From Marihabitans asiaticum (GTDB lineage: Bacteria; Actinomycetota; Actinomycetes; Actinomycetales; Dermatophilaceae): a DNA stretch of 64,000 nt. This document shows positions 1-64,000 of the stretch, piece after piece (position 1 is the stretch's first letter; each line of letters starts with the position of its first letter). The notes under the pieces are model-generated. The model was not told the origin of the DNA and did no database searches. It saw only the letters and a program-made list of their open reading frames with translations. Made by a program: the position numbers and the translations under genes. The stretch lies in NCBI RefSeq assembly GCF_007828725.1, contig NZ_VIUW01000002.1, positions 682,001 through 746,000 of the forward strand, read 5' to 3'.

Positions 1-399
1 CCCGGCCGCGTCCAGACGGACCCGGGCGAGGTCGGTGGTCGCCGAGGTGGCGATGGTGCAGAGCGGACGCCGACCGGCCTGCCGGTCAGCCTCACCGGCC
101 AGCGTCGCGATCGCCTCGGCGGCGCCGGGCAGGGCGACCACCCCGTCGGTGTCGCCGAGCTCGAGCTCGTCGATCCTCGCCTGGGCGGCCTCGGGGTCGA
201 GATCGGGCGCCACCGAGGCGATGATCGCGCTCGCCGGCATGCCGTGGTGACCGGCGAGCCGGTCCGGATCGATGTCGTGCTCCATCGCCCAGCGCAGCCA
301 GGACCGCTCGACCGACCCGGTCGAGTCGACGAGGGTGCCGTCGTTGTCGAAGATCACGGCGGCGAAGGTGCGCTCGGTCAGCTCGCTCGCTTGGCTCAC
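1..399 (-). CDS. HAD-family hydrolase, 3' end cut by window edge
   Basis: This is the N-terminal 133 residues of a haloacid dehalogenase-type phosphatase; the rest lies left of the window. Near the N-terminus the motif FDNDGTLVDS is the HAD motif I, with the nucleophile Asp and the general acid Asp two residues later. The cap region follows with a HGMPA segment typical of phosphoglycolate phosphatase or sugar-phosphatase-like members. The GTG start at 399 overlaps the stop of the upstream methyltransferase gene (GTGA), so the two are probably translated together. The substrate cannot be told from the sequence. Confidence 0.8.
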   Translation of the reverse strand, partial: MSQASELTERTFAAVIFDNDGTLVDSTGSVERSWLRWAMEHDIDPDRLAGHHGMPASAIIASVAPDLDPEAAQARIDELELGDTDGVVALPGAAEAIATLAGEADRQAGRRPLCTIATSATTDLARVRLDAAG

Positions 400-1022
400 C
401 CGGCCATCGTCGCAGCCCGGCCGAGGACGAACCAGCTCCAGGGAGTGGCGACCGGCCCCGCCTCCTGGGCCCGCAGCGCCGAGGCGTTCAGTCCGGCCGA
501 GGCCAGCAGGGCAGGGATGTCACGGTCGACGTGGCAGCCACCGGCGACCGGGCCCCACACCGGCTGCATCGCCGACTGCACCCGGGCCATGGCAGGGCGG
601 GGCGAGCGGCAGTGCTCCACTAGGTGGAGCGCCCCACCCGGCCTGAGCACCCGCGCGGTCTCGGCCAGCGCCGACCCGAGGTCGGGGATCGTGCATAGGG
701 TCCACGTCGAGACGACGGCATCGACGCTGTTGTCCGGAATGTCGATGGAAGCGCCGTCGAGCCCGGTGCGTTCGACCGGCCGACCGAAGGCCGCCCGTCG
801 GTCCGCCGACATCTCCCACGCGAGGTCCGAGGGCTCCACCGCGAGGACCCGGGTCACCCCTTCGCCGTAGTGCTCGAGGTTGCGCCCGCTGCCGAAGCCC
901 AGCTCGATCACTACCCCCGTTACCGGCGCGCACACGGCCCGTCGCCACGGCGCGGTGAGCTCACCACCACAGGTGAGGTCGATAAGGCGCGGGACCACCC
1001 GCTCCTCCCACCAGCCCATCAC
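396..1022 (-). CDS. Class I SAM-dependent methyltransferase
   Basis: A 208-residue Rossmann-fold methyltransferase. Motif I is IELGFGSGRN (about residues 39-48), the acidic loop is LAVEPSD, and the post-motif region VLRPGGALHLVEH matches the class I fold. The C-terminal half has a Cys/His segment (GGCHVDRDI) and a WSWFVLG end seen in the UbiE/METTL7-like group, which often methylate small thiols or lipids; that assignment is inference. The gene overlaps by four bases both the upstream GNAT gene (ATGA) and the downstream HAD gene (GTGA), forming a three-gene leftward operon. Confidence 0.8.
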   Translation of the reverse strand: MMGWWEERVVPRLIDLTCGGELTAPWRRAVCAPVTGVVIELGFGSGRNLEHYGEGVTRVLAVEPSDLAWEMSADRRAAFGRPVERTGLDGASIDIPDNSVDAVVSTWTLCTIPDLGSALAETARVLRPGGALHLVEHCRSPRPAMARVQSAMQPVWGPVAGGCHVDRDIPALLASAGLNASALRAQEAGPVATPWSWFVLGRAATMAG

Positions 1023-1513
1023 TTACCCTTCCCCGGCCGGGTCGAACCGACGTAGCAGAACATCGGCTCGCCGTCGTCGAGATGGCTGAAGCCATGCCGC
1101 TCGTAGAACCGCCGCGCCCCCAGATCGGGTCCATCGACGTTGATCTGCATCTCCTCGGCGCCAGCGGCGGAGCAGTACGACCTGGCCGACTCGAGGAGCG
1201 CCGACCCCACCCCTGCACTTCGACGCGAGGGTACGACGTAGAGCTCTTCGAGCTGGGCGAGCGGCCCCAGGAAGTACGGGGTCGGTCGAAGGGTGACCAT
1301 CGCGAAACCGACCGCAACCCCGCCCTGCTCTGCCAGGTGCACGACGATGTCCTCTCGATCAAGCAGCGTGCCGAAGCGAGACTCGAAGGCAGCGGCGGCA
1401 GGATCTGGGTCGCCGAACTCGGTGTTGAAGTCGTGCAGGAGGAAAGCGACGAGTGAGGAGTCTGCCGCGCGCGCCCGCCGGATCGAGGTACGCACCCCCC
1501 GATGCAAGCACAT
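1019..1513 (-). CDS. GNAT-family N-acetyltransferase
   Basis: A 164-residue single-domain GCN5-type acetyltransferase. The acetyl-CoA binding loop is visible as VVPSRRSAGVGSALLES (R/Q-x-x-G-x-G/A signature), preceded by the beta-4 strand LEELYVV and followed by the C-terminal NVDGPDLGARRFYERHGF segment. The acceptor substrate is unknown. It is the first gene of a leftward cluster with the methyltransferase and HAD gene, overlapping the former at ATGA. A later in-frame start near VRTSIRRARAADS would remove about six residues and is also plausible. Confidence 0.75.
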   Translation of the reverse strand: MCLHRGVRTSIRRARAADSSLVAFLLHDFNTEFGDPDPAAAAFESRFGTLLDREDIVVHLAEQGGVAVGFAMVTLRPTPYFLGPLAQLEELYVVPSRRSAGVGSALLESARSYCSAAGAEEMQINVDGPDLGARRFYERHGFSHLDDGEPMFCYVGSTRPGKGK

Positions 1514-1526
1514 ATCCTCGGGCCAC

Positions 1527-1802
1527 GTGAGCGAAGACCTCGACCCTGAGTCCCCGGGCGGGTTGGGTCCGGGCGTCGACCCCGAGGACCTGGCGACGAC
1601 CCTGCGCGTGCTCGGGACGCTCCACGAGCTGCCCGCAGGTCATCCCGACATCGCCGCGGTCAAGCGGGCCAGCGGCACGATGTACAACCGGGTGCGTAAG
1701 GCGGCCCGCCGCGCCGCCCGTCGGGCAGAGCGCGACCCGATGATCGCCCGCGACGAGGCGATCCTCGCGTTCTCCGGGGCGGTCCACGCCGTCACCGCTT
1801 GA
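1527..1802 (+). CDS. Short protein matching the N-terminal region of a longer actinobacterial SDR oxidoreductase (truncated)
   Basis: A 91-residue ORF with a GTG start at 1527. The segment VDPEDLATTLRVL and the basic stretch RVRKAARRAARRAERDP look like the helical N-terminal extension of a family of large actinobacterial short-chain dehydrogenases. In those proteins this extension is followed by a Cys-rich linker and a Rossmann domain, but here it stops at TGA 1800-1802 and no Rossmann domain follows in any frame. It runs convergent to, and overlaps by 11 bases, the YbaK gene. The family match is from memory of the pattern. It may be a relic or a free-standing small protein. Confidence 0.45.
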   Translation: MSEDLDPESPGGLGPGVDPEDLATTLRVLGTLHELPAGHPDIAAVKRASGTMYNRVRKAARRAARRAERDPMIARDEAILAFSGAVHAVTA

Positions 1803-2295
1803 CGGCCGAGACGGACGCCGAGGTGAGCGCCACGAGGTCCGCCGGGGCGAGCTCGACGTCGAGGCCGCGACGCCCTCCGCTGACGAGCACGCTCTCGTGG
1901 GTGAGCGCGGACTCGTCGACGACGGTGCGCAGCGGACGCTTCTGCCCCAGGGGGGAGATCCCCCCGACGACGTAGCCCGTGGTCCGCTCGGCGAGCCCGG
2001 GGTCGGCCATGCTCGCCCGCTTCGCCCCGACGGCGGCGGCGAGAGCCTTGAGGTCGAGCTGACCCGCGACCGGGACGACGGCGACGACGAGACCGCGGTC
2101 GGCCGGGAGGTCGGTCTGGGCCAGGAGGGTCTTGAGGACCCGGGCCGGGTCGACGCCGAGCGCCTCGGCGGCCTCGGCGCCGAAGGAGGGCGCGGCCGGG
2201 TGGTGCTCGTACGCCCGGATGACGAAGGGGGTCCCGCTCGCCTCGAGCAGCCGGACGGCGGGCGTGCCGCCGGGCGGCGGCTTCTTCCGGCTCAG
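1792..2295 (-). CDS. ybaK: YbaK-type Cys-tRNA(Pro) deacylase
   Basis: A tRNA-editing protein that hydrolyses mischarged Cys-tRNA(Pro) in trans. The order of motifs fits YbaK: N-terminal GTPAVRLLEASGTPF, then HHPAAPSFGAEAAEALGVDPARVLKTLL with the conserved Lys, then GAKRASMADP and the glycine-rich GYVVGGISPLGQKRPL lid. No ATG, GTG or TTG lies at the expected N-terminus. The most natural start is CTG at 2295, overlapping the upstream stop as CTGA; a longer reading overlapping the GNAT gene is the alternative. It sits last in a leftward run. A second, diverged YbaK-like gene is at 37863-38336. Confidence 0.8.
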   Translation of the reverse strand: MSRKKPPPGGTPAVRLLEASGTPFVIRAYEHHPAAPSFGAEAAEALGVDPARVLKTLLAQTDLPADRGLVVAVVPVAGQLDLKALAAAVGAKRASMADPGLAERTTGYVVGGISPLGQKRPLRTVVDESALTHESVLVSGGRRGLDVELAPADLVALTSASVSAVKR

Positions 2296-2636
2296 AAGGA
2301 GCCGCCGCCGCCGATGCCCTTCGGGGCGTCCTGGTCGGTGCCCTTTTCGCCCAGGCCCGCTGCCAGCGCGGTGTAGACCGGGTGCTTCTCGATGTATCTC
2401 TTGATGAAGGGGCACGTCGGGATGACGCCCTTGCCCTGCTCGCGGACGTCGTCGAGCGCCCCCTTCGCCAGGGTCGAGCCGACGCCCTGGCCCTCGTAGG
2501 CGTCCTCGACGACGGTGTGGGTGAGGTCGACCTCGTCGCCCTTGACCTCGTAGGTGACGAAGCCGGCGACCTGGCCGTCGACGACGGCCTCGTAGCGGGA
2601 CTTCTCCTCGTTCTTGCGGAACTCGACAGCGCTCAT
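2292..2636 (-). CDS. YjdJ-type GNAT acetyltransferase
   Basis: A 114-residue minimal GNAT protein. The sequence VDLTHTVVEDAYEGQGVGSTLAKGAL holds the acetyl-CoA loop (EGQGVGS), and VIPTCPFIKRYIEKHPVY is the conserved Cys-containing C-terminal motif of the small YjdJ-like family. The family lacks the N-terminal substrate-binding helices of larger GNATs and its substrate is not established. A glycine-serine tail (GIGGGGSF) follows. ATG at 2636 overlaps the upstream membrane-protein stop (ATGA), and its own stop overlaps the proposed ybaK start. Confidence 0.8.
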   Translation of the reverse strand: MSAVEFRKNEEKSRYEAVVDGQVAGFVTYEVKGDEVDLTHTVVEDAYEGQGVGSTLAKGALDDVREQGKGVIPTCPFIKRYIEKHPVYTALAAGLGEKGTDQDAPKGIGGGGSF

Positions 2637-2866
2637 GCCGTCATGGTGCCATCGGGACGGTCCCGGACGAGGAGTACGGACCCGACGACAATCTGCCAGA
2701 CGATCGGCGCGTAGACCGCCACGCGCTCGACGGCCCCGAAGGGCGCCCCGCCGGTCACGGCGAGCACCGTTGCGAGTGCCCCGAGGACCGCAAGAGCCCC
2801 GGCGAGCACCCCTGCCCTCGGGTACCGCCGGCGCACGAAGACCGCCAACGCAGCGAGCGCCAGCAC
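2633..2866 (-). CDS. Small two-helix membrane protein, possible DUF998 C-terminal remnant
   Basis: A 77-residue hydrophobic ORF with a GTG start directly after the stop of the upstream gene. Two or three membrane segments are apparent: residues about 1-10, 20-40 and 50-67. The C-terminal stretch VAVYAPIVWQIVVGSVLLVR resembles the last transmembrane helix of DUF998-type membrane proteins, which normally have five or six helices and about 200 residues. No N-terminal part is present upstream, so this may be a fragment left by deletion. The short overlap with the downstream GNAT start argues that it is still translated. Confidence 0.45.
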   Translation of the reverse strand: MLALAALAVFVRRRYPRAGVLAGALAVLGALATVLAVTGGAPFGAVERVAVYAPIVWQIVVGSVLLVRDRPDGTMTA

Positions 2867-2890
2867 GCCGCCCCGCTGACCGCAGCAACG

Positions 2891-3097
2891 TCAGCCGCCG
2901 CCGAAGCCCTTCGCCTCCCGCTTGCGGATTGACTCCTCCTCGGCCTCCCGGGCCTGGGAGTCGTCGACCCCGCCCGGCAGCGGCGCGTTGGCCAGGCCGA
3001 CGTGCTGCTCCTGCTCACGCCGCTCCTGCTCGGTGCCGTCCTGGCGCGCGCCGTCGCCAGCCTGGTCGTCGCGGGTGTCGTCGGTCATGTCGCTCAT
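2891..3097 (-). CDS. Small hydrophilic protein of unknown function
   Basis: A 68-residue highly charged protein (MSDMTDDTRDDQAGDG at the start, REAEEESIRKREAKGFGGG at the end) with no hydrophobic segment and almost no aromatic residues; it is probably disordered or a single charged helix. The ATG at 3097 overlaps the stop of the upstream hydrolase gene (ATGA), which supports real translation. I do not recognise the family. Similar acidic small proteins are common in Actinobacteria, including the one at 35836-36117 here. Confidence 0.6.
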   Translation of the reverse strand: MSDMTDDTRDDQAGDGARQDGTEQERREQEQHVGLANAPLPGGVDDSQAREAEEESIRKREAKGFGGG

Positions 3098-4014
3098 GAT
3101 CCCACTTTCGTGTCCAGCCAGTCGACGAGCTCGGCGGTGACCTCGTCCCGGTTGATCTCGTTGAACATCTCGTGACGGCCCTGGGGGTAGAGCCGCAGCG
3201 TGAGGTCCTGCAGGCCCACCGAGCGGAGCTGGTCGCGGACCGCGGTGACGCCCTTCTCGCCGCCCACGGGGTCGTCGGACCCCGCGAGGAGGTAGATCGG
3301 CAGGTCCGAGCGGATGCGGGCGGGGTTCCGGTCCGAGGAGAGCGCGTTGATCCCGCTGAGGAAGTCGGCGAAGAAGCCCGAGGTGAAGACGTTGCCGCAG
3401 CGCGGGTCGGCGACATAGGCGTCGACCTCGTCCTCGTCGCGCGAGAGCCAGTCGAAGTCGGTCCGGTTCGGCTTGAACTTCTTGTTGAAGTCCCCGAAGG
3501 TCAGCTTGTCCATGAGGCTCGACGGGTGCCGCCGACCGCGGATCCTCCCTTCGACCGACGCCACCCGCTGCCCGACCGTGCCGAGGATCCCCGGGTCCCC
3601 GCCGGTCCCCGAGAGCACGAGCGCGTCCATGTCGTCGCTGTGCCGCGAGGCGGCCTCACGGGCCATGAAGGAGCCCATCGAGTGCCCCAGCAGCACGTAG
3701 GGGACCCCGCGGTACCGGTCTCGGGCGTAGCGGCCGACGGCCTCGATGTCACCGATCGCGGCGTCCCAGCCGTGGCGGTCCGCGAAGTACCCGACCTCGT
3801 GCGGCTGGCTGGCCGTGGCGCCGTGACCACGGTGGTCGTGGGCGACGACGGCGTAGCCGGCGGCGTTCAGCGCCTGCGCCAGGCGGTCGTAGCGCTGGGC
3901 GTGCTCGGCCATGCCGTGCGCGATCTGGACGACGGCCTTGGGCGAGTCGATCGACCAGACGTAGGTGGCCAGCTCGGCACCGCCGTGCGGCGAGGGGATG
4001 GTCAGGGTCTCCAT
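3094..4014 (-). CDS. Alpha/beta hydrolase, monoacylglycerol-lipase-like
   Basis: A 306-residue cytosolic serine hydrolase of the Hydrolase_4 (lysophospholipase or monoacylglycerol lipase) type. The oxyanion region is VVQIAHGMAEHAQRY with the HG-E-H pattern, the nucleophile elbow is GHSMGS, the acid is in LLAGSDDPVGG and the catalytic His is in GRHEMFNE. The start at ATG 4014 was chosen because the METLTIPSPHG beginning is where homologues start; the open frame continues upstream without support. It overlaps the next small gene by four bases. Confidence 0.88.
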   Translation of the reverse strand: METLTIPSPHGGAELATYVWSIDSPKAVVQIAHGMAEHAQRYDRLAQALNAAGYAVVAHDHRGHGATASQPHEVGYFADRHGWDAAIGDIEAVGRYARDRYRGVPYVLLGHSMGSFMAREAASRHSDDMDALVLSGTGGDPGILGTVGQRVASVEGRIRGRRHPSSLMDKLTFGDFNKKFKPNRTDFDWLSRDEDEVDAYVADPRCGNVFTSGFFADFLSGINALSSDRNPARIRSDLPIYLLAGSDDPVGGEKGVTAVRDQLRSVGLQDLTLRLYPQGRHEMFNEINRDEVTAELVDWLDTKVGS

Positions 4015-4052
4015 GGCGGCCAGCGTAGGACGCGGGCGTCGGCGAAGGGGGC

Positions 4053-4991
4053 TCAGAACCCTGCCCAGCGCGTCACCTCGACGATAAGCCGCGGGTCGAG
4101 GGCGACGGCGACGCCGTCGATCTCTCGGACCGGGGTCGGCCCGCGGCTCGAGGCGACGAGCCACACGCCGTCGGCGGTGAGCAGGTCGGCCGCGGGGACG
4201 AGCTCTTCGGCGGTCTCTCGGCCTGCTGCAGCGGCGGCGTGGAGGATCGCGGCGACGCTGAGCGACTCGAGGATGCCGGTGCCGTCGGTCGGGGTGGTGA
4301 GCACCCGGCCGTCGCGGATGACGACGAGACCGGCCATGGGGGCGTCGAGCGCGAAGCCGTCGGTCGTGGTGAAGATCACGTCGTCGGCGCCGCGTCGTCT
4401 CGCCTCGCGCTGGGCGGCGACGTTGACGACGTAGGACAGGGTCTTGACCCCGCCGAGCAGCCACGGCGCGTCGACGAAGGCGTCGCTGGGGTGGCCGCGG
4501 CTCAGCGTGACGACGCTGACCGCGCCCGAGGCATCAGCGCCATTGCCCTCACCGATCCTTAAGGTGCGAGCACCGGCGAGCCTCGACGGGTCATTCCCTC
4601 GCTGCGGCCGACCGGCAGGTCGGGGCTGGACGACGGCGAAGGCGGTCGGTCCGGCCTCGGGGTACCACTCACGTCCCCGGGTGAGGACGAGCTTGAGCGA
4701 GGCGTCGACCGGCTCGGGCCAGGCCGCCACGACGAGACTGACGAGGTCGTGCCAGGCCTGGCGGGCCGGCGGCTCGATCTCCAGCGCGGCAGCGGAGGCG
4801 AAGAGCCGGTCCAGGTGGTCGTCGAGGTCGCGGACCTCGTTGCCGGTGTCGGTGTGCACGACGAGCGCCGAGTCGAAGCACCCGTCGCCGCGGGTCAGCC
4901 CGAGGTCGTCGACCGTGACGACAGGCTGGTCCGGGTCGACCAGGGTCGGTCCGTCCGGACCGAGCCGGCCGACGACTGGCGAGGCGCTCAC
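4053..4991 (-). CDS. pabC: Aminotransferase class IV, aminodeoxychorismate-lyase-like
   Basis: A 312-residue fold-type IV PLP enzyme. The N-terminal DDLGLTRGDGCFDS motif is characteristic of PabC and branched-chain aminotransferases. KTLSYVVNVAAQREARRRGADD contains the catalytic Lys, and FALDAPMAGLVVIRDGRVLTTPTDGTGILES is the cofactor-phosphate region. By family it would convert 4-amino-4-deoxychorismate to p-aminobenzoate for folate. No pabA/pabB lies nearby, so the assignment rests on the protein alone. The start at GTG 4991 follows GGGAGG closely. It is divergent from the desulfurase-like gene. Confidence 0.8.
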   Translation of the reverse strand: MSASPVVGRLGPDGPTLVDPDQPVVTVDDLGLTRGDGCFDSALVVHTDTGNEVRDLDDHLDRLFASAAALEIEPPARQAWHDLVSLVVAAWPEPVDASLKLVLTRGREWYPEAGPTAFAVVQPRPAGRPQRGNDPSRLAGARTLRIGEGNGADASGAVSVVTLSRGHPSDAFVDAPWLLGGVKTLSYVVNVAAQREARRRGADDVIFTTTDGFALDAPMAGLVVIRDGRVLTTPTDGTGILESLSVAAILHAAAAAGRETAEELVPAADLLTADGVWLVASSRGPTPVREIDGVAVALDPRLIVEVTRWAGF

Positions 4992-5048
4992 CTCCCCAGC
5001 GTAGGCCGCGCACGGCACCTCACCCCCTTCGCCGGGCAGACTGAGCGC

Positions 5049-6254
5049 ATGGCGACGACACCGGAGTACGACGTCCAGCGGGTCCGCGCAGAGGTGCCGG
5101 CCCTCGCCGAGGGGCTCGCCCACTTCGACGGGCCCGGTGGGACGCAGACCCCCTTCGCCGTCGGGCGGGCCGTCGCCGACACCCTGCTCTCGGCCGTCTC
5201 GAACAGGGGCACGGTGACCCCTTCGGAGCGGCGCGCCGAGGAGATCGTCGCGGCCTGCCGGAGCGCGATCGGCGACCTCGTCGGGACCGATCCCGGCGGG
5301 GTGATCTTCGGGCGCAGCGCGACGGCCCTGACCTATGACCTCTCCCGGGCGCTCGCGTCGACGTGGGGTGCCGGTGACGAGGTGGTCGTCAGCCGTCTCG
5401 ACCACGACTCCAACGTCCGGCCCTGGGTCCAGGCGGTCGAGCGGGCCGGCGCGACGGTGCGGTGGGCCGACTTCGACCCGGCGACCGGGGAGCAGGGGCT
5501 CGAGCACTTCGCGGCGGTGATCGGCGAGCGCACGCGGCTCGTCGCGCTGACGGGGGCGTCGAACCTCATCGGCACGATCCCGCCGGTGCGGGCCGTGGCG
5601 GACCTGGCGCACGAGGTGGGCGGTTTGGTGTGGGTGGACGGGGTGCACTCCAGCGCGCACCGGCTGCCGGACCGCGAAGGGGTGGGAGCGGACTTCTGGT
5701 CGTGCTCGCCGTACAAGTTCCTCGGCCCGCACTGCGGGACCGTGTCGGCTGATCCGGCGCTGCTGGAGACGCTGCGGATGGACAAGCTCGTGCCCTCCAG
5801 CGACGCGGTGCCGGAGCGCTTCGAGCTCGGGACGCTGCCCTACGAGCTGATGGCGGGGGCGACGGCGGCGGTGAATTTCCTCGCCGATCTCGTTCCCGCG
5901 GAGGGGAACAGGCGCGAGCGGCTGCGGGCGAGCTACGCGGCGCTGCACGATCACGAGTCGGTCCTGCTGGCCCGGCTCGACACCGGGCTCCGCGAGGTCC
6001 CGGGAGTACGCGTCTACTCGAACGCCGCCGAGCGCACACCGACGCTGCTCTTCACGATCGACGGGCGCGACCCGCAAGCGATCCGGGAGCACCTGGCTGC
6101 TCGCGGGGTGGCGGCGCCCGCGTCGCACTTCTATGCGATCGAGTGCAGCCGGCGCCTGGGTCTGGGCGATGGCGGTGGGGTGCGGGTCGGGCTGGCGCCG
6201 TACACCGACGGCAGCGACGTCGACCGGCTGCTCGACGGTCTGCGCGAGCTGTAA
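5049..6254 (+). CDS. Cysteine-desulfurase-like class V aminotransferase
   Basis: A 401-residue PLP enzyme of the cysteine desulfurase-like subfamily. The N-terminal FDGPGGTQTP loop, the HDSNVRPW cofactor contact, the VWVDGVHSSAHR aspartate and the Schiff-base lysine in SPYKFLGPHCG are all visible. The C-terminal half ends with a GVRVGLAPYTDGSDVDRLL arginine motif. It lies beside selD. Such enzymes could supply sulfur or selenium from cysteine or selenocysteine, but a role in selenophosphate synthesis is only inferred from position. It is convergent to selD with 37 bases between the two stops. Confidence 0.8.
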   Translation: MATTPEYDVQRVRAEVPALAEGLAHFDGPGGTQTPFAVGRAVADTLLSAVSNRGTVTPSERRAEEIVAACRSAIGDLVGTDPGGVIFGRSATALTYDLSRALASTWGAGDEVVVSRLDHDSNVRPWVQAVERAGATVRWADFDPATGEQGLEHFAAVIGERTRLVALTGASNLIGTIPPVRAVADLAHEVGGLVWVDGVHSSAHRLPDREGVGADFWSCSPYKFLGPHCGTVSADPALLETLRMDKLVPSSDAVPERFELGTLPYELMAGATAAVNFLADLVPAEGNRRERLRASYAALHDHESVLLARLDTGLREVPGVRVYSNAAERTPTLLFTIDGRDPQAIREHLAARGVAAPASHFYAIECSRRLGLGDGGGVRVGLAPYTDGSDVDRLLDGLREL

Positions 6255-6291
6255 GCACCCCCTCCCGGCTTCTTAGGGAACACCCGAGCCA

Positions 6292-7296
6292 CTACGCGAC
6301 GGCGACGCTCACCCCTTCGCCCAGGGACCCGGCCGCCACGGTCTCCCCGACGACCGGCGCGCCGGGGACCTCACCTACGACGAGCAACCCTCCGGACGTC
6401 TGGGCGTCGGCGAGCAGCAGCAGCTCGTCCTCGCTCACCCCGTCGGCTGCGAGGTGGGGGCGCACCCAGTCGAGGTTTCGCCGCGAGCCGCCGGGCACGT
6501 GGCCCGCGGCAAGCGCCTCCCGGGCGCCTTCGACGTACGGCACGGCTGCGCTGTCGACTCTGGCGGCCATCGCGCTGGCGCGGCACATCTTGTAGAGGTG
6601 CCCCAGGAGGCCAAAGCCGGTGACGTCCGTCGCCGCCCGCACCCCGGCCGCCACCGCCGCCTGGGAGGCGTCCCGGTTGAGCGTGGTCATCACCGCCACC
6701 GCCTCGTCGCTGACCTCGCCGGTGGTCTTGTGCCGGTTGTTCAGCACCCCGACACCCAGCGGCTTGGTGAGGCTGATCGGCAGCCCGGGCTCGGCGGCGT
6801 CGTTGCGCATGAGCCGCTCCGGGTCGCCCGTCCCGGTCACCGCCAGCCCGTAGACCGGCTCGATGTTGTCGATGCTGTGCCCTCCGAGCACCGGGCAGCC
6901 GGCCTCGGCCGCCATGTCCCGTCCGCCGCGCAGCGTCTCGGTGAGCAGCTCCAGCGGCAGCACGCCACGCGGCCAGCCGACGAGGTTGATCGCCATGACC
7001 GGGGTGCCGCCCATCGCGTAGACGTCCGAGAGGGCATTCGCCGCCGCGATCCGACCCCACAGGTAGGCGTCGTCGATGAGCGGGGTGAAGAAGTCCGCGG
7101 TCGAGATCACCGCGACCCCGCCCTGGATGCGCACCGCTGCGGCGTCGTCACCGTCGTCGAGACCGACGAGCACCTCGGCGTTCGGCTCGGTGATGGCGCC
7201 ATGCAGGCCGGCGACGACCTGCTCGAGCTCGCCCGCCGGGATCTTGCAGGCGCACCCCCCGCCGTGGGCGTACTGCGTCAGCCGGGTCTCACTCAT
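6292..7296 (-). CDS. selD: Selenide, water dikinase (selenophosphate synthetase)
   Basis: Makes selenophosphate from selenide and ATP, the selenium donor for Sec-tRNA. The N-terminal catalytic loop is GGGCACK: the catalytic position is Cys, not selenocysteine, followed by the essential Lys. DFFTPLIDDAYLWGRIAAAN and GGHSIDN are the ATP and magnesium binding segments, and TDVTGFGLLGH is the AIR-synthetase-like C-domain signature. The 334 residues fit the family's usual length. It lies 46 bases downstream of tRNA-Sec on the same strand and may share its transcript. The selA-selB pair reads the other way. Confidence 0.96.
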   Translation of the reverse strand: MSETRLTQYAHGGGCACKIPAGELEQVVAGLHGAITEPNAEVLVGLDDGDDAAAVRIQGGVAVISTADFFTPLIDDAYLWGRIAAANALSDVYAMGGTPVMAINLVGWPRGVLPLELLTETLRGGRDMAAEAGCPVLGGHSIDNIEPVYGLAVTGTGDPERLMRNDAAEPGLPISLTKPLGVGVLNNRHKTTGEVSDEAVAVMTTLNRDASQAAVAAGVRAATDVTGFGLLGHLYKMCRASAMAARVDSAAVPYVEGAREALAAGHVPGGSRRNLDWVRPHLAADGVSEDELLLLADAQTSGGLLVVGEVPGAPVVGETVAAGSLGEGVSVAVA

Positions 7297-7342
7297 CCCG
7301 CCAGCCTAGGAGGTGACGCGATCCCCCTTCGCCCGTGGAGGC

Positions 7343-7438
7343 TGGCGGAGGCGGACGGGAATCGAACCCGCCAGACCGAGATGCTCGGCCTCACCGGTGT
7401 TGAAGACCGGGGGGACCACCAGGTGCCCAGACGCCTCC
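7343..7438 (-). tRNA. selC: tRNA-Sec (anticodon UCA)
   Basis: A 96-base tRNA. The acceptor stem GGAGGCG pairs with CGCCTCC, followed by discriminator G and an encoded CCA (7343-7345). The anticodon arm is CCGGT-CTTCAAC-ACCGG with UCA at positions 34-36. A long variable arm (GAGGCCGAGCATCTCGGTCT region) and the T-arm GGCGGGTTCGATTCCCGTC follow. The length, long variable arm and UCA anticodon together identify the selenocysteine tRNA that reads UGA in a SECIS context. Confidence 0.97.
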
Positions 7439-7455
7439 GCGCCCCAGCCTACAAA

Positions 7456-7540
7456 CTGCTGCTGGCAGCACTTCGGTGAGCCAGCAGCAGCTCGAGATGC
7501 GGCTGGCTCACCAAGATGCTGCTGGCAGCATCTTGGTGAG
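7456..7540. repeat. Two related inverted repeats between tRNA-Sec and selA
   Basis: Two hairpin-capable sequences lie in the divergent region. The first has 11-base arms at 7456-7466 and 7480-7490. The second is a perfect inverted repeat with 16-base arms at 7507-7522 and 7525-7540 and a 2-base centre. The two share the direct repeat GCTGCTGGCAGCA followed by CTTSGGTGAG-like sequence (7458-7480 and 7518-7540). The second ends 22 bases before the selA start, so it could be an operator or a 5' leader structure controlling selAB. No run of U follows, which argues against a simple terminator. Confidence 0.75.
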
Positions 7541-7562
7541 GGGAGTTCGTAGGATCGGGGAG

Positions 7563-8870
7563 ATGAGCCAGGACCCACGCCGGCGGGTGCCGCGGACCGA
7601 TGCGGTCCTGGACGACCCGCGCCTGGCGGATGCGGTCGAGCGGCACGGGCGCGAAGGGGTGAAGTCGGCTATCCGGGGCGTCCAGGACCGGGTGCGTGGC
7701 GGCGAGGTCGCCCCCGACCAGGTCGTCGACGAGGTGCTGGCTGCGCTGCCGCGCCGGGCCTCGAGCATGACCCCGGTGCTCAACGCGACCGGTGTCGTCA
7801 TCCACACCAACCTCGGCCGAGCCCCCGTGTCGCCCATGGCGATCGAGGCGATGGTCGACGCGGCCGGCTACGTCGACGTCGAGCTCGACCTGGCCACCGG
7901 GGCACGCGGCGGTCGTGGCACCGACACGCTCGCCGCCCTGCTCGCAGCGGTCCCGGACGCGCAGGCGGCTCATGTCGTGGGCAACGGTGCCGCCGCCCTC
8001 GTCCTCGCCACGACCGCTCTCGCCGCCCGCCGGGACGTCGTGGTCAGTCGCGGCGAGATGGTCGAGATCGGCGACGGATTCCGCCTGCCCGACCTCATCG
8101 CGAGCACCGGCGCCAGGCTGCGCGAGGTCGGCACGACCAACCGCACCCACCTCGCCGACTACGCCGAGGCGATCGGCCCCGACACCGGGTGCATCCTCAA
8201 GGTGCACCCGAGCAACTTCCTCGTCAGTGGCTTCACGAGCAGCGTGGATGTCGCCGAGCTCGGCCGCCTTGGCCGTGAACGCGACGTACCCGTCGTCATG
8301 GACATCGGCTCTGGCCTGCTCACACCCGACCCCGTCCTGCCCGGCGAGCCCGACGCGAGCACCTCCCTTCGCGCCGGCGCCGACCTCGTGACCGCCAGCG
8401 GCGACAAGCTGCTCGGCGGCCCGCAGGCCGGACTCATCCTTGGTCGAGCCGACCTCGTCCAGCGCCTGCGCCGGCACCCCCTCGCCCGGGCGCTGCGGGT
8501 CGACAAGCTCACCCTCGCTGCCCTCGAGGCGACCCTCCGTGGGCCGGCGACCCCCACGGTCGCCGCTCTGCACGCCACGGCGGAGGACCTCCTGCCTCGG
8601 ACCCGTGCCCTGGCCGAGCACCTCGGACGCGAGGTGGTCGCGGTCGAGGGCCGGGTCGGCGGGGGCGGCGGCCCCGGTGTCGCCCTGCCCGGTTGGGCGG
8701 TCGAGGTCCCGGTGGACGCCGTGGCCCGGCTGCGCCAGCCAACCGACCCGGCCGTCAGCGTCGTTCTCGCCCGGGTCGACGGCGGACGCGGTCTGGTCGA
8801 CCTGCGATGCATCCCGGCGAGCGCCGACGAGACGCTGCTGGCCTCCCTTCGCCATGCCCTGCAGCCATGA
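7563..8870 (+). CDS. selA: L-seryl-tRNA(Sec) selenium transferase
   Basis: A 435-residue PLP enzyme that converts Ser-tRNA(Sec) to Sec-tRNA(Sec) with selenophosphate. It carries LNATGVVIHTNLGRAP, the hallmark of SelA; VGNGAAALVLATTALA in the cofactor site; and the PLP lysine in TASGDKLLGGPQAG. ATG 7563 is preceded by a GGATCGGGGAG stretch. Translation from further upstream would run through the inverted repeats, so 7563 is preferred. The stop overlaps the selB start as ATGA, giving a coupled selAB operon. Confidence 0.96.
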   Translation: MSQDPRRRVPRTDAVLDDPRLADAVERHGREGVKSAIRGVQDRVRGGEVAPDQVVDEVLAALPRRASSMTPVLNATGVVIHTNLGRAPVSPMAIEAMVDAAGYVDVELDLATGARGGRGTDTLAALLAAVPDAQAAHVVGNGAAALVLATTALAARRDVVVSRGEMVEIGDGFRLPDLIASTGARLREVGTTNRTHLADYAEAIGPDTGCILKVHPSNFLVSGFTSSVDVAELGRLGRERDVPVVMDIGSGLLTPDPVLPGEPDASTSLRAGADLVTASGDKLLGGPQAGLILGRADLVQRLRRHPLARALRVDKLTLAALEATLRGPATPTVAALHATAEDLLPRTRALAEHLGREVVAVEGRVGGGGGPGVALPGWAVEVPVDAVARLRQPTDPAVSVVLARVDGGRGLVDLRCIPASADETLLASLRHALQP

Positions 8871-10639
8871 GGCGGGTGCTTGCCACCGCCGGTCACGTCG
8901 ACCACGGCAAGTCCACCCTCGTGCGGGCGCTCACCGGCCGTGACCCGGATCGGCTCGACGAGGAGCACCGCCGTGGCCTGACGATCGAGCTCGGCTTCGC
9001 CTGGACCACCCTGCACGCCGCTGGCGAGGCGCTCGACGTCGCCTTCGTCGACGTGCCCGGCCACCGACGTTTCATCGGGACGACCCTCTCCGGTCTCGGC
9101 CCGGCGCCAGGGGTGCTCCTCGTCGTCGCCGCCGACCAGGGCTGGCAGGAGCAGACGAGCGAGCACGTCGCGGCGATGCGCGCCATCGGGGTCGATCATG
9201 TGCTGCTCGCCGTCACCCGGGCCGATCTGGCCGACCCGGACCCGGTCCGCCGGGACGCCCTGACCCACCTGGCCGAGCTGGGGTGGCACGAGGTCCCGTC
9301 GTGCGTGGTGTCGGCGAGGACGGGCGAAGGGGTGGACAGCCTGCGCGCGGCCCTCGCCGGCTTCGTCGCGGGTCTGCCCGAGCCGGACGTCGAGGCGCCG
9401 GTGCGGCTGTGGGTCGACCGGGCCTTCACCATCGACGGGGCGGGGACGGTGGTCACGGGGACCCTCGGTGCTGGGCGCCTCCTGGTGGAGGACGAGCTCG
9501 TGGCGGTCCGCGCCGACGGGCGGCAGCGTGAGGTCGTCGTGCGGGGGCTGCAGAGCGAGGACACCCCCCGGCGCGAGGTCACGGGGGTCTCGCGGGTCGC
9601 GGCCAACCTGCGTCAGGCCCGCGCCGGCGACCTCGGGCGAGGCACCGCGCTGCTCACCCCGGATGCCTGGCGGATCGCCGGCACTGTCGACGTGGCCCTT
9701 GCCCCCGCCGGTGGGGGCGAGCCCCCTGCTGGCGCCGACCTCGTCGTGCACGTCGGCACCGCTGACACTCCCGCCCACGTCCGCCCGCTCGGACCGGATC
9801 ACGCCCGCGTGCAGGCGAGCACAGCGCTGCCGTGGCGCATCGGTGACCGGCTGCTGCTGCGCGACCCGGGCAGCCGTCGCCTCTGGGGTGGCACGGTCGT
9901 CGACGTCGACCCGAAGCCGTTGCGCCGTCGCGGCGCGGCCGCGGCGCGTGGACAGGCGTTGGCCGGCGGTGACCTGCGTGCGGTCCGCCTGGCCGAGCAC
10001 GGGGTGCAGACGGTGGCCGAGCTGGAGGTCCTCGGGCTCGGGCAGACGAACGGGGCCGAGGTGCGGGTCGGCGACCTGGTCGTCGACCCGGACCGGTGGG
10101 CGGGGTGGCGGCGCGAGGCGGGCCGGCTGCTCGACGAGCACCGCCGGCGCGATCCGGTCAGCGCCGGAATTCCTGCCGGGGCGCTCGCCCAGACCCTCGG
10201 GCTCCCCGCCCGGCTGGTCCCGGCGCTCGCGCAGGCCGCGGACCTCGAGGTGGTCGACGGCACGGTCCGGCGACCCGGAGCAGACGACCTCGGACCGGCC
10301 GAGGACGGTCTGCGGACCCTGCTCACCCGCCTGACGTCATCCCCCTTCGCCGCTCCCGAGGCCGACGACCTGGCCGAGCTCGCCCTCGGCCCGCGAGAGC
10401 TCGCTGCGGCCGCTCGTCAGGGCCGCCTGCTTCGCCTGCCCGGTGAGGTGGTGCTGCTCCCGGACGGGCCGGCGCGGGCGATGCGGGTGCTGGCCGGGCT
10501 CGAGCAGCCCTTCACGGTCTCGACCGCGCGGGAGGCTCTGGGCACGACCCGGCGGGTGGCCGTCCCGCTGCTGGAGCACCTCGACGAGCGGGGCTGGACC
10601 CGACGGCTCGACGGCAGTCACCGTGAGGTGGTGCGGTGA
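8867..10639 (+). CDS. selB: Selenocysteine-specific elongation factor SelB
   Basis: A 590-residue GTPase that delivers Sec-tRNA(Sec) to UGA codons by binding the mRNA SECIS hairpin. The G-domain shows GHVDHGKSTL (G1), RGLTIELGF (switch I), FVDVPGHRRFI (G3) and TRAD (G4, with Arg in place of the usual Lys). EF-Tu-like barrel domains follow (FTIDGAGTVVTGTLGAGRL). The C-terminal ~200 residues form the winged-helix repeats that bind SECIS RNA, ending in LLEHLDERGWTRRLDGSHREVVR. It is the last gene of the selAB operon. Confidence 0.96.
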   Translation: MRRVLATAGHVDHGKSTLVRALTGRDPDRLDEEHRRGLTIELGFAWTTLHAAGEALDVAFVDVPGHRRFIGTTLSGLGPAPGVLLVVAADQGWQEQTSEHVAAMRAIGVDHVLLAVTRADLADPDPVRRDALTHLAELGWHEVPSCVVSARTGEGVDSLRAALAGFVAGLPEPDVEAPVRLWVDRAFTIDGAGTVVTGTLGAGRLLVEDELVAVRADGRQREVVVRGLQSEDTPRREVTGVSRVAANLRQARAGDLGRGTALLTPDAWRIAGTVDVALAPAGGGEPPAGADLVVHVGTADTPAHVRPLGPDHARVQASTALPWRIGDRLLLRDPGSRRLWGGTVVDVDPKPLRRRGAAAARGQALAGGDLRAVRLAEHGVQTVAELEVLGLGQTNGAEVRVGDLVVDPDRWAGWRREAGRLLDEHRRRDPVSAGIPAGALAQTLGLPARLVPALAQAADLEVVDGTVRRPGADDLGPAEDGLRTLLTRLTSSPFAAPEADDLAELALGPRELAAAARQGRLLRLPGEVVLLPDGPARAMRVLAGLEQPFTVSTAREALGTTRRVAVPLLEHLDERGWTRRLDGSHREVVR

Positions 10640-10646
10640 AGGGGCC

Positions 10647-11651
10647 TCAGCAGGGGCGCTCCTTCGGCGCCCGCGCCTCGGTCTGGCCGGGGTCGGTGAC
10701 GACGACCGAGCCGAGGGCGTCGTCGATGGCGCGCATCATGTCGTCGTCGAGGCGGACCCCGGCGGCGGCGACGTTGCTGGCCACCTGCTCGGGGCGGGAG
10801 GCGCCGACGAGCGCACTGGCGACATTGTCGTTCTGCAGCACCCAGGCGATCGCGAGCTGGGCCATCTCCAGCCCGGCCTCGTCGGCGATGGGACGCAGCC
10901 GCTGCACGGCGGTGAGGACCTCCTCGCTCATGAGGTCGCGCATGAAGCCGCTGTCATCGCCGGCGGCGCGGCTGCCCTGCGGCGCGGCCTGGCCGGGCTG
11001 GTACTTCCCCGAGAGCACGCCCTGAGCCATCGGGCTCCACACGATCTGGCTGATGCCGAGCTCACGACAGGCCGGCACGACCTCCCCTTCGATCACCCGC
11101 CACAGCATCGAGTACTGGGGCTGGCTGCTGACGAGGGAGAAGCCGAGCTCCTTGGCCCAGCGGTGTCCCTCGCGGATCTGGTCGGCGGTCCACTCCGAGA
11201 CCCCGATGTAGAGGGCCTTGCCCGCACGGACGATGTCGGCGAAGGCGCGCATCGTCTCCTCGAGCGGGGTGTCGGGGTCGTAGCGGTGCGCCTGGTAGAG
11301 GTCGACGTAGTCGGTCTGCAGCCGGCGCAGCGACCCGTCGATCGACTCCATGACGTGCTTGCGGGAGAGTCCGCAGTCGTTGTGACCGCGCGGCCCGGTC
11401 GGCCAGTAGACCTTGGTGAAGATCTCGAGGCTCTCGCGCCGCTCGCCCTTGAGTGCCTCGCCGAGGACCTCCTCGGCCTTGGTGTTTGCGTAGGCGTCGG
11501 CGGTGTCGAAGGTGGTGACGCCATGATCGAGCGCGGCGCGAACGCACGCGTGGGCCTGCTCGTTCTCGATCTGGGAGCCATGGGTGAGCCAGTTGCCGTA
11601 GGTGATCTCGGAGATCTTCAGTCCGCTGTCGCCGAGGTATCGAAAGTCCAT
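10647..11651 (-). CDS. Aldo/keto reductase
   Basis: A 334-residue NADPH-dependent oxidoreductase of the voltage-gated potassium channel beta-subunit-like group. The tetrad can be traced: Asp in FDTADAYANTKAEE with the catalytic Tyr, Lys in IFTKVYW, and His in YQAHRYDPDTP. The C-terminal ALVGASRPEQVASN motif binds the NADPH phosphate. The start was placed at ATG 11651 (MDFRYLGDSGLKIS), where homologues begin, rather than the GTG nine bases upstream. It is convergent to selB with only seven bases between stops. Substrate unknown. Confidence 0.9.
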   Translation of the reverse strand: MDFRYLGDSGLKISEITYGNWLTHGSQIENEQAHACVRAALDHGVTTFDTADAYANTKAEEVLGEALKGERRESLEIFTKVYWPTGPRGHNDCGLSRKHVMESIDGSLRRLQTDYVDLYQAHRYDPDTPLEETMRAFADIVRAGKALYIGVSEWTADQIREGHRWAKELGFSLVSSQPQYSMLWRVIEGEVVPACRELGISQIVWSPMAQGVLSGKYQPGQAAPQGSRAAGDDSGFMRDLMSEEVLTAVQRLRPIADEAGLEMAQLAIAWVLQNDNVASALVGASRPEQVASNVAAAGVRLDDDMMRAIDDALGSVVVTDPGQTEARAPKERPC

Positions 11652-11704
11652 GCACGCCACGCTAGATCGCCGCGCCGCCTGGTGGGGCCCGATAGCGTGC
11701 CGGG

Positions 11705-12562
11705 ATGAGCAGCGAGCTGGCCCGCGCCGGGTACGAATCCCTCGAGCCCTACCACGTCCTCTCCTACTTCAACCCGCACAACAAGAGTGTGGCCGAGCGG
11801 CTGCGCCTCTCGCGGGCCGGGATGTACGTCGGCGGGCGGGCGGCGCCGCTCGGTCGGTGCCCCTCGGCGCTGGTGACCGCGACCTTCTACAACTTCAGCC
11901 CGGAGCTGATCGCCTTCGGGTGGGGCGAGGCGCTGGCCACCGGGCTGGACGAGGTGCACGCGGGCCGGTCGGAGGCGGTGGATGCCTCGCTGCGCGACGC
12001 CCTGGGCGACGGGGTGAGCTCGCCGGAGCTCCCGCGGATCGTCGGCGCGCTGCGCGCCGGGATCGTCGACGCGAGCTACGTGGGCCGGCCGCTCGCGGCG
12101 GCGTGGGCGGCGAGCCCGTGGCCGGACGAGCCGCACCTGCAGCTCTGGCACGCGATCACCATCGCTCGCGAGCACCGCGGCGACGGGCACATCGCCGCGC
12201 TCGTGCTCGCGGACCTCTCACCGGTGGAGGCGCTCGTGCTGCACGAGGCGCCGCACCCGGACCCGGCCCTGCGTCGCCGCACCCTCGGCAAGCACCTGCT
12301 GCTCACGACCCGCGGCTGGGGTGAGGAGCAGTGGCAGGAGGCCTCGGAGTCGTTGCGCGGCAAGGGCATCCTCGACGGCGAAGGGGGGATGACCGCCGCC
12401 GGGGCAGCCCTCTACGACCGGGTCGAGGAGCAGACCGACGCGGCCGCGGCCGGCTTCTGGGCCGGGGTGCCCGAGGCGGCCGAGACGCTGCGGCGGGCGC
12501 GCCCCTTCGTCAAGGCGGTCATCGACGTCGGCTACCTGCCTGGCACGAAGTCCTCGGGCTAG
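11705..12562 (+). CDS. SCO6745-family protein
   Basis: A 285-residue protein with the N-terminal pattern LEPYHVLSYFNP and GGRAAPLGRCPSALVTATFYNFSPELI that marks the SCO6745 (SalK-like) family of Actinobacteria. The C-terminal half looks like a winged-helix unit (LRRRTLGKHLLLTTRGWGEEQWQ and GILDGEGGMTAAGAALYDRVE). The family's biochemical function is not established. It is divergent from the aldo/keto reductase and its TAG stop overlaps the converging SGNH gene's stop by four bases. Confidence 0.75.
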   Translation: MSSELARAGYESLEPYHVLSYFNPHNKSVAERLRLSRAGMYVGGRAAPLGRCPSALVTATFYNFSPELIAFGWGEALATGLDEVHAGRSEAVDASLRDALGDGVSSPELPRIVGALRAGIVDASYVGRPLAAAWAASPWPDEPHLQLWHAITIAREHRGDGHIAALVLADLSPVEALVLHEAPHPDPALRRRTLGKHLLLTTRGWGEEQWQEASESLRGKGILDGEGGMTAAGAALYDRVEEQTDAAAAGFWAGVPEAAETLRRARPFVKAVIDVGYLPGTKSSG

Positions 12563-13509
12563 CGCCTCGCGCGGACCCGCGCGTCCAGCTCGGCCAGCTC
12601 GGCGGCCGCCTCCTGGCGAAGGTCGGGCGGCAGACCCGGGTCGGTGACGGCGCGCCCGGCGGTGGCGACATCGTCGGGGTCGAGGCCGTGGGCGCGGGCC
12701 CCGAGCAGCGACTCCGCGGAGAGCAGGTCCGGCAGGGCGAGGGTCGGCGCGGAGCCGCGGCACTCGCCGAGGCGCAGCCTCGGCGCGGCACGCGGCGCTG
12801 GCTCCGACACCGCAAGGCGGGCGATCACCCCTTCGCCGTAGGCCTGGTGGCCCGCAGCGTTGGGGTGGTAGGACTCCTCCACCGGCCAGGACAGGCCGTG
12901 GATCCACGCCACCTCGTCGCAGATCTGGTGCCCGTCGAAGGGGGCACGCAGGTCGACCCCTTCGCAGTCGTGGTCTGCGGCGGCGGTCAGGATCACCTCG
13001 GCCAGCGCGTCGGCGGCGTGGTCGAGCCGGCGCATCTCCTCCGGTGAGACGAAGGTGAGCCAGGAGCAGTCGGAGATGCCGTTGAAGAGCCTGGGGTAGC
13101 CGGTGATCAGGACCCGGGCGGGGGGCGCGGCCGCGCTCACCGCCTGGAGCACCTCGGCGAGGCGCCCTGGCAGGACCTGCTCGATGGTCCGCACCGCGCG
13201 ATCGATCGCGGTGTCGCTGTCGGAGAACCACGCCGGCCGCGTCACCTCGAGCAGCACCGGGACGAAGCCGGCATCGTTGCCGCCGATGGTGATCGTCACC
13301 AGCTCGGTGTCGCCGGTCACCGCCTGGACCTGGTCGCGGAGCAGGTCGCCGGTCGTCGCCCCGAGCACCGCCTGGTAGGTCAGGTCGAGCCCGGTGGCGC
13401 GGGCCACGTCGAGGGGGTACCCGGCATCGGTGCGCCGCGGCCCGGGCAGGTCCTCCCCCGCGCCGATCCCGGCAGCGTAGGAGTCGCCGAGCGCGACGTA
13501 GGCGCTCAT
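12559..13509 (-). CDS. SGNH/GDSL-type esterase
   Basis: A 316-residue SGNH hydrolase. Block I is VALGDSYAAGIGAG with the catalytic Ser, block III is TIGGNDAGF, and block V is YHPNAAGHQAYG with the catalytic His. No signal peptide follows the chosen ATG at 13509. A longer frame to 13602 (starting MSHHGARDT) adds no obvious signal peptide, so the enzyme may be intracellular. The last 80 residues are a charged extension beyond the hydrolase fold (DLRQEAAAELAELDARVRARR). Lipids or acetylated sugars are likely substrates by family. Confidence 0.85.
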   Translation of the reverse strand: MSAYVALGDSYAAGIGAGEDLPGPRRTDAGYPLDVARATGLDLTYQAVLGATTGDLLRDQVQAVTGDTELVTITIGGNDAGFVPVLLEVTRPAWFSDSDTAIDRAVRTIEQVLPGRLAEVLQAVSAAAPPARVLITGYPRLFNGISDCSWLTFVSPEEMRRLDHAADALAEVILTAAADHDCEGVDLRAPFDGHQICDEVAWIHGLSWPVEESYHPNAAGHQAYGEGVIARLAVSEPAPRAAPRLRLGECRGSAPTLALPDLLSAESLLGARAHGLDPDDVATAGRAVTDPGLPPDLRQEAAAELAELDARVRARR

Positions 13510-13689
13510 CCGGCCAGCCCCGGGGCGGCTGACCGCTGCGGCGACGTCTCGATGCGCGGCCGGTGGTCGGGCTCTGGTGTCACGTGCCCCATGGTGACTC
13601 ACGGGTCCGACGACAAGAGTGCCGGCCGCTCCCTCCCCGAGCCCCGGGAATCCAGGGCGACGGTCTGATCAACGGCCGCTCGTGTCGTC

Positions 13690-14709
13690 CTACCCGCGAG
13701 TCAGGTCGGCCAGGACCCCTAGGGTGCGCTCGCGGGCGTCCCGACCGGGCGCGACGTTGGCGACCATGAGCTCGTCGGCGTCGGCGAGCCGCTGGAAGTC
13801 GGCCAGCCCCTGCGCGACCCGCTCCCGGTCGCCGGCGACGGTGTAGGTCGCCATGTGCCGGGCCTGCTGGCCGAGCGGGGAGTCGTGCAGCAGGTGCTCG
13901 ACCATCTCGTCGTCGAGGTCGGCGCCGGCGAGCTGCGGGACCCGCCCGGCGAGGGAGCGCACCCGGGAGCGGAGCACCTGGTCGAGCAGCGCCTCGGCCT
14001 CGTCGGTGGTGTCGGCTGCGATGACGTTGAGCGCAGCGATGACGTGCGGCTGGTCGAGCTGCTCACTGGGGGTGAAGCCGTCGCGGTAGGCGGCGACGGC
14101 GGCCTGCAGGTGATCCGGCGCGAAGTGGGAGGCGAAGGCGTAGGGCAGGCCCATCTGCGCGGCGAGCTGGGCGCCGAAGAGTGAGGACCCGAGGATGTAG
14201 ATCGGGACCTGGGTGCCCTGGCCTGGGTAGGCGTTGATGCCCTCGATGAGGGAGCGCTCGGAGAGGTAGCCCTGCAGCTCGGCGACGTCCTGGGGGAATC
14301 GGTCGGCGTCACCGGGGCTGCGGCGAAGGGCGCGCAGGGTCGCCTGGTCGGTGCCGGGGGCGCGGCCGAGCCCGAGGTCGATGCGGTCGCCGTGCAGCTC
14401 GGCGAGGGTGCCGAAGTCCTCGGCGACGGTCAACGGGGCGTGGTTGGGGAGCATGACCCCGCCGGAGCCGACCCGGATCTGGCTGGTCGCGGAGGCGACG
14501 TGGCCGACGAGCACGGCCGTCGCCGAGCTGGAGATCGAGCGCATGTTGTGGTGCTCGGCGAACCACAGCCGCTCGAAGACTCCGAGCCGGTCGGCGACCT
14601 GGGCGAGGTGCACGGAGTCGGCGAGGGCCTCACCGATCGGTTGCCCGGACCGGACCATGGCTAGGTCGAGCAGGGAGAGGCGAAGGGGGCGGGGCTGGCT
14701 GTCACTCAC
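13690..14709 (-). CDS. LLM-class flavin-dependent oxidoreductase
   Basis: A 339-residue bacterial-luciferase-like monooxygenase of the YhbW/Bds type. It shows [28 protein letters not shown], followed by [27 protein letters not shown] and [11 protein letters not shown], the standard barrel strands that bind FMN. The GTG start at 14709 lies just upstream of the divergent VapB operator. Substrate unknown. It is a single leftward gene with 180 bases before the next gene. Confidence 0.88.
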
Positions 14710-14750
14710 CTTCGCGGCAACCGTGGTGGGAGCGTGGATCTTCCCGAGGG

Positions 14751-14787
14751 TGACTGCATCATAGATGCATCACCTATGATGCAGTCA
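14751..14787. promoter_or_regulatory. Inverted-repeat operator of the VapBC module
   Basis: A perfect inverted repeat with 14-base arms, TGACTGCATCATAG (14751-14764) and its complement (14774-14787), separated by nine bases that contain the palindrome GATGCATC. The right arm runs into the antitoxin ATG at 14787-14789. This is the expected place for autorepression by a VapB-VapC complex. It leaves no Shine-Dalgarno sequence, so the antitoxin mRNA may be leaderless. Confidence 0.8.
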
Positions 14788-15017
14788 TGCGGACAACGGT
14801 CGACCTCCCTCCAGCGGTGCACCGGCGCGCCAGCGAGATCGCCCGCGAGAGCGGTCGGTCCCTCTCCTCGGTCGTGGCCGAGCTCACCGGCCGGGGCCTG
14901 GCCCAGCTCGGTGCGCCGATGAGTATCGCCACGCACCCAGAGACCGGCCTTCCAGTGCTCTCCGTCGGTGAGGTCGTGACGAGCGCGGACGTCGCAGACG
15001 CTGTGGACGACGCGTGA
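14787..15017 (+). CDS. vapB: VapB-type antitoxin (ribbon-helix-helix)
   Basis: A 76-residue protein. MRTTVDLPPAVHRRASEIARESGRSLSSVVAELTGRGL is a ribbon-helix-helix DNA-binding domain, and the C-terminal LPVLSVGEVVTSADVADAVDDA would wrap the toxin. It likely represses its own operon through the inverted repeat that ends at its start codon. The stop overlaps the toxin start as GTGA, which is usual for toxin-antitoxin pairs. Confidence 0.88.
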   Translation: MRTTVDLPPAVHRRASEIARESGRSLSSVVAELTGRGLAQLGAPMSIATHPETGLPVLSVGEVVTSADVADAVDDA

Positions 15018-15409
15018 ATCGGGCTCTCCTCGACGCCAACACCCTCATCGCACTCGTGGTGGCCGAGCATGAGCATCACGGAGAAGCGCAGCGCTGGTTC
15101 GCCGCGCAGGATCAGGTGCTGGTGTGCCCGGTGGTCGAGGGGGCCCTCGTGCGCTTCCTCGTCCGTCTCGGGCAGACGGGTGCGGTCGCCTCGGCGGTCC
15201 TGTCGCGGCTGTACCTGTCACCGAAGATCACGGCCGTCGACGACCTCTCCTACCGCGACGTCGACCTCACCGCGGTCACCGGGCACCGCCAGGTGACCGA
15301 TGTCTACCTGGTCGCGCTGGCAGGCCACCACGGGGCGACGCTGGCTACTTTCGACAAGGCGCTGCGCTCCGCCTACCCGCAGGCGACGACGGACCCGGGG
15401 TCGGTCTGA
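15014..15409 (+). CDS. vapC: VapC-type PIN-domain toxin ribonuclease
   Basis: A 131-residue PIN domain. The acidic residues are in place: Asp in LLDANTLIAL, Glu in CPVVEGALVRFL, and Asp in VTDVYLVALA and LATFDKAL. The length fits VapC. By family it cleaves tRNA or rRNA unless bound by VapB. Translation from GTG 15014 overlapping the vapB stop ties the two together. The 3' end faces ppk2 across a hairpin built from two copies of the dispersed 9-mer. Confidence 0.9.
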   Translation: MNRALLDANTLIALVVAEHEHHGEAQRWFAAQDQVLVCPVVEGALVRFLVRLGQTGAVASAVLSRLYLSPKITAVDDLSYRDVDLTAVTGHRQVTDVYLVALAGHHGATLATFDKALRSAYPQATTDPGSV

Positions 15410-15430
15410 GTGCGCCGACACCCATCCGGA

Positions 15431-15456
15431 GAGCGAAGGGGGTTCCCCCTTCGCTC
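15431..15456. terminator. Bidirectional hairpin from an inverted pair of the 9-mer
   Basis: Perfect inverted repeat with 12-base arms (15431-15442 and 15445-15456) around TT. Each arm contains one copy of GCGAAGGGG. It sits between the convergent stops of vapC (15409) and ppk2 (15460), where a two-way terminator is expected. No T-tract follows. Confidence 0.7.
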
Positions 15457-15459
15457 CTA

Positions 15460-16356
15460 TCAGTCGCCGACGATCCGCTTGCCGCGGCCGACGATGTTCT
15501 CGTCCGGCGGGTAGACGACCGAGGGGTCCTTGCCCTCGTAGTCGAACTGGTCGAGGAAGAAGCGCATCGCGTTGATCCGGCCGCGCTTCTTGTCGTTGGA
15601 GCGCACGACGGTCCATTGCGCGTGCTTGGTGTCGGTGCGCAGGAACATCGCTTCCTTCGCGGCGGTGTAGTCCTCCCACTTGTCGAGGGACTCCAGGTCC
15701 ATCGGCGAGAGCTTCCACCGGCGGACCGGGTCGAGCTGGCGGATGGCGAATCGGGTGCGCTGCTCCTGCTGGGTGACCGAGAACCACAGCTTGGTCACGT
15801 GCACGCCAGACTCCTGGAGCATCCGCTCGAACTTCGGCGCCTGGTCCATGAAGGTCTCGTACTCGGCGTCGCTGCAGAAGCCCATGACCCGCTCGACGCC
15901 AGCGCGGTTGTACCAGGACCGGTCGAAGAGGACGATCTCGCCGTCGGTGGGCAGGTGCTGGATGTAGCGCTGGAAGTACCACTGGCCGCGCTCACGCTCG
16001 CTCGGCTTGGCCAGGGCGACGACGCGGGCGCCACGAGGGTTGAGGTGCTCGGTGAAGCGCTTGATCGTGCCCCCCTTGCCGGCGGCGTCGCGCCCCTCGA
16101 AGAGGATCACGTACTTCTGCCCGACGTCCTCGGCCCAGTACTGGAACTTCAGCAGCTCCACCTGGAGCTTGTACTTCTCCTCGTCGTAGACGTCACGGTC
16201 GAGCAGCTCGTCGTAGGGGTAGCTCTCCCGCCACGTCTCGACGGCCTTGCCGTCGGGCATGAGCAGGACCGGGTCCTCCTCCTTGGTCCCGCCGACGGTG
16301 TACCCCTGCGCGACCAGGTCGTCGATGAACTCCCTCAGCCCCATCTTCTGCGCCAT
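15460..16356 (-). CDS. ppk2: Polyphosphate kinase 2
   Basis: A 298-residue PPK2 enzyme, which transfers phosphate between polyphosphate and nucleoside di- or monophosphates. It has the Walker A motif FEGRDAAGKGGT and Walker B LFDRSWYNRAGVE, and the lid region VTQQEQRTRF. The WTVVRSNDKKRGRINAMRFFL segment is typical of class I PPK2. ATG 16356 was chosen over the TTG 12 bases upstream because GGATGGAG precedes it. It is a single gene. Confidence 0.95.
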   Translation of the reverse strand: MAQKMGLREFIDDLVAQGYTVGGTKEEDPVLLMPDGKAVETWRESYPYDELLDRDVYDEEKYKLQVELLKFQYWAEDVGQKYVILFEGRDAAGKGGTIKRFTEHLNPRGARVVALAKPSERERGQWYFQRYIQHLPTDGEIVLFDRSWYNRAGVERVMGFCSDAEYETFMDQAPKFERMLQESGVHVTKLWFSVTQQEQRTRFAIRQLDPVRRWKLSPMDLESLDKWEDYTAAKEAMFLRTDTKHAQWTVVRSNDKKRGRINAMRFFLDQFDYEGKDPSVVYPPDENIVGRGKRIVGD

Positions 16357-16478
16357 GGCTCCATCCAACCAGGCCCGGGGGTCCGGGTGTCAGGGGACTG
16401 CAGTGGATGACAGCTGTCATGGTCAGGTGCGGCGGGTCGTCATGGCGAAGGGGGCGGCCGTCGCGCCATCGTGGGGCC

Positions 16479-16655
16479 ATGAACCGACACACCCTCGCGT
16501 ACATCGCCCTCGTCATCACCATTCTCTACGGCGCCGGCTTCGCCCTCGTGGGAGACGGCAGCCGCAACGTCTACGCCGCGCTGGGAGCCGCCATTGTCGC
16601 CATCGGGTGGATCAGCGTCGGGATGCTTGGCAAGGACGCCCCGAAGGACTCATAG
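16479..16655 (+). CDS. Small two-helix membrane protein
   Basis: A 58-residue protein, MNRHTLAYIALVITILYG onward, with two hydrophobic segments (about residues 5-22 and 31-50) separated by a short loop, and a charged tail KDAPKDS. I do not recognise the family. The reading frame is supported by its hydrophobic pattern and isolated position between ppk2 and the DUF3105 gene, 69 bases before the latter. A copy of the 9-mer lies in its 5' flank (16445-16453). Confidence 0.6.
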   Translation: MNRHTLAYIALVITILYGAGFALVGDGSRNVYAALGAAIVAIGWISVGMLGKDAPKDS

Positions 16656-16723
16656 AACTTTCAGGCAACGGATGAAGGATGAGGGGCCACAGCCTCGCCC
16701 CCTTCGCCATCACCTGAGGACCC

Positions 16724-17341
16724 ATGAGCAAGAAGAAGTCCGCCAACGTCCGCCAGGAGCGCCTCGAGGCCGCCCGCAGGGAGCAGCAGGCCGCCGAGAA
16801 GAAGAAGGCCTTCGTCCTCTACGGCGCGGCAGCCGCCGCGGTGGCCCTCATCGCGGGAGCCGTCTTCTGGGCTATCGCCAACGACGAGGGACGCAAGATC
16901 GCCTCCAGCGGCACGATCGAGGGCGTCCAGACCTACGAGTACGAGGCGGCGAAGCACACCGAGGCTCCCGTCGAGTACGCGGAGAGCCCACCCGTCGGGG
17001 GCGAGCACCGCGGCTCGTGGCTCAACTGCGGCGTCTACGACAAGCCGGTCCCCAACGAGTACGCCGTCCACTCGCTCGAGCACGGCGCCGTGTGGATCAC
17101 CTACAGCCCGGACCTGCCCGCCGATCAGGTCGACAAGCTCAGGGACCTCACCCCGTCGACCTACGCAGTCCTCTCGCCCTACGAGGACATGGACACCCCC
17201 ATCGCGATCTCGGCGTGGGGCCACCAGCTCAAGGTCGACTCCGCGGACGACGCGCGGCTCGGCGCCTTCATCAAGGAGTACCGCCAGGGCCCGCAGACCC
17301 CTGAGCCCGGCGCCGCGTGCACCGGCGGGGTCGACGCCTGA
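16724..17341 (+). CDS. DUF3105 membrane-anchored protein
   Basis: A 205-residue protein with a highly basic N-terminus (MSKKKSANVRQERLEAARRE), one membrane helix at about residues 28-50, and an extracellular DUF3105 domain. Domain landmarks are PPVGGEHRGSWLNCGVYDKPVPNEYAVHSLEHGAVWITY, with conserved His and Cys residues that could bind metal. The function is unproven. The family is often found beside DUF305 genes, as here: the stop and the next start share one base (TGATG), so the two are surely cotranscribed. Confidence 0.88.
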   Translation: MSKKKSANVRQERLEAARREQQAAEKKKAFVLYGAAAAAVALIAGAVFWAIANDEGRKIASSGTIEGVQTYEYEAAKHTEAPVEYAESPPVGGEHRGSWLNCGVYDKPVPNEYAVHSLEHGAVWITYSPDLPADQVDKLRDLTPSTYAVLSPYEDMDTPIAISAWGHQLKVDSADDARLGAFIKEYRQGPQTPEPGAACTGGVDA

Positions 17342-17973
17342 TGCATCCCCGCACGATCGTCGCCGCGCTCGTCGCGGCGGCGATCGGCCTGGCGTCGGGG
17401 ATCTTCATCGGCCGGGTGTCCGGCAACGCCGGAGCCCCGAGCGATATCGGCGTGGACGCCGGCTTCGCCCGGGACATGCAGACGCACCACGACCAGGCCG
17501 TCGAGATGAGCCTCATCGTCCGTGACCGCACCGACGACGAGACGATCCGCTCGATCGCCTACGACATGCTGCGCACCCAGGCGCACCAGTCCGGCCAGAT
17601 GGCTGGCTGGCTGCAGAGCTGGGGGCTGTCACCGACGAGCTCGCAGGAGCCGATGGCATGGATGGACCACGGCAACCACGCCGGGCACGGTGACATACCG
17701 GAGACCGCTGACGGCGCGATCATGCCCGGCATGGCCACGGCCGAGGAGCTGACGAGGCTCAGGGGTCTGTCCGGCACGGAGGCCGAGGTGTACTTCCTCC
17801 AGCTCATGATCCGGCACCACGTCGGCGGGATCCCGATGGCCGAGGCGGCGGTCGAGAGCGCGACCGAGCCCGAGGTGAAGCGTCTTGCCCAGTCGATCCT
17901 CGACAGCCAGGGAGCCGAGACCGAGACGATGACCGACCTGCTGACGGAGCGTGGCGCGAAGCCGCTCGAATGA
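17341..17973 (+). CDS. DUF305 family secreted or anchored protein
   Basis: A 210-residue protein with an N-terminal membrane or signal segment (TIVAALVAAAIGLASGIFIG) and a ferritin-like DUF305 domain. It carries the two hallmark motifs DMQTHHDQAVEMS and LMIRHHVGGIPMAEAA, plus a His/Met-rich loop (AWMDHGNHAGHGDIP) suited to copper binding. A role in periplasmic metal handling is inferred from these residues and the DUF3105 partner, not demonstrated. It overlaps that gene by one base. Confidence 0.88.
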   Translation: MHPRTIVAALVAAAIGLASGIFIGRVSGNAGAPSDIGVDAGFARDMQTHHDQAVEMSLIVRDRTDDETIRSIAYDMLRTQAHQSGQMAGWLQSWGLSPTSSQEPMAWMDHGNHAGHGDIPETADGAIMPGMATAEELTRLRGLSGTEAEVYFLQLMIRHHVGGIPMAEAAVESATEPEVKRLAQSILDSQGAETETMTDLLTERGAKPLE

Positions 17974-18006
17974 CCCCTGTCGGCACGCCTGGTTAGGTTG
18001 CTCCCT

Positions 18007-21000
18007 GTGCCTCTCCACCTGCACCGGGCGGTCCGGACCGACCAGCTCGCCGAAGCCCTCGGCGAGCTGCTCTCGGTGCCCGCGGACGACCCCTTCGCGC
18101 AGGACGTCGTCGTCGTCCCCGAGCACGGCATCGAGCGGTGGCTGGCCCAGCGGCTCTCGCACCGGCTGGGTGCGGGTGAGAGCGGCGAAGGGGGTGTGTG
18201 CGCCGGGGTGCGGTTCGTCCGGCCGTGGTCGTTGGTCTCCTTGCTCACCGGCCAGGGCGAGGACGACCCGTGGCTGCCCGGCCACCTCGTCTGGCCGTTG
18301 CTGCAGGTGATCGACGACTCCCTCGACCAGCCCTGGGCGGCCCCGCTCGCCCGCCACCTCGGCCACGGCGACGGGGAGGACGCAGACGAGGTGCGCCAGG
18401 GCCGCCGGTACGGGCTCGCCCTTCGCCTGGCCCGTCTGACCCACCGCTACGCCGTGCAGCGTCCCGCCGTCCTCACCGCCTGGCGAGAAGGCCGCGCCGA
18501 GGACGGCACCGGCCAGGCGCTGCCGCCCGACCTGACCTGGCAGCCCGAGCTCTACCGCCGCCTCCTCGACGTCATGGATGTCGACCCGCCGGACGTGCGC
18601 CACGACGCAACGCTCACCCTCCTGCGGGAGACGCCCGACGCGGTCGACCTGCCCGGGCGGGTCTCCCTCTTCGGTCACACCCGCATCGCGGTCACCGAGA
18701 TGGAGCTGCTCGCCGCGCTCGCCGACCACCGCGAGGTCCACCTCTGGCTGCCGCAGCCCTCGCCGGCCGCGTGGGAGGAGCTGCTCGACACCGCGAGCGT
18801 CGAGGTCGGGGTCGTGCCCCGCGACGAGGACCGCTCGGCCGACCTCGCCCACCACCCCCTCCTCGCCTCGCTGGGCCGGGACAGTCGCGAGCTCGCCAGG
18901 GTGCTCACCCAGGCCACCACCACGGCCGAGGACGACCTCGTGCAAGGCTCACCCCCCTTCGCCGATCAGTCCCCGGCCATCCTCCTCGGCTGGCTGCAGG
19001 CCGACCTCGCGACCAACCACGCCCCCACCGACGAGGACCGCGCGGCCCGGGTTCGCGACGCTGGCGAGCGCAGCCTCACCGTCCACGCCTGCCACGGACC
19101 GAGCCGCCAGGTCGAGGTGCTCCGCGAGGAGATCACCGGGCTGCTCCAGGACGACCCGACCCTGCAGCCGCGCGACGTGCTGGTGATGTGCCCCGATGTC
19201 GAGACCTACGCGCCGCTCATCGCCGCCGCCTTCGGCCTCGGCGAGCACGGCACCGACGCCGAAGGGGTGGACAGCCACCCCGCGCACCGCCTCCGGGTCA
19301 GCCTCGCCGACCGCTCGCTGCGCGCCACCAACCCGCTGCTCACGACCGCCGAGCAGCTCGTCGCCCTCCTCGGCGGACGGATGAGCGCGAGCGAGGTCCT
19401 CGACCTCATCTCCTCCGCGCCGGTACGCCGACGGTTCCGCCTCGACGACTCCGACCTCGAGACGATCACCGGCTGGGTGCGGGCGACCGGTGTGCGGTGG
19501 GGGCTGGACCAGGCCAGCCGCGCCCCCTTCGGCCTGGCCGTCGAGGGGCAGAACACGTGGGACTTCGGTCTCGACCGGGTCCTCGCCGGGGTCGCCGTCT
19601 CCGCCGACGGGCCGGTGAGCGTCGGCGACTGCGTCCTGCCGCACGACGACGTCGGCAGCGGCAGCATCGACCTCGCCGGGCGGCTCGCCGAGCTCGTCTC
19701 ACGCCTCGACGGCGCGCTCGCCGCCCTCTCGGGCGCCCGCTCCGCCACCGACTGGACCCAGGCGCTGCGCGAGGGGGTGCTGGCGCTCACCGACGTCGCG
19801 CTCGACGACGGCTGGCAGCTCGGCCACCTCGACCGGGTCCTCGCCGACGCCGCGCGCCACGCCCCCGAGGACCTGCCGCTGCGGCTCGCTGACGTGCGGG
19901 TGCTGCTCGACGACCGGCTCGCCGGGCGGGCGGGGCGGGCCAGCTTCCGCACCGGCGCGCTCACGGTGTGCACGATGACCCCGATGCGCTCCGTCCCGCA
20001 CCGGGTGATCTGCCTCGTCGGGCTCGACGACGACAGCTTCCCTCGTCAGCAGAGCGTCGACGGCGACGACGTGCTCGCCCGCCGCCCGATGACCGGCGAG
20101 CGCGACGCGCGCAGCGAGGACCGCCAGCTCCTCCTCGACGCGATCATGGCCGCGCAGGAGCGGCTCGTCATCACCTACACCGGAGCCGACGAGCGCACCG
20201 GCGAGCGCCGGCCCCCCGCCGTGCCGCTCGGCGAGCTCATCGACGCTGCCGCGGACACCACCGCCGGCGAGGTGCCCGTCCTGCGGCATCCGCTGCAGCC
20301 CTTCGACCCGCGCAACTTCGCTCCCGGCGCCGTCGAGACCACCCGCGCGCAACCGGTGAGCTTCGACCGGGCCGCGCTCACCGGCGCCGAGGCGATCCGC
20401 GGCGAGCGACTGCCCCACCCCCCGCTCCTGGACGGCCCGCTCCCGGCCGAGGTGGTCGCCGAGGTCTCGCTGACCGAGCTGCTCGACTTCGTCCTCTCCC
20501 CCGCCCGGACCTTCCTGCGCGACCGATTGGGGGTGGCGCTCACCTGGGACGAGGACGAGGTGAGCGACCGCATGCCGATCTCCCTCGACGGCCTCGAGGC
20601 GTGGCAGGTCGGCGACCGGGCGCTCACCGCGCTCCTCGCCGGGCGGCCGGCGCACGAGGTGTGGCGGGCCGAGCTGCTCCGCGGTGAGCTGCCCCCCGGC
20701 GGACTGGCGCAGGTCGCCCTCGGCCCCGTCGCCGAGCAGGTCACCGCCCTCGTCGCCGCGCACCGCCAGGCCGCCGGGAGCGAGGAGGCCCGCAGCGTCG
20801 CGGTCGACGTGCCGCTGCCGCAGGGGCGGCGGCTGACCGGCACCGTCGACGGGGTGCGTGGGGATGGCCTGCTCGACGTGACCTACAGCCGGGTCGGGGC
20901 CAAGCCGTTGCTGCGCGCCTGGGTGCGTCTGCTCGCCCTGTCGGCGTCGACCGATGAGAGCGAAGGGGTGAGCGCTCGCGTCATCGGCGGTGGCGGCCGG

Positions 21001-21375
21001 CGCGGACCGCAGCAGCGCCTGCTGGGGCCGGTTGACCCCGTGCTGGCCCGCTCGCGCCTCGCCGACCTCGTCGACCTCTACCTGCTCGGGCGCACCGCAC
21101 CGCTGCCGCTACCGCCGAAGACCTCCTACGCCTGGGCGCAGGCCGTCCATCGGGACCCGAAGAAGACCCGCGCCGCCGCTCGAGCCGCGCTCAGGGACTG
21201 GCAGAGCGAGCGCTATCCCGGCGAGCAGGACGACCGCTGGTTCGCCGCGGTCTACGGGGCCGGTGCCGATCTCTCCGTGCTGCGCGCCGACGCCGCCGGC
21301 CCGGGCACCGACATCGCCACCCTCGCGCCGCGGTTCTGGGACCCGATCCTGGACAACCTCGGGGGTGGGCGATGA
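18007..21375 (+). CDS. recC: Exodeoxyribonuclease V gamma subunit RecC
   Basis: A 1122-residue RecC, the inactivated helicase-nuclease subunit that splits the strands and scans for Chi in the RecBCD complex. Recognisable blocks are VVPEHGIERWLAQRLSHRLG near the N-terminus, SLFGHTRI, TVHACHGPSRQVEVLREEI with VLVMCPDVETYAPLI, and CTMTPMRSVPHRVICLVGLDDDSFPR. The C-terminal domain ends with FAAVYGAGADLSVL. GTG 18007 is preferred over TTG 17998 because homologues begin near PLHLHRA. The stop overlaps recB (ATGA). It contains at least four copies of the dispersed 9-mer. Confidence 0.95.
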   Translation: MPLHLHRAVRTDQLAEALGELLSVPADDPFAQDVVVVPEHGIERWLAQRLSHRLGAGESGEGGVCAGVRFVRPWSLVSLLTGQGEDDPWLPGHLVWPLLQVIDDSLDQPWAAPLARHLGHGDGEDADEVRQGRRYGLALRLARLTHRYAVQRPAVLTAWREGRAEDGTGQALPPDLTWQPELYRRLLDVMDVDPPDVRHDATLTLLRETPDAVDLPGRVSLFGHTRIAVTEMELLAALADHREVHLWLPQPSPAAWEELLDTASVEVGVVPRDEDRSADLAHHPLLASLGRDSRELARVLTQATTTAEDDLVQGSPPFADQSPAILLGWLQADLATNHAPTDEDRAARVRDAGERSLTVHACHGPSRQVEVLREEITGLLQDDPTLQPRDVLVMCPDVETYAPLIAAAFGLGEHGTDAEGVDSHPAHRLRVSLADRSLRATNPLLTTAEQLVALLGGRMSASEVLDLISSAPVRRRFRLDDSDLETITGWVRATGVRWGLDQASRAPFGLAVEGQNTWDFGLDRVLAGVAVSADGPVSVGDCVLPHDDVGSGSIDLAGRLAELVSRLDGALAALSGARSATDWTQALREGVLALTDVALDDGWQLGHLDRVLADAARHAPEDLPLRLADVRVLLDDRLAGRAGRASFRTGALTVCTMTPMRSVPHRVICLVGLDDDSFPRQQSVDGDDVLARRPMTGERDARSEDRQLLLDAIMAAQERLVITYTGADERTGERRPPAVPLGELIDAAADTTAGEVPVLRHPLQPFDPRNFAPGAVETTRAQPVSFDRAALTGAEAIRGERLPHPPLLDGPLPAEVVAEVSLTELLDFVLSPARTFLRDRLGVALTWDEDEVSDRMPISLDGLEAWQVGDRALTALLAGRPAHEVWRAELLRGELPPGGLAQVALGPVAEQVTALVAAHRQAAGSEEARSVAVDVPLPQGRRLTGTVDGVRGDGLLDVTYSRVGAKPLLRAWVRLLALSASTDESEGVSARVIGGGGRRGPQQRLLGPVDPVLARSRLADLVDLYLLGRTAPLPLPPKTSYAWAQAVHRDPKKTRAAARAALRDWQSERYPGEQDDRWFAAVYGAGADLSVLRADAAGPGTDIATLAPRFWDPILDNLGGGR

Positions 21376-24300
21376 GCACTCTCACCCCCTTCGACCCGCT
21401 CGGGGAGCTGCCCGAGCTCGGCGAGACGGTGCTGCTCGAGGCGAGCGCCGGCACCGGCAAGACGTGGACCATCGGCACCCTCGTCGCCCGGTACGTCGCC
21501 GCCGGCATGCCGCTGGAGCGGATGCTCGTCATCACCTTCGGCCGGGCCGCCAGCCAGGAGATGCGCGAGCGGGTCCGTGAGCGACTGCGGGAGGTGCACG
21601 CCGGGCTGGTCGACGCCGATCCCGATGCTGGGGCCGAGGGCGCGAGTGACCCGGTGGTCGAGCAGCTTCGCGCGGGCGACCGGGAGCGGGCCGAGCGCCG
21701 ACTACGCGAGGCACTCACCCACTTCGACGCGGCGACCATCGCGACCACCCACCAGTTCTGCCAGCTCGTGCTGCGTGGTCTGGGCGTCGCCGGCGACACC
21801 GACCCGCGGGCACGACTGGTCGAGGACCTCACCGACCTGCGCGAGGAGGTCACCGACGACCTCTACGTGCGCGGCTTCGCCGGCGCCTCTACCGAGCCGG
21901 CCTTCACCCGCGCCGAGGCCGGGGCGATCGCCCGCGCCGTCACCGAGAACCCCCACGCCGAGCTCGCCCCGGACCGGCTCGACGGCGACGGGGTCGACGC
22001 CCGCAAGCTGCGTTTCGCCCACCTCGTGCGCGCGGAGCTGGACCGGCGCAAGCGCCGGCTCGGGGTGCTTGGCTTCGACGACCTGCTCAGCGAGCTCGCC
22101 ACCGCCCTGGAGGACCCGGACAGCCCCGCCCGGTCGCGCATGCGCGACCGATGGCAGGTCGTGCTCGTCGACGAGTTCCAGGACACCGACCCCGTCCAGT
22201 GGGACGTGCTGCGGCGCGCCTTCGCGGGGCACTCAGCCCTCGTCCTCGTCGGCGACCCCAAGCAGGCGATCTACGGTTTCCGCGGCGGTGACGTCGACAC
22301 CTACCTCGAGGCCGCCGCGACCGCCGAGCGCCGTCACACCCTCGCCGAGAACCACCGATCCGACGGCGACCTGGTCCGCGCCCTGACGACGATGATGCGC
22401 GGTGCCGAGCTCGGCTCGCCCGGCATCGTCGTGCGCGAGGTCGACTCCGCGTCGCGGCTGCCCGCGTCCAGGCTCTCCGACCCATCCGCCGAGCCGCGGC
22501 AGCCGGGCGAAGGGGGCGCGCCGAGCGTCGGCGGTGAGCCGGGCCACGAGGGTGCTCCCGGCGACCCGCCGGACGAGGCCTCGACCCGCTTGCATCCGGT
22601 GCGACTCCGGGCGGTGCCGCACCGACTCGTCGCCGACGAGGAGGGAGCGGTGAGCATCAAGCGGGTGCGCCCCCTCGTCGCAGCGGACTGCGCCGCCGAG
22701 GTCACCCGGATGCTCGCCGCGGGGACCACCTTCGACGGACGAGCGCTGCGCCCGGGCGACATCGCGGTGCTCGCCCACACCCGGATGCAGCTCGAGGCGG
22801 TGCGCACCGCACTCACCGCTGCCGGGGTGCCCTCGATCATCGTCTCCTCGGAGTCGATCTACACCAGCACCGCGGCGCAGGACTGGCTGACGCTGCTCGA
22901 GGCAATGGCCCAGTCGCACCGAGCCGAGCGGGTGCGCGCGGCTGCCCTCGGCCCCTTCTTCGGGCACCGAGCGGCCGAGCTCGCCGACGGCGGTGACGAG
23001 CTGGTCGAGTCGACCTCGCGGATGCTGCGCTCCTGGGCCGAGGTGCTGCAGCGACGCGGCATCGCCGCCGTCCTCGCGGCGGCAGCCGCTCACGGTCTCG
23101 ACGCCCGGGTGCTGCGCCACGACGGCGGCGAGCGCCAGCTCACCGACCTGCGTCACGTCGCCGAGCTGCTCCACCAGCGGGTCCTCGTCGAGGGCGACGG
23201 ACTGGCCGCGCTGACCACCTGGCTCACCGAGCGCAGGCAGGCCGCGCGGCAGGAGGAGCGCACCCGCCGCCTCGACAGCGACGCCGACGCGGTCAACCTC
23301 GCCACCATCCACGGCAGCAAGGGCCTGCAGTACCCCGTCGTTCTCCTCCCCTTCGTCGCCGACCGCTGGCGCGGCACGACCCCCGACGTGCTGCACTACC
23401 ACCGCGCCGACGGGCGACGCTGCCTCGACATCGGCATCCGCTCCGACGCCGACCGCGACGAGCGGGAGGCCCGGCATGCCGCCGAGGAGGACGGTGAGTC
23501 CCTGCGCCTCTTCTACGTCGCGATGACCCGGGCGCAGAGTCAGGTCGTGGCGTGGTGGTTCCCCGCCGGGGCGAGCACGCCGGCGTCGCCGCTGCATCGA
23601 GTGCTCTTCGGCCGTGACCCTGGCGGGGGCGAGATACCGCCTCGGGTGCTCGTCCCACCGGAGTCCGGCGCCGCCGGGCGGTTGCGAGCCTGGGAGGTCG
23701 AGGGCGCCTTCGCCCTCGAGGTCGTCAACCCCCGCGAGAGCCTGCCCGTGCCCGACCTGGCGTCGACCGCGCCACTGACCACGCGCGAGTGGACCCGGCA
23801 GGTCGACCACGGCTGGGTGCGCACCTCCTACACCGGGCTGACCCGGCCCCTGGACGCCGCGCCCGCGAGCGAGCTCGTGACGAGCGAGCCGGATCTCGAG
23901 GACCACGAGCACGAGGAGGACGCCGAGCTCGGTGCGGGCTCCGACCGTTCGTCTGAGGTTCCCCGGGGATCTGCGACGGCGGCGGGCGAAGACGAGCCGG
24001 GGGCTGACCGTTCGTCTGAGGATCCCCGGGGATCTGCGGTGTCAGGGGTCGGGCACGTGCCGTCGCCGATGGCTGACCTGCCGGTTGGGGCGACCTTCGG
24101 CAACCTCGTCCACGCCGTGCTGGAGGAGGCAGACCCAGGCGCGGCGGACCTCCATGCCGAGCTGATGGGACACATCGAGGACCAGCTCGGCCGGTGGACG
24201 GTCGCCGACCTCGACCGGACTGCCCTGGCCGATGCACTGGTCGCGGTCTGCGACACCCCTCTCGGCCCGCTCGCGCCAGGGGCGACGCTGCGCGGCATCG

Positions 24301-24881
24301 GGCGGGCAGACCGGCTGTGCGAGATGGCCTTCGAACTGCCGCTGGCCGGCGGCGACGCCGCCACCGAAGGCGACGGAGCCACCCTCGGTGACCTCGCGTC
24401 GATCTTGCGCGAGCACCTGCCCGTCGGCGACCCGGTGCGCGGCCTTGCCGACGCCCTCGACGACCCGGCCATGGGCGAGCAGCACCTGCGTGGCTACCTC
24501 ACCGGGTCGGTCGATGTCGTCCTGCGCACCGGCGGGCGCTACCTCGTCGTCGACTACAAGACCAACTGGCTCGGACCCGCCGACGAGCCACTCACCACCG
24601 AGCACTACACGCCGGCGGCCCTGCACGAGGCGATGGGTCACTCCTCCTACCCGCTCCAGGCGCTGCTCTACGCCGTCGTGCTGCACCGCTTCCTGCGCTG
24701 GCGACTGCCCGCGTACGACCCCGAGCAGCACCTCGGCGGGGTGCTCTACCTCTACCTGCGCGGCATGGCCGGCCCCGACACCCCCGTCCTCGGCGGCCAC
24801 CCGACCGGTGTCTTCTCTTGGCAGCCCCCGGTCGACCTCGTCGCCGCGGTCTCGGACCTGCTCGACGGGGGGACGCCGTGA
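21372..24881 (+). CDS. recB: Exodeoxyribonuclease V beta subunit RecB
   Basis: A 1169-residue 3'-5' helicase with a C-terminal nuclease. Walker A is LEASAGTGKTWTI, motif II VLVDEFQDTDPVQWD, motif III LVGDPKQAIYGFRGGDVDTY, motif V ATIHGSKGLQYPVVLLP, and motif VI LFYVAMTRAQ. The nuclease motif is YLVVDYKTNW at about residue 1058. The linker at about residues 858-889 contains two in-frame copies of a 33-base repeat, read as DRSSEVPRGSA and DRSSEDPRGSA. It is coupled to recC and recD by 4-base overlaps. Confidence 0.96.
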   Translation: MSTLTPFDPLGELPELGETVLLEASAGTGKTWTIGTLVARYVAAGMPLERMLVITFGRAASQEMRERVRERLREVHAGLVDADPDAGAEGASDPVVEQLRAGDRERAERRLREALTHFDAATIATTHQFCQLVLRGLGVAGDTDPRARLVEDLTDLREEVTDDLYVRGFAGASTEPAFTRAEAGAIARAVTENPHAELAPDRLDGDGVDARKLRFAHLVRAELDRRKRRLGVLGFDDLLSELATALEDPDSPARSRMRDRWQVVLVDEFQDTDPVQWDVLRRAFAGHSALVLVGDPKQAIYGFRGGDVDTYLEAAATAERRHTLAENHRSDGDLVRALTTMMRGAELGSPGIVVREVDSASRLPASRLSDPSAEPRQPGEGGAPSVGGEPGHEGAPGDPPDEASTRLHPVRLRAVPHRLVADEEGAVSIKRVRPLVAADCAAEVTRMLAAGTTFDGRALRPGDIAVLAHTRMQLEAVRTALTAAGVPSIIVSSESIYTSTAAQDWLTLLEAMAQSHRAERVRAAALGPFFGHRAAELADGGDELVESTSRMLRSWAEVLQRRGIAAVLAAAAAHGLDARVLRHDGGERQLTDLRHVAELLHQRVLVEGDGLAALTTWLTERRQAARQEERTRRLDSDADAVNLATIHGSKGLQYPVVLLPFVADRWRGTTPDVLHYHRADGRRCLDIGIRSDADRDEREARHAAEEDGESLRLFYVAMTRAQSQVVAWWFPAGASTPASPLHRVLFGRDPGGGEIPPRVLVPPESGAAGRLRAWEVEGAFALEVVNPRESLPVPDLASTAPLTTREWTRQVDHGWVRTSYTGLTRPLDAAPASELVTSEPDLEDHEHEEDAELGAGSDRSSEVPRGSATAAGEDEPGADRSSEDPRGSAVSGVGHVPSPMADLPVGATFGNLVHAVLEEADPGAADLHAELMGHIEDQLGRWTVADLDRTALADALVAVCDTPLGPLAPGATLRGIGRADRLCEMAFELPLAGGDAATEGDGATLGDLASILREHLPVGDPVRGLADALDDPAMGEQHLRGYLTGSVDVVLRTGGRYLVVDYKTNWLGPADEPLTTEHYTPAALHEAMGHSSYPLQALLYAVVLHRFLRWRLPAYDPEQHLGGVLYLYLRGMAGPDTPVLGGHPTGVFSWQPPVDLVAAVSDLLDGGTP
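23943..24038 (+). repeat. Two in-frame copies of repeat family A inside recB
   Basis: Copies of the 33-base unit GACCGTTCGTCTGAGG plus TTCCCCGGGGATCTGCG lie at 23943-23975 and 24006-24038; the second has one change (GAT for GTT). They are 63 bases apart, a multiple of three, so recB stays open. They code for a low-complexity linker between the helicase and nuclease domains. Other copies are at 43714-43802, 45397-45594 and 63878-63910. Confidence 0.9.
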
Positions 24882-26740
24882 GCCTCACCCCCTTCGAGCC
24901 GACCGGACCGCGCGATTGCCGCCTCGCGCTGCACGCCGAAGGGGTGCTGCGCTCGTTCAACGAGGCCGGGTGGATCGAGGCGGCCGACGTGCACGTCGCG
25001 GCTCGCGTCGCGGGCTTGGTCGCCGAGACCGACGACCGAGCTGTTGTCGCCCTTGCCCTCACCGTCCGCGCGGCCCGCGAGGGCTCCGCCTGCCTCGACC
25101 CGTCGACCGTCCTGCCCGTGCTGGCTGCGAGCTCGAGCGAGGACAACGCGCCCGACCACCAGTTCGCCGACCTGTTGCCCACCGATGTCGACGACTGGCT
25201 CGCGACGATCCGCTCCAGCGCGCTCGCCGCCGCCGAGGTGCTCCAGGTCGAGCATGACCTGATCTACCTCGATCGCTACCACCGCGAGGAGGTGCAGGTC
25301 GCCGACACCCTCCGCGCCCGCGGCGAGCTGCCCGACCTGCCGGTCGACGATGCGGTCCTCGAGGCGGGCCTGGCCCGGGTCTTCGCCGGCGACAGCTGGC
25401 ACGAGCAGCGCGAAGCAGTCCGCGCGGCGGCGGGCCGGCGCACCACGGTGCTCGTCGGCGGGCCGGGCACCGGCAAGACATCCACCGTCGCCGGGCTGCT
25501 CACCCTGCTCGTCGAGCAAGCCGAGGCGACCGGTCGACGCCGACCCACGATCGCCCTCGCCGCACCCACCGGCAAGGCCGCCGCCCGGCTGCAGGAGTCG
25601 GTCGCCGAGTCGGTCGCCGGCTTCGCCGACCCCGCCGACCGGGAGCGGGTTGGCCCGCTCGACGCAGTGACCGTGCACCGCCTGCTCGGGTGGCGACCCG
25701 GATCGAGCACCCGCTTCCGGCGCGACCGTGCCAACCCCCTGCCCCACGACGTCATCGTCGTCGACGAGGCCTCGATGCTCTCGCTCACCCTCACCGCCCG
25801 CCTCCTCGACGCGGTCCGACCCGGGGCGCGGCTGGTCCTCGTCGGCGATCCCGACCAGCTCGCCTCCGTCGAGGCCGGGGCCGTGCTCGCCGACCTCGTC
25901 GCCGGGTACCAGGACCCGGCACCTCACCAGCCACCGCCCGCCGCCCCGCCGAACCACAGCCCGGTGGTGCGGCTACGCACCTCGCACCGCTTCGGGCAGC
26001 GCATCGGTGCACTCGCCGCCGCCGTCCGCGACGGGCAGGAGGAGCGGGTGGTCGAGCTGCTCCGCAGCGCCGGCACCGACGACGGCGATGAGGGTCTCGA
26101 CGGCGGGCAGGACGTCGCCTTCGTCGAGGTCGACAGCCCCGGCGCGGCCGAGAAGGCCTTGCGCGGCCACCTGCTCGGTCACGCGAGCCGGCTGCGTGAG
26201 CTCGCGTTGCGCGAGGACGCCGAGGGGGCGCTGCGTGAGCTCTCCGCCCACCGACTGCTCTGCGCCCACCGGGACGGCCCGTGGGGAGTCTCGTCCTGGA
26301 ACGACCGGGTCCACCGATGGCTCGCCGAGACCACCGGCTATCACGGGCGTCAGTACGCCGGGCGTCCTCTGCTCGTCACCGCCAACGACCACCGGCTCGG
26401 CCTCTACAACGGCGACACCGGAGTCGTCGTCCTCGGCGACGAAGGTCGTCTCGTCGCCGTCTTCGGCGACCCCACGGACCCGGCCCGCTACGGCATCGGG
26501 TCGATCGGCGACGCCGAGACCGCGCATGCGATGACCATCCACAAGAGCCAGGGCAGCCAGGCTCGGCACGTCACCGTCCTCCTGCCCGACGCGGACTCCC
26601 GCCTGCTCACCCGCGAGCTGCTCTACACCGCGATCACCCGCGCCCAGCACCACGTCACCGTCGTTGGCTCCGAGGAGTCGGTCCGCGCCGCCGTGACCCA
26701 CCGCACCGCCCGTGCCTCCGGTCTACGCCACCGCCTCTGA
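24878..26740 (+). CDS. recD: Exodeoxyribonuclease V alpha subunit RecD
   Basis: A 620-residue 5'-3' superfamily 1 helicase. It shows GGPGTGKTSTVAGLL (motif I), LAAPTGKAAARLQES (Ia), TVHRLLGWRPGSSTRFRRDRANPLPHDVIVVDEASML (Ic and II), LVGDPDQLASVEAGAVLADL (III), AHAMTIHKSQGSQA (V) and LLYTAITRAQHHVTVVG (VI). The N-terminal ~150 residues form the RecB-binding domain. GTG 24878 overlaps the recB stop. The protein completes a standard recCBD operon. Confidence 0.95.
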   Translation: MSLTPFEPTGPRDCRLALHAEGVLRSFNEAGWIEAADVHVAARVAGLVAETDDRAVVALALTVRAAREGSACLDPSTVLPVLAASSSEDNAPDHQFADLLPTDVDDWLATIRSSALAAAEVLQVEHDLIYLDRYHREEVQVADTLRARGELPDLPVDDAVLEAGLARVFAGDSWHEQREAVRAAAGRRTTVLVGGPGTGKTSTVAGLLTLLVEQAEATGRRRPTIALAAPTGKAAARLQESVAESVAGFADPADRERVGPLDAVTVHRLLGWRPGSSTRFRRDRANPLPHDVIVVDEASMLSLTLTARLLDAVRPGARLVLVGDPDQLASVEAGAVLADLVAGYQDPAPHQPPPAAPPNHSPVVRLRTSHRFGQRIGALAAAVRDGQEERVVELLRSAGTDDGDEGLDGGQDVAFVEVDSPGAAEKALRGHLLGHASRLRELALREDAEGALRELSAHRLLCAHRDGPWGVSSWNDRVHRWLAETTGYHGRQYAGRPLLVTANDHRLGLYNGDTGVVVLGDEGRLVAVFGDPTDPARYGIGSIGDAETAHAMTIHKSQGSQARHVTVLLPDADSRLLTRELLYTAITRAQHHVTVVGSEESVRAAVTHRTARASGLRHRL

Positions 26741-26741
26741 C

Positions 26742-26832
26742 CCCCTTCGCACCTGCCAAGGCAGGGACCACCCCACCGGCCCTCCCTTCGCACCTGCCAA
26801 GGCAGGTACCCGATCTGGGGTACCTGCCTTGG
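26742..26832. terminator. Repeat family B hairpin between recD and the metalloprotease gene
   Basis: Two direct copies of a unit that reads CCCCTTCGC (or CCCTTCGC) followed by ACCTGCCAAGGCAGG lie at 26742-26765 and 26784-26806. The second copy pairs with a downstream complement: arms 26797-26811 and 26818-26832 (15 bases, loop GATCTG). The hairpin lies between the converging stops at 26740 and 26857, so it probably terminates both transcripts. Confidence 0.75.
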
Positions 26833-26856
26833 GAAGTGTGGTGATGGGGGGGTCGG

Positions 26857-27663
26857 TCAGGAGCCGTAGACCGACCGGACGCCGGAGCGGTCGGCGGAGG
26901 TCATCGACAGGTTGCTGCTCGAGCCGTTGCACTGCGGGTAGTGCATGATCGAGGCCGAGTCGTACGGGGTCAGCGGACGCCAGCTGTTGTCCTCGAAGCA
27001 GGTCCCCGCCTCGGGCCGGGTGTGCTCGTGACGGAAGCCGAGCACGTGGCCGAGCTCGTGAGCCATGATGTTGCTCGGGCTCCACGAGCCGCTGTTCAGC
27101 AGCGAGCGGGCGTTGACCAGGACGTTGCGCCCCGACTTGGCAGTGCTCGGGAAGAACGCGCGCGCGATGTACTGGGTCGTGGTGGTCGGCTCGATCGAGA
27201 AGACCACGTTCCGGTTCCGCGTCGAGCAGGAGCTGTCCTGGCTCGAGACGTGCACGAAGTTGACCCGCGAGGAGGCGGCCTCCCACTGGTTACCGCCGGC
27301 GGCCATCACGTTGCGCACGGCCGTGTAGTTGCTGCCGAACTTCGTGCTGACGCAATAGGTGAGGTTGGCGACCTGGGAGGAGCTCCACTTGTCATCGCCG
27401 CCGTAGACCCGGTTGATGATGAGCCCGTCGGTGCTCGGGGCTGCGGTCATCTCCTCGTAGTAGGACCGCAGGCCGCGCTCCTTCCCGACGACCTCGTCGC
27501 CGTTGACGACGTACTGGCCGTCGACGTCCTTGAACGTCTGGGCCTTGAACTCCTGGTAGCTGGGGACCTCGGAGTCAACCGCGTTGCCCGCGGTGGCGGC
27601 GGCCATGGCGACCGCCCCGGTGACGGCGGCGGCGGAGAAGAACCTGCTGGACGTGCGCTTCAT
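26857..27663 (-). CDS. Secreted zinc metalloprotease (metzincin, M57-like)
   Basis: A 268-residue exported protease. The signal peptide is MKRTSSRFFSAAAVTGAVAM with AAATAGNA near the likely cleavage site. The zinc motif is HELGHVLGFRH (HExxHxxGxxH), and SIMHYPQC is the downstream Met-turn. Three or four Cys residues may form disulfides. The shape resembles M57/M10/M12 metzincins of soil bacteria. It is a single leftward gene, terminated by the family B hairpin. Confidence 0.88.
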   Translation of the reverse strand: MKRTSSRFFSAAAVTGAVAMAAATAGNAVDSEVPSYQEFKAQTFKDVDGQYVVNGDEVVGKERGLRSYYEEMTAAPSTDGLIINRVYGGDDKWSSSQVANLTYCVSTKFGSNYTAVRNVMAAGGNQWEAASSRVNFVHVSSQDSSCSTRNRNVVFSIEPTTTTQYIARAFFPSTAKSGRNVLVNARSLLNSGSWSPSNIMAHELGHVLGFRHEHTRPEAGTCFEDNSWRPLTPYDSASIMHYPQCNGSSSNLSMTSADRSGVRSVYGS

Positions 27664-27799
27664 CGATCACTCCTGCGTGGCTGGGAGGCCGGCGGTCGCC
27701 CGCCTCGTGGACCCGACGCTAGGAGCGGGAGTCACCACCGTTCTACCCGCGAACGGTCAAGACTCCGTCAGCCGCGTCAGCACCTGGCCAAGACGCGCC

Positions 27800-28620
27800 T
27801 CACTTCGCCACCGCACGCTGGTACGCGCGCACCGAGACCGGCACGAAGACGACGAGGATCAGCACGATCCACGCCAGGGTGTAGATCTCGGCGTTCTCCA
27901 GCGCCCAGGTGTACTCGGCGGCGGCGCGCACCGCCTCCTCCGACTGCCCGCCACCCAAGGCTCCGAGGTTGCCGAAGTTGTCCCGCGCCGCGTGCGTAAG
28001 GGTCGAGACCGGGTTCCACCCGGCGAAGGTCCGCAGCACCGACGGCAGGTTCTCGCTCGGCACGAAGGTGTTGGCGATGAAGGTAAGCGGGAAGATCACC
28101 ATGAACGAGGCGTTGCCGACGACCTCCGGGGTGCGCACCTTCAGCCCCACCCACGCCATGATCCAGCTGATCGCGTACGCGAAGAGCAGCAGCAGGCCGA
28201 ACGCGACCAGCGCCCCGAGCAGGCCGTCGCGGATCCGCCACCCGATCACCAAGCCGGTCAGCGCCATGACGATCAGCGAGATGACGTTGTTGACCACGTC
28301 GGAGAGGGTGCGGCCGATGAGCACGCCGCCGGGGTGCATGGGCAGGGTGCGGAAGCGGTCGATGACGCCCTTCTGCATGTCCTCGGCCATGCCGAAGCCG
28401 GTGAAGGTGCCACCGAAGACCACGGTCTGGGCAAAGATGCCCGCCATCATGAACTCGCGGTAGCCCGACCCGTCGCCGCCGGCGATGCTGCCGAAGACGA
28501 AGCCGAAGAGCAGCACGAACATGATCGGCTGCATCGTCGTGAAGACGAGCAGGTCCGGCACGCGCTTGAGCTTGATGAGGTTGCGCCGGACGATCGTCAG
28601 GGAGTCGTTCACGAGAGCGC

Positions 28621-28624
<4 letters not shown>
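27800..28624 (-). CDS. ABC-2 type exporter permease, DrrB-like
   Basis: A 274-residue membrane protein with six predicted helices. It contains the ABC-2 signature region MQPIMFVLLFGFVFGSIAG and FTGFGMAEDMQKGVIDRFRTLPMHPGGVLIGRTLSD, which is typical of daunorubicin-resistance-type permeases. It pairs with the ATPase gene upstream, whose stop overlaps this ATG (ATGA). Substrate class is probably a drug or lipid, by family only. Confidence 0.9.
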
Positions 28625-29613
<989 letters not shown>

Positions 29614-29654
29614 GGCGCTCAATCTAGGGCCGAGGGCTGACACCCACGAAACGA

Positions 29655-30338
29655 CTATTTGCGGTCCCGGCCGGGCGCCTCCCGCAGACGAGGCAGGTCG
29701 ACGGTGAAGAGCGGCAGGAAGAGCTGGGTCAACGGCCCGATCGCGAAGGCGTAGAGGACGGTGCCCAGACCGACGACACCGCCGAGCAACCATCCGACTG
29801 CCACGACGGAGATCTCGAGCACGGTCCGCACCAGCCGGACGGAGCGACCGGTGCGCCGAGCCAGGCCCGTCATCAACCCGTCGCGTGGCCCCGGCCCGAG
29901 CTGGGAGCCGATGTACATGCCGGTGGCGACCCCGTTGAGCCCGACCCCGGCGACGAGCAGCAGCACCCGCCAGCCGAGAGCGTCGGGCTCGGGCAGCACG
30001 GCCAGGGTGGCGTCCGCGGCCGGCCCGATGAGCAGCGCGTTGGCGAGGGTGCCCAGCCCCGGCGGCTGGCGAAGGGGGATCCAGCCCACCAGCACGAGGA
30101 GGGAGACCAGGACGACGATCATCCCGAAGGTCAGCGGCAGGTGCGTGGAGACACCGACGTGCAGCACGTCCCACGGGATCTGGCCGAGGGTGGCGCGCAG
30201 CACCATCGCCATGGAGGCTCCGTACAGGGCGAGGCCGGCGAGCAGCAGGGGCAGGCGGATCGCCAGGCGTCCCGCGCGCAGCTGCGCGACCGGGCCGATG
30301 GCTGCCAGCTCACGACCCCGGCGGGTGCTCTGCGCCAC
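29655..30338 (-). CDS. YczE/YyaS/YitT-family membrane protein
   Basis: A 227-residue integral membrane protein with five or six helices (first at LPLLLAGLALYGASMAMVL). The pattern GQIPWDVLHVGVSTHLPLTFG and QLGPGPRDGLMTGLARRTGRSVRLVRTVLE is the diagnostic feature of the family. Its role is unclear; members in Bacillus sit beside surfactin genes. The GTG start directly follows the TfoX-gene stop (TGAGTG), so the two are cotranscribed. Confidence 0.85.
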   Translation of the reverse strand: MAQSTRRGRELAAIGPVAQLRAGRLAIRLPLLLAGLALYGASMAMVLRATLGQIPWDVLHVGVSTHLPLTFGMIVVLVSLLVLVGWIPLRQPPGLGTLANALLIGPAADATLAVLPEPDALGWRVLLLVAGVGLNGVATGMYIGSQLGPGPRDGLMTGLARRTGRSVRLVRTVLEISVVAVGWLLGGVVGLGTVLYAFAIGPLTQLFLPLFTVDLPRLREAPGRDRK

Positions 30339-30668
30339 TCAGCCCCTCACCTTCGCCGGCAGGGTGCGCACGAAGGCGACGCTCGGGCGCACGAGCCGCT
30401 CCAGCTCGGCGTCATTGAGCTCGCGGTCGGGATCGGTCTCGAACCACCCGCTCGTCACCCGGCCGCGCATCTCCATCGGCCGCAGCAGCGGGTCGACGTC
30501 GGCGTCCTCCGGCACCCGGACCATGAGGCTGCGGCGGCTGCCGGCGGCGACGGCCATGTGCCCCTCCAGCATGAACCCCAGCCCGCCGAACATCTTCCGT
30601 TCGGTCAGGTCCGTCTCGCCGCGCAGCAGCTCCCGGACCCGGGCGGCGAGCCCCTCGTCGTACGCCAT
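30339..30668 (-). CDS. TfoX N-terminal-domain protein
   Basis: A 109-residue protein consisting of the TfoX_N domain alone. The key block is ERKMFGGLGFMLEGHMAVAAG, with FVRTLPAKVRG at the end. In gamma-proteobacteria, TfoX/Sxy proteins switch on competence genes, but actinobacterial single-domain members have no shown role, so the name says little. Cotranscribed with the YczE-like gene. Confidence 0.8.
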   Translation of the reverse strand: MAYDEGLAARVRELLRGETDLTERKMFGGLGFMLEGHMAVAAGSRRSLMVRVPEDADVDPLLRPMEMRGRVTSGWFETDPDRELNDAELERLVRPSVAFVRTLPAKVRG

Positions 30669-30850
30669 GCAGGCAGTGTGCCGGATCGTCGCCGAGAGCC
30701 GGTTACGGCGCCCGAGAGGTTACGCGCGCGTACGACGACCGTTGGTCCGCCGACGCAGGTCGCGGACGATCCCGTTCCGCGCAGCGCACGACTCCCGGAC
30801 AGGCCACCGGGTCCGTCCCTATCGTGGTGCCGGACGACACGGAGGCAGGC

Positions 30851-31678
30851 ATGTACAGCGCAACCACGCAGACGCGGCAGCCCTGGCGCCCCGCCGCGAT
30901 CGGACCGGACTCGCGCGGGGTCTGGCTGATGGGCAACGACGTCGACGTCGCTCGCCGCCTGGCGGGCGCCGGCTTCGACTGGGTCGCCCTGGACGCCCAG
31001 CACGGCGCCATCGACAGGTCAGCGCTCGTGGCCCTCGGCCGCGCGCTCGCGGACGTCGGGACCAACTTCGTGGTACGGGTGCCGGGGGTCGAGCACTCGT
31101 GGATCGGGGCGAGCCTGGACGCCGGGGCGGCCGGGGTCATCGTGCCCTCGGTGGCCTCGGTCCAGGACGCCCGCGCCGCCGTGCGCGCGACCTACTACCC
31201 GCCGCTGGGCGAACGCAGCTGGGGCCCGTTCTCCCCCATGTGGGACGCCGCGCCACCGCCGACCGAGGAGGCCGACGCGCAGGTGCAGTGCGCGGTGATG
31301 ATCGAGACGGCAGGCGCGCTGGAGGCGGTCGAGGAGATCGCCGCCCTGGATGGTGTCGGCATGCTCTTCCTCGGCCCCGTCGACCTCTCGCTCGCCCTGG
31401 ACCGGAGCGTCGCGGACCTGCTCTCCGACACCCGGGACGAGGCGCCGGTCCCGCGCATCCGGCGGGCGGCCGAGCGCCACCGCAAGGCGGTCGCCGCCTT
31501 CGCCGGCCACCCCGACGGGGTCCCCGCGATGCGCGCCCAGGGCATCGACCGGATCGCCGTCGCGACCGACATCGCGATCGTCGCCCTCGGAGCGCAGCGA
31601 GCCCTCGCCCTCACCGACCAGGGCAGGCTCCCTCAGGTCACCTCTCGCACGAAGGACACGACCTCCTCGAGCACCTGA
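30851..31678 (+). CDS. HpcH/HpaI-family aldolase
   Basis: A 275-residue metal-dependent class II pyruvate aldolase. Landmarks are the FDWVALDAQHGAID region with the catalytic His, GAAGVIVPSVASVQDARAAV, AVMIETAGALEAVEEIAALDGVGMLFLGPVDLSLAL with the metal-binding Glu and Asp, and an RSWGPFS loop. ATG 30851 has a strong GGAGGCAGG ribosome site just upstream, better than the GTG at 30824. Its last 46 bases overlap the converging hydrolase gene on the other strand. Confidence 0.88.
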   Translation: MYSATTQTRQPWRPAAIGPDSRGVWLMGNDVDVARRLAGAGFDWVALDAQHGAIDRSALVALGRALADVGTNFVVRVPGVEHSWIGASLDAGAAGVIVPSVASVQDARAAVRATYYPPLGERSWGPFSPMWDAAPPPTEEADAQVQCAVMIETAGALEAVEEIAALDGVGMLFLGPVDLSLALDRSVADLLSDTRDEAPVPRIRRAAERHRKAVAAFAGHPDGVPAMRAQGIDRIAVATDIAIVALGAQRALALTDQGRLPQVTSRTKDTTSSST

Positions 31679-32358
31679 CTCGGCGCCTCCCACAGCGTGT
31701 TGTGGTCACGTCCGGGCACGACGACGCGGCGCGCCTGGGGGATCACCTCGGCGAGGGCCGCGCTCATCGCCGGCGGCACGAGCGAGTCCTCCGCCCCGTG
31801 CAGCAGCAGCGTCGGCAGCTCGAGCCCCGCGGCGAGCCCCTCGGTCGCGTACCGGTCCGGGACGAGCCGCTCCGGCAGCCCACGCACCACGGCCCGGAAC
31901 ATCGCCGTCATCGACGTGAAGGGCGAGACGAGCACCAGCCCGGCCCAGCCTCCGTCGAGCGCGAGGCGGGCCGCGACCGCGCTGCCGAGCGACTCCCCCA
32001 CCAGGACGGTGGCCGCCGGGTCCACCCCTTCGCCCTCGAGGTGGTCCAGACCCCGTCGGGCGGCGGCGAGGACCGACTCCTCGCTCGGGCGCCCCGGCGA
32101 CGGCCCGTAACCGGGATACTCCGGCGCGGCGAACCCGATCCCTTGTGCCGCAACGAGATCGGCCAGCGGCGAGATGGTGCCGATATCACTACCGTTGCCG
32201 TGCAGGTAGACCACGGTCGGCCCGCCGACCGGCGCCGGGACGTGCAGCAGGTGGGTGCCCTCGTCGACCTCGACGAGGCGGTCCGCGGTGGCCGAGGGGT
32301 CCCACGGCGGCGCCGGGTAGACCAGGCGCCGGGTCAGCGGGCGAAGGGGGTGCCTCAC
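31633..32358 (-). CDS. Alpha/beta hydrolase
   Basis: A 241-residue serine hydrolase of the FrsA/ABHD13-like type. Oxyanion strand VVYLHGNGSDIG, nucleophile elbow VGESLGSAVA, acid in LLLHGAEDSLVP, and His in PGRDHNTLWE. GTG 32358 overlaps the stop of the upstream NAD(P)-binding gene (GTGA). The 3' end overlaps the converging aldolase gene by 46 bases. Confidence 0.88.
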   Translation of the reverse strand: MRHPLRPLTRRLVYPAPPWDPSATADRLVEVDEGTHLLHVPAPVGGPTVVYLHGNGSDIGTISPLADLVAAQGIGFAAPEYPGYGPSPGRPSEESVLAAARRGLDHLEGEGVDPAATVLVGESLGSAVAARLALDGGWAGLVLVSPFTSMTAMFRAVVRGLPERLVPDRYATEGLAAGLELPTLLLHGAEDSLVPPAMSAALAEVIPQARRVVVPGRDHNTLWEAPSQVLEEVVSFVREVT

Positions 32359-33338
32359 CTGGACCAGACCGGGTCGCCGGCGGACGGACGCAACGGGTCC
32401 TCCCCTTCGCTCGCGCCGTCATGGGCGGGGTCGAAGGGGGTGAGCGCGCGGCTGATCGCCTCGCGCACCCCGACGAGGGTGCGGCCGGGCTCGCCGAGGA
32501 CCTCCCGGGCGTCGTGGCTGCAGGTCATGTCGTGGCGAAGGGAGTGCACCAGCGCCTCGACGGTGGCGTCGGGGACGTCGGTGAGGGCTCCGGCGACGGC
32601 GCCCATGAGATCGGCCGGCATCCACGGCAGCGGGATCTGCACGCGCGGACTGCCGATGACGTCGGCGTAGACCCGCAGGAGCTCGGGATAGGTCATGACG
32701 TCGGGCCCGCCGACGTCGAGATATCCGTGCAGATCGGTGGCCTCAAGACCGAGGACGAGGTAGTCCACGACGTCGTCGACGGCGATCGGCTGGACCTGGG
32801 TGGCAGCCATCCACCGTGGTACCGGACGAATCGCGGGGATGCGCCGCGAGACCTGGCGCACCACCTCGAAGCTGGCCGAGCCCGACCCGAGCACGATCGC
32901 CGCCCGTAGCGTGAGCGCCGTCGCCGACCCTCCGCTCAGCACGTCCTCGACCTCGAGCCGGGAGCGCAGGTGGTCGGAGAGGTCGGCGTCGTCGGTGCCG
33001 GCAGGGATGAGCCCGGAAAGGTAGACCACGTGCTCGACCCCGGCATCGTCGACCGCGTCGCGCACGTGCTCGGCCGCCACCCGGTCGCGGGCGAGGTAGT
33101 CGCGGTCGTCGAGCCCGTGGATGAGGTAGGCGAGGGCGTCGACACCGTCGACCGCGGCGCGGACCTGCTCGGGGTCGAAGACGTCCATCGCCCGCCACTG
33201 CACCTGCTCGCGCCACGGGTAGTCGGTGCGGGAGGTGCCGTCGGAGCTCGTGGCGATCACCTCGTGGCCACGGGCGAGCAGCGCGGGCACGAGGCGGGAG
33301 CCGACGTAGCCGCGGGCCCCGGTGACCAGGACGCGCAT
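32355..33338 (-). CDS. NAD(P)H-binding SDR-like protein (YbjT-type)
   Basis: A 327-residue atypical short-chain dehydrogenase. VTGARGYVGSRLVPALLARGHEV is the Rossmann dinucleotide loop (GxxGxxG), and the protein keeps VVYLSGLIP, LTLRAAIVLGSGSASFE and the C-terminal PDVMTYPELL block. Catalytic YxxxK is not evident, so it may be a cofactor-binding regulator or quinone-type reductase. It is a paralogue of the gene at 61219-62124. It forms an operon with the CoxG-like gene and the hydrolase. Confidence 0.82.
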   Translation of the reverse strand: MRVLVTGARGYVGSRLVPALLARGHEVIATSSDGTSRTDYPWREQVQWRAMDVFDPEQVRAAVDGVDALAYLIHGLDDRDYLARDRVAAEHVRDAVDDAGVEHVVYLSGLIPAGTDDADLSDHLRSRLEVEDVLSGGSATALTLRAAIVLGSGSASFEVVRQVSRRIPAIRPVPRWMAATQVQPIAVDDVVDYLVLGLEATDLHGYLDVGGPDVMTYPELLRVYADVIGSPRVQIPLPWMPADLMGAVAGALTDVPDATVEALVHSLRHDMTCSHDAREVLGEPGRTLVGVREAISRALTPFDPAHDGASEGEDPLRPSAGDPVWSR

Positions 33339-33892
33339 CAGCGCTTCTTCCCGAACAGGCCCTTCACCGACCGGCCGTACGAGGCGACGAGGCCGGGCAG
33401 GACGGAGCGGCCGATGTCGAGCGGCTCGTCGTCGGGGCCGCCGGTCGAGGCGCCGTCAGGGCCGGCGAGGCAGTGCACGAAGCGGTCGATGAGCGGGTCC
33501 GAGGCGCGCTGGGCGATGCCGCCGCCGAGGTTGGTCGGGGCGCCCTTGACGTCCAGGGTCGTCGCGAGGTCGACCGACGTCGTCGCGTCGTCGATGCGCG
33601 CCAGGCGCACGTCGATGGTGATGTCGGCCTTGCCGAAGCCGTGCCGCTCCTTGCCCGTCGCCTCGACCCGGGCGGTCGCGGTGTCCTCGTCGCGCCCAGT
33701 CATCGACCCGGTGCCGTCGTAGGTGAGGGTGACCGGTCCGAGCTTGACCTTGAGCGCGCCGACGAAGTCCTCGCCGGTCACCTCGGTGACCTGCGCGCCG
33801 GGGAAACAGCGCCCGACCCGCCTCAGGTCGGTGAACGCGGTCCACATGTGCTCGAGCGAGGCGTCGACCTCGTAGTGGTGGGTGAGCTTCAC
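33338..33892 (-). CDS. CoxG-like SRPBCC family protein
   Basis: A 184-residue protein of the carbon monoxide dehydrogenase subunit G (CoxG) family in the START/SRPBCC superfamily. LTHHYEVDASLEHMWTAFTDLRRVGRCFPGAQ and GALKVKLGPVTLTYDGTGSM are the conserved first half; GGGIAQRASDPLIDRFVHCL is the C-terminal helix. No CO dehydrogenase genes are nearby, so it is probably a general lipid-binding or membrane-associated factor. The GTG start is at 33892; the stop shares one base with the next gene's ATG. Confidence 0.85.
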   Translation of the reverse strand: MKLTHHYEVDASLEHMWTAFTDLRRVGRCFPGAQVTEVTGEDFVGALKVKLGPVTLTYDGTGSMTGRDEDTATARVEATGKERHGFGKADITIDVRLARIDDATTSVDLATTLDVKGAPTNLGGGIAQRASDPLIDRFVHCLAGPDGASTGGPDDEPLDIGRSVLPGLVASYGRSVKGLFGKKR

Positions 33893-33954
33893 CCGTCGAG
33901 CCTATTTCACCGATGTCTGCCTACCTGTACCCATCGGCAGGCGAGATGCGCCAC

Positions 33955-34467
33955 TTAGGCATCCATCGGCTGCGAGGGGCGGGGGCGAAGGGGGACCGGC
34001 TCGCCGAGGTACCGGGTCAGCACCGCCCGGACGGTGTCGTCGATCCGCCACGTCGCGTCGCTCGAGCGGTCCCAGAGGATCACCGAGCTCTCCGCGACGA
34101 CGGCGGGCTCTCCCCCTTCGCCCTGCGCGGTTGTGTGGATCTCGGACTCGACGGTGAAGGAGGAGGTGCCGACGTGGCCGACCCACATCCGCACCCGGAA
34201 CGGCTGGATGGGCGCGAAGCGCATCTCGGCCAGGTAGTCGACGCGCTGGGCGCCGACGAGGTTGCCCACGTGGTCGGGCAGGTCGTCGAGCAGGCCAGGC
34301 TCACGCGGGATGCCGAGCTGGTCTGCCCGGCGGCCGAGGCCGAAGAAGCGGATCCGCGCCTCGTCGAGGACCCGCATCGCCTCGACGTTGTCGACGTGCC
34401 CGCCGGTGTTGATGTCACGCAGACGCGCCTGGATCTGGACCTCGTGCACCTCACCCACGCGCGCCAC
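33955..34467 (-). CDS. Acyl-CoA thioesterase, hot-dog fold
   Basis: A 170-residue thioesterase of the 4HBT type: ARLRDINTGGHVDNVEAMRVLDEARIRFF holds the catalytic-region Asp and Asn/His pattern, and the second beta region FRVRMWVGHVGTSSFTVESEI follows. GTG 34467 (MARVGEVHEVQ) is preferred. The longer frame would start inside the divergent VOC gene's first codons. Substrate chain length is unknown. Confidence 0.82.
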   Translation of the reverse strand: MARVGEVHEVQIQARLRDINTGGHVDNVEAMRVLDEARIRFFGLGRRADQLGIPREPGLLDDLPDHVGNLVGAQRVDYLAEMRFAPIQPFRVRMWVGHVGTSSFTVESEIHTTAQGEGGEPAVVAESSVILWDRSSDATWRIDDTVRAVLTRYLGEPVPLRPRPSQPMDA

Positions 34468-34507
34468 TGTCGCACGGCGTGGGGTCGATGGCGCTAGGTT
34501 CGTGGCT

Positions 34508-34942
34508 GTGATCACCGCAGTGCACACCCTCATCTACAGCGATGACGCCGCCGCGACCCGAGCCTTCTTCAAGGACGTGCTGCAGCTGCCGCATGTCACC
34601 GACCCCTCCTCCTCGGACGACCCGCAGGCCGGCGAGGGCGACCCGGCGGGCTGGCTGATCTTCGACACCGGGCCCAGCGAGCTCGGCGTCCACCCGACGA
34701 AGGGGGAGTTCGGCGGCGAGGAGTTCACCGCGCCGCGGCACCACCAGATCAGCCTCATGGTGCAGGACATCACGGCGGCGCTGGCGGAGCTGCGCGAGCG
34801 GGGCGCGGTGGTGCCGGCCGAGCCGGCGGACCTGGGCTTCGGGGTGGGGGCCGAGGTCGAGGTGCCGGGCACCGACCCGATCCTCATCTACGCCCCCCGC
34901 CACCCCACGATCGCCCCCACCCCCAGATCCGAATTTCCCTAG
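34508..34942 (+). CDS. VOC-superfamily (glyoxalase-like) protein
   Basis: A 144-residue protein with two beta-alpha-beta-beta-beta repeats of the vicinal oxygen chelate fold. It opens with AVHTLIYSDDAAATRAFFKDVLQLPHVTD and carries ELGVHPTKGE, HHQISLMVQDITAALAELRERGA, and ends in DPILIYAPRHP. Candidate metal ligands are His and Glu residues in these strands. GTG 34508 or 34502 could start it. Its role could be resistance or a dioxygenase; it cannot be told further. Confidence 0.8.
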   Translation: MITAVHTLIYSDDAAATRAFFKDVLQLPHVTDPSSSDDPQAGEGDPAGWLIFDTGPSELGVHPTKGEFGGEEFTAPRHHQISLMVQDITAALAELRERGAVVPAEPADLGFGVGAEVEVPGTDPILIYAPRHPTIAPTPRSEFP

Positions 34943-35003
34943 GTTCCTACCAGCCACCGAGGAAATGTCCCGGGCACCTTGTCCGGATCCTCGGCATCTG
35001 TGC

Positions 35004-35034
35004 TTGACCCTCACGCGACGTGAGGCGGCACCGT
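35004..35034 (+). promoter_or_regulatory. TipA-type autoregulated promoter and operator
   Basis: TTGACC at 35004-35009 is followed by the dyad CCTCACG-cga-CGTGAGG (35009-35025) and, at 19-base spacing, CACCGT (35029-35034) as the -10. The long spacer containing a dyad is the MerR-family arrangement, and the dyad closely resembles the known thiostrepton-inducible tipA promoter of Streptomyces. The gene's ATG at 35041 falls where transcription would begin, implying a leaderless mRNA. Confidence 0.75.
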
Positions 35035-35040
35035 TGAGTC

Positions 35041-35829
35041 ATGACCACGTCACGAGGCGCGCAGACTGCTCTCATGGACGGGGCGCTGACGGTCGGGCAG
35101 GTCGCCGATGAGCTCGGGGTGACGGTGCGCACGCTGCACCACTACGACGAGCTGGGGCTGCTCGTCCCCTCCGGGCGCAGCGCTGCGGGCTACCGCCTCT
35201 ACACGGCGGAGGACCTGCAGCGTCTCAGCTCGATCGTCCTCTACCGGCGGCTGGGCTTCGGCCTGGAGCAGGTGGGCGAGCTGCTGGTGGCCGACGGCGC
35301 CGCGCGGATCGAGCAGCTGCGGCGGCAACGTGACGAGGTCAGGGCGAGGTTGGCACAGATGACCGGCCTCGTCGACGCGATCGAGCACGCACTGGAGGCA
35401 GAGATGACGCAGCGACCCGCGACGACGGAGGACCTGAGGGCGATCTTCGGCGACGGCTTCGGCGAGGAGTATCAGACCGAGGCGCAGGAGCGCTGGGGGC
35501 ACACCCCGCAGTGGGAGCAGTCCCGGCAGCGCACGGCGCACTTCACGCCGGGACGGTGGCAGGAGATCAAGGACGAGACCGAGGCGCTGGAGCAGGCGGC
35601 CGCCGCCGCGGTGCGCGAAGGGGTGGACCCGGACTCACCGCACGGGCGAGAGATCGCCGAGCGGCACCGGGAGAGCATCGAGGTCTTCTACGACTGCAGC
35701 CACGAGTTCCAGGTCGGGCTGGCCCAGATGTACCTCGCCGACCCGCGCTTCACCGCGCACTACGACGAGCGTCAGCCCGGCCTCGCGCAGTGGCTGCACG
35801 ACGCGATCGTCGCGAACGCCGCTCGCTGA
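35041..35829 (+). CDS. MerR-family regulator with TipAS ligand-binding domain
   Basis: A 262-residue transcription activator. Residues about 14-85 form the MerR helix-turn-helix (LTVGQVADELGVTVRTLHHYDELGLL and GYRLYTAEDLQRLSSI), then a coiled-coil dimer helix. A C-terminal TipAS antibiotic-sensing domain follows (IFGDGFGEEYQTEAQERWG through HRESIEVFYDCSHEFQVGLAQMYLADPRFTAHYDE). TipA-type proteins bind thiopeptides and activate their own promoter; the matching dyad lies directly upstream. Confidence 0.93.
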   Translation: MTTSRGAQTALMDGALTVGQVADELGVTVRTLHHYDELGLLVPSGRSAAGYRLYTAEDLQRLSSIVLYRRLGFGLEQVGELLVADGAARIEQLRRQRDEVRARLAQMTGLVDAIEHALEAEMTQRPATTEDLRAIFGDGFGEEYQTEAQERWGHTPQWEQSRQRTAHFTPGRWQEIKDETEALEQAAAAAVREGVDPDSPHGREIAERHRESIEVFYDCSHEFQVGLAQMYLADPRFTAHYDERQPGLAQWLHDAIVANAAR

Positions 35830-35835
35830 GCGACG

Positions 35836-36117
35836 CTACTCGGCGCGGCCGGCGGCGGTGGAGTCCCCACCGCCGTCGGCCTCGAGGTCGGGCGCCGGCG
35901 CGTCGGCCTCACCGCCGCGCGGGTCGAAGGTCTCCCCTTCGCCTCGGTCGGCATCGGTGACGACCCGACCGGAGCCGTCCGGGGCCTCCTCGACCTCCTC
36001 GGTGTACTCGCTGATGTGGTCGACGTACTCCGGCTGAGTCTCCGGGGAGGTCACCGCCTCGTTCTCCTCGTACGGCTCGTCGTGCGGGTCGACCTGGTTG
36101 TCGCGCTCGTCGCTCAT
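35836..36117 (-). CDS. Acidic protein of unknown function
   Basis: A 93-residue, strongly acidic, probably disordered protein: MSDERDNQVDPHDEPYEENE at the start, many Glu/Asp throughout, no hydrophobic segments. ATG 36117 was taken as start. Nothing in its sequence indicates a function. It is convergent to the TipA-like gene with six bases between stops, and divergent from the GNAT-NUDIX gene across a large inverted repeat. Confidence 0.6.
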   Translation of the reverse strand: MSDERDNQVDPHDEPYEENEAVTSPETQPEYVDHISEYTEEVEEAPDGSGRVVTDADRGEGETFDPRGGEADAPAPDLEADGGGDSTAAGRAE

Positions 36118-36164
36118 GGCTCGATCCTGGCAGCCCGCCGACCTCCCCAAGGCGGCAGGCGGCA

Positions 36165-36247
36165 CCCCCTTCGCCTCGAAGTCGCCACCTACCACGCAGT
36201 CCTGGCTGTGATCACGACCAGTACTGCGTGGTAGCGGGCGAAGGGGG
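36165..36247. repeat. Nested long inverted repeat with 9-mer copies at both ends
   Basis: Outer arms are 36165-36175 and 36237-36247 (11 bases, each containing the dispersed 9-mer, in opposite orientation). Inner arms are 36189-36200 and 36223-36234 (12 bases, CTACCACGCAGT and its complement), with an imperfect palindrome around TGATCA in the centre. The whole can fold into one hairpin of about 83 bases. It sits in the divergent region between an acidic protein gene and the GNAT-NUDIX gene. Confidence 0.8.
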
Positions 36248-36274
36248 GCGAGGCGGCTGGGGCATCCTGTCTCG

Positions 36275-37240
36275 GTGAGCTTCCTCCCCCTGCGCACCGA
36301 GCGACTCTCCCTGCGCCCGCACCGCAGCGACGACGCCGGCCCGCTCCTCGGCTTCTACCGCAGACCGGAGGTGGCGCGGTACCTGCTGCACGGGCCGTGG
36401 ACCGAGGACATCGCCCGCGAGCGGGTGACCCGCCGGCTGACCCGCACCGGCGTCGACGGGCCCGAGCGGGCCCTCTCTCTCGTCGTCGAGCACGAGGGGC
36501 GGGTGATCGGCGACGTCGCGCTGTGGGCCACCGACGAGACGGGGGCGAAGGGGGAGATCGGCTGGGTCTTCGACCCGGCCGCCTCGGGCCGGGGCTTCGC
36601 GACGGAGGCGGCGCGGGCGGTACTGGACCTGGGCTTCCAGCGGTACGGGATGCACCGGGTCAGCGCGCAGATGGACGCGCGCAACACCGCCTCGGCGCGG
36701 GTGTGCGAGCGGCTCGGCATGACCGGCGAAGGGGTGAGCCGGCAGGACTGGTGGAGCAAGGGCGAGTGGACCGACTCCCTCCGCTACGCCGAGCTCGCGA
36801 GCGACCACCCACGCGACCACGGCGACGCGATCGTCGTCAGCGCGGTGATGCTGCCCGACGCCGGCGGCCACCTGCTCACCGTGCGCAAGCGCGGAACGAC
36901 CCGGTACATGAACCCCGGCGGCAAGCCCGAGCCCGGCGAGGACCCGGCGGCCTGCGCGCTCCGCGAGGTCCGTGAGGAGCTCGGGCTGGACCTGGACCCG
37001 CAGCGGCTCGAGCTCGTAGCGGTCCGGCGCACCACCGCCGCCAACGAAGCTGGCCGACCGCTGCTCGCGACGGTCTACCGGCACCCGCACCTCGCCGGGT
37101 CACGCCGACCGGAGGTCACTCCCGCCGCCGAGATCGACTCGGCGCGCTGGGTCGACCCGGAGCACGCCGGCGACGACGACACCCTCGCGCCGCTGCTGCG
37201 CGAGCTGACCGCCGGAGGCCTCAGCCGAGCGCGAGCTTGA
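36275..37240 (+). CDS. GNAT acetyltransferase-NUDIX hydrolase fusion
   Basis: A 321-residue two-domain protein. Residues about 1-175 are a RimJ/RimL-like acetyltransferase (TERLSLRPHRSDDAGPLLGFY, GWVFDPAASGRGFATEAARAVLD, MDARNTASARVCERLGM). Residues about 185-310 are a NUDIX domain with the box GGKPEPGEDPAACALREVREELG. The join is a short acidic stretch near ASDHPRDHGD. The two activities could act on a common nucleotide-linked substrate, but that is unknown. GTG 36275. It overlaps the converging LysE gene by 20 bases. Confidence 0.9.
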   Translation: MSFLPLRTERLSLRPHRSDDAGPLLGFYRRPEVARYLLHGPWTEDIARERVTRRLTRTGVDGPERALSLVVEHEGRVIGDVALWATDETGAKGEIGWVFDPAASGRGFATEAARAVLDLGFQRYGMHRVSAQMDARNTASARVCERLGMTGEGVSRQDWWSKGEWTDSLRYAELASDHPRDHGDAIVVSAVMLPDAGGHLLTVRKRGTTRYMNPGGKPEPGEDPAACALREVREELGLDLDPQRLELVAVRRTTAANEAGRPLLATVYRHPHLAGSRRPEVTPAAEIDSARWVDPEHAGDDDTLAPLLRELTAGGLSRARA

Positions 37241-37820
37241 CCGCGATCGCCACCATCACGACGCCGATGAGCACGTCGAGAACCCGCCAGGTCGAGGGGC
37301 GGTCCAGTGGACGGGCCAGCGCCCGGGCCCCCAGCCCGAGACCGACGAACCACAGCAGCGAGCCGAGCATCGCCCCGCCGGCGACGACCCACCGCTGGTC
37401 GCCGTGCTGGTTCGCGACGTTACCGAGCATGAGCACGGTGTCGAGGTAGACGTGCGGGTTGAGGTAGGTCAGCGACAGCGTGGTGACCGCCACCGACCCC
37501 AGGGTCCGCGCGGCCGGTGCATCACCGGCGTGCAACCCCTCGGGCTTCGCCGCCGAGCGGAAGCTGCCGAGCGCGAACCACAGCAGGTAGGCCACCCCAC
37601 CCCAGCGCAGCACCTCGAGCACCCACGGGACGTGCTCGACGACCGACCCGATGCCCGCGGTCCCGGCGGCGATGAGGAGGGCATCGCTCACGGCGCAGAT
37701 GAGCACGACGACGCCGATGTGCTCGCGGCGGATGCCCTGGCGCAGGACGAAGGCATTCTGCGCGCCGATCGCGACGATGAGGGCCAGGCCGGTGCCGAGG
37801 CCGGTGAGGAAGGCGTCCAC
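37221..37820 (-). CDS. LysE/ArgO-type amino-acid exporter
   Basis: A 199-residue membrane protein with six helices. The N-terminal block GTGLALIVAIGAQNAFVLRQGIRREHIG is diagnostic for LysE/ArgO exporters, and SLTYLNPHVYLDTVLMLG contains the conserved NPH motif. It would export lysine or arginine. It starts at GTG 37820 and its last 20 bases overlap the GNAT-NUDIX gene on the other strand. No LysG regulator is adjacent. Confidence 0.92.
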   Translation of the reverse strand: MDAFLTGLGTGLALIVAIGAQNAFVLRQGIRREHIGVVVLICAVSDALLIAAGTAGIGSVVEHVPWVLEVLRWGGVAYLLWFALGSFRSAAKPEGLHAGDAPAARTLGSVAVTTLSLTYLNPHVYLDTVLMLGNVANQHGDQRWVVAGGAMLGSLLWFVGLGLGARALARPLDRPSTWRVLDVLIGVVMVAIAVKLALG

Positions 37821-37862
37821 CGGCGCACGATAGGGGCAGGCGCTCCCCCTTCGCCGTCGTGG

Positions 37863-38336
37863 TCAGCTGCCGGGCAGCCGGGTGACGCTCACCCAGTCGG
37901 TGGACCCGCTCGCCCGCTCCAGCTCGGGCAGGGTCAGCTCGACCGCGCTCGCCGCGTCGCCGCACGCCGGGTACACCGTCTCGAAGCGGCGCAGCGACTT
38001 ATCGAGGCAGACCCGCACCCCGGCGGCCACGGCGAAGGGGCACACCCCGCCCACCGGGTAGCCGATCAGCTCGGGGGCCTGGTCGATCCCCAGCATCGAT
38101 GCCTTGGCGCCGAAGGTCGCCTTGAACGCCGGGTTGTCCACCCGCGCGTCGCCGGCGACCACGACGAGCACCGGCGCGCCGTGGACGAGGAAGGTCAACG
38201 ACTTCGCGATCCGCTCCGGCGCCACCCCCACGGCCGCGGCGGCCTGATCCACCGTCGCCGAGGGCACGTCGAAGGTGAGGATCCGACCCTCCAGGCCGAG
38301 ACCGGCGAGGTGGTCGCGGGCGCGCTCGAAGCTCAT
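37863..38336 (-). CDS. YbaK/prolyl-tRNA-editing-domain deacylase
   Basis: A 157-residue aminoacyl-tRNA deacylase-like protein. It carries PSATVDQAAAAVGVAPERIAKSLTFLV with the conserved Lys, GDARVDNPAFKATFGAKASML and the lid GYPVGGVCPFAVAAGVRVCLDKSLRRF. It is closer to the YbaK-like group that edits Ala- or Ser-tRNA than to the ybaK at 1792-2295; exact specificity is unknown. ATG 38336. It is transcribed alone, divergent from the P-loop gene. Confidence 0.85.
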   Translation of the reverse strand: MSFERARDHLAGLGLEGRILTFDVPSATVDQAAAAVGVAPERIAKSLTFLVHGAPVLVVVAGDARVDNPAFKATFGAKASMLGIDQAPELIGYPVGGVCPFAVAAGVRVCLDKSLRRFETVYPACGDAASAVELTLPELERASGSTDWVSVTRLPGS

Positions 38337-38477
38337 CGCTGCTGCCTCCACGGGAAGACGAAGGGGGATGGACGGACCTACCGTACGAGTCCACCCTCGG
38401 TGCATCCGCGGGAAGAACGGGCGCCTGTGATGAGGTTGAACCCCGTGCACCGCCCCCCGACCAGAGATGAGTGACCC

Positions 38478-39263
38478 ATGAGCAGCCGCAGCATCCGCCC
38501 CGGCCTCTCCGGCGCGCTGACCGGCCCGGCGAAGGCCGCGATCGGCACGAGCATCGCCGGCGGAGCCCTCGGCGCGCTCGGTCACGCTCCCGACCGCCTG
38601 AGCCACCTCTTCCACCGCCGCTTCCCCGCCGTCGCGGTGACCGGCATGACCGGGGTCGGCAAGACCCGCCTCGCTGACAAGCTCGCCCGCCGCAGCGCGA
38701 CCCTCGGCACCGAGGATGTCGGCTCGGCGACCATGGAGCGGCGCACCCGCAAGAGCGCGAAGGGGAGGGGTTTCCGCTTCCGGGTCGTGCCCGGCGACAA
38801 CGCCGCTACCCGGCTCGGGGCGCTCGACGAGGTCTTCCATGACGACCCGGTCGACGGGGTGCTGCACGTCGTCGCCTACGGCCACGCCACCCCGCGGCGG
38901 CCCGCGGGCACGACCGGTGGGGCGAGCGCCACCCGCGAGGAGCTGCTCGTCGCCGAGCTCGAGGACTGGTCGATCACCGCGCACCGGGTCGCCGCGATGG
39001 CGGTCCGCCGCGGCAAGCCGATCTGGCTGGTCGTCGTCGTGACCAAGGCCGACCTCTACGAGGACGAGGTCGAGGAGGCGGTGCGCTACTACTCACCCGG
39101 CAGCGGATCCCCCTTCGCCGCGAAGATCGAAGAGCTGCGCTCGCTCGCCGGCGGTGCCCGGCTCTCCGTCGACGTCCTGCCGATGAGCACCGACGGTGGG
39201 ATGACCAAGGAGCGGATCGCCGCGCTGGAGTCCCGCATGGCCCAGCTGAGCGGACATGTCTGA
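38478..39263 (+). CDS. P-loop GTPase-like protein
   Basis: A 261-residue protein with a glycine-rich helical N-terminus (about residues 8-36) followed by a P-loop (VTGMTGVGKTRLADKLARR). VVVVTKADLYEDEVEEAVRYY looks like the G4 (NKxD-like) motif with Thr in place of Asn, and a DGVLHVVAY strand precedes it. It is a TRAFAC-type GTPase by pattern, but no known family matched. It overlaps the ABC ATPase gene by eight bases, so it may be functionally linked to the transporter. Confidence 0.65.
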   Translation: MSSRSIRPGLSGALTGPAKAAIGTSIAGGALGALGHAPDRLSHLFHRRFPAVAVTGMTGVGKTRLADKLARRSATLGTEDVGSATMERRTRKSAKGRGFRFRVVPGDNAATRLGALDEVFHDDPVDGVLHVVAYGHATPRRPAGTTGGASATREELLVAELEDWSITAHRVAAMAVRRGKPIWLVVVVTKADLYEDEVEEAVRYYSPGSGSPFAAKIEELRSLAGGARLSVDVLPMSTDGGMTKERIAALESRMAQLSGHV

Positions 39264-39987
39264 GCGGACCGGCGAGCCCGCGATCCGCGCGAAGGGGGTG
39301 CGAGTCAGCCGGGGTGGGCGCGAGGTCCTCCACGGCCTGGACCTTGAGGTCGCGGCCGGGTCGGTCATCGGGCTGATGGGCCCCTCAGGGTGCGGCAAGA
39401 CGACTCTCATGCGATCGATCGTCGGGGTGCAGCGGATCGACTCCGGTGAGCTGACGGTGCTCGGCCGCTCGCCGAGCGACCCCGCGGTCCGTCACGAGAT
39501 CGGCTACGTCACCCAGGCGGTCAGCGTCTACGGCGACCTGTCGGTGCGGGCCAACGCCGCCTACTTCGCTGCGCTGCAGGGCAGCAGCCGCGCCGATGCC
39601 GACGAGGCGATCGCGACCGTTGGGCTGGCCGATCTGGCCGACCGTCCGGTCGACCGGCTCAGCGGCGGCCAGGCCAGCCGCGCATCCCTGGCCTGCGCTC
39701 TCGTCGGGTTACCACGCCTGCTTGTCCTCGACGAGCCCACCGTCGGCCTGGACCCGGTGACCCGGGAGGACATCTGGACCCACCTGCGCTCCCTCGCCGA
39801 GCAGGGCGTCACCCTGCTCGTCTCCAGCCACGTCATGGACGAGGCCGCCCGGTGCGACAGCGTGCTGCTCATGCGTGAGGGGGACCTGCTCGCCCACCTC
39901 ACCCCCGCCGAGCTGCTCGAGCGGGCCGGGACGACCAACGCCGAGGACGCCTTCCTTACCCTTATCCGCGAAGGGGGAGAGCGGTGA
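39256..39987 (+). CDS. ABC transporter ATP-binding protein
   Basis: A 243-residue ATPase. Walker A GPSGCGKTTL, signature LSGGQASRASLACAL, Walker B LLVLDEPTVGLDPVTRE and the switch His in LLVSSHVMDEAARCDSVLLM. The sequence resembles the ABC-2 exporter group rather than importers. ATG 39256. The stop overlaps the permease start as GTGA. The first gene of the operon is the P-loop protein. Confidence 0.93.
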   Translation: MSERTGEPAIRAKGVRVSRGGREVLHGLDLEVAAGSVIGLMGPSGCGKTTLMRSIVGVQRIDSGELTVLGRSPSDPAVRHEIGYVTQAVSVYGDLSVRANAAYFAALQGSSRADADEAIATVGLADLADRPVDRLSGGQASRASLACALVGLPRLLVLDEPTVGLDPVTREDIWTHLRSLAEQGVTLLVSSHVMDEAARCDSVLLMREGDLLAHLTPAELLERAGTTNAEDAFLTLIREGGER

Positions 39988-40718
39988 GCCCGCGGATCTA
40001 CCTCGCGACGACCGGCCGGATCCTCGCCCAGCTGCGTGCCGACCACCGCACGGTCGCGCTCATCGTGGCCGTACCGGCGCTGCTGCTCACCCTGCTCTAC
40101 TTCGTCTTCAACGACGAGCAGCGCTTCTCCCCCATCGCGCTGATCATGCTCGGCATCCTGCCGATGCTCGTCATGTTCCTCGTGACGAGCGTGGCGATGC
40201 TGCGTGAACGCACGAGCGGGACCCTGGAGCGGCTGCTCACGACCCCGCTGCACCGTGCCGATCTCGTCGTCGGCTATGCCACCGCCTTCGCCGTGGCCGC
40301 CCTCGTGCAAGGGCTCGTTCTCGTCTCGGTCGCGCACTGGGGTCTGGGCGTGGAGACCGCCGGGCCGCTGCCGTGGGTGCTGCTCGTGGCCGTCGTCGGC
40401 TCGGTCGTCGGAGTCGCCACCGGGCTGCTGGCCAGCGCCTTCGCCCGCACCGAGTTCCAAGCGGTGCAGTTCATGCCGCTCTTCATCGGACCGCAGATCT
40501 TCCTGTGCGGCCTGCTGGCGCCCCGGGAGAGCATGCCCGAGCTGCTGCAGCGGGTCTCCGACGTGCTGCCGATGACCTACGCGGTCAAGGGGCTGCAGGC
40601 GGTCGGGTCGCAGGGCGACCCGACCGGTGACGTGCTGCGCAACGTCGCCATCCTGGCCCTCTTCGCGGTCGGGGCGCTCGCCCTCGCCGCACTGTCCATG
40701 CCTCGACAGACGCGCTGA
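39984..40718 (+). CDS. ABC-2 type transporter permease
   Basis: A 244-residue permease with about six helices. VALIVAVPALLLTLLYFVFNDEQ is the first helix and EFQAVQFMPLFIGPQIFLCGLLAPRESMPELLQRVSDVLPMTYAVKGLQ is the ABC-2 signature region. It pairs with the overlapping ATPase. Substrate unknown. The intergenic gap to SelO is 39 bases, so SelO could be cotranscribed. Confidence 0.92.
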   Translation: MSPRIYLATTGRILAQLRADHRTVALIVAVPALLLTLLYFVFNDEQRFSPIALIMLGILPMLVMFLVTSVAMLRERTSGTLERLLTTPLHRADLVVGYATAFAVAALVQGLVLVSVAHWGLGVETAGPLPWVLLVAVVGSVVGVATGLLASAFARTEFQAVQFMPLFIGPQIFLCGLLAPRESMPELLQRVSDVLPMTYAVKGLQAVGSQGDPTGDVLRNVAILALFAVGALALAALSMPRQTR

Positions 40719-40757
40719 CGACCGCGGTCACAGGGTCACCGTGCGAGGGTGAGAGTC

Positions 40758-42218
40758 ATGGAGTGGGGATTCGACAACACATTCGCCCGCGACCTGCCCT
40801 GGCTCGGTGTGCGGGTCGACCCGGTGCCGGTGGCTGACCCCACCCTCCTCGCCCTCAACGAACCGCTCGCCCTCGACCTCGGGCTGGACCCGCAGGCGCT
40901 GCGCGCCCCCGACGGCGTCGCGGTGCTCGCGGGCAACCAGATCGCCCCCGGCTCGGAGCCGATCGCCCAGGCCTACGCCGGCCACCAGTTCGGTCAGCTC
41001 AGCCCGTTCCTCGGTGACGGCCGGGCGCACCTGCTCGGGGAGGTGGTCGACGAGCACGGACACCGTCGCGACATCGCGCTCAAGGGGTCAGGGCGCACGC
41101 CGTTCTCCCGGGGCGGCGACGGCCGGGCGGTCGTCGGGCCGGTGCTGCGCGAGTACCTCGTCGGGGAGTTCATGCACGCCGTGGGCATCCCGACCACTCG
41201 CGCGCTGGCAGCGGTCGGCACGGGCGAAGCCGTGCTGCGCGAGCGTCCGCTACCCGGAGCGGTGCTTACCCGGGTCGCGTCCTCGCACCTGCGGGTTGGG
41301 AGTCTCGTGCTCGTCGCGACCCGTGGCGGCCGCGAGCACCTGGAGGCGGTCGTCGAGTACGTCCGCGCCCGTCACTACCCCAGCCTGCCTGAGCGCGACC
41401 CGATGGCGTTGCTGTCTGCGATCGTCCAGCGGCAGGCCGAGCTCGTGGCGTCATGGATGTCGGTCGGCTTCATCCACGGGGTGATGAACAGCGACAACAT
41501 GACCCTCTCCGGCGAGACCATCGACTACGGCCCGTGCGCCTTCCTCGACGCCTACGCCCCCGAGACCCACTTCAGCAGCATCGACCACACCGGGCGCTAC
41601 CGGTACTCCGCGCAGCCGGCGATGGCGCAGTGGAACCTGACCCGCCTCGCCGAGACCCTCCTCCCGCTCGCGGTCGGTGAGGACGGCGCGAGCACCGATG
41701 CGGTGGTCGCCGACGCCCAGGCGCGGGTCGAAGCCTTTGCCCCCGCCTACGAGCGGGCGTGGCTGGATCGGTTCCGCGCCAAGCTCGGGCTGATCGGTGA
41801 GCGGGAGGATGACCGCGCCCTCGCGGAGGACCTCCTCGAGATCGCGAAGGGAGGTGGCCTGGACCTTCCTGGCCTCTTCCGGGACCTCGCGGCCCGGCTC
41901 CGGGGCGAGGAGACCCCCGTCTTGGACCGGCTCGCCGGCGACCAGACACTGACCGACTGGAGCGGTCGGTGGTCGGCGCGGGTGGGCGACCCGCAGGCGG
42001 CAGCGCAGCGGATGGACCGGGTCAACCCGCTCTACATCCCCCGCAACCACCTCGTCGAAGAAGCCCTCGCCGCCGCCCACGCAGGCGAGCTCACCCCCTT
42101 CGCCGACCTCCTGGAGCGGTTGCGCTCCCCCTTCGCCCCCGTGCCTGGGGGCGAGCGCTACGCCGAGCCGGCCGACCCGGGGTTCACCAGCGGCTACGTC
42201 ACCTTCTGCGGGACCTGA
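40758..42218 (+). CDS. selO: SelO-family protein adenylyltransferase (pseudokinase)
   Basis: A 486-residue SelO/YdiU/UPF0061 protein, which transfers AMP to protein Ser, Thr or Tyr. It shows QAYAGHQFGQLSPFLGDGRA, LKGSGRTPFSRGGDGRA with the nucleotide-binding Arg and Lys, SVGFIHGVMNSDNM and the DYGPCAFLD metal motif. The C-terminus is FCGT followed by TGA. In the eukaryotic protein the last residues are a C-x-x-Sec motif, so the Cys-Gly-Thr-TGA context is noted separately. ATG 40758 (MEWGFDNTF) was taken as start. Confidence 0.95.
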   Translation: MEWGFDNTFARDLPWLGVRVDPVPVADPTLLALNEPLALDLGLDPQALRAPDGVAVLAGNQIAPGSEPIAQAYAGHQFGQLSPFLGDGRAHLLGEVVDEHGHRRDIALKGSGRTPFSRGGDGRAVVGPVLREYLVGEFMHAVGIPTTRALAAVGTGEAVLRERPLPGAVLTRVASSHLRVGSLVLVATRGGREHLEAVVEYVRARHYPSLPERDPMALLSAIVQRQAELVASWMSVGFIHGVMNSDNMTLSGETIDYGPCAFLDAYAPETHFSSIDHTGRYRYSAQPAMAQWNLTRLAETLLPLAVGEDGASTDAVVADAQARVEAFAPAYERAWLDRFRAKLGLIGEREDDRALAEDLLEIAKGGGLDLPGLFRDLAARLRGEETPVLDRLAGDQTLTDWSGRWSARVGDPQAAAQRMDRVNPLYIPRNHLVEEALAAAHAGELTPFADLLERLRSPFAPVPGGERYAEPADPGFTSGYVTFCGT

Positions 42219-42226
42219 CCCCAGGG

Positions 42227-43558
42227 TCAGCGCGCGGGGTCGATCGTGCTGACCGGGTCGAAGAACTCGTGGAGCACCGTCTCGGACTCCCTGGACCGCT
42301 TGAGCGTGATGCCGTCGATGTTGATCCGGGCCTGGCGGTAGAAGCTCGGCTCGAGCTGGGTCCAGTGCGGCGTCGAGGTGTCGATAGGGAAGAAGTACCG
42401 GAATCCGTTGCGGCGGAAGTAGTCGAACTTCGGGTTGCCCGGCGAGTACGGTGACGCGCCGCCGATGTCGGCCCCGAAGGCGAAGATGAGCATGTCGGTC
42501 TTGCCGGTGATCGGTGCGATCTCCTGCTGCCAGCGCTCGTTGTCGGCCTGCAGCACTCCGACGGGGCGCTCGGTGGCGTTCAGGTGCCCCCACGTGTGCG
42601 AGGCGAACTTCCACCCGGCCTTCTTCATGGCGGTCGCGGTCGTCCTCGCCTCCTTGATCGCGGCGCGGGTCTCGGGGGTGTCGCCGTACTCCCGCACCGA
42701 GCTGCGGTAGCCGAGCACGCCGTTGTAGCCGGTGAGGGCGATCGTGCCCTTGGCGCCCTGATAGCTGAAGTCGGGGTTCTCCTCCACGAAGTCGTCGACG
42801 ACGGTCGAGACGTCGTACGCGCCGACGTGGGTCTTCCCCTTCGCGTCGGTGTAGTGGTTGCGCACCCGGCCGTCCTTGTCGACGAACAGATCGGTGGCGA
42901 AGCCGGCTCCGTCCATGTACTCGTAGTAGCTCACGTCGTCGATGGACAGCACGAACGGCTTCTTGCCCGGCGGCAGCGTGATCGTGGTGTAGGCCATCGT
43001 GCCGTCGGCGTCCTCGGCGGCGACCTGCTGCGGGTGGACGAGCACGTAGCCCCGCTCGTGCATCTGCTCCAGCTGGGCCTCCAGCTCGGTCTTGGTCACC
43101 ATGTAGTCGCGGTACCCCTGCGCCATCGGACCGGTGAAGGCACGCTCGGGGTCGATGACGAGCGAGTGGTAGAAAAGGTGCGAGATCTGCGCGTTGTCCT
43201 TCCACGCCCGCGCCTTCGCGCTCTTGGCCCGGACCCGAGCCAGGGTCCGATGGGCCTTCGGCGAGCGCAGCTGCTCGAGCTGCTCGATCGCACCGGCGTA
43301 GTCGTACTGGGCAGCCGCGAGCCGGGCGGTCGCAATGGCGTCGCTCTCGCGTTCCTCGATGCTCGGTGAGGTCGCCGGGGCGCCGCCGTCCTCGCCCGCG
43401 CCGTCCTGGGATCGCCGCTCGGAGGTCACGGGCTCGTCCTGGTCGAGCCCGCCGAGGATCACCCACCCGCCCGCTGCACCGCAGGCGAGCGCTACCAGCG
43501 CGGCGGCAGCGGTCGCTCTCAGACCACCGCCCCTACGACCCGACCCCTTCTGCGCCAT
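42227..43558 (-). CDS. Membrane-anchored polysaccharide-deacetylase-like protein
   Basis: A 443-residue protein with an N-terminal membrane anchor (RATAAAALVALACGAAGGWVIL), an acidic linker, then a helical region and a NodB-like catalytic domain. Motif 1 appears as LSIDDVSYYEY in place of TFDDG, and motif 2 is SHTWGH, matching H-[ST]-x-x-x-[HD]. Such proteins act on cell-wall polysaccharides. The first motif is degenerate, so activity may be altered. ATG 43558 or the GTG at 43561 could be the start. Confidence 0.82.
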   Translation of the reverse strand: MAQKGSGRRGGGLRATAAAALVALACGAAGGWVILGGLDQDEPVTSERRSQDGAGEDGGAPATSPSIEERESDAIATARLAAAQYDYAGAIEQLEQLRSPKAHRTLARVRAKSAKARAWKDNAQISHLFYHSLVIDPERAFTGPMAQGYRDYMVTKTELEAQLEQMHERGYVLVHPQQVAAEDADGTMAYTTITLPPGKKPFVLSIDDVSYYEYMDGAGFATDLFVDKDGRVRNHYTDAKGKTHVGAYDVSTVVDDFVEENPDFSYQGAKGTIALTGYNGVLGYRSSVREYGDTPETRAAIKEARTTATAMKKAGWKFASHTWGHLNATERPVGVLQADNERWQQEIAPITGKTDMLIFAFGADIGGASPYSPGNPKFDYFRRNGFRYFFPIDTSTPHWTQLEPSFYRQARINIDGITLKRSRESETVLHEFFDPVSTIDPAR

Positions 43559-43713
43559 CACGTGCCCCCTGAACGCCGCTCGCTACTACACCTGCCACTA
43601 TCGAGCGCTCGCGCTTCGTGCGCCAGCCGACAGGCCCCGCGGTGAGCAAATCCGTGATCATCCGGGAGTCGGTCAGCGGCGGGCCGGGGGCGCGAGGGTC
43701 GGCGCGGCGACTT

Positions 43714-43802
43714 CGCAGATCCCCGGGGAACCTCAGACGAACGGTCAACCCCAACTCGACCCACCCCTTCGCAGATCCCCGGGGAACCTCAGACGAACGG
43801 TC
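43714..43802 (-). repeat. Two copies of repeat family A
   Basis: Units of 33 bases at 43714-43746 and 43770-43802, 56 bases apart, read on the minus strand. The second is joined to a copy of the 9-mer (43764-43772) that overlaps its end. They lie between the deacetylase promoter and the AlaX stop; the palindromic centre TCCCCGGGGA can fold. The remaining sequence from 43559 to 43713 holds no gene. Confidence 0.9.
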
Positions 43803-43829
43803 AACCCGGACCCGGACGTCAGCCGAAGG

Positions 43830-44510
43830 TCAGGCGTGCTCCGCGGTGTAGCTGAGCTTGAGCTGGCCCTTCTTGGTGCGCACCCGGGTGATGGCCAGCC
43901 CGGCCAGGTCGGCGGTGCTGCGCACGTGCGTCCCGCCGCAGGGGTCGGTCTGGACTCCCTCGATGGTTACCCGCCGAACCCCTTCGCCATCCACCTCGGC
44001 CGAGTAGGGGAGGTCAGCCGCCACAAGGCGGCGGGCCCGGTCGAGGACCTCCTCGACGAGCGCGGCCTTGCTCTCCTCGTCGGTCGGCAGGGTCCCGCCG
44101 TCGACGTCGTAGAGCAGGAAGGCCTGACCAGGAGTATGGCTTAGCCCGATGTTGGTGAAGCCGAGCGGCAGCACGCAGGCGTCGAGCAGGTGACCGGCCG
44201 AGTGCAGCGCTGCGTGCTGACGCCGCACCTGCAGGTCGATCGCGACGTGCACCGACCCACCGACCTCGGCGCGGGCCTCGTCGTCCTCCGGTGCAAGCCA
44301 GACGATGCCCGCCTCGTCCTTGCTGACCGTGGCCAGCCGACCGTCGACGCGCACGACGTCGTCGGGCTGACCTCCCCCCTTCGGGTGGACGATCCCGTCC
44401 CGCACCGCCAGCGCGGGCCCGGGATCCTCCCTGGCGGCGACCACCTCGGTGTCGACCTCGGTGAGGTAGGTGTCCTCCCAGTAGCGACGGCGCTGCTCCA
44501 TGATCGCCAT
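43830..44510 (-). CDS. alaX: AlaX-type alanyl-tRNA editing protein
   Basis: A 226-residue free-standing editing protein that hydrolyses Ser-tRNA(Ala) or Gly-tRNA(Ala). The zinc-binding HxxxH lies in QHAALHSAGHLLDACVLP and the second motif is TDPCGGTHVRSTADL (CxxxH). The GGGQPDD loop is also conserved. ATG 44510 (MAIMEQRRRYWEDTY) was chosen; the longer frame overlaps the SDR gene. It follows the SDR gene with four bases between. Confidence 0.9.
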   Translation of the reverse strand: MAIMEQRRRYWEDTYLTEVDTEVVAAREDPGPALAVRDGIVHPKGGGQPDDVVRVDGRLATVSKDEAGIVWLAPEDDEARAEVGGSVHVAIDLQVRRQHAALHSAGHLLDACVLPLGFTNIGLSHTPGQAFLLYDVDGGTLPTDEESKAALVEEVLDRARRLVAADLPYSAEVDGEGVRRVTIEGVQTDPCGGTHVRSTADLAGLAITRVRTKKGQLKLSYTAEHA

Positions 44511-44514
44511 GAGA

Positions 44515-45321
44515 TCACCGATCGAGCAACGAGGCCATCTTCTTCGCGACGAGGTCGGTGGCCCGGCGCGGCGTGAGGCGGGACATGACATCCAGCGCCC
44601 TAGCGTCCTTGCCGATGACGACCCGGTAGGTGCCGTCCTCGACCGCTGCGATGATCTGCGCGGCGGCGTCGGCGGCCGTGGTCATCGACGTCGGAGGCGC
44701 TTCAGCCTCCGGGCCCGCAGGGCGACCGGGCAGGTCGACGCCGGAGTTGGTCGTGATGTCGGTGGCGACGCCGCCGGGGAAGACCACGGTGACCGCGACG
44801 TTCGTACCGCGCATCTCGGCGTACAGCCCCTCGGTGAGCAGCTTGACCGCGGCCTTGCTCGCGCCGTAGACGGTCTGCCCCGGCACCGGCGTGAAGCCGC
44901 CCATGCTCGAGACGTTCACGACGCTCGCCTCGGGCCGCGCGCTCAGCAGCGGCAAGAAGGTGGTGCACGTGTTGACCACGCCCCAGAAGTTCACCGCCAT
45001 GACCTGCTCCATAGTCGAGCGCTCAAGCTCGGCCAGCGGGACGAACGGCTGGATGATGCCGGCGACGTTGAGCAGCCCGTCGACGTGCCCGTGTGACGCC
45101 TCGACCGCCCCAGCCAGAGCGCGCACGGCCTCGATGTCGGTGATGTCGCAGCGGTGCGTGCTCAGGCGGTCGCCGACCGCCGTCAGGCGGGCCGTCTCCG
45201 CCAGGCCGTTGATGTCGACCGCGGCGACCCGTCCCCCCTTCGCGAGGAGTGCCGCGACCACCTCGCGGCCGATGCCGTTGCCACCCCCGGTGACCACGAA
45301 GACCTTGCCCTCGATCCGCAT
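44515..45321 (-). CDS. Short-chain dehydrogenase/reductase
   Basis: A 268-residue classical SDR. The cofactor loop is VVTGGGNGIGREV, the structural motif LLNVAGIIQ (NNAG-like), Ser in VVNVSSMGGF and the catalytic Tyr/Lys in VYGASKAAVKLL. An Asp in VAAVDINGLA suggests NAD rather than NADP. ATG 45321 has a strong GGAGAGGGC ribosome site. It is 5' of alaX and the family A repeat array lies in its upstream region. Confidence 0.9.
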   Translation of the reverse strand: MRIEGKVFVVTGGGNGIGREVVAALLAKGGRVAAVDINGLAETARLTAVGDRLSTHRCDITDIEAVRALAGAVEASHGHVDGLLNVAGIIQPFVPLAELERSTMEQVMAVNFWGVVNTCTTFLPLLSARPEASVVNVSSMGGFTPVPGQTVYGASKAAVKLLTEGLYAEMRGTNVAVTVVFPGGVATDITTNSGVDLPGRPAGPEAEAPPTSMTTAADAAAQIIAAVEDGTYRVVIGKDARALDVMSRLTPRRATDLVAKKMASLLDR

Positions 45322-45396
45322 GCCCTCTCCTTCCCTCGCCTTGACGCCCACGGTAGTCCTGCCCACCGGTCTGGCAGCGGCGGCTTCTCCCGAGGC

Positions 45397-45594
45397 GACC
45401 GTTCGTCTGAGGTTCCCCGGGGATCTGCGAAGGGGTCGGCCGAGTCCGGGAGACCGTTCGTCTGAGGTTCCCCGGGGATCTGCGAAGGGGTGGGCCGAGT
45501 CGAGGCGACCGTTCGTCTGAGGTTCCCCGGGGATCTGCGAAGGGGTGGGCCGAGTCCGGGCGACCGTTCGTCTGAGGTTCCCCGGGGATCTGCG
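45397..45594 (+). repeat. Four-unit 55-base tandem array of repeat family A
   Basis: The 33-base unit starts at 45397, 45452, 45507 and 45562, exactly 55 bases apart. The 22-base spacers are near-identical to each other (GGGGTSGGCCGAGTC core) and each begins with the rest of a 9-mer copy (45427, 45482, 45537). The array fills the divergent space between the SDR gene and the thiamine-binding gene, ending 18 bases before the latter's start. No cas genes are near. Confidence 0.92.
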
Positions 45595-45611
45595 GTGGTT
45601 ACGGTGAGGGC

Positions 45612-45920
45612 ATGCTGCTCGCGTTCTCCGTCGCCCCGGCCACCACAGACGACCCCGACGGCTCGGTCAGCGAGGCCGTCGCCGAGGCGATCCGGGTCGT
45701 CCGGGCGTCAGGCCTGCCCTACCGGCTGGAGTCGATGTTCACCACCATCGAGGGCGAGTGGGCCGAGTGCTTCGAGGTGGTCCGACAGGCCACCGAGGCG
45801 GTCCAGGCCCGCAGCCCCCGGGTCTCGCTCGTCATCAAGGCCGACATCCGTGAGGGCCACACCGGCATGCTCACCACGAAGGTCGAGCGCGTCGAGCGGC
45901 ACCTGGCCGACGACGGCTGA
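45612..45920 (+). CDS. Thiamine-binding protein, MTH1187/YkoF type
   Basis: A 102-residue protein of the thiamine-binding (DUF77, MTH1187) fold. FSVAPATTDDPDGSVSEAVAEAIRVVRASGLPYRLESMFTTIEGEW and SLVIKADIREG match the family pattern of a short ferredoxin-like domain. It may store or sense thiamine. It starts right after the repeat array and ends two bases before the converging monooxygenase gene. Confidence 0.85.
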   Translation: MLLAFSVAPATTDDPDGSVSEAVAEAIRVVRASGLPYRLESMFTTIEGEWAECFEVVRQATEAVQARSPRVSLVIKADIREGHTGMLTTKVERVERHLADDG

Positions 45921-45922
45921 GA

Positions 45923-46243
45923 TCAGTCGACCTCGAGCTCGCCCATCGGCCCCCATCCGTCGCCGTCGACCTGCTGCGAGACGATCTGCGGGGTCGCGGC
46001 GAGGTACTGCGGGAACTCCCGCTGCATCCGCGCGAAGTGCTCCGAGCTGACGTGCGCCTCCGCGGCGTCGTCCTCGAAGGCCTCGATGAGCACGTACTCG
46101 GTCGGGTCCTCGACGCTGCGCGACCACTGGAACCACTTGTTGCCCGGCTCGGCACGGGTGGCCTCGGTGAACTCGCGCGCGATCTGCGGCCAGTCGTCGG
46201 CGTGCTCGGGCTTCACCGGGAACTTCACGTTGATGAGGATCAT
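45923..46243 (-). CDS. Antibiotic-biosynthesis-type quinol monooxygenase
   Basis: A 106-residue ABM-fold protein: INVKFPVKPEHADDWPQIAREFTEATRAEPGNKWFQWSR is the first half, followed by EYVLIEAFEDDAAEAHVSSEHF and a C-terminal FPQYLAATPQI. Members use no cofactor and oxidise quinols or anthracyclines. ATG 46243 gives the standard length; the long open frame upstream is not real. It is divergent from the FAD monooxygenase gene by 45 bases. Confidence 0.88.
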   Translation of the reverse strand: MILINVKFPVKPEHADDWPQIAREFTEATRAEPGNKWFQWSRSVEDPTEYVLIEAFEDDAAEAHVSSEHFARMQREFPQYLAATPQIVSQQVDGDGWGPMGELEVD

Positions 46244-46288
46244 GCCCCCACTCTGCCAAGCATGACGGCCGCGGAGGATGATGGGGGC

Positions 46289-47338
46289 ATGGCTGAGTGC
46301 CCACCCCGCACCGTCGCGATCGTCGGAGGTGGGGTCGCCGGCATGACCCTCGCCGCCGCGCTCGACCCCGAGCGATTCGCCGTCACGGTGTACGAGGCGG
46401 CACCAGAGCGGGCGGTCTACGGCGGAGCCTTCGCCGTGTGGCCCGCAGCGCTGCGCGCGCTGGAGCGGATCGGGGCGCGCGAAGGGGTGGAATCGGCCGG
46501 CCACCCGCATCCCACCGGTGCGCTGCGGGACATCACCGGGACGACGATGCTCACCCTGCCCTCGCCGGGGATGACGCTGGTGCCGCGGGGACGACTGCTC
46601 GCCGTGATCCGCGAGCACGTCCCGAGCCAGGTGCAGCACGTCCGCGCCGAGGTGGGCGACCCGACCACCCTCACCGAGGACGTCGTCATCGGCGCCGACG
46701 GCGTGCGCAGCCGGGTCCGACCGCTCGTCGCGGGAGGTACCGCCAGGCGGAGGTCCTCGCCCTTCGTCACCCTGCGGGGCATGGCACCAGGCGAGCCGCC
46801 GAAGGGTCAGGACGGCGAGTACTGGGGGCCGGGCTTCCTCTTCGGCATCGTCCCGGCGGCCGGGGGGACGTACTGGTTCTCCGGTCACCCCAGCGCCATC
46901 GGTCCCGAGCCGCTCGACGCCACCGAGGTCGCGCGCGACGCGCTCACCGCGCTGCCTGCCACCGCCGCCCCCCACCTGCGTGAGCGGCTCGGCGAGGTGG
47001 CCGAGAAGGCTCCGCGCGGGGTCGTCGCCACCCGCCTGTGGTCGGCTCCCCCGCTGCGCCGGTACGTCCGCGGCCGCTACGTCGTCATCGGCGACGCCGG
47101 GCACGCGATGCTGCCCAACCTGGGCCGGGGCGCCTGCGAGGCGATCATCGACGCGGTCACCCTCGCCGAGGCGCTTCGGGACGAGGAGCTGCTCCGCTGG
47201 CAGCTGCGCCGGCTCGCCCCGACCCAGGCGATGCGCATCGGCGCGGCCGCGATCATGCGCGGCGCGACGAGCCGGCGGCTCACCCCCGCCCGTGAGGCCG
47301 TGCTCAGCGGCGCAGGTCGGGTGACCGGCACACGCTGA
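46289..47338 (+). CDS. FAD-dependent monooxygenase
   Basis: A 349-residue class A flavin monooxygenase. The dinucleotide fold is VAIVGGGVAGMTLAAAL, the DG motif lies in VVIGADGVRSRVRPL, and the GD motif is VVIGDAGHAMLPNLGRGACEAIIDA. Substrate and natural hydroxylation are not clear. The start at ATG 46289 (MAECPPRTVAIVGG) places the fold at the very N-terminus. Convergent with the acyl-CoA ligase gene across a short hairpin. Confidence 0.9.
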   Translation: MAECPPRTVAIVGGGVAGMTLAAALDPERFAVTVYEAAPERAVYGGAFAVWPAALRALERIGAREGVESAGHPHPTGALRDITGTTMLTLPSPGMTLVPRGRLLAVIREHVPSQVQHVRAEVGDPTTLTEDVVIGADGVRSRVRPLVAGGTARRRSSPFVTLRGMAPGEPPKGQDGEYWGPGFLFGIVPAAGGTYWFSGHPSAIGPEPLDATEVARDALTALPATAAPHLRERLGEVAEKAPRGVVATRLWSAPPLRRYVRGRYVVIGDAGHAMLPNLGRGACEAIIDAVTLAEALRDEELLRWQLRRLAPTQAMRIGAAAIMRGATSRRLTPAREAVLSGAGRVTGTR

Positions 47339-47355
47339 CCCCGAGCAGGTCAGCG
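47333..47355. terminator. Short hairpin at converging stops
   Basis: Inverted repeat with 8-base arms CGCTGACC (47333-47340) and GGTCAGCG (47348-47355) and a 7-base loop. It contains both the stop of the FAD monooxygenase and the stop of the acyl-CoA ligase gene. Possible two-way terminator, though there is no T-tract. Confidence 0.45.
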
Positions 47356-49185
47356 CGACCGGTACAGCCGCTCGATCGCGTCGGCCCGGGTGCGCTCGAT
47401 CGAGTGCCGCCGCAGCTTGTGCGTCGCGGTGAGCTCGTCGCGCTCCTCGGTGAAGTCCTCGGTCAGCAGCCGGTAGCGGCGGATCCCCTCTGCCCGCGAC
47501 ACCTGGGCGTTGGCCTCGTCCACCGCCTGCTGGACCTCGGCTCGCAGCTCCTCGCCGCGGCACAGCTCGGCCAGCTCACGCTCCCCCAGCTCACCGCCGG
47601 CCTCCGGCACCAACCCCTTCGCCTGGGCCCAGTGCCGCACCGCCGGCTCGTCGAGGGTGAGCAGCGCCCCGATGTACGGCTGCCCCTCGCCGACGACCAT
47701 CGCGTTGGCGATGAGCGCGTGGGAGCGCAGGGCGTCCTCGAGCGGTCCGGGGACGACGTTCTTACCGCCGGCGGTGACGATGATCTCCTTGGCTCGCCCG
47801 GTGATCCGCAGGTAGCCGTCATCGTCGAGCGACCCCAGGTCGCCGGTGCGGAACCAGCCGTCGGCCAGGGCCTGCTCGGTCGCCTCCGGGTTGCCCCAGT
47901 ACTCGTCGAGCACGACCTCGCCGCGCAGCTCGACCTCCCCGCCCTCGGCGATCCGCACCTGCGCACCGGCGATCGGACGCCCGACGGTGCCGACCCGCTG
48001 GCAACCCGGGCCGTTGACCGTGATCGCCGCGCAGGTCTCGGTCAGGCCGTAGCCCTCGTACACCGGGACCCCGACCCCGCGGAAGAAGTGCGCCAGCCGC
48101 TCGCCGAGCGCCCCACCACCACTGATCGCGTAGAGACACTCACCGCCCAGGGCAGCGCGGACCCGGGCGAAGAGCAACCGGTCGAAGAGGGCGTGCTCGG
48201 CCCGCAGCCGCAGCGACGGCTCCGTCGCGTCACCGAGCCCGTCACCCCCCTTCGCCTCGCTCCAGGCGATCGCCACCCGCTCGCCGCGGCGGAAGACCTC
48301 GCCGATCACCGGCCCGCCGTCGTGCACCGCCTTCTTGCGGATGCCGTCGTGGACCTTCTCGAAGACGCGGGGCACCCCGAGCACCAGGTGCGGCGAGAAC
48401 GACCCGAGCCGATCGGTGATCGACCCGAAGTCGGACCAGAACCCGACCGTGGCCCCGCCCTGGGCAGCCGTGTAGGTCACCGCCCGAGCGAGGACGTGCG
48501 CCATCGGGAGGAACATCAGCAACCGCTTGCCCGGTCCGGCCGCCTCCCCGATCGGGTGGTCGAGCAGCGCGCGCACCTCGGCTGCGAGGTGCCGGTGGGT
48601 GACCACGACGCCCTTGGGCCGCCCGGTCGTGCCGGAGGTGTAGACGATCGAGGCGAGCGTGTCGAGGTCGACCTCGTCCCGGCGGCTCTCGACATCGGCG
48701 GGGTCGAGGTCGCGGCCGCGCCCGCGCAGCTCGGCGACCGCCCCGTCGTCGAGGACGAGCACGTCGACCTCGAGGTCGAGCCCCGCCACCAGCTCGGCCT
48801 GCGCCGGGGTCTCGACGATGACGACCCTGGCGCCGGAGTCCTGCAGGATCCACTCCACCTGCAACGCCGACGAGGACGGGTAGATCGGCACCGTGGCGGC
48901 ACCGGCCGACCAGATCGACTCGTCCAGGAGGAGCCACTCGTAGCGGGTGTCGCTGAGCAGGGCCACCCGGTCGCCGGCCGCGACACCGGAGGCGATGAGC
49001 CCCTTCGCGGTGTCGACGAGGTGGCTCAGGTGGTCTCGCGCGGTGATCGGCTGCCACCCCTCGCCCTCGGGTCGGCTGAAGGAGTGGTGCTGCGGATCCT
49101 GCACGGCGATCCGCCACGGGCGAAGGGGGAGAAGGTCGGCCGGCTCGAGGGCCAGCGGACCTCCGTCAGCGATCTGCGTGGTCAC
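47350..49185 (-). CDS. AMP-dependent long-chain-fatty-acid-CoA ligase
   Basis: A 611-residue acyl-adenylating enzyme. The P-loop is VYTSGTTGRPKGVV, VYEGYGLTETCAAITVN holds the A5 motif, DGWFRTGDLGSLDDDGYLRITGRAKEIIVTAGGKNV spans A7-A8, and THKLRR near the C-terminus provides the A10 lysine. FadD15-like proteins share this size. GTG 49185 has a strong AGGAGG ribosome site, nine bases upstream. It is transcribed alone. Confidence 0.93.
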   Translation of the reverse strand: MTTQIADGGPLALEPADLLPLRPWRIAVQDPQHHSFSRPEGEGWQPITARDHLSHLVDTAKGLIASGVAAGDRVALLSDTRYEWLLLDESIWSAGAATVPIYPSSSALQVEWILQDSGARVVIVETPAQAELVAGLDLEVDVLVLDDGAVAELRGRGRDLDPADVESRRDEVDLDTLASIVYTSGTTGRPKGVVVTHRHLAAEVRALLDHPIGEAAGPGKRLLMFLPMAHVLARAVTYTAAQGGATVGFWSDFGSITDRLGSFSPHLVLGVPRVFEKVHDGIRKKAVHDGGPVIGEVFRRGERVAIAWSEAKGGDGLGDATEPSLRLRAEHALFDRLLFARVRAALGGECLYAISGGGALGERLAHFFRGVGVPVYEGYGLTETCAAITVNGPGCQRVGTVGRPIAGAQVRIAEGGEVELRGEVVLDEYWGNPEATEQALADGWFRTGDLGSLDDDGYLRITGRAKEIIVTAGGKNVVPGPLEDALRSHALIANAMVVGEGQPYIGALLTLDEPAVRHWAQAKGLVPEAGGELGERELAELCRGEELRAEVQQAVDEANAQVSRAEGIRRYRLLTEDFTEERDELTATHKLRRHSIERTRADAIERLYRSR

Positions 49186-49296
49186 GACTTGACCTCCTGG
49201 AGAGCTGTGATTGCTCAGGCGCAACTTCTACCGGTGTAGAAATATTGTCGCACGCAGCGCGCGGCGTGCTGGTCCGGGAGGTCCGTCAGGGACCGG

Positions 49297-49333
49297 GGGC
49301 GAAGGGGGGCCGAGCCCGCCCCCCCCTTCGCCC
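49297..49333. terminator. Hairpin from an inverted pair of the 9-mer
   Basis: Arms of 13 bases (49297-49309 and 49321-49333), each containing one GCGAAGGGG copy in opposite orientation, with an 11-base loop. It follows directly the stop of the leftward aminotransferase gene (49346) and precedes the ligase promoter, where a terminator is expected. Confidence 0.7.
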
Positions 49334-49345
49334 TCACCTCGGTCC

Positions 49346-50764
49346 TTACGAGCGCAACGCCTGCGCCAGCTCCTCGAAGTGGCCGACGAGGGAGTCCATG
49401 TCCTCCTGGGTGTGCGCCAGGGAGACCAGCCACTGCTCGTCCAGGCCGGGAGGGGTGAGAACGCCCCGGTTGACTCCCCAGAGCCAGGACAGCTCGGCGG
49501 CGGCGAAGTCGGTGGCCTTGTAGTCGCGGTAGGTGCGCACCGGAGCGGTCGCCCAGGTCGTGCACCCCTTGACGCCCATGCCGACGGTGTGCGCGGGCAG
49601 CTCGAAGCGGTCGATGATCCCGTCGATCTTGTCCAGCGAGGCGGTGTTGATCGCCTCGGCCCCGGCCAGGGCCTCCTCGGTGCACAGCTCGTCGACCGCC
49701 TCGGCCGCCGCCATGACCAGCGGATTGCCGTTGTACGTGCCGAAGTGGTCCATCCGTCCGTCGACGACGCACTGCATGACCTCGGCGGTGCCGCCGAAGG
49801 CCGCGAGCGGGAGGCCGCCACCGATCGACTTCGCCAGGGTGATGAGGTCCGGCTTGACGCCCATGCGCTGGGCGGCGCCGCCGTGGCCGGCGGTCAGGCC
49901 GGTCTTGACCTCGTCGAAGATCAGCAGCGAGCCGGCCTTGTCGCAGGCCGCCCGCACCCCGGCGAGGTAGCCCTCGTCGGGCAGGACGATCGCGAGGTTC
50001 TCCACGACCGGCTCCATGACGACCGCGGCGACCTCGTCGCCGTGCTCGGCAAGCATCTGCTCCAGGTACGGCAGGTCGTTGTAGGGGACGACGTGCACCG
50101 TGCCCGCCTCGACATCGAAGGGGACCTGCGGGACCGGTGCCTCGGCGGGACCGATGTCGGCCAGGTCGGGCTTGACCGAGACGCACAGGCCGTCGTAGCC
50201 GCCGTGGTAGCCGCCCTCGATCTTGATGATCGCCTTGCGCCGGGTGTAGGCGCGAGCGGTGCGGATCGCATACATCGTGGACTCGGTGCCCGACTGGGTG
50301 AAGCGCAGCATGTCCAGCCCGAACCGCTCCTGGTAGCGCTCGGCGACCCGGGTGGCCGTGGGTGACGGGGTGACGAAGAGGGTGCCGACCTCCTCGAGGG
50401 CGTGCTGGACGCGCTCGACGACGGTGGGGTTGAGGTGGCCGACGAGCATCGCCCCGAAGCCCATCGACATGTCGAGGACGCGCCGGCCGTCGACGTCGTA
50501 GAGGTAGGCGCCGCGGGCCCGCTCGATCGAGATCGGGTACGGGTCCCAGTGCTGGAACGACGAGGTGACACCGAGCGGGAGGGACTTGCTGGCGCGGGCG
50601 TTGTGCTCCCCGGACTCGGGGGTGTCCTTGGTGAACCGCTCCCACTCCTGCTCGAGCAGGGACGCGACCTTGCTCGGATCCAGGGGAGTGGAGCTGGACG
50701 GGACCCTGCGCCGGGTGGCCGGGTCCGGTGCCGGCCAGGCCCGGGTCGAGGTTCCGTCGGTCAT
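49346..50764 (-). CDS. HemL-like class III aminotransferase
   Basis: A 472-residue PLP-dependent aminotransferase related to glutamate-1-semialdehyde 2,1-aminomutase. FTQSGTESTMYAIRTARAYTRRKAIIKIEGGYHGGYDG, VAAVVMEPVVEN, LLIFDEVKTGL and the PLP Lys in LITLAKSIGGGLPLAAFGG are present. Glutamyl-tRNA pathway genes are not near, so an amine or beta-amino-acid transaminase is possible. ATG 50764 with a GGAGG ribosome site. Terminated by the 9-mer hairpin. Confidence 0.88.
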   Translation of the reverse strand: MTDGTSTRAWPAPDPATRRRVPSSSTPLDPSKVASLLEQEWERFTKDTPESGEHNARASKSLPLGVTSSFQHWDPYPISIERARGAYLYDVDGRRVLDMSMGFGAMLVGHLNPTVVERVQHALEEVGTLFVTPSPTATRVAERYQERFGLDMLRFTQSGTESTMYAIRTARAYTRRKAIIKIEGGYHGGYDGLCVSVKPDLADIGPAEAPVPQVPFDVEAGTVHVVPYNDLPYLEQMLAEHGDEVAAVVMEPVVENLAIVLPDEGYLAGVRAACDKAGSLLIFDEVKTGLTAGHGGAAQRMGVKPDLITLAKSIGGGLPLAAFGGTAEVMQCVVDGRMDHFGTYNGNPLVMAAAEAVDELCTEEALAGAEAINTASLDKIDGIIDRFELPAHTVGMGVKGCTTWATAPVRTYRDYKATDFAAAELSWLWGVNRGVLTPPGLDEQWLVSLAHTQEDMDSLVGHFEELAQALRS

Positions 50765-50984
50765 GTGATCGCCTCCTGACGAAGGGGGCCGAGTCGGTCG
50801 ACGTTTCCGCAGCCCCGCGGGTCCGCCCATCATGGCTGATGAGAGGTGACCTGAGCCACCACGAGGCCCGAGCGTTTCCCCTCAAGACTCCTCGGCCCCG
50901 GACTAAGGAGGCACACAGGTCCAGGTCAGCGGCTTGTGACCTGTCCGTGATCTCGTTATGGTGCGACTGTCACGAATCATCGTG

Positions 50985-51160
50985 GCCGTCGCCGGGGAGC
51001 CGAGTCCTGCCGCCTCGACGACGCCCCTGTATCACTGCGGCAGGAGCGGGGAACCCACGTTCGTGACCAGCTCGCCTGGTCTTGGGGTGAAGCCGGCCGC
51101 TCTTGAGCGGCGGGCGGGGTGCTCCACCCCAACCCGACAGCTCACCTCGCAGGCGCTGGA
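50985..51160 (+). ncRNA. ydaO-yuaA (cyclic di-AMP) riboswitch
   Basis: The leader of the cell-wall hydrolase gene carries hallmarks of the ydaO/yuaA element: GCCGGGGAGCCGAGTCCTGC near 50990, GGGGAACCCAC near 51050, GGGGTGAAGCCGGCC at 51084-51098 and the terminal CCCGACAGCTCACCTCGCAG at 51133-51152. This element binds cyclic di-AMP and usually turns off cell-wall hydrolase or potassium transport genes. The boundaries are approximate. The rest of the gap (50765-50984) holds no gene. Confidence 0.88.
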
Positions 51161-51167
51161 GACATCG

Positions 51168-52184
51168 ATGACCTTCTATGCCGGGCGCCACCGTGCCCAC
51201 CAGCAGTCCACGTCCGCCCGCCGCACCGCCACCCTCGGTGCGACCGCGGCCGTCGGCCTGGCCTTCCCCCTCATCTCCTCGACCGCCCACGCCGCCCCGG
51301 CGACGGCGGCCGTCGCCGCCCCGGCCACCGCGACCGCGCTCGCCCCCGCCGCTCCGGCGGTCTTCTCCGGCATCGTCCGGATCGGTCACCGCGGCAGCGT
51401 CGTCAAGAACATCCAGCGCAAGGTCGGCGCGAGCGTCGACGGCGTCTTCGGGCCCAACACCCGCTCGAAGGTCATGGCCTTCCAGCGCCGCAACGGGCTC
51501 GCCGTCGACGGCGTCGTCGGTCCCAAGACCGCCTCGCGCATGGGCCTCTCCGGTCGCGGCTCCTCCAGCAGCGGCTCGACCAGCAGCCGCTCGTCCAGCT
51601 TCAGCGGGACGGTGCGGATCGGTCACCGTGGCGCCGTCGTGCGGAACATCCAGCGCAAGGTCGGCGCGAGCGTCGACGGCGTCTTCGGGCCGGGCACTCG
51701 CTCGAAGGTCATGGCCTTCCAGCGCCGCAACGGGCTCGCCGTCGACGGCGTCGTCGGCCCCAGCACCGCCTCGCGCATGGGCCTGTCGGGCAGCAGCTCG
51801 TCCAGCAGCAGCACGTCGGCCCCGCGGGCGTCGCGCTCGGCCAGCCGTACCTCTACCTCCGCTCTGGTGAGCACCGCGAAGAGCCTCCAGGGGATCCCGT
51901 ACGTCTGGGGTGGCACCTCGCGCGCCGGCTTCGACTGCTCGGGCTTCACCTCCTACGTCTACCGTCAGCACGGCACCTCCCTGCCGCGCACCGCGGAGGC
52001 GCAGCGTCGCGCGGCGACCAAGGTGTCCAACCCGGCCCCGGGCGACCTGGTGTTCTTCGGCTACCCGGCCTACCACGTCGGCATCTACGCCGGCGGTGGC
52101 CAGATCGTCGACGCCAGCAGCTCCAAGCGCCAGATCACCCACCGCTCGATCTGGACGTCGAACGTGAGCTACGGCCGCTTCTGA
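51168..52184 (+). CDS. Secreted NlpC/P60 endopeptidase with two peptidoglycan-binding domains
   Basis: A 338-residue exported hydrolase. The signal segment is LGATAAVGLAFPLISSTAHA. Two almost identical peptidoglycan-binding (PG_binding_1) units follow (VRIGHRG..VVxNIQRKVGASVDGVFGP, about residues 70-130 and 149-209), each ending in a Ser/Arg-rich linker. The C-terminal NlpC/P60 domain has the catalytic Cys in GFDCSGFTSYVY and His in YHVGIYAGG. It cleaves stem peptides in the wall. The upstream riboswitch suggests control by cyclic di-AMP. Confidence 0.95.
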   Translation: MTFYAGRHRAHQQSTSARRTATLGATAAVGLAFPLISSTAHAAPATAAVAAPATATALAPAAPAVFSGIVRIGHRGSVVKNIQRKVGASVDGVFGPNTRSKVMAFQRRNGLAVDGVVGPKTASRMGLSGRGSSSSGSTSSRSSSFSGTVRIGHRGAVVRNIQRKVGASVDGVFGPGTRSKVMAFQRRNGLAVDGVVGPSTASRMGLSGSSSSSSSTSAPRASRSASRTSTSALVSTAKSLQGIPYVWGGTSRAGFDCSGFTSYVYRQHGTSLPRTAEAQRRAATKVSNPAPGDLVFFGYPAYHVGIYAGGGQIVDASSSKRQITHRSIWTSNVSYGRF

Positions 52185-52260
52185 GCGAGCCCCCCTCGCC
52201 TGACGCGAGCACCCGAAGGCCCCGGACCACCACGGTCCGGGGCCTTCGCCGTCCTCCTCC

Positions 52261-52317
52261 CCCCTTCGCACCTGCCAAGGCAGGTACCGGTCCTGGGCAC
52301 CTGCCTTGGCAGGTGCG
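52261..52317. terminator. Repeat family B hairpin
   Basis: Arms of 19 bases (52267-52285 and 52299-52317) built on CGCACCTGCCAAGGCAGGT, with a 13-base loop. A 9-mer copy (52261-52269) overlaps the left arm start. It lies between the converging stops of the NlpC gene and the VWA gene. Confidence 0.8.
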
Positions 52318-52334
52318 AGACGGGGGTGGGGTGC

Positions 52335-54365
52335 CTAGTCGCCGAACCAGAAGCCCCGGCCGCCGCCGAAGTAGTCGCCCAGGTGCATGCCCGAGCCGAA
52401 GCCGGTGCGCGACCCGAGGTAGGAGCCGACGACAGCGGCACCCAGGTCGTCCAGCTCGGGCGCGACCACGGTGCCGTCGACCCGCCGGGCCATCGAGTCG
52501 ACGAAGCGGGCCAGACCCGGGTCCTCGCCCAGCCGGAAGAACGTCGCCCGCGCCCCGAGCCGCCGGGCCGTGTCGAGCTCGCTCACCGTGTGCGCCAGGG
52601 TGAGCGGGTGCGGCGGGTAGTCGAAGAAGGACTGCCCGTCCTGCATGAGGTGCGCGGTCGGCTCACCGTCGGTGACGACGAGGAGCACCGGCTGGGCGGC
52701 CGGGTGCCGGCGGAAGAACCGGTTGGCCAGCAGCAGACCGTGGTGGAGGTTGGTGCCCTTGTCGTAGTACGCCTCGAGGCCGGTCAGCTCCTCGATCGCC
52801 ATGGTCCGGGCATACCGGCCGAAGGAGATCAGCGCGAGGTCGTCGCCGCGGAACCGGGTCGTGACGAGCTGGTGCAGCGCGAGCGCGGTGCGCTTCATCG
52901 GCACCCACCGGCCGTCCATCGCCATCGAGAAGGACGTGTCGACGAGCAGCGCGACGGCCGACCGGTTCCGGGCCTCGGTCTCGGTGACCTCCACGTCCCG
53001 GACGTCCAGGCGAAGGGAGGAGGCCGGGTCACCCCCTTCGCCCACCGTGCGGAGCACGGCATTGGTTACCGTCCGCGGCACGTCCCACGGCTCGGTGTCG
53101 CCGAACTGCCACTCGCGGGTGCCCCCGGTCGACTCCCCCGCGGCGCCGGTGTGCCGGGAGTCGTGCTGCCCGGCGCGCGCGGACAGCCGGGAGGTGGCGT
53201 CGCGCAGCAACGACTGGCCGAGCAGGCGCATCGCCCGCGGCGAGAGGCGCAGGTCGCCGTCGGAGCCGCGGTGCAGGTACCCGCTCTCGCGCAGCGCCTT
53301 CTCCAGGTCGGCGAGCGTCTGCGCGTCGACGACGGCTTCGTCGCCGAGCTGGCGGCGCAGCGCGTCGAGGTCGACGTCGTCCAGACGGGCGCCCTGGTGG
53401 GCCTGCGCCAGCTGCTCGGCGAGGGCGTCGAGGTCGGCGAGGTCCTGCAGCGCGCCGGTCCCGTCGCCAAGCCCCAGACCCTGCTCGCCGGAGAAGCGCT
53501 CCGAGCCGGACCAGTCAAGGTCGGGGCGAAGGGAGCGCAGCGACCCGTCGAGCCGGTCGAGGGTCTGCGCCAGCTCGGGAGAGCCGAAGGCCTGCGCGCT
53601 GAGCTCCATCAGCTCCTGGCGCTGCTCCGGAGTCATCGACGCGAGCATCCGGGCGGCGGCTGCGGAGCGGTCGGCGAGGGCGTCGATCAGCTCGTCGACA
53701 CTGCTCGGGTCCTCGGGGAAGAAGTCGCCGTGCCGGTCCATGAAGTCGGCGAAGTCCGCGTCGGTGTCCTCGCCCCGGGCATGCTTGTCCAACAGCTCGG
53801 TGAGGTCGTCGAGCATCTCCTGCACGCGCTCCCGGTCGGCGTCGGTTGCCGACTCGAGGGCCTGCTTCATCCCGGCGAAGCGCTGGTCGAGCAGCTCGCG
53901 GCCGAGCAGGTCCTTGATCTGCTCGTAGGACGCCCGCGCCTCGCTGCTGCGCCAGTCGTAGTCGGCGAGCTCGCTCACCGCGGCCGCCGGGCTGTCCGGC
54001 AGCCCGTCGAGCCGCATCTGGGCGAAGGCGCGGTCGGTGTCATCCATGTCCACGTCGCGGGCGAGCTGGCCACGCTCGGCGAGCACCGCCCGCTCGAGCA
54101 GCTCGGCGATCTCGGTGAGGGTGCCGCCGAGGTCGTTCTCCTCAAGCAGCTCGCGGCGGCGCCGCGCGACCCGGGCGGCCAGGTCGTCGAGCCCGCGCCG
54201 GTCCTGTCCGCCTTGGCGCAGGTACTCGGCCATCGCTCGCTCCGGGGAGTACCCGGCCATGACGTCCTCACCGATTGCCGCGAGCGCCTCGCTCAGGTCG
54301 ACCGGGGGCGCGAGGGGGTCCGGGCCGCCGCGGTAGCGGCCGTACCGTGAGTCGTGTCGGGGCAC
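52335..54365 (-). CDS. VWA-domain protein (MoxR partner)
   Basis: A 676-residue protein. A long N-terminal helical part with many charged repeats is followed by a von Willebrand factor A domain at about residues 465-640, with the MIDAS motif in VALLVDTSFSMAM (DxSxS) and VLLVVTDGEPTAHL. It is paired with the MoxR-like ATPase gene upstream, with about 20 bases between. Such pairs act as chaperone systems for metal-enzyme or complex assembly. GTG 54365 start. Confidence 0.9.
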   Translation of the reverse strand: MPRHDSRYGRYRGGPDPLAPPVDLSEALAAIGEDVMAGYSPERAMAEYLRQGGQDRRGLDDLAARVARRRRELLEENDLGGTLTEIAELLERAVLAERGQLARDVDMDDTDRAFAQMRLDGLPDSPAAAVSELADYDWRSSEARASYEQIKDLLGRELLDQRFAGMKQALESATDADRERVQEMLDDLTELLDKHARGEDTDADFADFMDRHGDFFPEDPSSVDELIDALADRSAAAARMLASMTPEQRQELMELSAQAFGSPELAQTLDRLDGSLRSLRPDLDWSGSERFSGEQGLGLGDGTGALQDLADLDALAEQLAQAHQGARLDDVDLDALRRQLGDEAVVDAQTLADLEKALRESGYLHRGSDGDLRLSPRAMRLLGQSLLRDATSRLSARAGQHDSRHTGAAGESTGGTREWQFGDTEPWDVPRTVTNAVLRTVGEGGDPASSLRLDVRDVEVTETEARNRSAVALLVDTSFSMAMDGRWVPMKRTALALHQLVTTRFRGDDLALISFGRYARTMAIEELTGLEAYYDKGTNLHHGLLLANRFFRRHPAAQPVLLVVTDGEPTAHLMQDGQSFFDYPPHPLTLAHTVSELDTARRLGARATFFRLGEDPGLARFVDSMARRVDGTVVAPELDDLGAAVVGSYLGSRTGFGSGMHLGDYFGGGRGFWFGD

Positions 54366-54385
54366 GTGGTGATCCCCCCTTCGCC

Positions 54386-55822
54386 TCAGCCGTACACCGT
54401 CGCGCCGGCCGAGCTCTCCTTGCCGACCTTGCGGGCGAGGAAGAGCCCCTCGAGCGCGAGCTCGACCGCGCCGGCGCGTGCGCCGGGCGACTCGGCATCC
54501 AGGGCGGCGGCGAGCCGGTCGTAGAGCGCGCCGTCATCACCGAGGTCTGGCAGGGCCTGAAGCATCTCGGCGGCGGTGACCCGCTCGCCGGTGGCGACCG
54601 AGGCGCCCTCCTCGAGAGCGGTGACCAGCGGCGCGAGGTCGACTCCGCGCAGGTGCTCGCGCACCGCCTCGACGGTCGCGAGGCGCAGCAGATGGGTGAG
54701 GATCTCCTCGCCGCGGCCCTCCTCACCGGCCTCGAGCTCGACCTTGCCGCCGAGCACGTCGACGGCGGTGTCGATGTCGACCAGCCGGGCCACCGGGTCC
54801 TCCTCGCCGCGGACCGTGGCCCGGTGCAGCGCCGAGGCGGCGACGGTCTCGGCCCCGGCGATGGAGAAGCGGGCCGAGACCCCCGAGCGCTGGTCGACCG
54901 AGCTGGACTCGCGCAGCCCTCGGGTGAAGCGGGCGAGGATCTCTACGAGCACGTCGGGGACCTCGGCGACCAGATCGGCCTCCTGCCGGATCACGGCCAT
55001 CTCGTCGATCAGCTCGACCGGGTAGTGGGTGCGGATCTCGGCGCCGAAGCGGTCCTTGAGCGGGGTGATGATCCGACCCCGGTTGGTGTAGTCCTCGGGG
55101 TTGGCCGACGCGACGACGAGCACGTCGAGCGGCAGCCGCAGCACGTAGCCGCGGATCTGGATGTCGCGCTCCTCCATGACGTTGAGCATCGCCACCTGGA
55201 TCCGCTCGGCGAGGTCGGGCAGCTCGTTGACCGCGACGATGCCGCGGTGGCTGCGCGGGATGAGCCCGAAGTGGATGGTCTCCGGGTCGCCTAGGCGTCT
55301 CCCTTCGGCCACCCGCATCGGGTCGACGTCGCCGATGAGGTCGCCGACGGAGGTGTCGGGGGTGGCGAGCTTCTCGGCGTAGCGCTCGTCGCGGTGCCGC
55401 CAGGTGACGGGCAGGTCCTCGCCGAGCTCGTCGGCGCGGCGGCGGGACTCGACGGTGATCGGCTGGTACGGGTGCTCGCCCAGCTCCGAGCCGTCGAGGA
55501 CCGGGCTCCACTCGTCGAGCAGCCCGACGAGGCTGCGCAGCAGGCGGGTCTTGCCCTGGCCTCGCTCGCCGAGCAGGACGATGTCATGGCCGGCGAGGAT
55601 CGCCCGCTCCAACTGCGGAATGACGGTGGCCTGCAGGCCGTGCATCCCGGGCCAGGGGTCGCGGCCCTCGCGCAGGGCGGCGAGGAGGTTGTCGCGCAAC
55701 TCCTGGCGAAGGGAGCGCAGCTCGTGTCCGCTGCTGCGCAGCTCGCCGACGGTGCGGGCCGTCGGAGCCGTGGTGGCCTGCTCGGCGAAGGGGTGGGGGC
55801 TGTCGACCGGGTCGTGCGCCAT
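54386..55822 (-). CDS. MoxR/magnesium-chelatase-like AAA+ ATPase
   Basis: A 478-residue AAA+ protein. The Walker A is LLGERGQGKTRLL, Walker B is RGIVAVNELPDLAERIQVAMLNVMEERDIQIRGY, sensor 1 ASANPEDYTNRGRIITPLKDRF and the arginine finger region follow. The architecture matches the Mg-chelatase-like MoxR group that partners with VWA proteins, as the neighbour here. ATG 55822. Both genes form a leftward operon. Confidence 0.9.
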   Translation of the reverse strand: MAHDPVDSPHPFAEQATTAPTARTVGELRSSGHELRSLRQELRDNLLAALREGRDPWPGMHGLQATVIPQLERAILAGHDIVLLGERGQGKTRLLRSLVGLLDEWSPVLDGSELGEHPYQPITVESRRRADELGEDLPVTWRHRDERYAEKLATPDTSVGDLIGDVDPMRVAEGRRLGDPETIHFGLIPRSHRGIVAVNELPDLAERIQVAMLNVMEERDIQIRGYVLRLPLDVLVVASANPEDYTNRGRIITPLKDRFGAEIRTHYPVELIDEMAVIRQEADLVAEVPDVLVEILARFTRGLRESSSVDQRSGVSARFSIAGAETVAASALHRATVRGEEDPVARLVDIDTAVDVLGGKVELEAGEEGRGEEILTHLLRLATVEAVREHLRGVDLAPLVTALEEGASVATGERVTAAEMLQALPDLGDDGALYDRLAAALDAESPGARAGAVELALEGLFLARKVGKESSAGATVYG

Positions 55823-55847
55823 GGAGCGACGCTACGCCACCATCCTG

Positions 55848-55914
55848 TGCGCACCTGCCACGGCAGGTACCTGCACGCCCACCATCCGGAGCGCACCTGC
55901 CTGCACACCACCGC
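55848..55914. repeat. Degenerate family B repeat
   Basis: A diverged copy pair: CCTGCCACGGCAGG at 55854-55867 (6-base arms, AC centre), and a direct repeat of CACCATCC followed by GCGCACCTGCC, seen at both ends of the region. It lies between the MoxR gene start and the lipoprotein gene stop. No reading frame is present. Confidence 0.55.
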
Positions 55915-55947
55915 CCAGCGGTACGAGCGGGCACTCCGGACCTAGCC

Positions 55948-56400
55948 CTACTCCCCCTTCGCCTCCAGGACGAGGACGTCCTCGCCGGTCACGAGCCAGG
56001 CTCGGACCGCCCAGCCGTCGTGGCTGACGGCGGCGTCGAGCGCATCGGACCGGGTGAGCTCTGCGTCGGGGACGAGGCGCGCGACCTCCTCGACCAGGTC
56101 GGGCCCGTCACCCCCCGGAGCGGGCGCGTGCTCGGCACGGAGTCGCTCGGCGGTGTCCGGTGCCAGGGTGACGACGCCGTCGATCCAGTACGACGACGGG
56201 CCAGGGGCATCGCGGTCACCGAGCGTCCCGGACATCCAGCTGGCCGAGACCGGCTCGCCGATCGCCGGGAACCGGGAGGTCAGCGGATCGAGGTCGGTGC
56301 GCATCCCACGCTCGTCGACCTGCTTCTCCGGCCCTCCGACGGAGGCACATCCGCTGAGCGTGATCAGCACGACCAAGAAGGTCACCAGCAGCCTCACCAT
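55948..56400 (-). CDS. Putative lipoprotein
   Basis: A 150-residue protein with a lipoprotein signal (MVRLLVTFLVVLITLSGCAS; lipobox LSGC with the acylated Cys). The mature part has PAIGEPVSASWMSGTLGDRD and SYWIDGVVTLAPDTAERLRAE segments and no recognised domain. Its function is unknown. It starts at ATG 56400 and ends just before the family B repeat region. Confidence 0.7.
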   Translation of the reverse strand: MVRLLVTFLVVLITLSGCASVGGPEKQVDERGMRTDLDPLTSRFPAIGEPVSASWMSGTLGDRDAPGPSSYWIDGVVTLAPDTAERLRAEHAPAPGGDGPDLVEEVARLVPDAELTRSDALDAAVSHDGWAVRAWLVTGEDVLVLEAKGE

Positions 56401-56449
56401 CGCGGCTCCTTCCGATCGGGTCGCCGAGCTGGTCGCCCGGCGGGCTTGC

Positions 56450-57820
56450 TCAGATGCCGGCGCCCGGGTTGAGGATGCCGAAGGGGTCGAGCGCCTCCTT
56501 GATCTTCCGATTCAGCGCCATGACGTCCTCGCCGAGCTGGTCGGCCAGCCAGGGGCGCTTGAGCCGTCCTATCCCGTGCTCGCCGCTGATCGTCCCGCCG
56601 AGCGAGAGGGTGAGCTCGATGATTTCCCCGTACGCCTGCTGCGCTCGCTCGGCCATCGCCGGGTCGCTCGGGTCGAGGACAAGAGTCGGGTGGGTGTTGC
56701 CGTCGCCGGCGTGCGCGACGACGGCGATCGTCACGTCACGGGCGGCAGCGATGTCGGCGATCCCGGCGAGGAGGTCACCCAGCCGGGGCAGCGGCACGCC
56801 GACATCCTCGAGCAGCAGTCGACCCTGCTTCTCCAGCGAGACCAGCGCCGCGCGGCGGGCGGTGACGAACATCGCGCCCTCGTCCGGGTCGTCGGTGCTC
56901 ACCACCTCGCTCGCGCCGCGCGACTCGCATAACGCGCCGATCTGCTCGATCTCCTCGGCGGCGGTGCCCGCCGGCTCGTCGGACTGGATGACGAGCATCG
57001 CGGCTGCCTCGCGGTCCAGGCCCATCCTCAGGTCGTCCTCGACGGCCCCGATGGTCGTGGCGTCCATGAGCTCGAGCATCGATGGCCGCATCCGTGCGGT
57101 GATGTCGAGCACGGTCCCGATGGCCGCGTCGAGGTCGGCGAAAGTAGCGACGAGCGTGGCCGCCCGACGCTGCTTCGGCAGCAGGCGGAGCACGATCTCG
57201 GTGACGATGCCGAGCGTCCCCTCGCTGCCGACGAAGAGCTTGGTCAGCGGCAGGCCGGCGACGTCCTTGACCCGGGGCCCGCCGAGGCGCACGACGCTGC
57301 CGTCGGCGAGGACGACGGTCAGGCCGAGGACGTAGTCGGTGGTCACCCCGTACTTCACGCAGCACAGCCCGCCGGCGTTGGTCGCGATGTTGCCCCCGAT
57401 GCTGCAGAACTCGTAGCTCGACGGGTCCGGCGGGTACCACAGCCCGTGCTCGGACGCGGCGGCCTTGACCTCGGCGTTCATCAACCCCGGGCCGACGACC
57501 GCCGTCCGCGTGGAGGGGTCGATCGCGAGCTCACGCATGCGCTCGGTCGAGATCACCATGCACCCCTCCACCGCGCTGGCCCCACCGGAGAGCCCGGACC
57601 CGGCACCGCGGGGCACGACCGGCATCCGGTGCGCCGCGGCGAAGCGCATCGCTACCTGCACGTCGGCGGTGGACCCGGCGCGCACGACCACCGCCGGCGT
57701 GCCCGCGGCCGGGTCCTCTGCCCGGTCCCACCGATAGCCCTGGACCCGGTCGGGATCAATGACCACCTGGTCAGGGTCGAGCTCGGCCAGGAGCGGGGAG
57801 AGGTCGATCGTCTGGCTCAC
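56450..57820 (-). CDS. FAD-linked oxidase, GlcD type
   Basis: A 456-residue flavoprotein of the glycolate oxidase GlcD/D-lactate dehydrogenase family. The PCMH FAD domain shows MPVVPRGAGSGLSGGASAVEGCMVISTERM and SIGGNIATNAGGLCCVKYG, and the C-terminal FAD-oxidase domain ends with GTISGEHGIGRLKRPWL. It probably oxidises glycolate or 2-hydroxy acids. GTG 57820 is 12 bases downstream of the stop of the L-2-hydroxyglutarate oxidase-like gene, suggesting one operon acting on hydroxy acids. Confidence 0.92.
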   Translation of the reverse strand: MSQTIDLSPLLAELDPDQVVIDPDRVQGYRWDRAEDPAAGTPAVVVRAGSTADVQVAMRFAAAHRMPVVPRGAGSGLSGGASAVEGCMVISTERMRELAIDPSTRTAVVGPGLMNAEVKAAASEHGLWYPPDPSSYEFCSIGGNIATNAGGLCCVKYGVTTDYVLGLTVVLADGSVVRLGGPRVKDVAGLPLTKLFVGSEGTLGIVTEIVLRLLPKQRRAATLVATFADLDAAIGTVLDITARMRPSMLELMDATTIGAVEDDLRMGLDREAAAMLVIQSDEPAGTAAEEIEQIGALCESRGASEVVSTDDPDEGAMFVTARRAALVSLEKQGRLLLEDVGVPLPRLGDLLAGIADIAAARDVTIAVVAHAGDGNTHPTLVLDPSDPAMAERAQQAYGEIIELTLSLGGTISGEHGIGRLKRPWLADQLGEDVMALNRKIKEALDPFGILNPGAGI

Positions 57821-57832
57821 CAGGTCAACCTC

Positions 57833-59029
57833 TCACCCCTTCGCCATCCGGTCCACGACATGCTCGGCGATCGCGAGGCTCGACGTGGCCGCCGGCGACG
57901 GGGCGTTGCGCAGGCAGGTCACCCCCTCGCTCGAGGTGATGACGAAGTCGTCGACCAGGCTGCCGTCCCGCTCGACCGCCTGCGCCCGCACCCCGCTCAG
58001 CCCCGGCGAGACGTCGTCGATGTCGATCTCTGGGACGTAGCGCTGCGCCTGGCGCAGGTAGGCCCGGGTCGACAGCGACCCGACGACCTCGGTCAGGCCG
58101 GTACGCCAGTGCCGTGCCGCGAGCCGCCAGAAGCCCGGCCAGGACGCCGTCGCCGCGAGATCGGCGCCGCTGACGTCACCCCAGGTGTATCCCTCTCGGC
58201 TCAGCGCAAGGACGGCGTTCGGCCCGATCTCGAGGCCGCCGGTGACCCGCCGGGTGAGGTGCACCCCGAGGAAGGGGTAGCGCGGGTCGGGCACGGGGTA
58301 GACCATCCCGCGGACCAGGTCTGCCTTCGCCGGCGCGACGTCGAGGTACTCCCCACGGAAGGGGATGATCCGCGGCCCCACCTGTCCGTCGATCTGAGCC
58401 GACAGCGTGTCGGACTGCAGACCGGCACAGACCACCAGCTCGTCGACGAGCACCGGCTCGCGCCCGGACACCGCCAGCTCGATCCGGGAGCCCACCCGCC
58501 GGATCGACGTGACCGGGCACGAGAGGCGAAGCTCGCCCCCTTCGCCCCGGATGTCCTCGGCGAGCGCCCGAGCCACCGCGACGTAGTCGACGATCGCGGT
58601 CTGCGGGGAGTGCAGGGCCGCCAGGCCCCGGGCGTGCGGCTCGACCTCGCGGATCCCCGCGCCATCAAGGCGGGTCAGGCCGGGCACGCCGTTAGCCTGC
58701 GCGGTCGCCTCCAGCGCGTCGAGCCGGCCCATCTCGGACTCCTCGATCGCGACGACGACCTTGCCGCAGGCCCGGTAGTCGATGCCGCGCTCCGCGCAGT
58801 ACTCACCCAGCAGCGACCGCCCTCGGGCGCACAGCTGCGCCTTGAGGCTGCCCGGCCGGTAGTAGATCCCCGCGTGCACGACGCCGGAGTTGTGGCCGCT
58901 CTGGTGGGCGGCGGGGCGGTCTTCCTTCTCGAGGACCACCACCTGGTCGGGGCGGCGTCGCGCCAGCTCTCGGCCCACCGCGAGGCCGATGAGGCCGCCG
59001 CCGATGATGCCAATCACTCGCTCCGCCAT
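57833..59029 (-). CDS. lhgO: L-2-hydroxyglutarate oxidase
   Basis: A 398-residue FAD-dependent oxidoreductase of the DAO family. The dinucleotide fold is IGIIGGGLIGLAVGRELAR, the signature SGHNSGVVHAGIYYRPGSLKAQLC is diagnostic of LhgO, and the C-terminal CLRNAPSPAATSSLAIAEHV ends the protein. It oxidises L-2-hydroxyglutarate to 2-oxoglutarate. ATG 59029 was chosen over the upstream extension because the fold begins immediately. It is cotranscribed with the GlcD-type gene. Confidence 0.93.
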   Translation of the reverse strand: MAERVIGIIGGGLIGLAVGRELARRRPDQVVVLEKEDRPAAHQSGHNSGVVHAGIYYRPGSLKAQLCARGRSLLGEYCAERGIDYRACGKVVVAIEESEMGRLDALEATAQANGVPGLTRLDGAGIREVEPHARGLAALHSPQTAIVDYVAVARALAEDIRGEGGELRLSCPVTSIRRVGSRIELAVSGREPVLVDELVVCAGLQSDTLSAQIDGQVGPRIIPFRGEYLDVAPAKADLVRGMVYPVPDPRYPFLGVHLTRRVTGGLEIGPNAVLALSREGYTWGDVSGADLAATASWPGFWRLAARHWRTGLTEVVGSLSTRAYLRQAQRYVPEIDIDDVSPGLSGVRAQAVERDGSLVDDFVITSSEGVTCLRNAPSPAATSSLAIAEHVVDRMAKG

Positions 59030-59300
59030 GCGTTCGATCGTCGCAGAGGACCGGCGAGGGCCATCACCGAGTGCATCGCTCCTGTGGGTCACGTGTGAGC
59101 CCTCGGTCGTGCGGCATGCGGCTCATCTCTACCGTCAGCTCTGGGCGACCGCTCAGCGCGCTCATCTGCCGGTGATGTCGCGGCGGCAGGCCGAGATCGT
59201 CATCCGACTGCTGCGGGGCTCATCGCGCGGATCGGGGAAAACCAGCGCATCACCCCCGATCGGTGAGCGCGAGGTGGGACGGGCGTGGGACGCTTCGGTC

Positions 59301-60281
59301 ATGCCCAGCAGCACCCACCGCGCCGTCGACGAGTACGCGCGCACCCACGGCGAGCTCGAGGCCGTGACCCAGGAGCGGGTGGCGGCGATCGAGGCCATGC
59401 TCGACGAGGCCGGCATCAACTACCTCAGCGTCACCGGACGGGCGAAGGGGGTGTCCTCCTTCGCCGGGAAGGCTCGGCGGCAGGTCGAGGGACGGGCGGC
59501 CTTCGCCGACCCGCTCACCGAGATCACCGATCAGGTGGGGGTGCGGGTCATCACCTATGTCGCGAGCGACGTCACGGCCGTCGCCGAGCTGCTCGCCGAC
59601 CAGCTGGTCGTCCTCGACGACCGTGACCTCGGCCAGGAGACGGCGGGCGAGGGACGCTTCGGGTACTCCAGCCGGCACCTGCTCGTCTCCTTCGACACCG
59701 GTTCGGAGGTGACCTACGACCGGATGCGATGCGCGTCGGTGCAGCTACGCACGGTGCTGCAGCACGCCTGGGCCGAGTTCGAGCACGACATCCGCTACAA
59801 GGGCACGGTGCCCGACCAGCTGGTCACCGACCTCGACCGGCGCTTCACCCTCGCCGCGGGGCTGATCGAGCTGGCGGACAACGAGTTCTCCGCGATCCGC
59901 GACCGGCTGCAGGTCGACCTGAGCACGCAGTCGCCGGAGGTCGGCGGTGACGACCCACGGATCGGGGCGCCGGAGCTGACCGCCTTCCTCGCCGGCCGCT
60001 ACTCCACCGCCGGGTGGTCACGCACCGACCGGTACGCCTGGATCAGCGGGCTGCTGCTCGAGCTGGGCATCACCTCCCTCGACGAGCTGAGCGAGCTGCT
60101 GCAGCAGGTCGACAGCGACGACGTGACCGCCCGGATGGACTACCGCTACCCGCCCGGCGCGGTGCGCCGGCTCGACGACGACCTGCTCGAGCACTACGGG
60201 CAGCGCTACGTCGACCTGCACGGCAACGCCCACCGCCGCGAGGCGATGCAGACCCGGCTGGATAAGCTCGCCGGCTCCTGA
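59301..60281 (+). CDS. RelA/SpoT-domain protein
   Basis: A 326-residue protein with a synthetase-type RelA/SpoT domain and no HD hydrolase. The pattern ITDQVGVRVITYVASDVTAVAELL, RFGYSSRHLLVSF (GYxSxHL) and CASVQLRTVLQHAWAEFEHDIRYKG matches the small alarmone-synthetase fold; about 130 further C-terminal residues are helical. By family it makes (p)ppGpp, or a related nucleotide in the CapRel-like group. The 271-base region upstream carries no gene. ATG 59301 has a weak ribosome site. Confidence 0.88.
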   Translation: MPSSTHRAVDEYARTHGELEAVTQERVAAIEAMLDEAGINYLSVTGRAKGVSSFAGKARRQVEGRAAFADPLTEITDQVGVRVITYVASDVTAVAELLADQLVVLDDRDLGQETAGEGRFGYSSRHLLVSFDTGSEVTYDRMRCASVQLRTVLQHAWAEFEHDIRYKGTVPDQLVTDLDRRFTLAAGLIELADNEFSAIRDRLQVDLSTQSPEVGGDDPRIGAPELTAFLAGRYSTAGWSRTDRYAWISGLLLELGITSLDELSELLQQVDSDDVTARMDYRYPPGAVRRLDDDLLEHYGQRYVDLHGNAHRREAMQTRLDKLAGS

Positions 60282-60318
60282 GCACCGCGCTCACCCGTCG
60301 GCGCTGCTGCCCCTAGGC

Positions 60319-61092
60319 TCACCCCTTCGCCAGCGCGGCCTCCTCGGCGTCCATCGCGGCAACGAAGTCGCGCTTGCCGGCCTGCCACGCGCCCTCGTCC
60401 TGGCCGGTGCGCCAGTACCCCGAGATCGACACCTGGTCACGGGGCAGGCCGCGCTCGACGAAGAGGTAGCGGCGCAGATCCTTGACCATGTCGGCGTTGC
60501 CGTGCGCGAAGGCCGCGACCCGGCCCCTCGGCCACTCCAGGTCGCGGACCGCCGCCGCGAGCGCATGCCCGTAGCCCAGACCGGTCTCGTCGCGGCGCAC
60601 CCAGGTGATGCGAGCGCCCGGGCAGCCGGGCAGGTCGAGCTCGCCCCCCGCGTCGGCGACCTCGATCACGACCTCGGCCCGCGCGCCGACGGGCAGCTGC
60701 TCCATCGCCGCGGCGATCGCCGGGACGGCGCTCTCGTCACCGGCGAGCAGGTGCACGTCGGCGCTCGGGTCCGGCGCCCAGGCGCCGCCGGGCCCGCGGA
60801 AGCTGATCTCCTCCCCCGGCTGTGCTCGCGCCGCCCACGGACCCGCCAGGCCGGCGTCGCCGTGCACGACAAAGTCGATCGCCATCTCCTGGGTCACGCG
60901 GTCGAAGCTGCGGATGGTGTAGGTGCGGGTCACCTCGCCGAAGAGGAGCTTGACGTAGTGGTCGGTGAAGGCCAGTTCGGGCAGGTCGGCGAGAGCCTCG
61001 CCGGTGAGCACGACCCGGACGAGGTCGCGACCGATGCGTTCGGTGCGGTCGACAGTGGCGGTACGCAGAGGGGGGCGAGGACGCTCAGGCAT
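60319..61092 (-). CDS. Siderophore-interacting ferric reductase (SIP)
   Basis: A 257-residue NADPH-dependent ferric-siderophore reductase. The FAD domain shows TDHYVKLLFGEVTRTYTIRSFD with the RxYTxR motif, then DFVVHGDAGLAGPWAARAQPGEEISFRGPGGA. The NAD domain contains HLLAGDESAVPAIAAAMEQLP and GRVAAFAHGNADMVKDLR, with the C-terminal SISGYWRTGQDEGAW. It releases iron from siderophores. ATG 61092 lies two bases after a perfect iron box, so transcription is probably leaderless and iron-repressed. Confidence 0.94.
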   Translation of the reverse strand: MPERPRPPLRTATVDRTERIGRDLVRVVLTGEALADLPELAFTDHYVKLLFGEVTRTYTIRSFDRVTQEMAIDFVVHGDAGLAGPWAARAQPGEEISFRGPGGAWAPDPSADVHLLAGDESAVPAIAAAMEQLPVGARAEVVIEVADAGGELDLPGCPGARITWVRRDETGLGYGHALAAAVRDLEWPRGRVAAFAHGNADMVKDLRRYLFVERGLPRDQVSISGYWRTGQDEGAWQAGKRDFVAAMDAEEAALAKG

Positions 61093-61093
61093 G

Positions 61094-61113
61094 AGATTAG
61101 GTATACCTAATCT
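61094..61113. promoter_or_regulatory. DtxR/IdeR-type iron box
   Basis: A perfect 20-base palindrome, AGATTAGGTATACCTAATCT, with TTAGGTATACCTAA at its core, closely like the IdeR/DtxR consensus. It covers the likely -10 region of the siderophore-interacting gene and ends two bases from its ATG. Iron-loaded IdeR would block the promoter. Confidence 0.88.
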
Positions 61114-61218
61114 GCGGTCGGGATGCCACCGGCCCCCTGACGCCTCGCCCCCGTAGCCCAGCGAACGGCGATGGGGCTCAGCGCTCCCGGGGCCGTTGAT
61201 CGTGCGTAGGTTGGCTCC

Positions 61219-62124
61219 ATGAGCACCGTCCTCGTCGCGGGCGCCACCGGCTTCGTCGGTCAGCGTCTCGTCCCCGCCCTGCTCGACGCCGGCCACGAGG
61301 TGCGGGCGATGACCCGCAGCCCGCAGAAGTATTCCGGTCCCGGCGAGGCGGTCGAGGGGGACGTCGAGCGGCCGGAGACCCTCGGCCCGGCGATGGAGGG
61401 GGTCGACATCGCGTACTACCTCGTGCACTCCCTCGACCAGGAGGACTTCGAGGAGGCCGAGGCGCGCTCGGCCCGCGCCTTCGGGCAGGCGGCCGCCGAC
61501 GCCGGGGTCGATCAGATCGTCTTCCTCGGTGGGCTGGGCTCGGAGACCGACGAGCTGTCGGTGCACCTGCGCTCGCGCCGGGCGGTCGAGGGACATCTGG
61601 GCGAAGGGGGTGTGCCCGTCACCGTGCTGAGAGCGGCGGTGATCGTCGGGCACGGCGGGATCTCCTGGGAGATCACCCGCCAGCTGGTCAAGCACCTGCC
61701 CGCGATGGTCGTCCCGAAGTGGGCGCAGACGCGGACCCAGCCGATCGCCCTCGATGACGTCGTGCGCTACCTCGTCGGGGTCGCCGGGGTCGAGGCGGCG
61801 ATCGGGCAGGTCTTCGAGATCGGCGGGCCGGACCAGCTGACCTACGTCGAGATGCTCCAGCAGGCCGCCGAGAGCGGGGACCGCCGGGTGCCGCCGATCG
61901 TGGAGGTGCCGGTGCTCACCCCGCAGCTCTCGGCGCGCTGGCTCGCGCTGGTCACCGATGTCGACGTCACCACAGGGCGCAACCTCATCGACTCGATGGA
62001 CGTCGAGGTCCTCGTCACCGACCACACGATCCGCGAGGTCGTCCCCTTCGAGCCGATGACCTACCGCGAGGCCGTGGAGCGGGCGCTCGCGGACCGAGCC
62101 GCCTACGACGACGCGAAGGGGTGA
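61219..62124 (+). CDS. NAD(P)H-binding SDR-like protein (YbjT-type)
   Basis: A 301-residue paralogue of the gene at 32355-33338. The fold loop is VLVAGATGFVGQRLVPALL, with VFLGGLGSETDELSVHLRSRRAVEGHL, TVLRAAVIVGHGGISWEI and TQPIALDDVVRYLVGV in the same order. Function unknown. It starts the last rightward operon, 126 bases from the iron box, and overlaps the next gene (GTGA). Confidence 0.85.
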   Translation: MSTVLVAGATGFVGQRLVPALLDAGHEVRAMTRSPQKYSGPGEAVEGDVERPETLGPAMEGVDIAYYLVHSLDQEDFEEAEARSARAFGQAAADAGVDQIVFLGGLGSETDELSVHLRSRRAVEGHLGEGGVPVTVLRAAVIVGHGGISWEITRQLVKHLPAMVVPKWAQTRTQPIALDDVVRYLVGVAGVEAAIGQVFEIGGPDQLTYVEMLQQAAESGDRRVPPIVEVPVLTPQLSARWLALVTDVDVTTGRNLIDSMDVEVLVTDHTIREVVPFEPMTYREAVERALADRAAYDDAKG

Positions 62125-62921
62125 GTGCCGGCATGGGTGGTGACCGGTTGCGCCGGGTCGCGGTCACCCTGGCTGAGGTCTTCTGCATCGTCGGCACCCT
62201 CGTCGGGACGGGGGTGATCGGCACCCGGGTGGCCGAGTCCTCCGGCGGTGCGCTCGCGGCCGACGCGACCCGGATCGCGCCGGCCGGGCCGGCCTTCTCG
62301 ATCTGGTCGGTGATCTACCTCGGGTTGTTCGCGCTGACCATCTACCAGTGGTTGCCGAGCCAGGCCACGCGTGCGCGGCATCGAGCCACCGGCTGGTGGG
62401 TGGCCGCGTCGATGGTGCTCAACGCGGCCTGGCTGCTCGTGACGCAGGCTGGCTGGATCTGGGTAAGCGTCGGCGTCATCGTCACGCTCGCGCTGGTGCT
62501 CGGGGTGGTCGTGCGGCGACTGACCGAGGTCGCGGCCGAGGGGCCGGTCGACCGGGTCGTCCTTGACGGGACGCTCGGGCTCTACCTGGGCTGGGTCGCG
62601 GTTGCGACCTGCGCCAACATCACAGCTGCGCTCGTCTCGTCGGGGGTCGAGCCTGGTGCCGCCGTCGCCGACGCCGCTGCCGTCGGGGTGCTCGTCGTGG
62701 TCGCCGTGCTCGGGGTCGTCCTCGCCCGCCGGCTGGGCGGGCGACTCGCGGTCGCCGGGGCGATGGCCTGGGGTCTGGCGTGGATCGTCGTCGGGCGCCT
62801 CACGGACGAGCCGGAGTCGCTGGCCACCGCGATCGCGGCCGGGGTGGCGGCTGTGGTCGTCGTCGCCGCTGCCCTCGTGGCACGTAGGCGAGGATGGGCC
62901 GATGACACAGCACCAGCCTGA
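62121..62921 (+). CDS. Tryptophan-rich sensory (TspO-related) membrane protein
   Basis: A 266-residue protein with about seven helices. The segment PAGPAFSIWSVIYLGLFALTIYQWLPS and the Trp-rich MVLNAAWLLVTQAGWIWVS are typical of long TspO-like proteins. The gene overlaps both its neighbours (GTGA start at 62121; 20 bases with the methyltransferase). An internal ATG at 62133 is the alternative start. Ligand unknown. Confidence 0.78.
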   Translation: MSAGMGGDRLRRVAVTLAEVFCIVGTLVGTGVIGTRVAESSGGALAADATRIAPAGPAFSIWSVIYLGLFALTIYQWLPSQATRARHRATGWWVAASMVLNAAWLLVTQAGWIWVSVGVIVTLALVLGVVVRRLTEVAAEGPVDRVVLDGTLGLYLGWVAVATCANITAALVSSGVEPGAAVADAAAVGVLVVVAVLGVVLARRLGGRLAVAGAMAWGLAWIVVGRLTDEPESLATAIAAGVAAVVVVAAALVARRRGWADDTAPA

Positions 62922-63546
62922 CGCCGACCGGTTCAGCGACGAGGCCGCCGGGTGGGACGACAAGCCCGGGCACGCCGAGCGGACCCTGGCAGTCGCCGCG
63001 CTGCTGCGGGCGACTCTCCCCCTTCGTCCCGACCTGGAGCTGCTCGAGATCGGCGGTGGCACCGGGTCGCTGAGCCGCGAGCTGGCCGATGTCATTGGCC
63101 GAGCGGTCGTCACCGATGTCGCGCCAGGGATGGTCGAGGTGGCCAGGGAGCGGTTGGCCGATCCTCGCTTCGAGGGGTGGGAGGCGCGGCGGTACGACAT
63201 CGAGCGGGACGAGCTGCTCGACGAGCGGTTCGACGTCGTCGTCGGGGTGCTCACGCTGCATCACATGGGTGACGTCGCCGCGGTGATCGGTCGGTGCGCC
63301 CAGCTGCTGCGTCCCGGTGGTCACCTCGCGCTGGTCGATCTCGACCATGACGCGGAGGGCGCCTTCCACGCCGGGGTCGAGGACTTCGACGGGCACGACG
63401 GCTTCACTCGGCAGAGCGCGAGGTCATGGCTGCAGAGCGCGGGGCTGGTCGAGGTCGAGGTACGCGACGCCGGTGCGATCACCAAGGAGGTCGACGGCGG
63501 CGAGCGCGACTTCCCGATGTTCCTCGCCACCGGGCGGCGGCCGTGA
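62902..63546 (+). CDS. Class I SAM-dependent methyltransferase
   Basis: A 214-residue methyltransferase. The N-terminus FSDEAAGWDDKPGHAERTLAVAALL is usual for the type; motif I is LEIGGGTGSLSRELAD, and HMGDVAAVIGRCAQLLRPGGHLALVDLDHD is the post-motif. A C-terminal beta-strand pair ends at FPMFLATGRRP. Its first 20 bases overlap the TspO-related gene, and its stop overlaps the decayed GNAT start (GTGA). Confidence 0.85.
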   Translation: MTQHQPDADRFSDEAAGWDDKPGHAERTLAVAALLRATLPLRPDLELLEIGGGTGSLSRELADVIGRAVVTDVAPGMVEVARERLADPRFEGWEARRYDIERDELLDERFDVVVGVLTLHHMGDVAAVIGRCAQLLRPGGHLALVDLDHDAEGAFHAGVEDFDGHDGFTRQSARSWLQSAGLVEVEVRDAGAITKEVDGGERDFPMFLATGRRP

Positions 63547-63739
63547 TCACGCTGCGACACGCTCGGGACGACGATTCCGAGGCCACGGCCGCGGTGCCCG
63601 AGCGGCGGGGCTGCCACACATTGACGCGACGATCGGCGCGGACAACGAGGCCGGGCTCGCGTACCACCGGGCGATGGGTTTTGTCCCCTACCGCGGGGGC
63701 GAAGGGGTGATCCCGCACCGTTTCGACGTGGCCGGATAG
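63543..63739 (+). pseudogene. GNAT acetyltransferase reduced by internal deletion
   Basis: The GTG at 63543, overlapping the methyltransferase stop, begins a typical GNAT N-terminus (VITLRHARDDDSEATAAV). About 18 codons later the frame changes and the sequence jumps to a C-terminal GNAT segment, HIDATIGADNEAGLAYHRAMGF with VPYR, ending at TAG 63739. The middle ~100 residues, including the acetyl-CoA loop, are missing. The gene is therefore a deletion remnant that can no longer make the enzyme. Confidence 0.8.
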
Positions 63740-63877
63740 GCCCCGCCTCGGCCGGCGGTGCTTCGCCCCCGCGGGTGGGGGCGAAGGTCGCCGTGCGGCG
63801 CGCGCGGTGCCATCTCATCAGCCTCCACCGTTGCCCCAGTATCTGGGGCAACAGCCGAGCCGACCGCCACCCCCTTT

Positions 63878-63910
63878 CGCAGCTCCCCGGGGAGCCTCAG
63901 ACCAACGGTC
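63878..63910 (-). repeat. Diverged copy of repeat family A
   Basis: A 33-base unit with three differences from the common form. Two of the changes sit opposite each other in the palindromic centre (GCTCCCCGGGGAGC) and keep the pairing. It is preceded by CCCCTTTCGC, a near-copy of the 9-mer. It lies in the gap between the decayed acetyltransferase and the partial gene at the right edge. Confidence 0.85.
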
Positions 63911-63924
63911 CATCGGCGGTGGAC

Positions 63925-64000
63925 TCAGCGCTCAAGGGCGCCCTTGCCGGCGAGGATCTTCTCCCGCGCCTTGGTCGAGCGGCTGGCGCGGGTCTCGGTC
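63925..64000 (-). CDS. C-terminus of an unidentified protein, cut by window edge
   Basis: The last 24 codons and the TGA stop of a leftward gene. The visible residues read TETRASRSTKAREKILAGKG then ALER. The piece is basic and too short to identify. Confidence 0.5.
   Translation of the reverse strand, partial: TETRASRSTKAREKILAGKGALER

Follow-up and report, generated by a model that had tools for sequence, protein, structure and literature searches.

A short repeat arrayed head-to-tail in an actinobacterial genome lies in frame within RecB and other protein genes

The window (the whole 64,000-nucleotide stretch of DNA analysed, from Marihabitans asiaticum) contains adjoining recC, recB and recD genes, all on the forward strand. 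recC (18007-21375) encodes a protein with Exonuc_V_gamma and RecC_C domains (Pfam), and recD (24878-26740) encodes one with AAA_19, RecD_N and UvrD_C_2 domains (Pfam). Also identified in the window were a selenocysteine tRNA (7347-7438, minus strand), a c-di-AMP riboswitch (51012-51170, plus strand) and, just past the riboswitch, a direct repeat of 217 nt (51362-51815; two copies 237 apart, 88% identical). The recB gene (21372-24881) is an open reading frame (ORF) of 1169 amino acids without internal stop, encoding UvrD-helicase, UvrD_C and PDDEXK_1 domains (Pfam). The initial annotation reported two copies of a repeat, in frame and 63 bases apart, inside this gene, read as a DRSSEVPRGSA-type peptide between helicase and nuclease, and both the copies and their placement were confirmed. 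Copy 1 (23943-23975, plus strand) is translated as DRSSEVPRGSA and has no mismatch to the 33-nt consensus of the repeat; copy 2 (24006-24038, plus strand) is translated as DRSSEDPRGSA and has one. They are separated by a 30-nt spacer (23976-24005, plus strand), with a start-to-start distance of 63 bases, and share the strand of the gene and a single frame. Both peptides fall within residues 858-889, between UvrD_C (which ends at residue 726) and PDDEXK_1 (907-1108). When aligned to E. coli RecB (1w36_B), they fall between blocks 439-722 and 949-1166.

The consensus of the repeat is GACCGTTCGTCTGAGGTTCCCCGGGGATCTGCG, which many copies, in addition to copy 1 of recB, match exactly. When as many as 3 mismatches are allowed, the pattern CGTTSGTCTGAGGNTCCCCGGGGANCTGCG matches the 2.95 Mb genome 140 times (71 and 69 in the two orientations), and the reversed pattern has no match at the same threshold. 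Thus, the repeat is not a product of chance. We read 130 copies at up to 7 mismatches in 33, from 51 stretches and the window (about 11 of the 140 were left out); all but one are within 3 mismatches of the pattern. The unit is 31-39 bp long, with 31 nt strongly conserved. Consensus positions 8-11 are CGTC in about 80% of copies and GGTC in about 20%.

Lacking are matches to CGTTSGTCTGAGGNTCCCCGGGGANCTGCG (up to 3 mismatches) in the genomes of two congeners (G001 and G002). A sequence model of 119 distinct units has 87 matches in the home genome (63 candidate places were scored), and just three single weak matches (E 0.0019-0.0088) in 98 other family genomes, of 99. Exact repeat patterns found no match in viral contigs or in a genome-contig collection from which the home genome is possibly excluded, and a four-copy array found none among plasmids and phages; with no viral, plasmid or phage match, a phage or plasmid origin was rejected. 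Dispersed families of this kind were not identified in 71 kb and 85 kb of congener DNA (from overlapping loci, with fewer distinct bases). Local tandem repeats occur in two loci of G002 (L011 and L165), along with C runs. Within the scope of these searches, the repeat family is confined to one species.

The copies form 60 arrays: 16 single, 26 double, 12 triple, 4 quadruple and 2 quintuple. Neighbouring pairs are head-to-tail in 69 of 70 cases, and units are spaced 44-46 bases apart in 38 of the 70 pairs and 54-57 bases apart in 20, two groups that differ by approximately one helical turn. Within an array, a spacer is as long as the next one in 20 of 25 comparisons, and consecutive spacers share a mean identity of 0.91, whereas spacers of different arrays differ. 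A CRISPR array was rejected given the near-identity of spacers inside arrays. Spacer ends resemble the upstream flank of their own array (similarity 0.488 vs 0.407, reached by 0 of 1000 permutations), and spacer starts are weakly similar to the downstream flank (0.609 vs 0.587, 43 of 1000 permutations). The flanks of the 60 arrays, inspected by eye, show no constant duplication. We infer from the spacer sequences that a unit plus its flank would have been duplicated in tandem after one insertion.

Outside recB, the window carries an intergenic array of two copies (43714-43802, minus strand), one of four copies (45397-45594, plus strand) and a single copy of the GGTC/GCTCCCCGGGGAGC variant (63878-63910, minus strand). 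This single copy lies in a segment of about 7.5 kb (window 63878 to the end, continued in L132, L133 and L134) that is present three times in the genome at an identity of at least 99.9%: contig C1 carries two copies in inverted order close to its start, and C2 carries one close to its end. The arrays at L081, L082 and window 63878 all lie in this segment, and are therefore not independent. An Rfam search of the segment gave no match. In the flanks of the 60 arrays, the word GCGAAGGG occurs upstream of 9 and downstream of 33, and 5 arrays have it on either side. Another palindromic family, ACCTGCC-TTGGCAGGT (26740-26819, 52259-52326, and about 1871-1930 of L088), has several copies followed directly by GCGAAGGG, and the two palindromic families thus adjoin the same word.

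The description of the repeat as palindromic holds for the core TCCCCGGGGA, but not for the whole unit. Single units fold no better than shuffles (z 0.01, 1.52 and -0.06 as DNA; 0.2 to 2.06 as RNA), and a single-unit hairpin was rejected. Head-to-tail arrays or dimers, in which the cores are able to pair mutually, have folding z values of -1.25 to -2.02. A Y1 transposase (PF01797) was not identified in the home genome, whereas 5 of 14 control genomes were positive; a RAYT-driven REP was rejected on this absence. The genes between neighbouring arrays at window 43830-45321 and L086 2031-3031 include no transposase (Pfam).

Based on gene calls from our own codon score, ten of the 60 arrays lie in ORFs, 20 between converging genes, 23 between codirectional genes and 6 between diverging genes (one is undetermined). 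Arrays inside genes are far fewer than expected at random for a coding fraction of 0.89 (p 7e-38). Of the 49 intergenic arrays, the 20 between converging genes are more than expected from a background of the gaps of one 64 kb window (p 8e-7 when bases are compared, 0.015 when gaps are counted). This excess, the strong conservation of 31 nt and the two clusters of unit spacing favour a repeat that functions as a protein-bound site or transcription-end element selected between genes, the coding copies being tolerated strays. We consider such a function unlikely, however: the repeat is absent from both congeners, near-identity of copies is also expected from recent spread, single units fold like shuffles and dimers reach only the values above, and the location background is a single window.

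The initial annotation considered the family otherwise intergenic. This did not hold, as a search for other in-frame copies placed 9 of the other 59 arrays (one of them doubtful) in called ORFs. Including recB, six arrays are internal, three terminal and one doubtful, and four frames are used. Internal arrays occur in recB, hypF (L087) and the genes for a membrane protein without a Pfam match (L098), an amine-oxidase/DUF1365/CMAS protein (L099), a cytochrome c assembly protein (L105) and an MFS transporter (L114). The terminal arrays are at the N-terminus of a KduI/IolB protein (L083; perhaps untranslated, if the start lies further on) and in the C-tails of a protein without a Pfam match (L124) and a Sua5/YrdC protein (L128). 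The doubtful array, with a 47-base step, is in an ORF that apparently spans two genes (L111 931-3432), where a membrane-protein ORF continues into a solute-binding lipoprotein; insertion of the repeat may have fused the two.

Forward copies encode DRSSEVPRGSA, and reverse copies encode ADPRGTSDERS, SQIPGEPQTNG or RSSPGNLRPTD. GC3 is 0.50-0.81 inside the coding repeats, compared with mostly at least 0.85 alongside. The reading of one DNA sequence as four peptides, together with the low GC3, argues for spread as DNA. Unit steps divisible by 3 were found in 9 of 10 in-gene arrays vs 19 of 34 intergenic arrays, a difference that is not significant (p 0.067), and unit spacing was rejected as proof of frame selection.

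For eight of the ten repeat-bearing genes, a homologue was identified in one or both congeners; neither congener has one at E 1e-8 for hypF or for the upstream part of L111. In all eight comparable genes, the repeat peptide is absent from the congeners. The gap is clear in four: 49 residues in L099 (G002), approximately 32 residues in L098 (both congeners), 40-46 residues in L114 (both congeners), and L124, for which the congener protein stops short of the repeat C-tail. A clean gap was not seen for L105 or L128, where the congener stretch is shorter and unrelated, and for L083 congener homology starts only past the repeat.

The recB genes of both congeners lack the repeat and have a shorter, unrelated stretch at the linker. 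We compared linkers from 29 of the 79 family genomes that match RecB at E 1e-100 (locus L080 gave none). The 28 linkers, including our own, are 71-132 amino acids long (106 here, 80 in G001 and 89 in G002), and those of the 27 relatives differ widely in length and sequence. None of the 27 contains the repeat peptide, so a relative with this peptide in RecB but no repeat in its genome was not seen among them. Alignment to relatives, expected to reveal a clean gap at an insertion, showed the shorter linkers of the congeners, but the sequences are too diverged to define an exact empty site. The proposal that the element inserted into a tolerant linker is nevertheless supported by the missing peptide and variable linker length in relatives, by the presence of the repeat DNA in other genes and frames, and by the gap or shorter unrelated loop in the congeners. 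The RecB linker is probably a site that tolerates the repeat, and the 32 residues added in this hypervariable region between helicase and nuclease probably have little effect.

The position of the insert between helicase and nuclease could also mean that the repeat is kept because it tunes RecB, with a longer charged linker altering nuclease positioning or the Chi response. One study describes REPs in the recB genes of two Xanthomonas species, in roughly matching positions in the two (PMC3733652), which would be in keeping with tuning if that position is this linker. We consider this very improbable, given that the linkers of relatives vary so widely and that the same peptide is present in HypF, the MFS transporter and another membrane protein, none of which is tied to recombination. 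The initial annotation also raised the possibility that the intergenic copies derive from the coding repeat in recB. Copy 1 is exact to the consensus, but so are many other copies, and the repeat is missing from the congener recB genes. Further, the AAGGGG tail, whose positions are 76-92% conserved across the family, is missing from both recB copies, and copy 2 has a private A at position 17 (1 of 130 copies). A source in recB was rejected on the missing tail and the private base, and we give it almost no credence.

The 9-mer GCGAAGGGG forms the end of 71 of the 130 repeat units. No other 9-mer occurs as often in the window as this one (72 copies, against a Markov expectation of 1.1-2.3), and seven of its one-letter neighbours occur there 0-5 times each. 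The genome contains 1,941 copies, balanced between strands (970 and 971). In this balance the word differs from Chi and KOPS. Counts are also high in G001 (628 and 676), in G002 (890 and 850) and in two species of a second genus (528 and 538; 354 and 383), compared with 39-44 for reversed-word controls in these five genomes of two genera. The other 56 of the 59 family genomes drawn have 22-124 copies, near the control, with a few up to about twice the control. Inverted pairs within 45 bases were found in the DNA examined, seven in +- order and two in -+ order; pairs in the window include 15433/15446 and 49299/49323. GCGAAGGGG looks like a candidate DNA uptake word. The DUS of Neisseria are described as having thousands of copies and terminator-linked inverted pairs (PMC3630211). 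Our literature search found no DNA uptake word for Actinobacteria, and the candidate system, if real, would be without known precedent in this group. The repeat, which carries GCGAAGGGG at its 3' end, might then spread by transformation and recombination at the word (about 2,000 sites), with slippage producing the arrays and no transposase involved, but we consider this route improbable.

We consider it likely that the repeat is a recently spread DNA element akin to intragenic REPs and RPEs, retained within genes only where it lies in loops or tails and preserves the frame, and expanded locally into head-to-tail arrays. A single unit would enter a site, and the unit plus flank would then duplicate in tandem to form a head-to-tail array. 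Selection would purge insertions that disrupt a frame or a folded core. Survivors would remain between genes, above all at converging gene ends, and also in protein loops, linkers and tails; in RecB, the repeat would have settled in the hypervariable helicase-nuclease linker. Insertion, tandem duplication and purifying selection are, we infer, the combination needing the fewest extra parts.

In this high-GC actinobacterium, a selfish-looking repeat adds peptide to RecB, HypF, a cytochrome c assembly protein and an MFS transporter. New peptides arise in several reading frames, with the congeners serving as the before-state, so that how well protein loops tolerate coding repeats can be tested directly. 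For RecB alone, the message is mostly an ordinary one: the linker accepts insertions.

MIRU-type mycobacterial interspersed repeats also form head-to-tail intergenic arrays in an actinobacterial host, but have longer units. The repeat described here differs from them in its short core, its site-specific spacers and its clear copies inside proteins. Titles searched in the open-access literature point to no such repeat family in Actinobacteria. Di Nocera et al. (2013) describe REPs (GTAG and CGTC superfamilies) near converging and codirectional gene ends, some of them in frame within genes, with many of the intragenic ones in repair genes (PMC3733652). The repeat is like these in its short unit (31-39 bp, within the 20-40 bp of REPs), its many copies (140), its location near converging and codirectional gene ends and its in-frame intragenic copies, including those in recB. 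However, its pairs are almost all head-to-tail, whereas REP dimers are mainly head-to-head or tail-to-tail (mostly head-to-head in PMC3733652). It also has no GTAG tag, no single-unit hairpin beyond shuffles, no Y1 transposase and an actinobacterial host. Compared by eye with the published stem and CCA tail of CGTC REPs, its CGTC does not mark the base of an evident stem. Thus, we do not file the repeat as a REP, since head-to-head dimers, Y1 transposase and hairpin all fail. The RPEs of Rickettsia, as described in two sources, comprise ten families of about 150 bp with in-frame insertions in genes (PMC10969869, PMC3733652). By description, the repeat is like an RPE in that one DNA sequence occurs, in frame, within unrelated genes and lengthens their products at seemingly tolerant sites, and unlike it in being a single 31-39 bp unit in tandem arrays. 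In-frame REPs and RPEs are already described in these publications, so coding repeats of this sort are not new, even in recB. The new features are the host group, the head-to-tail arrangement, and the lack of a hairpin and of a Y1 transposase.
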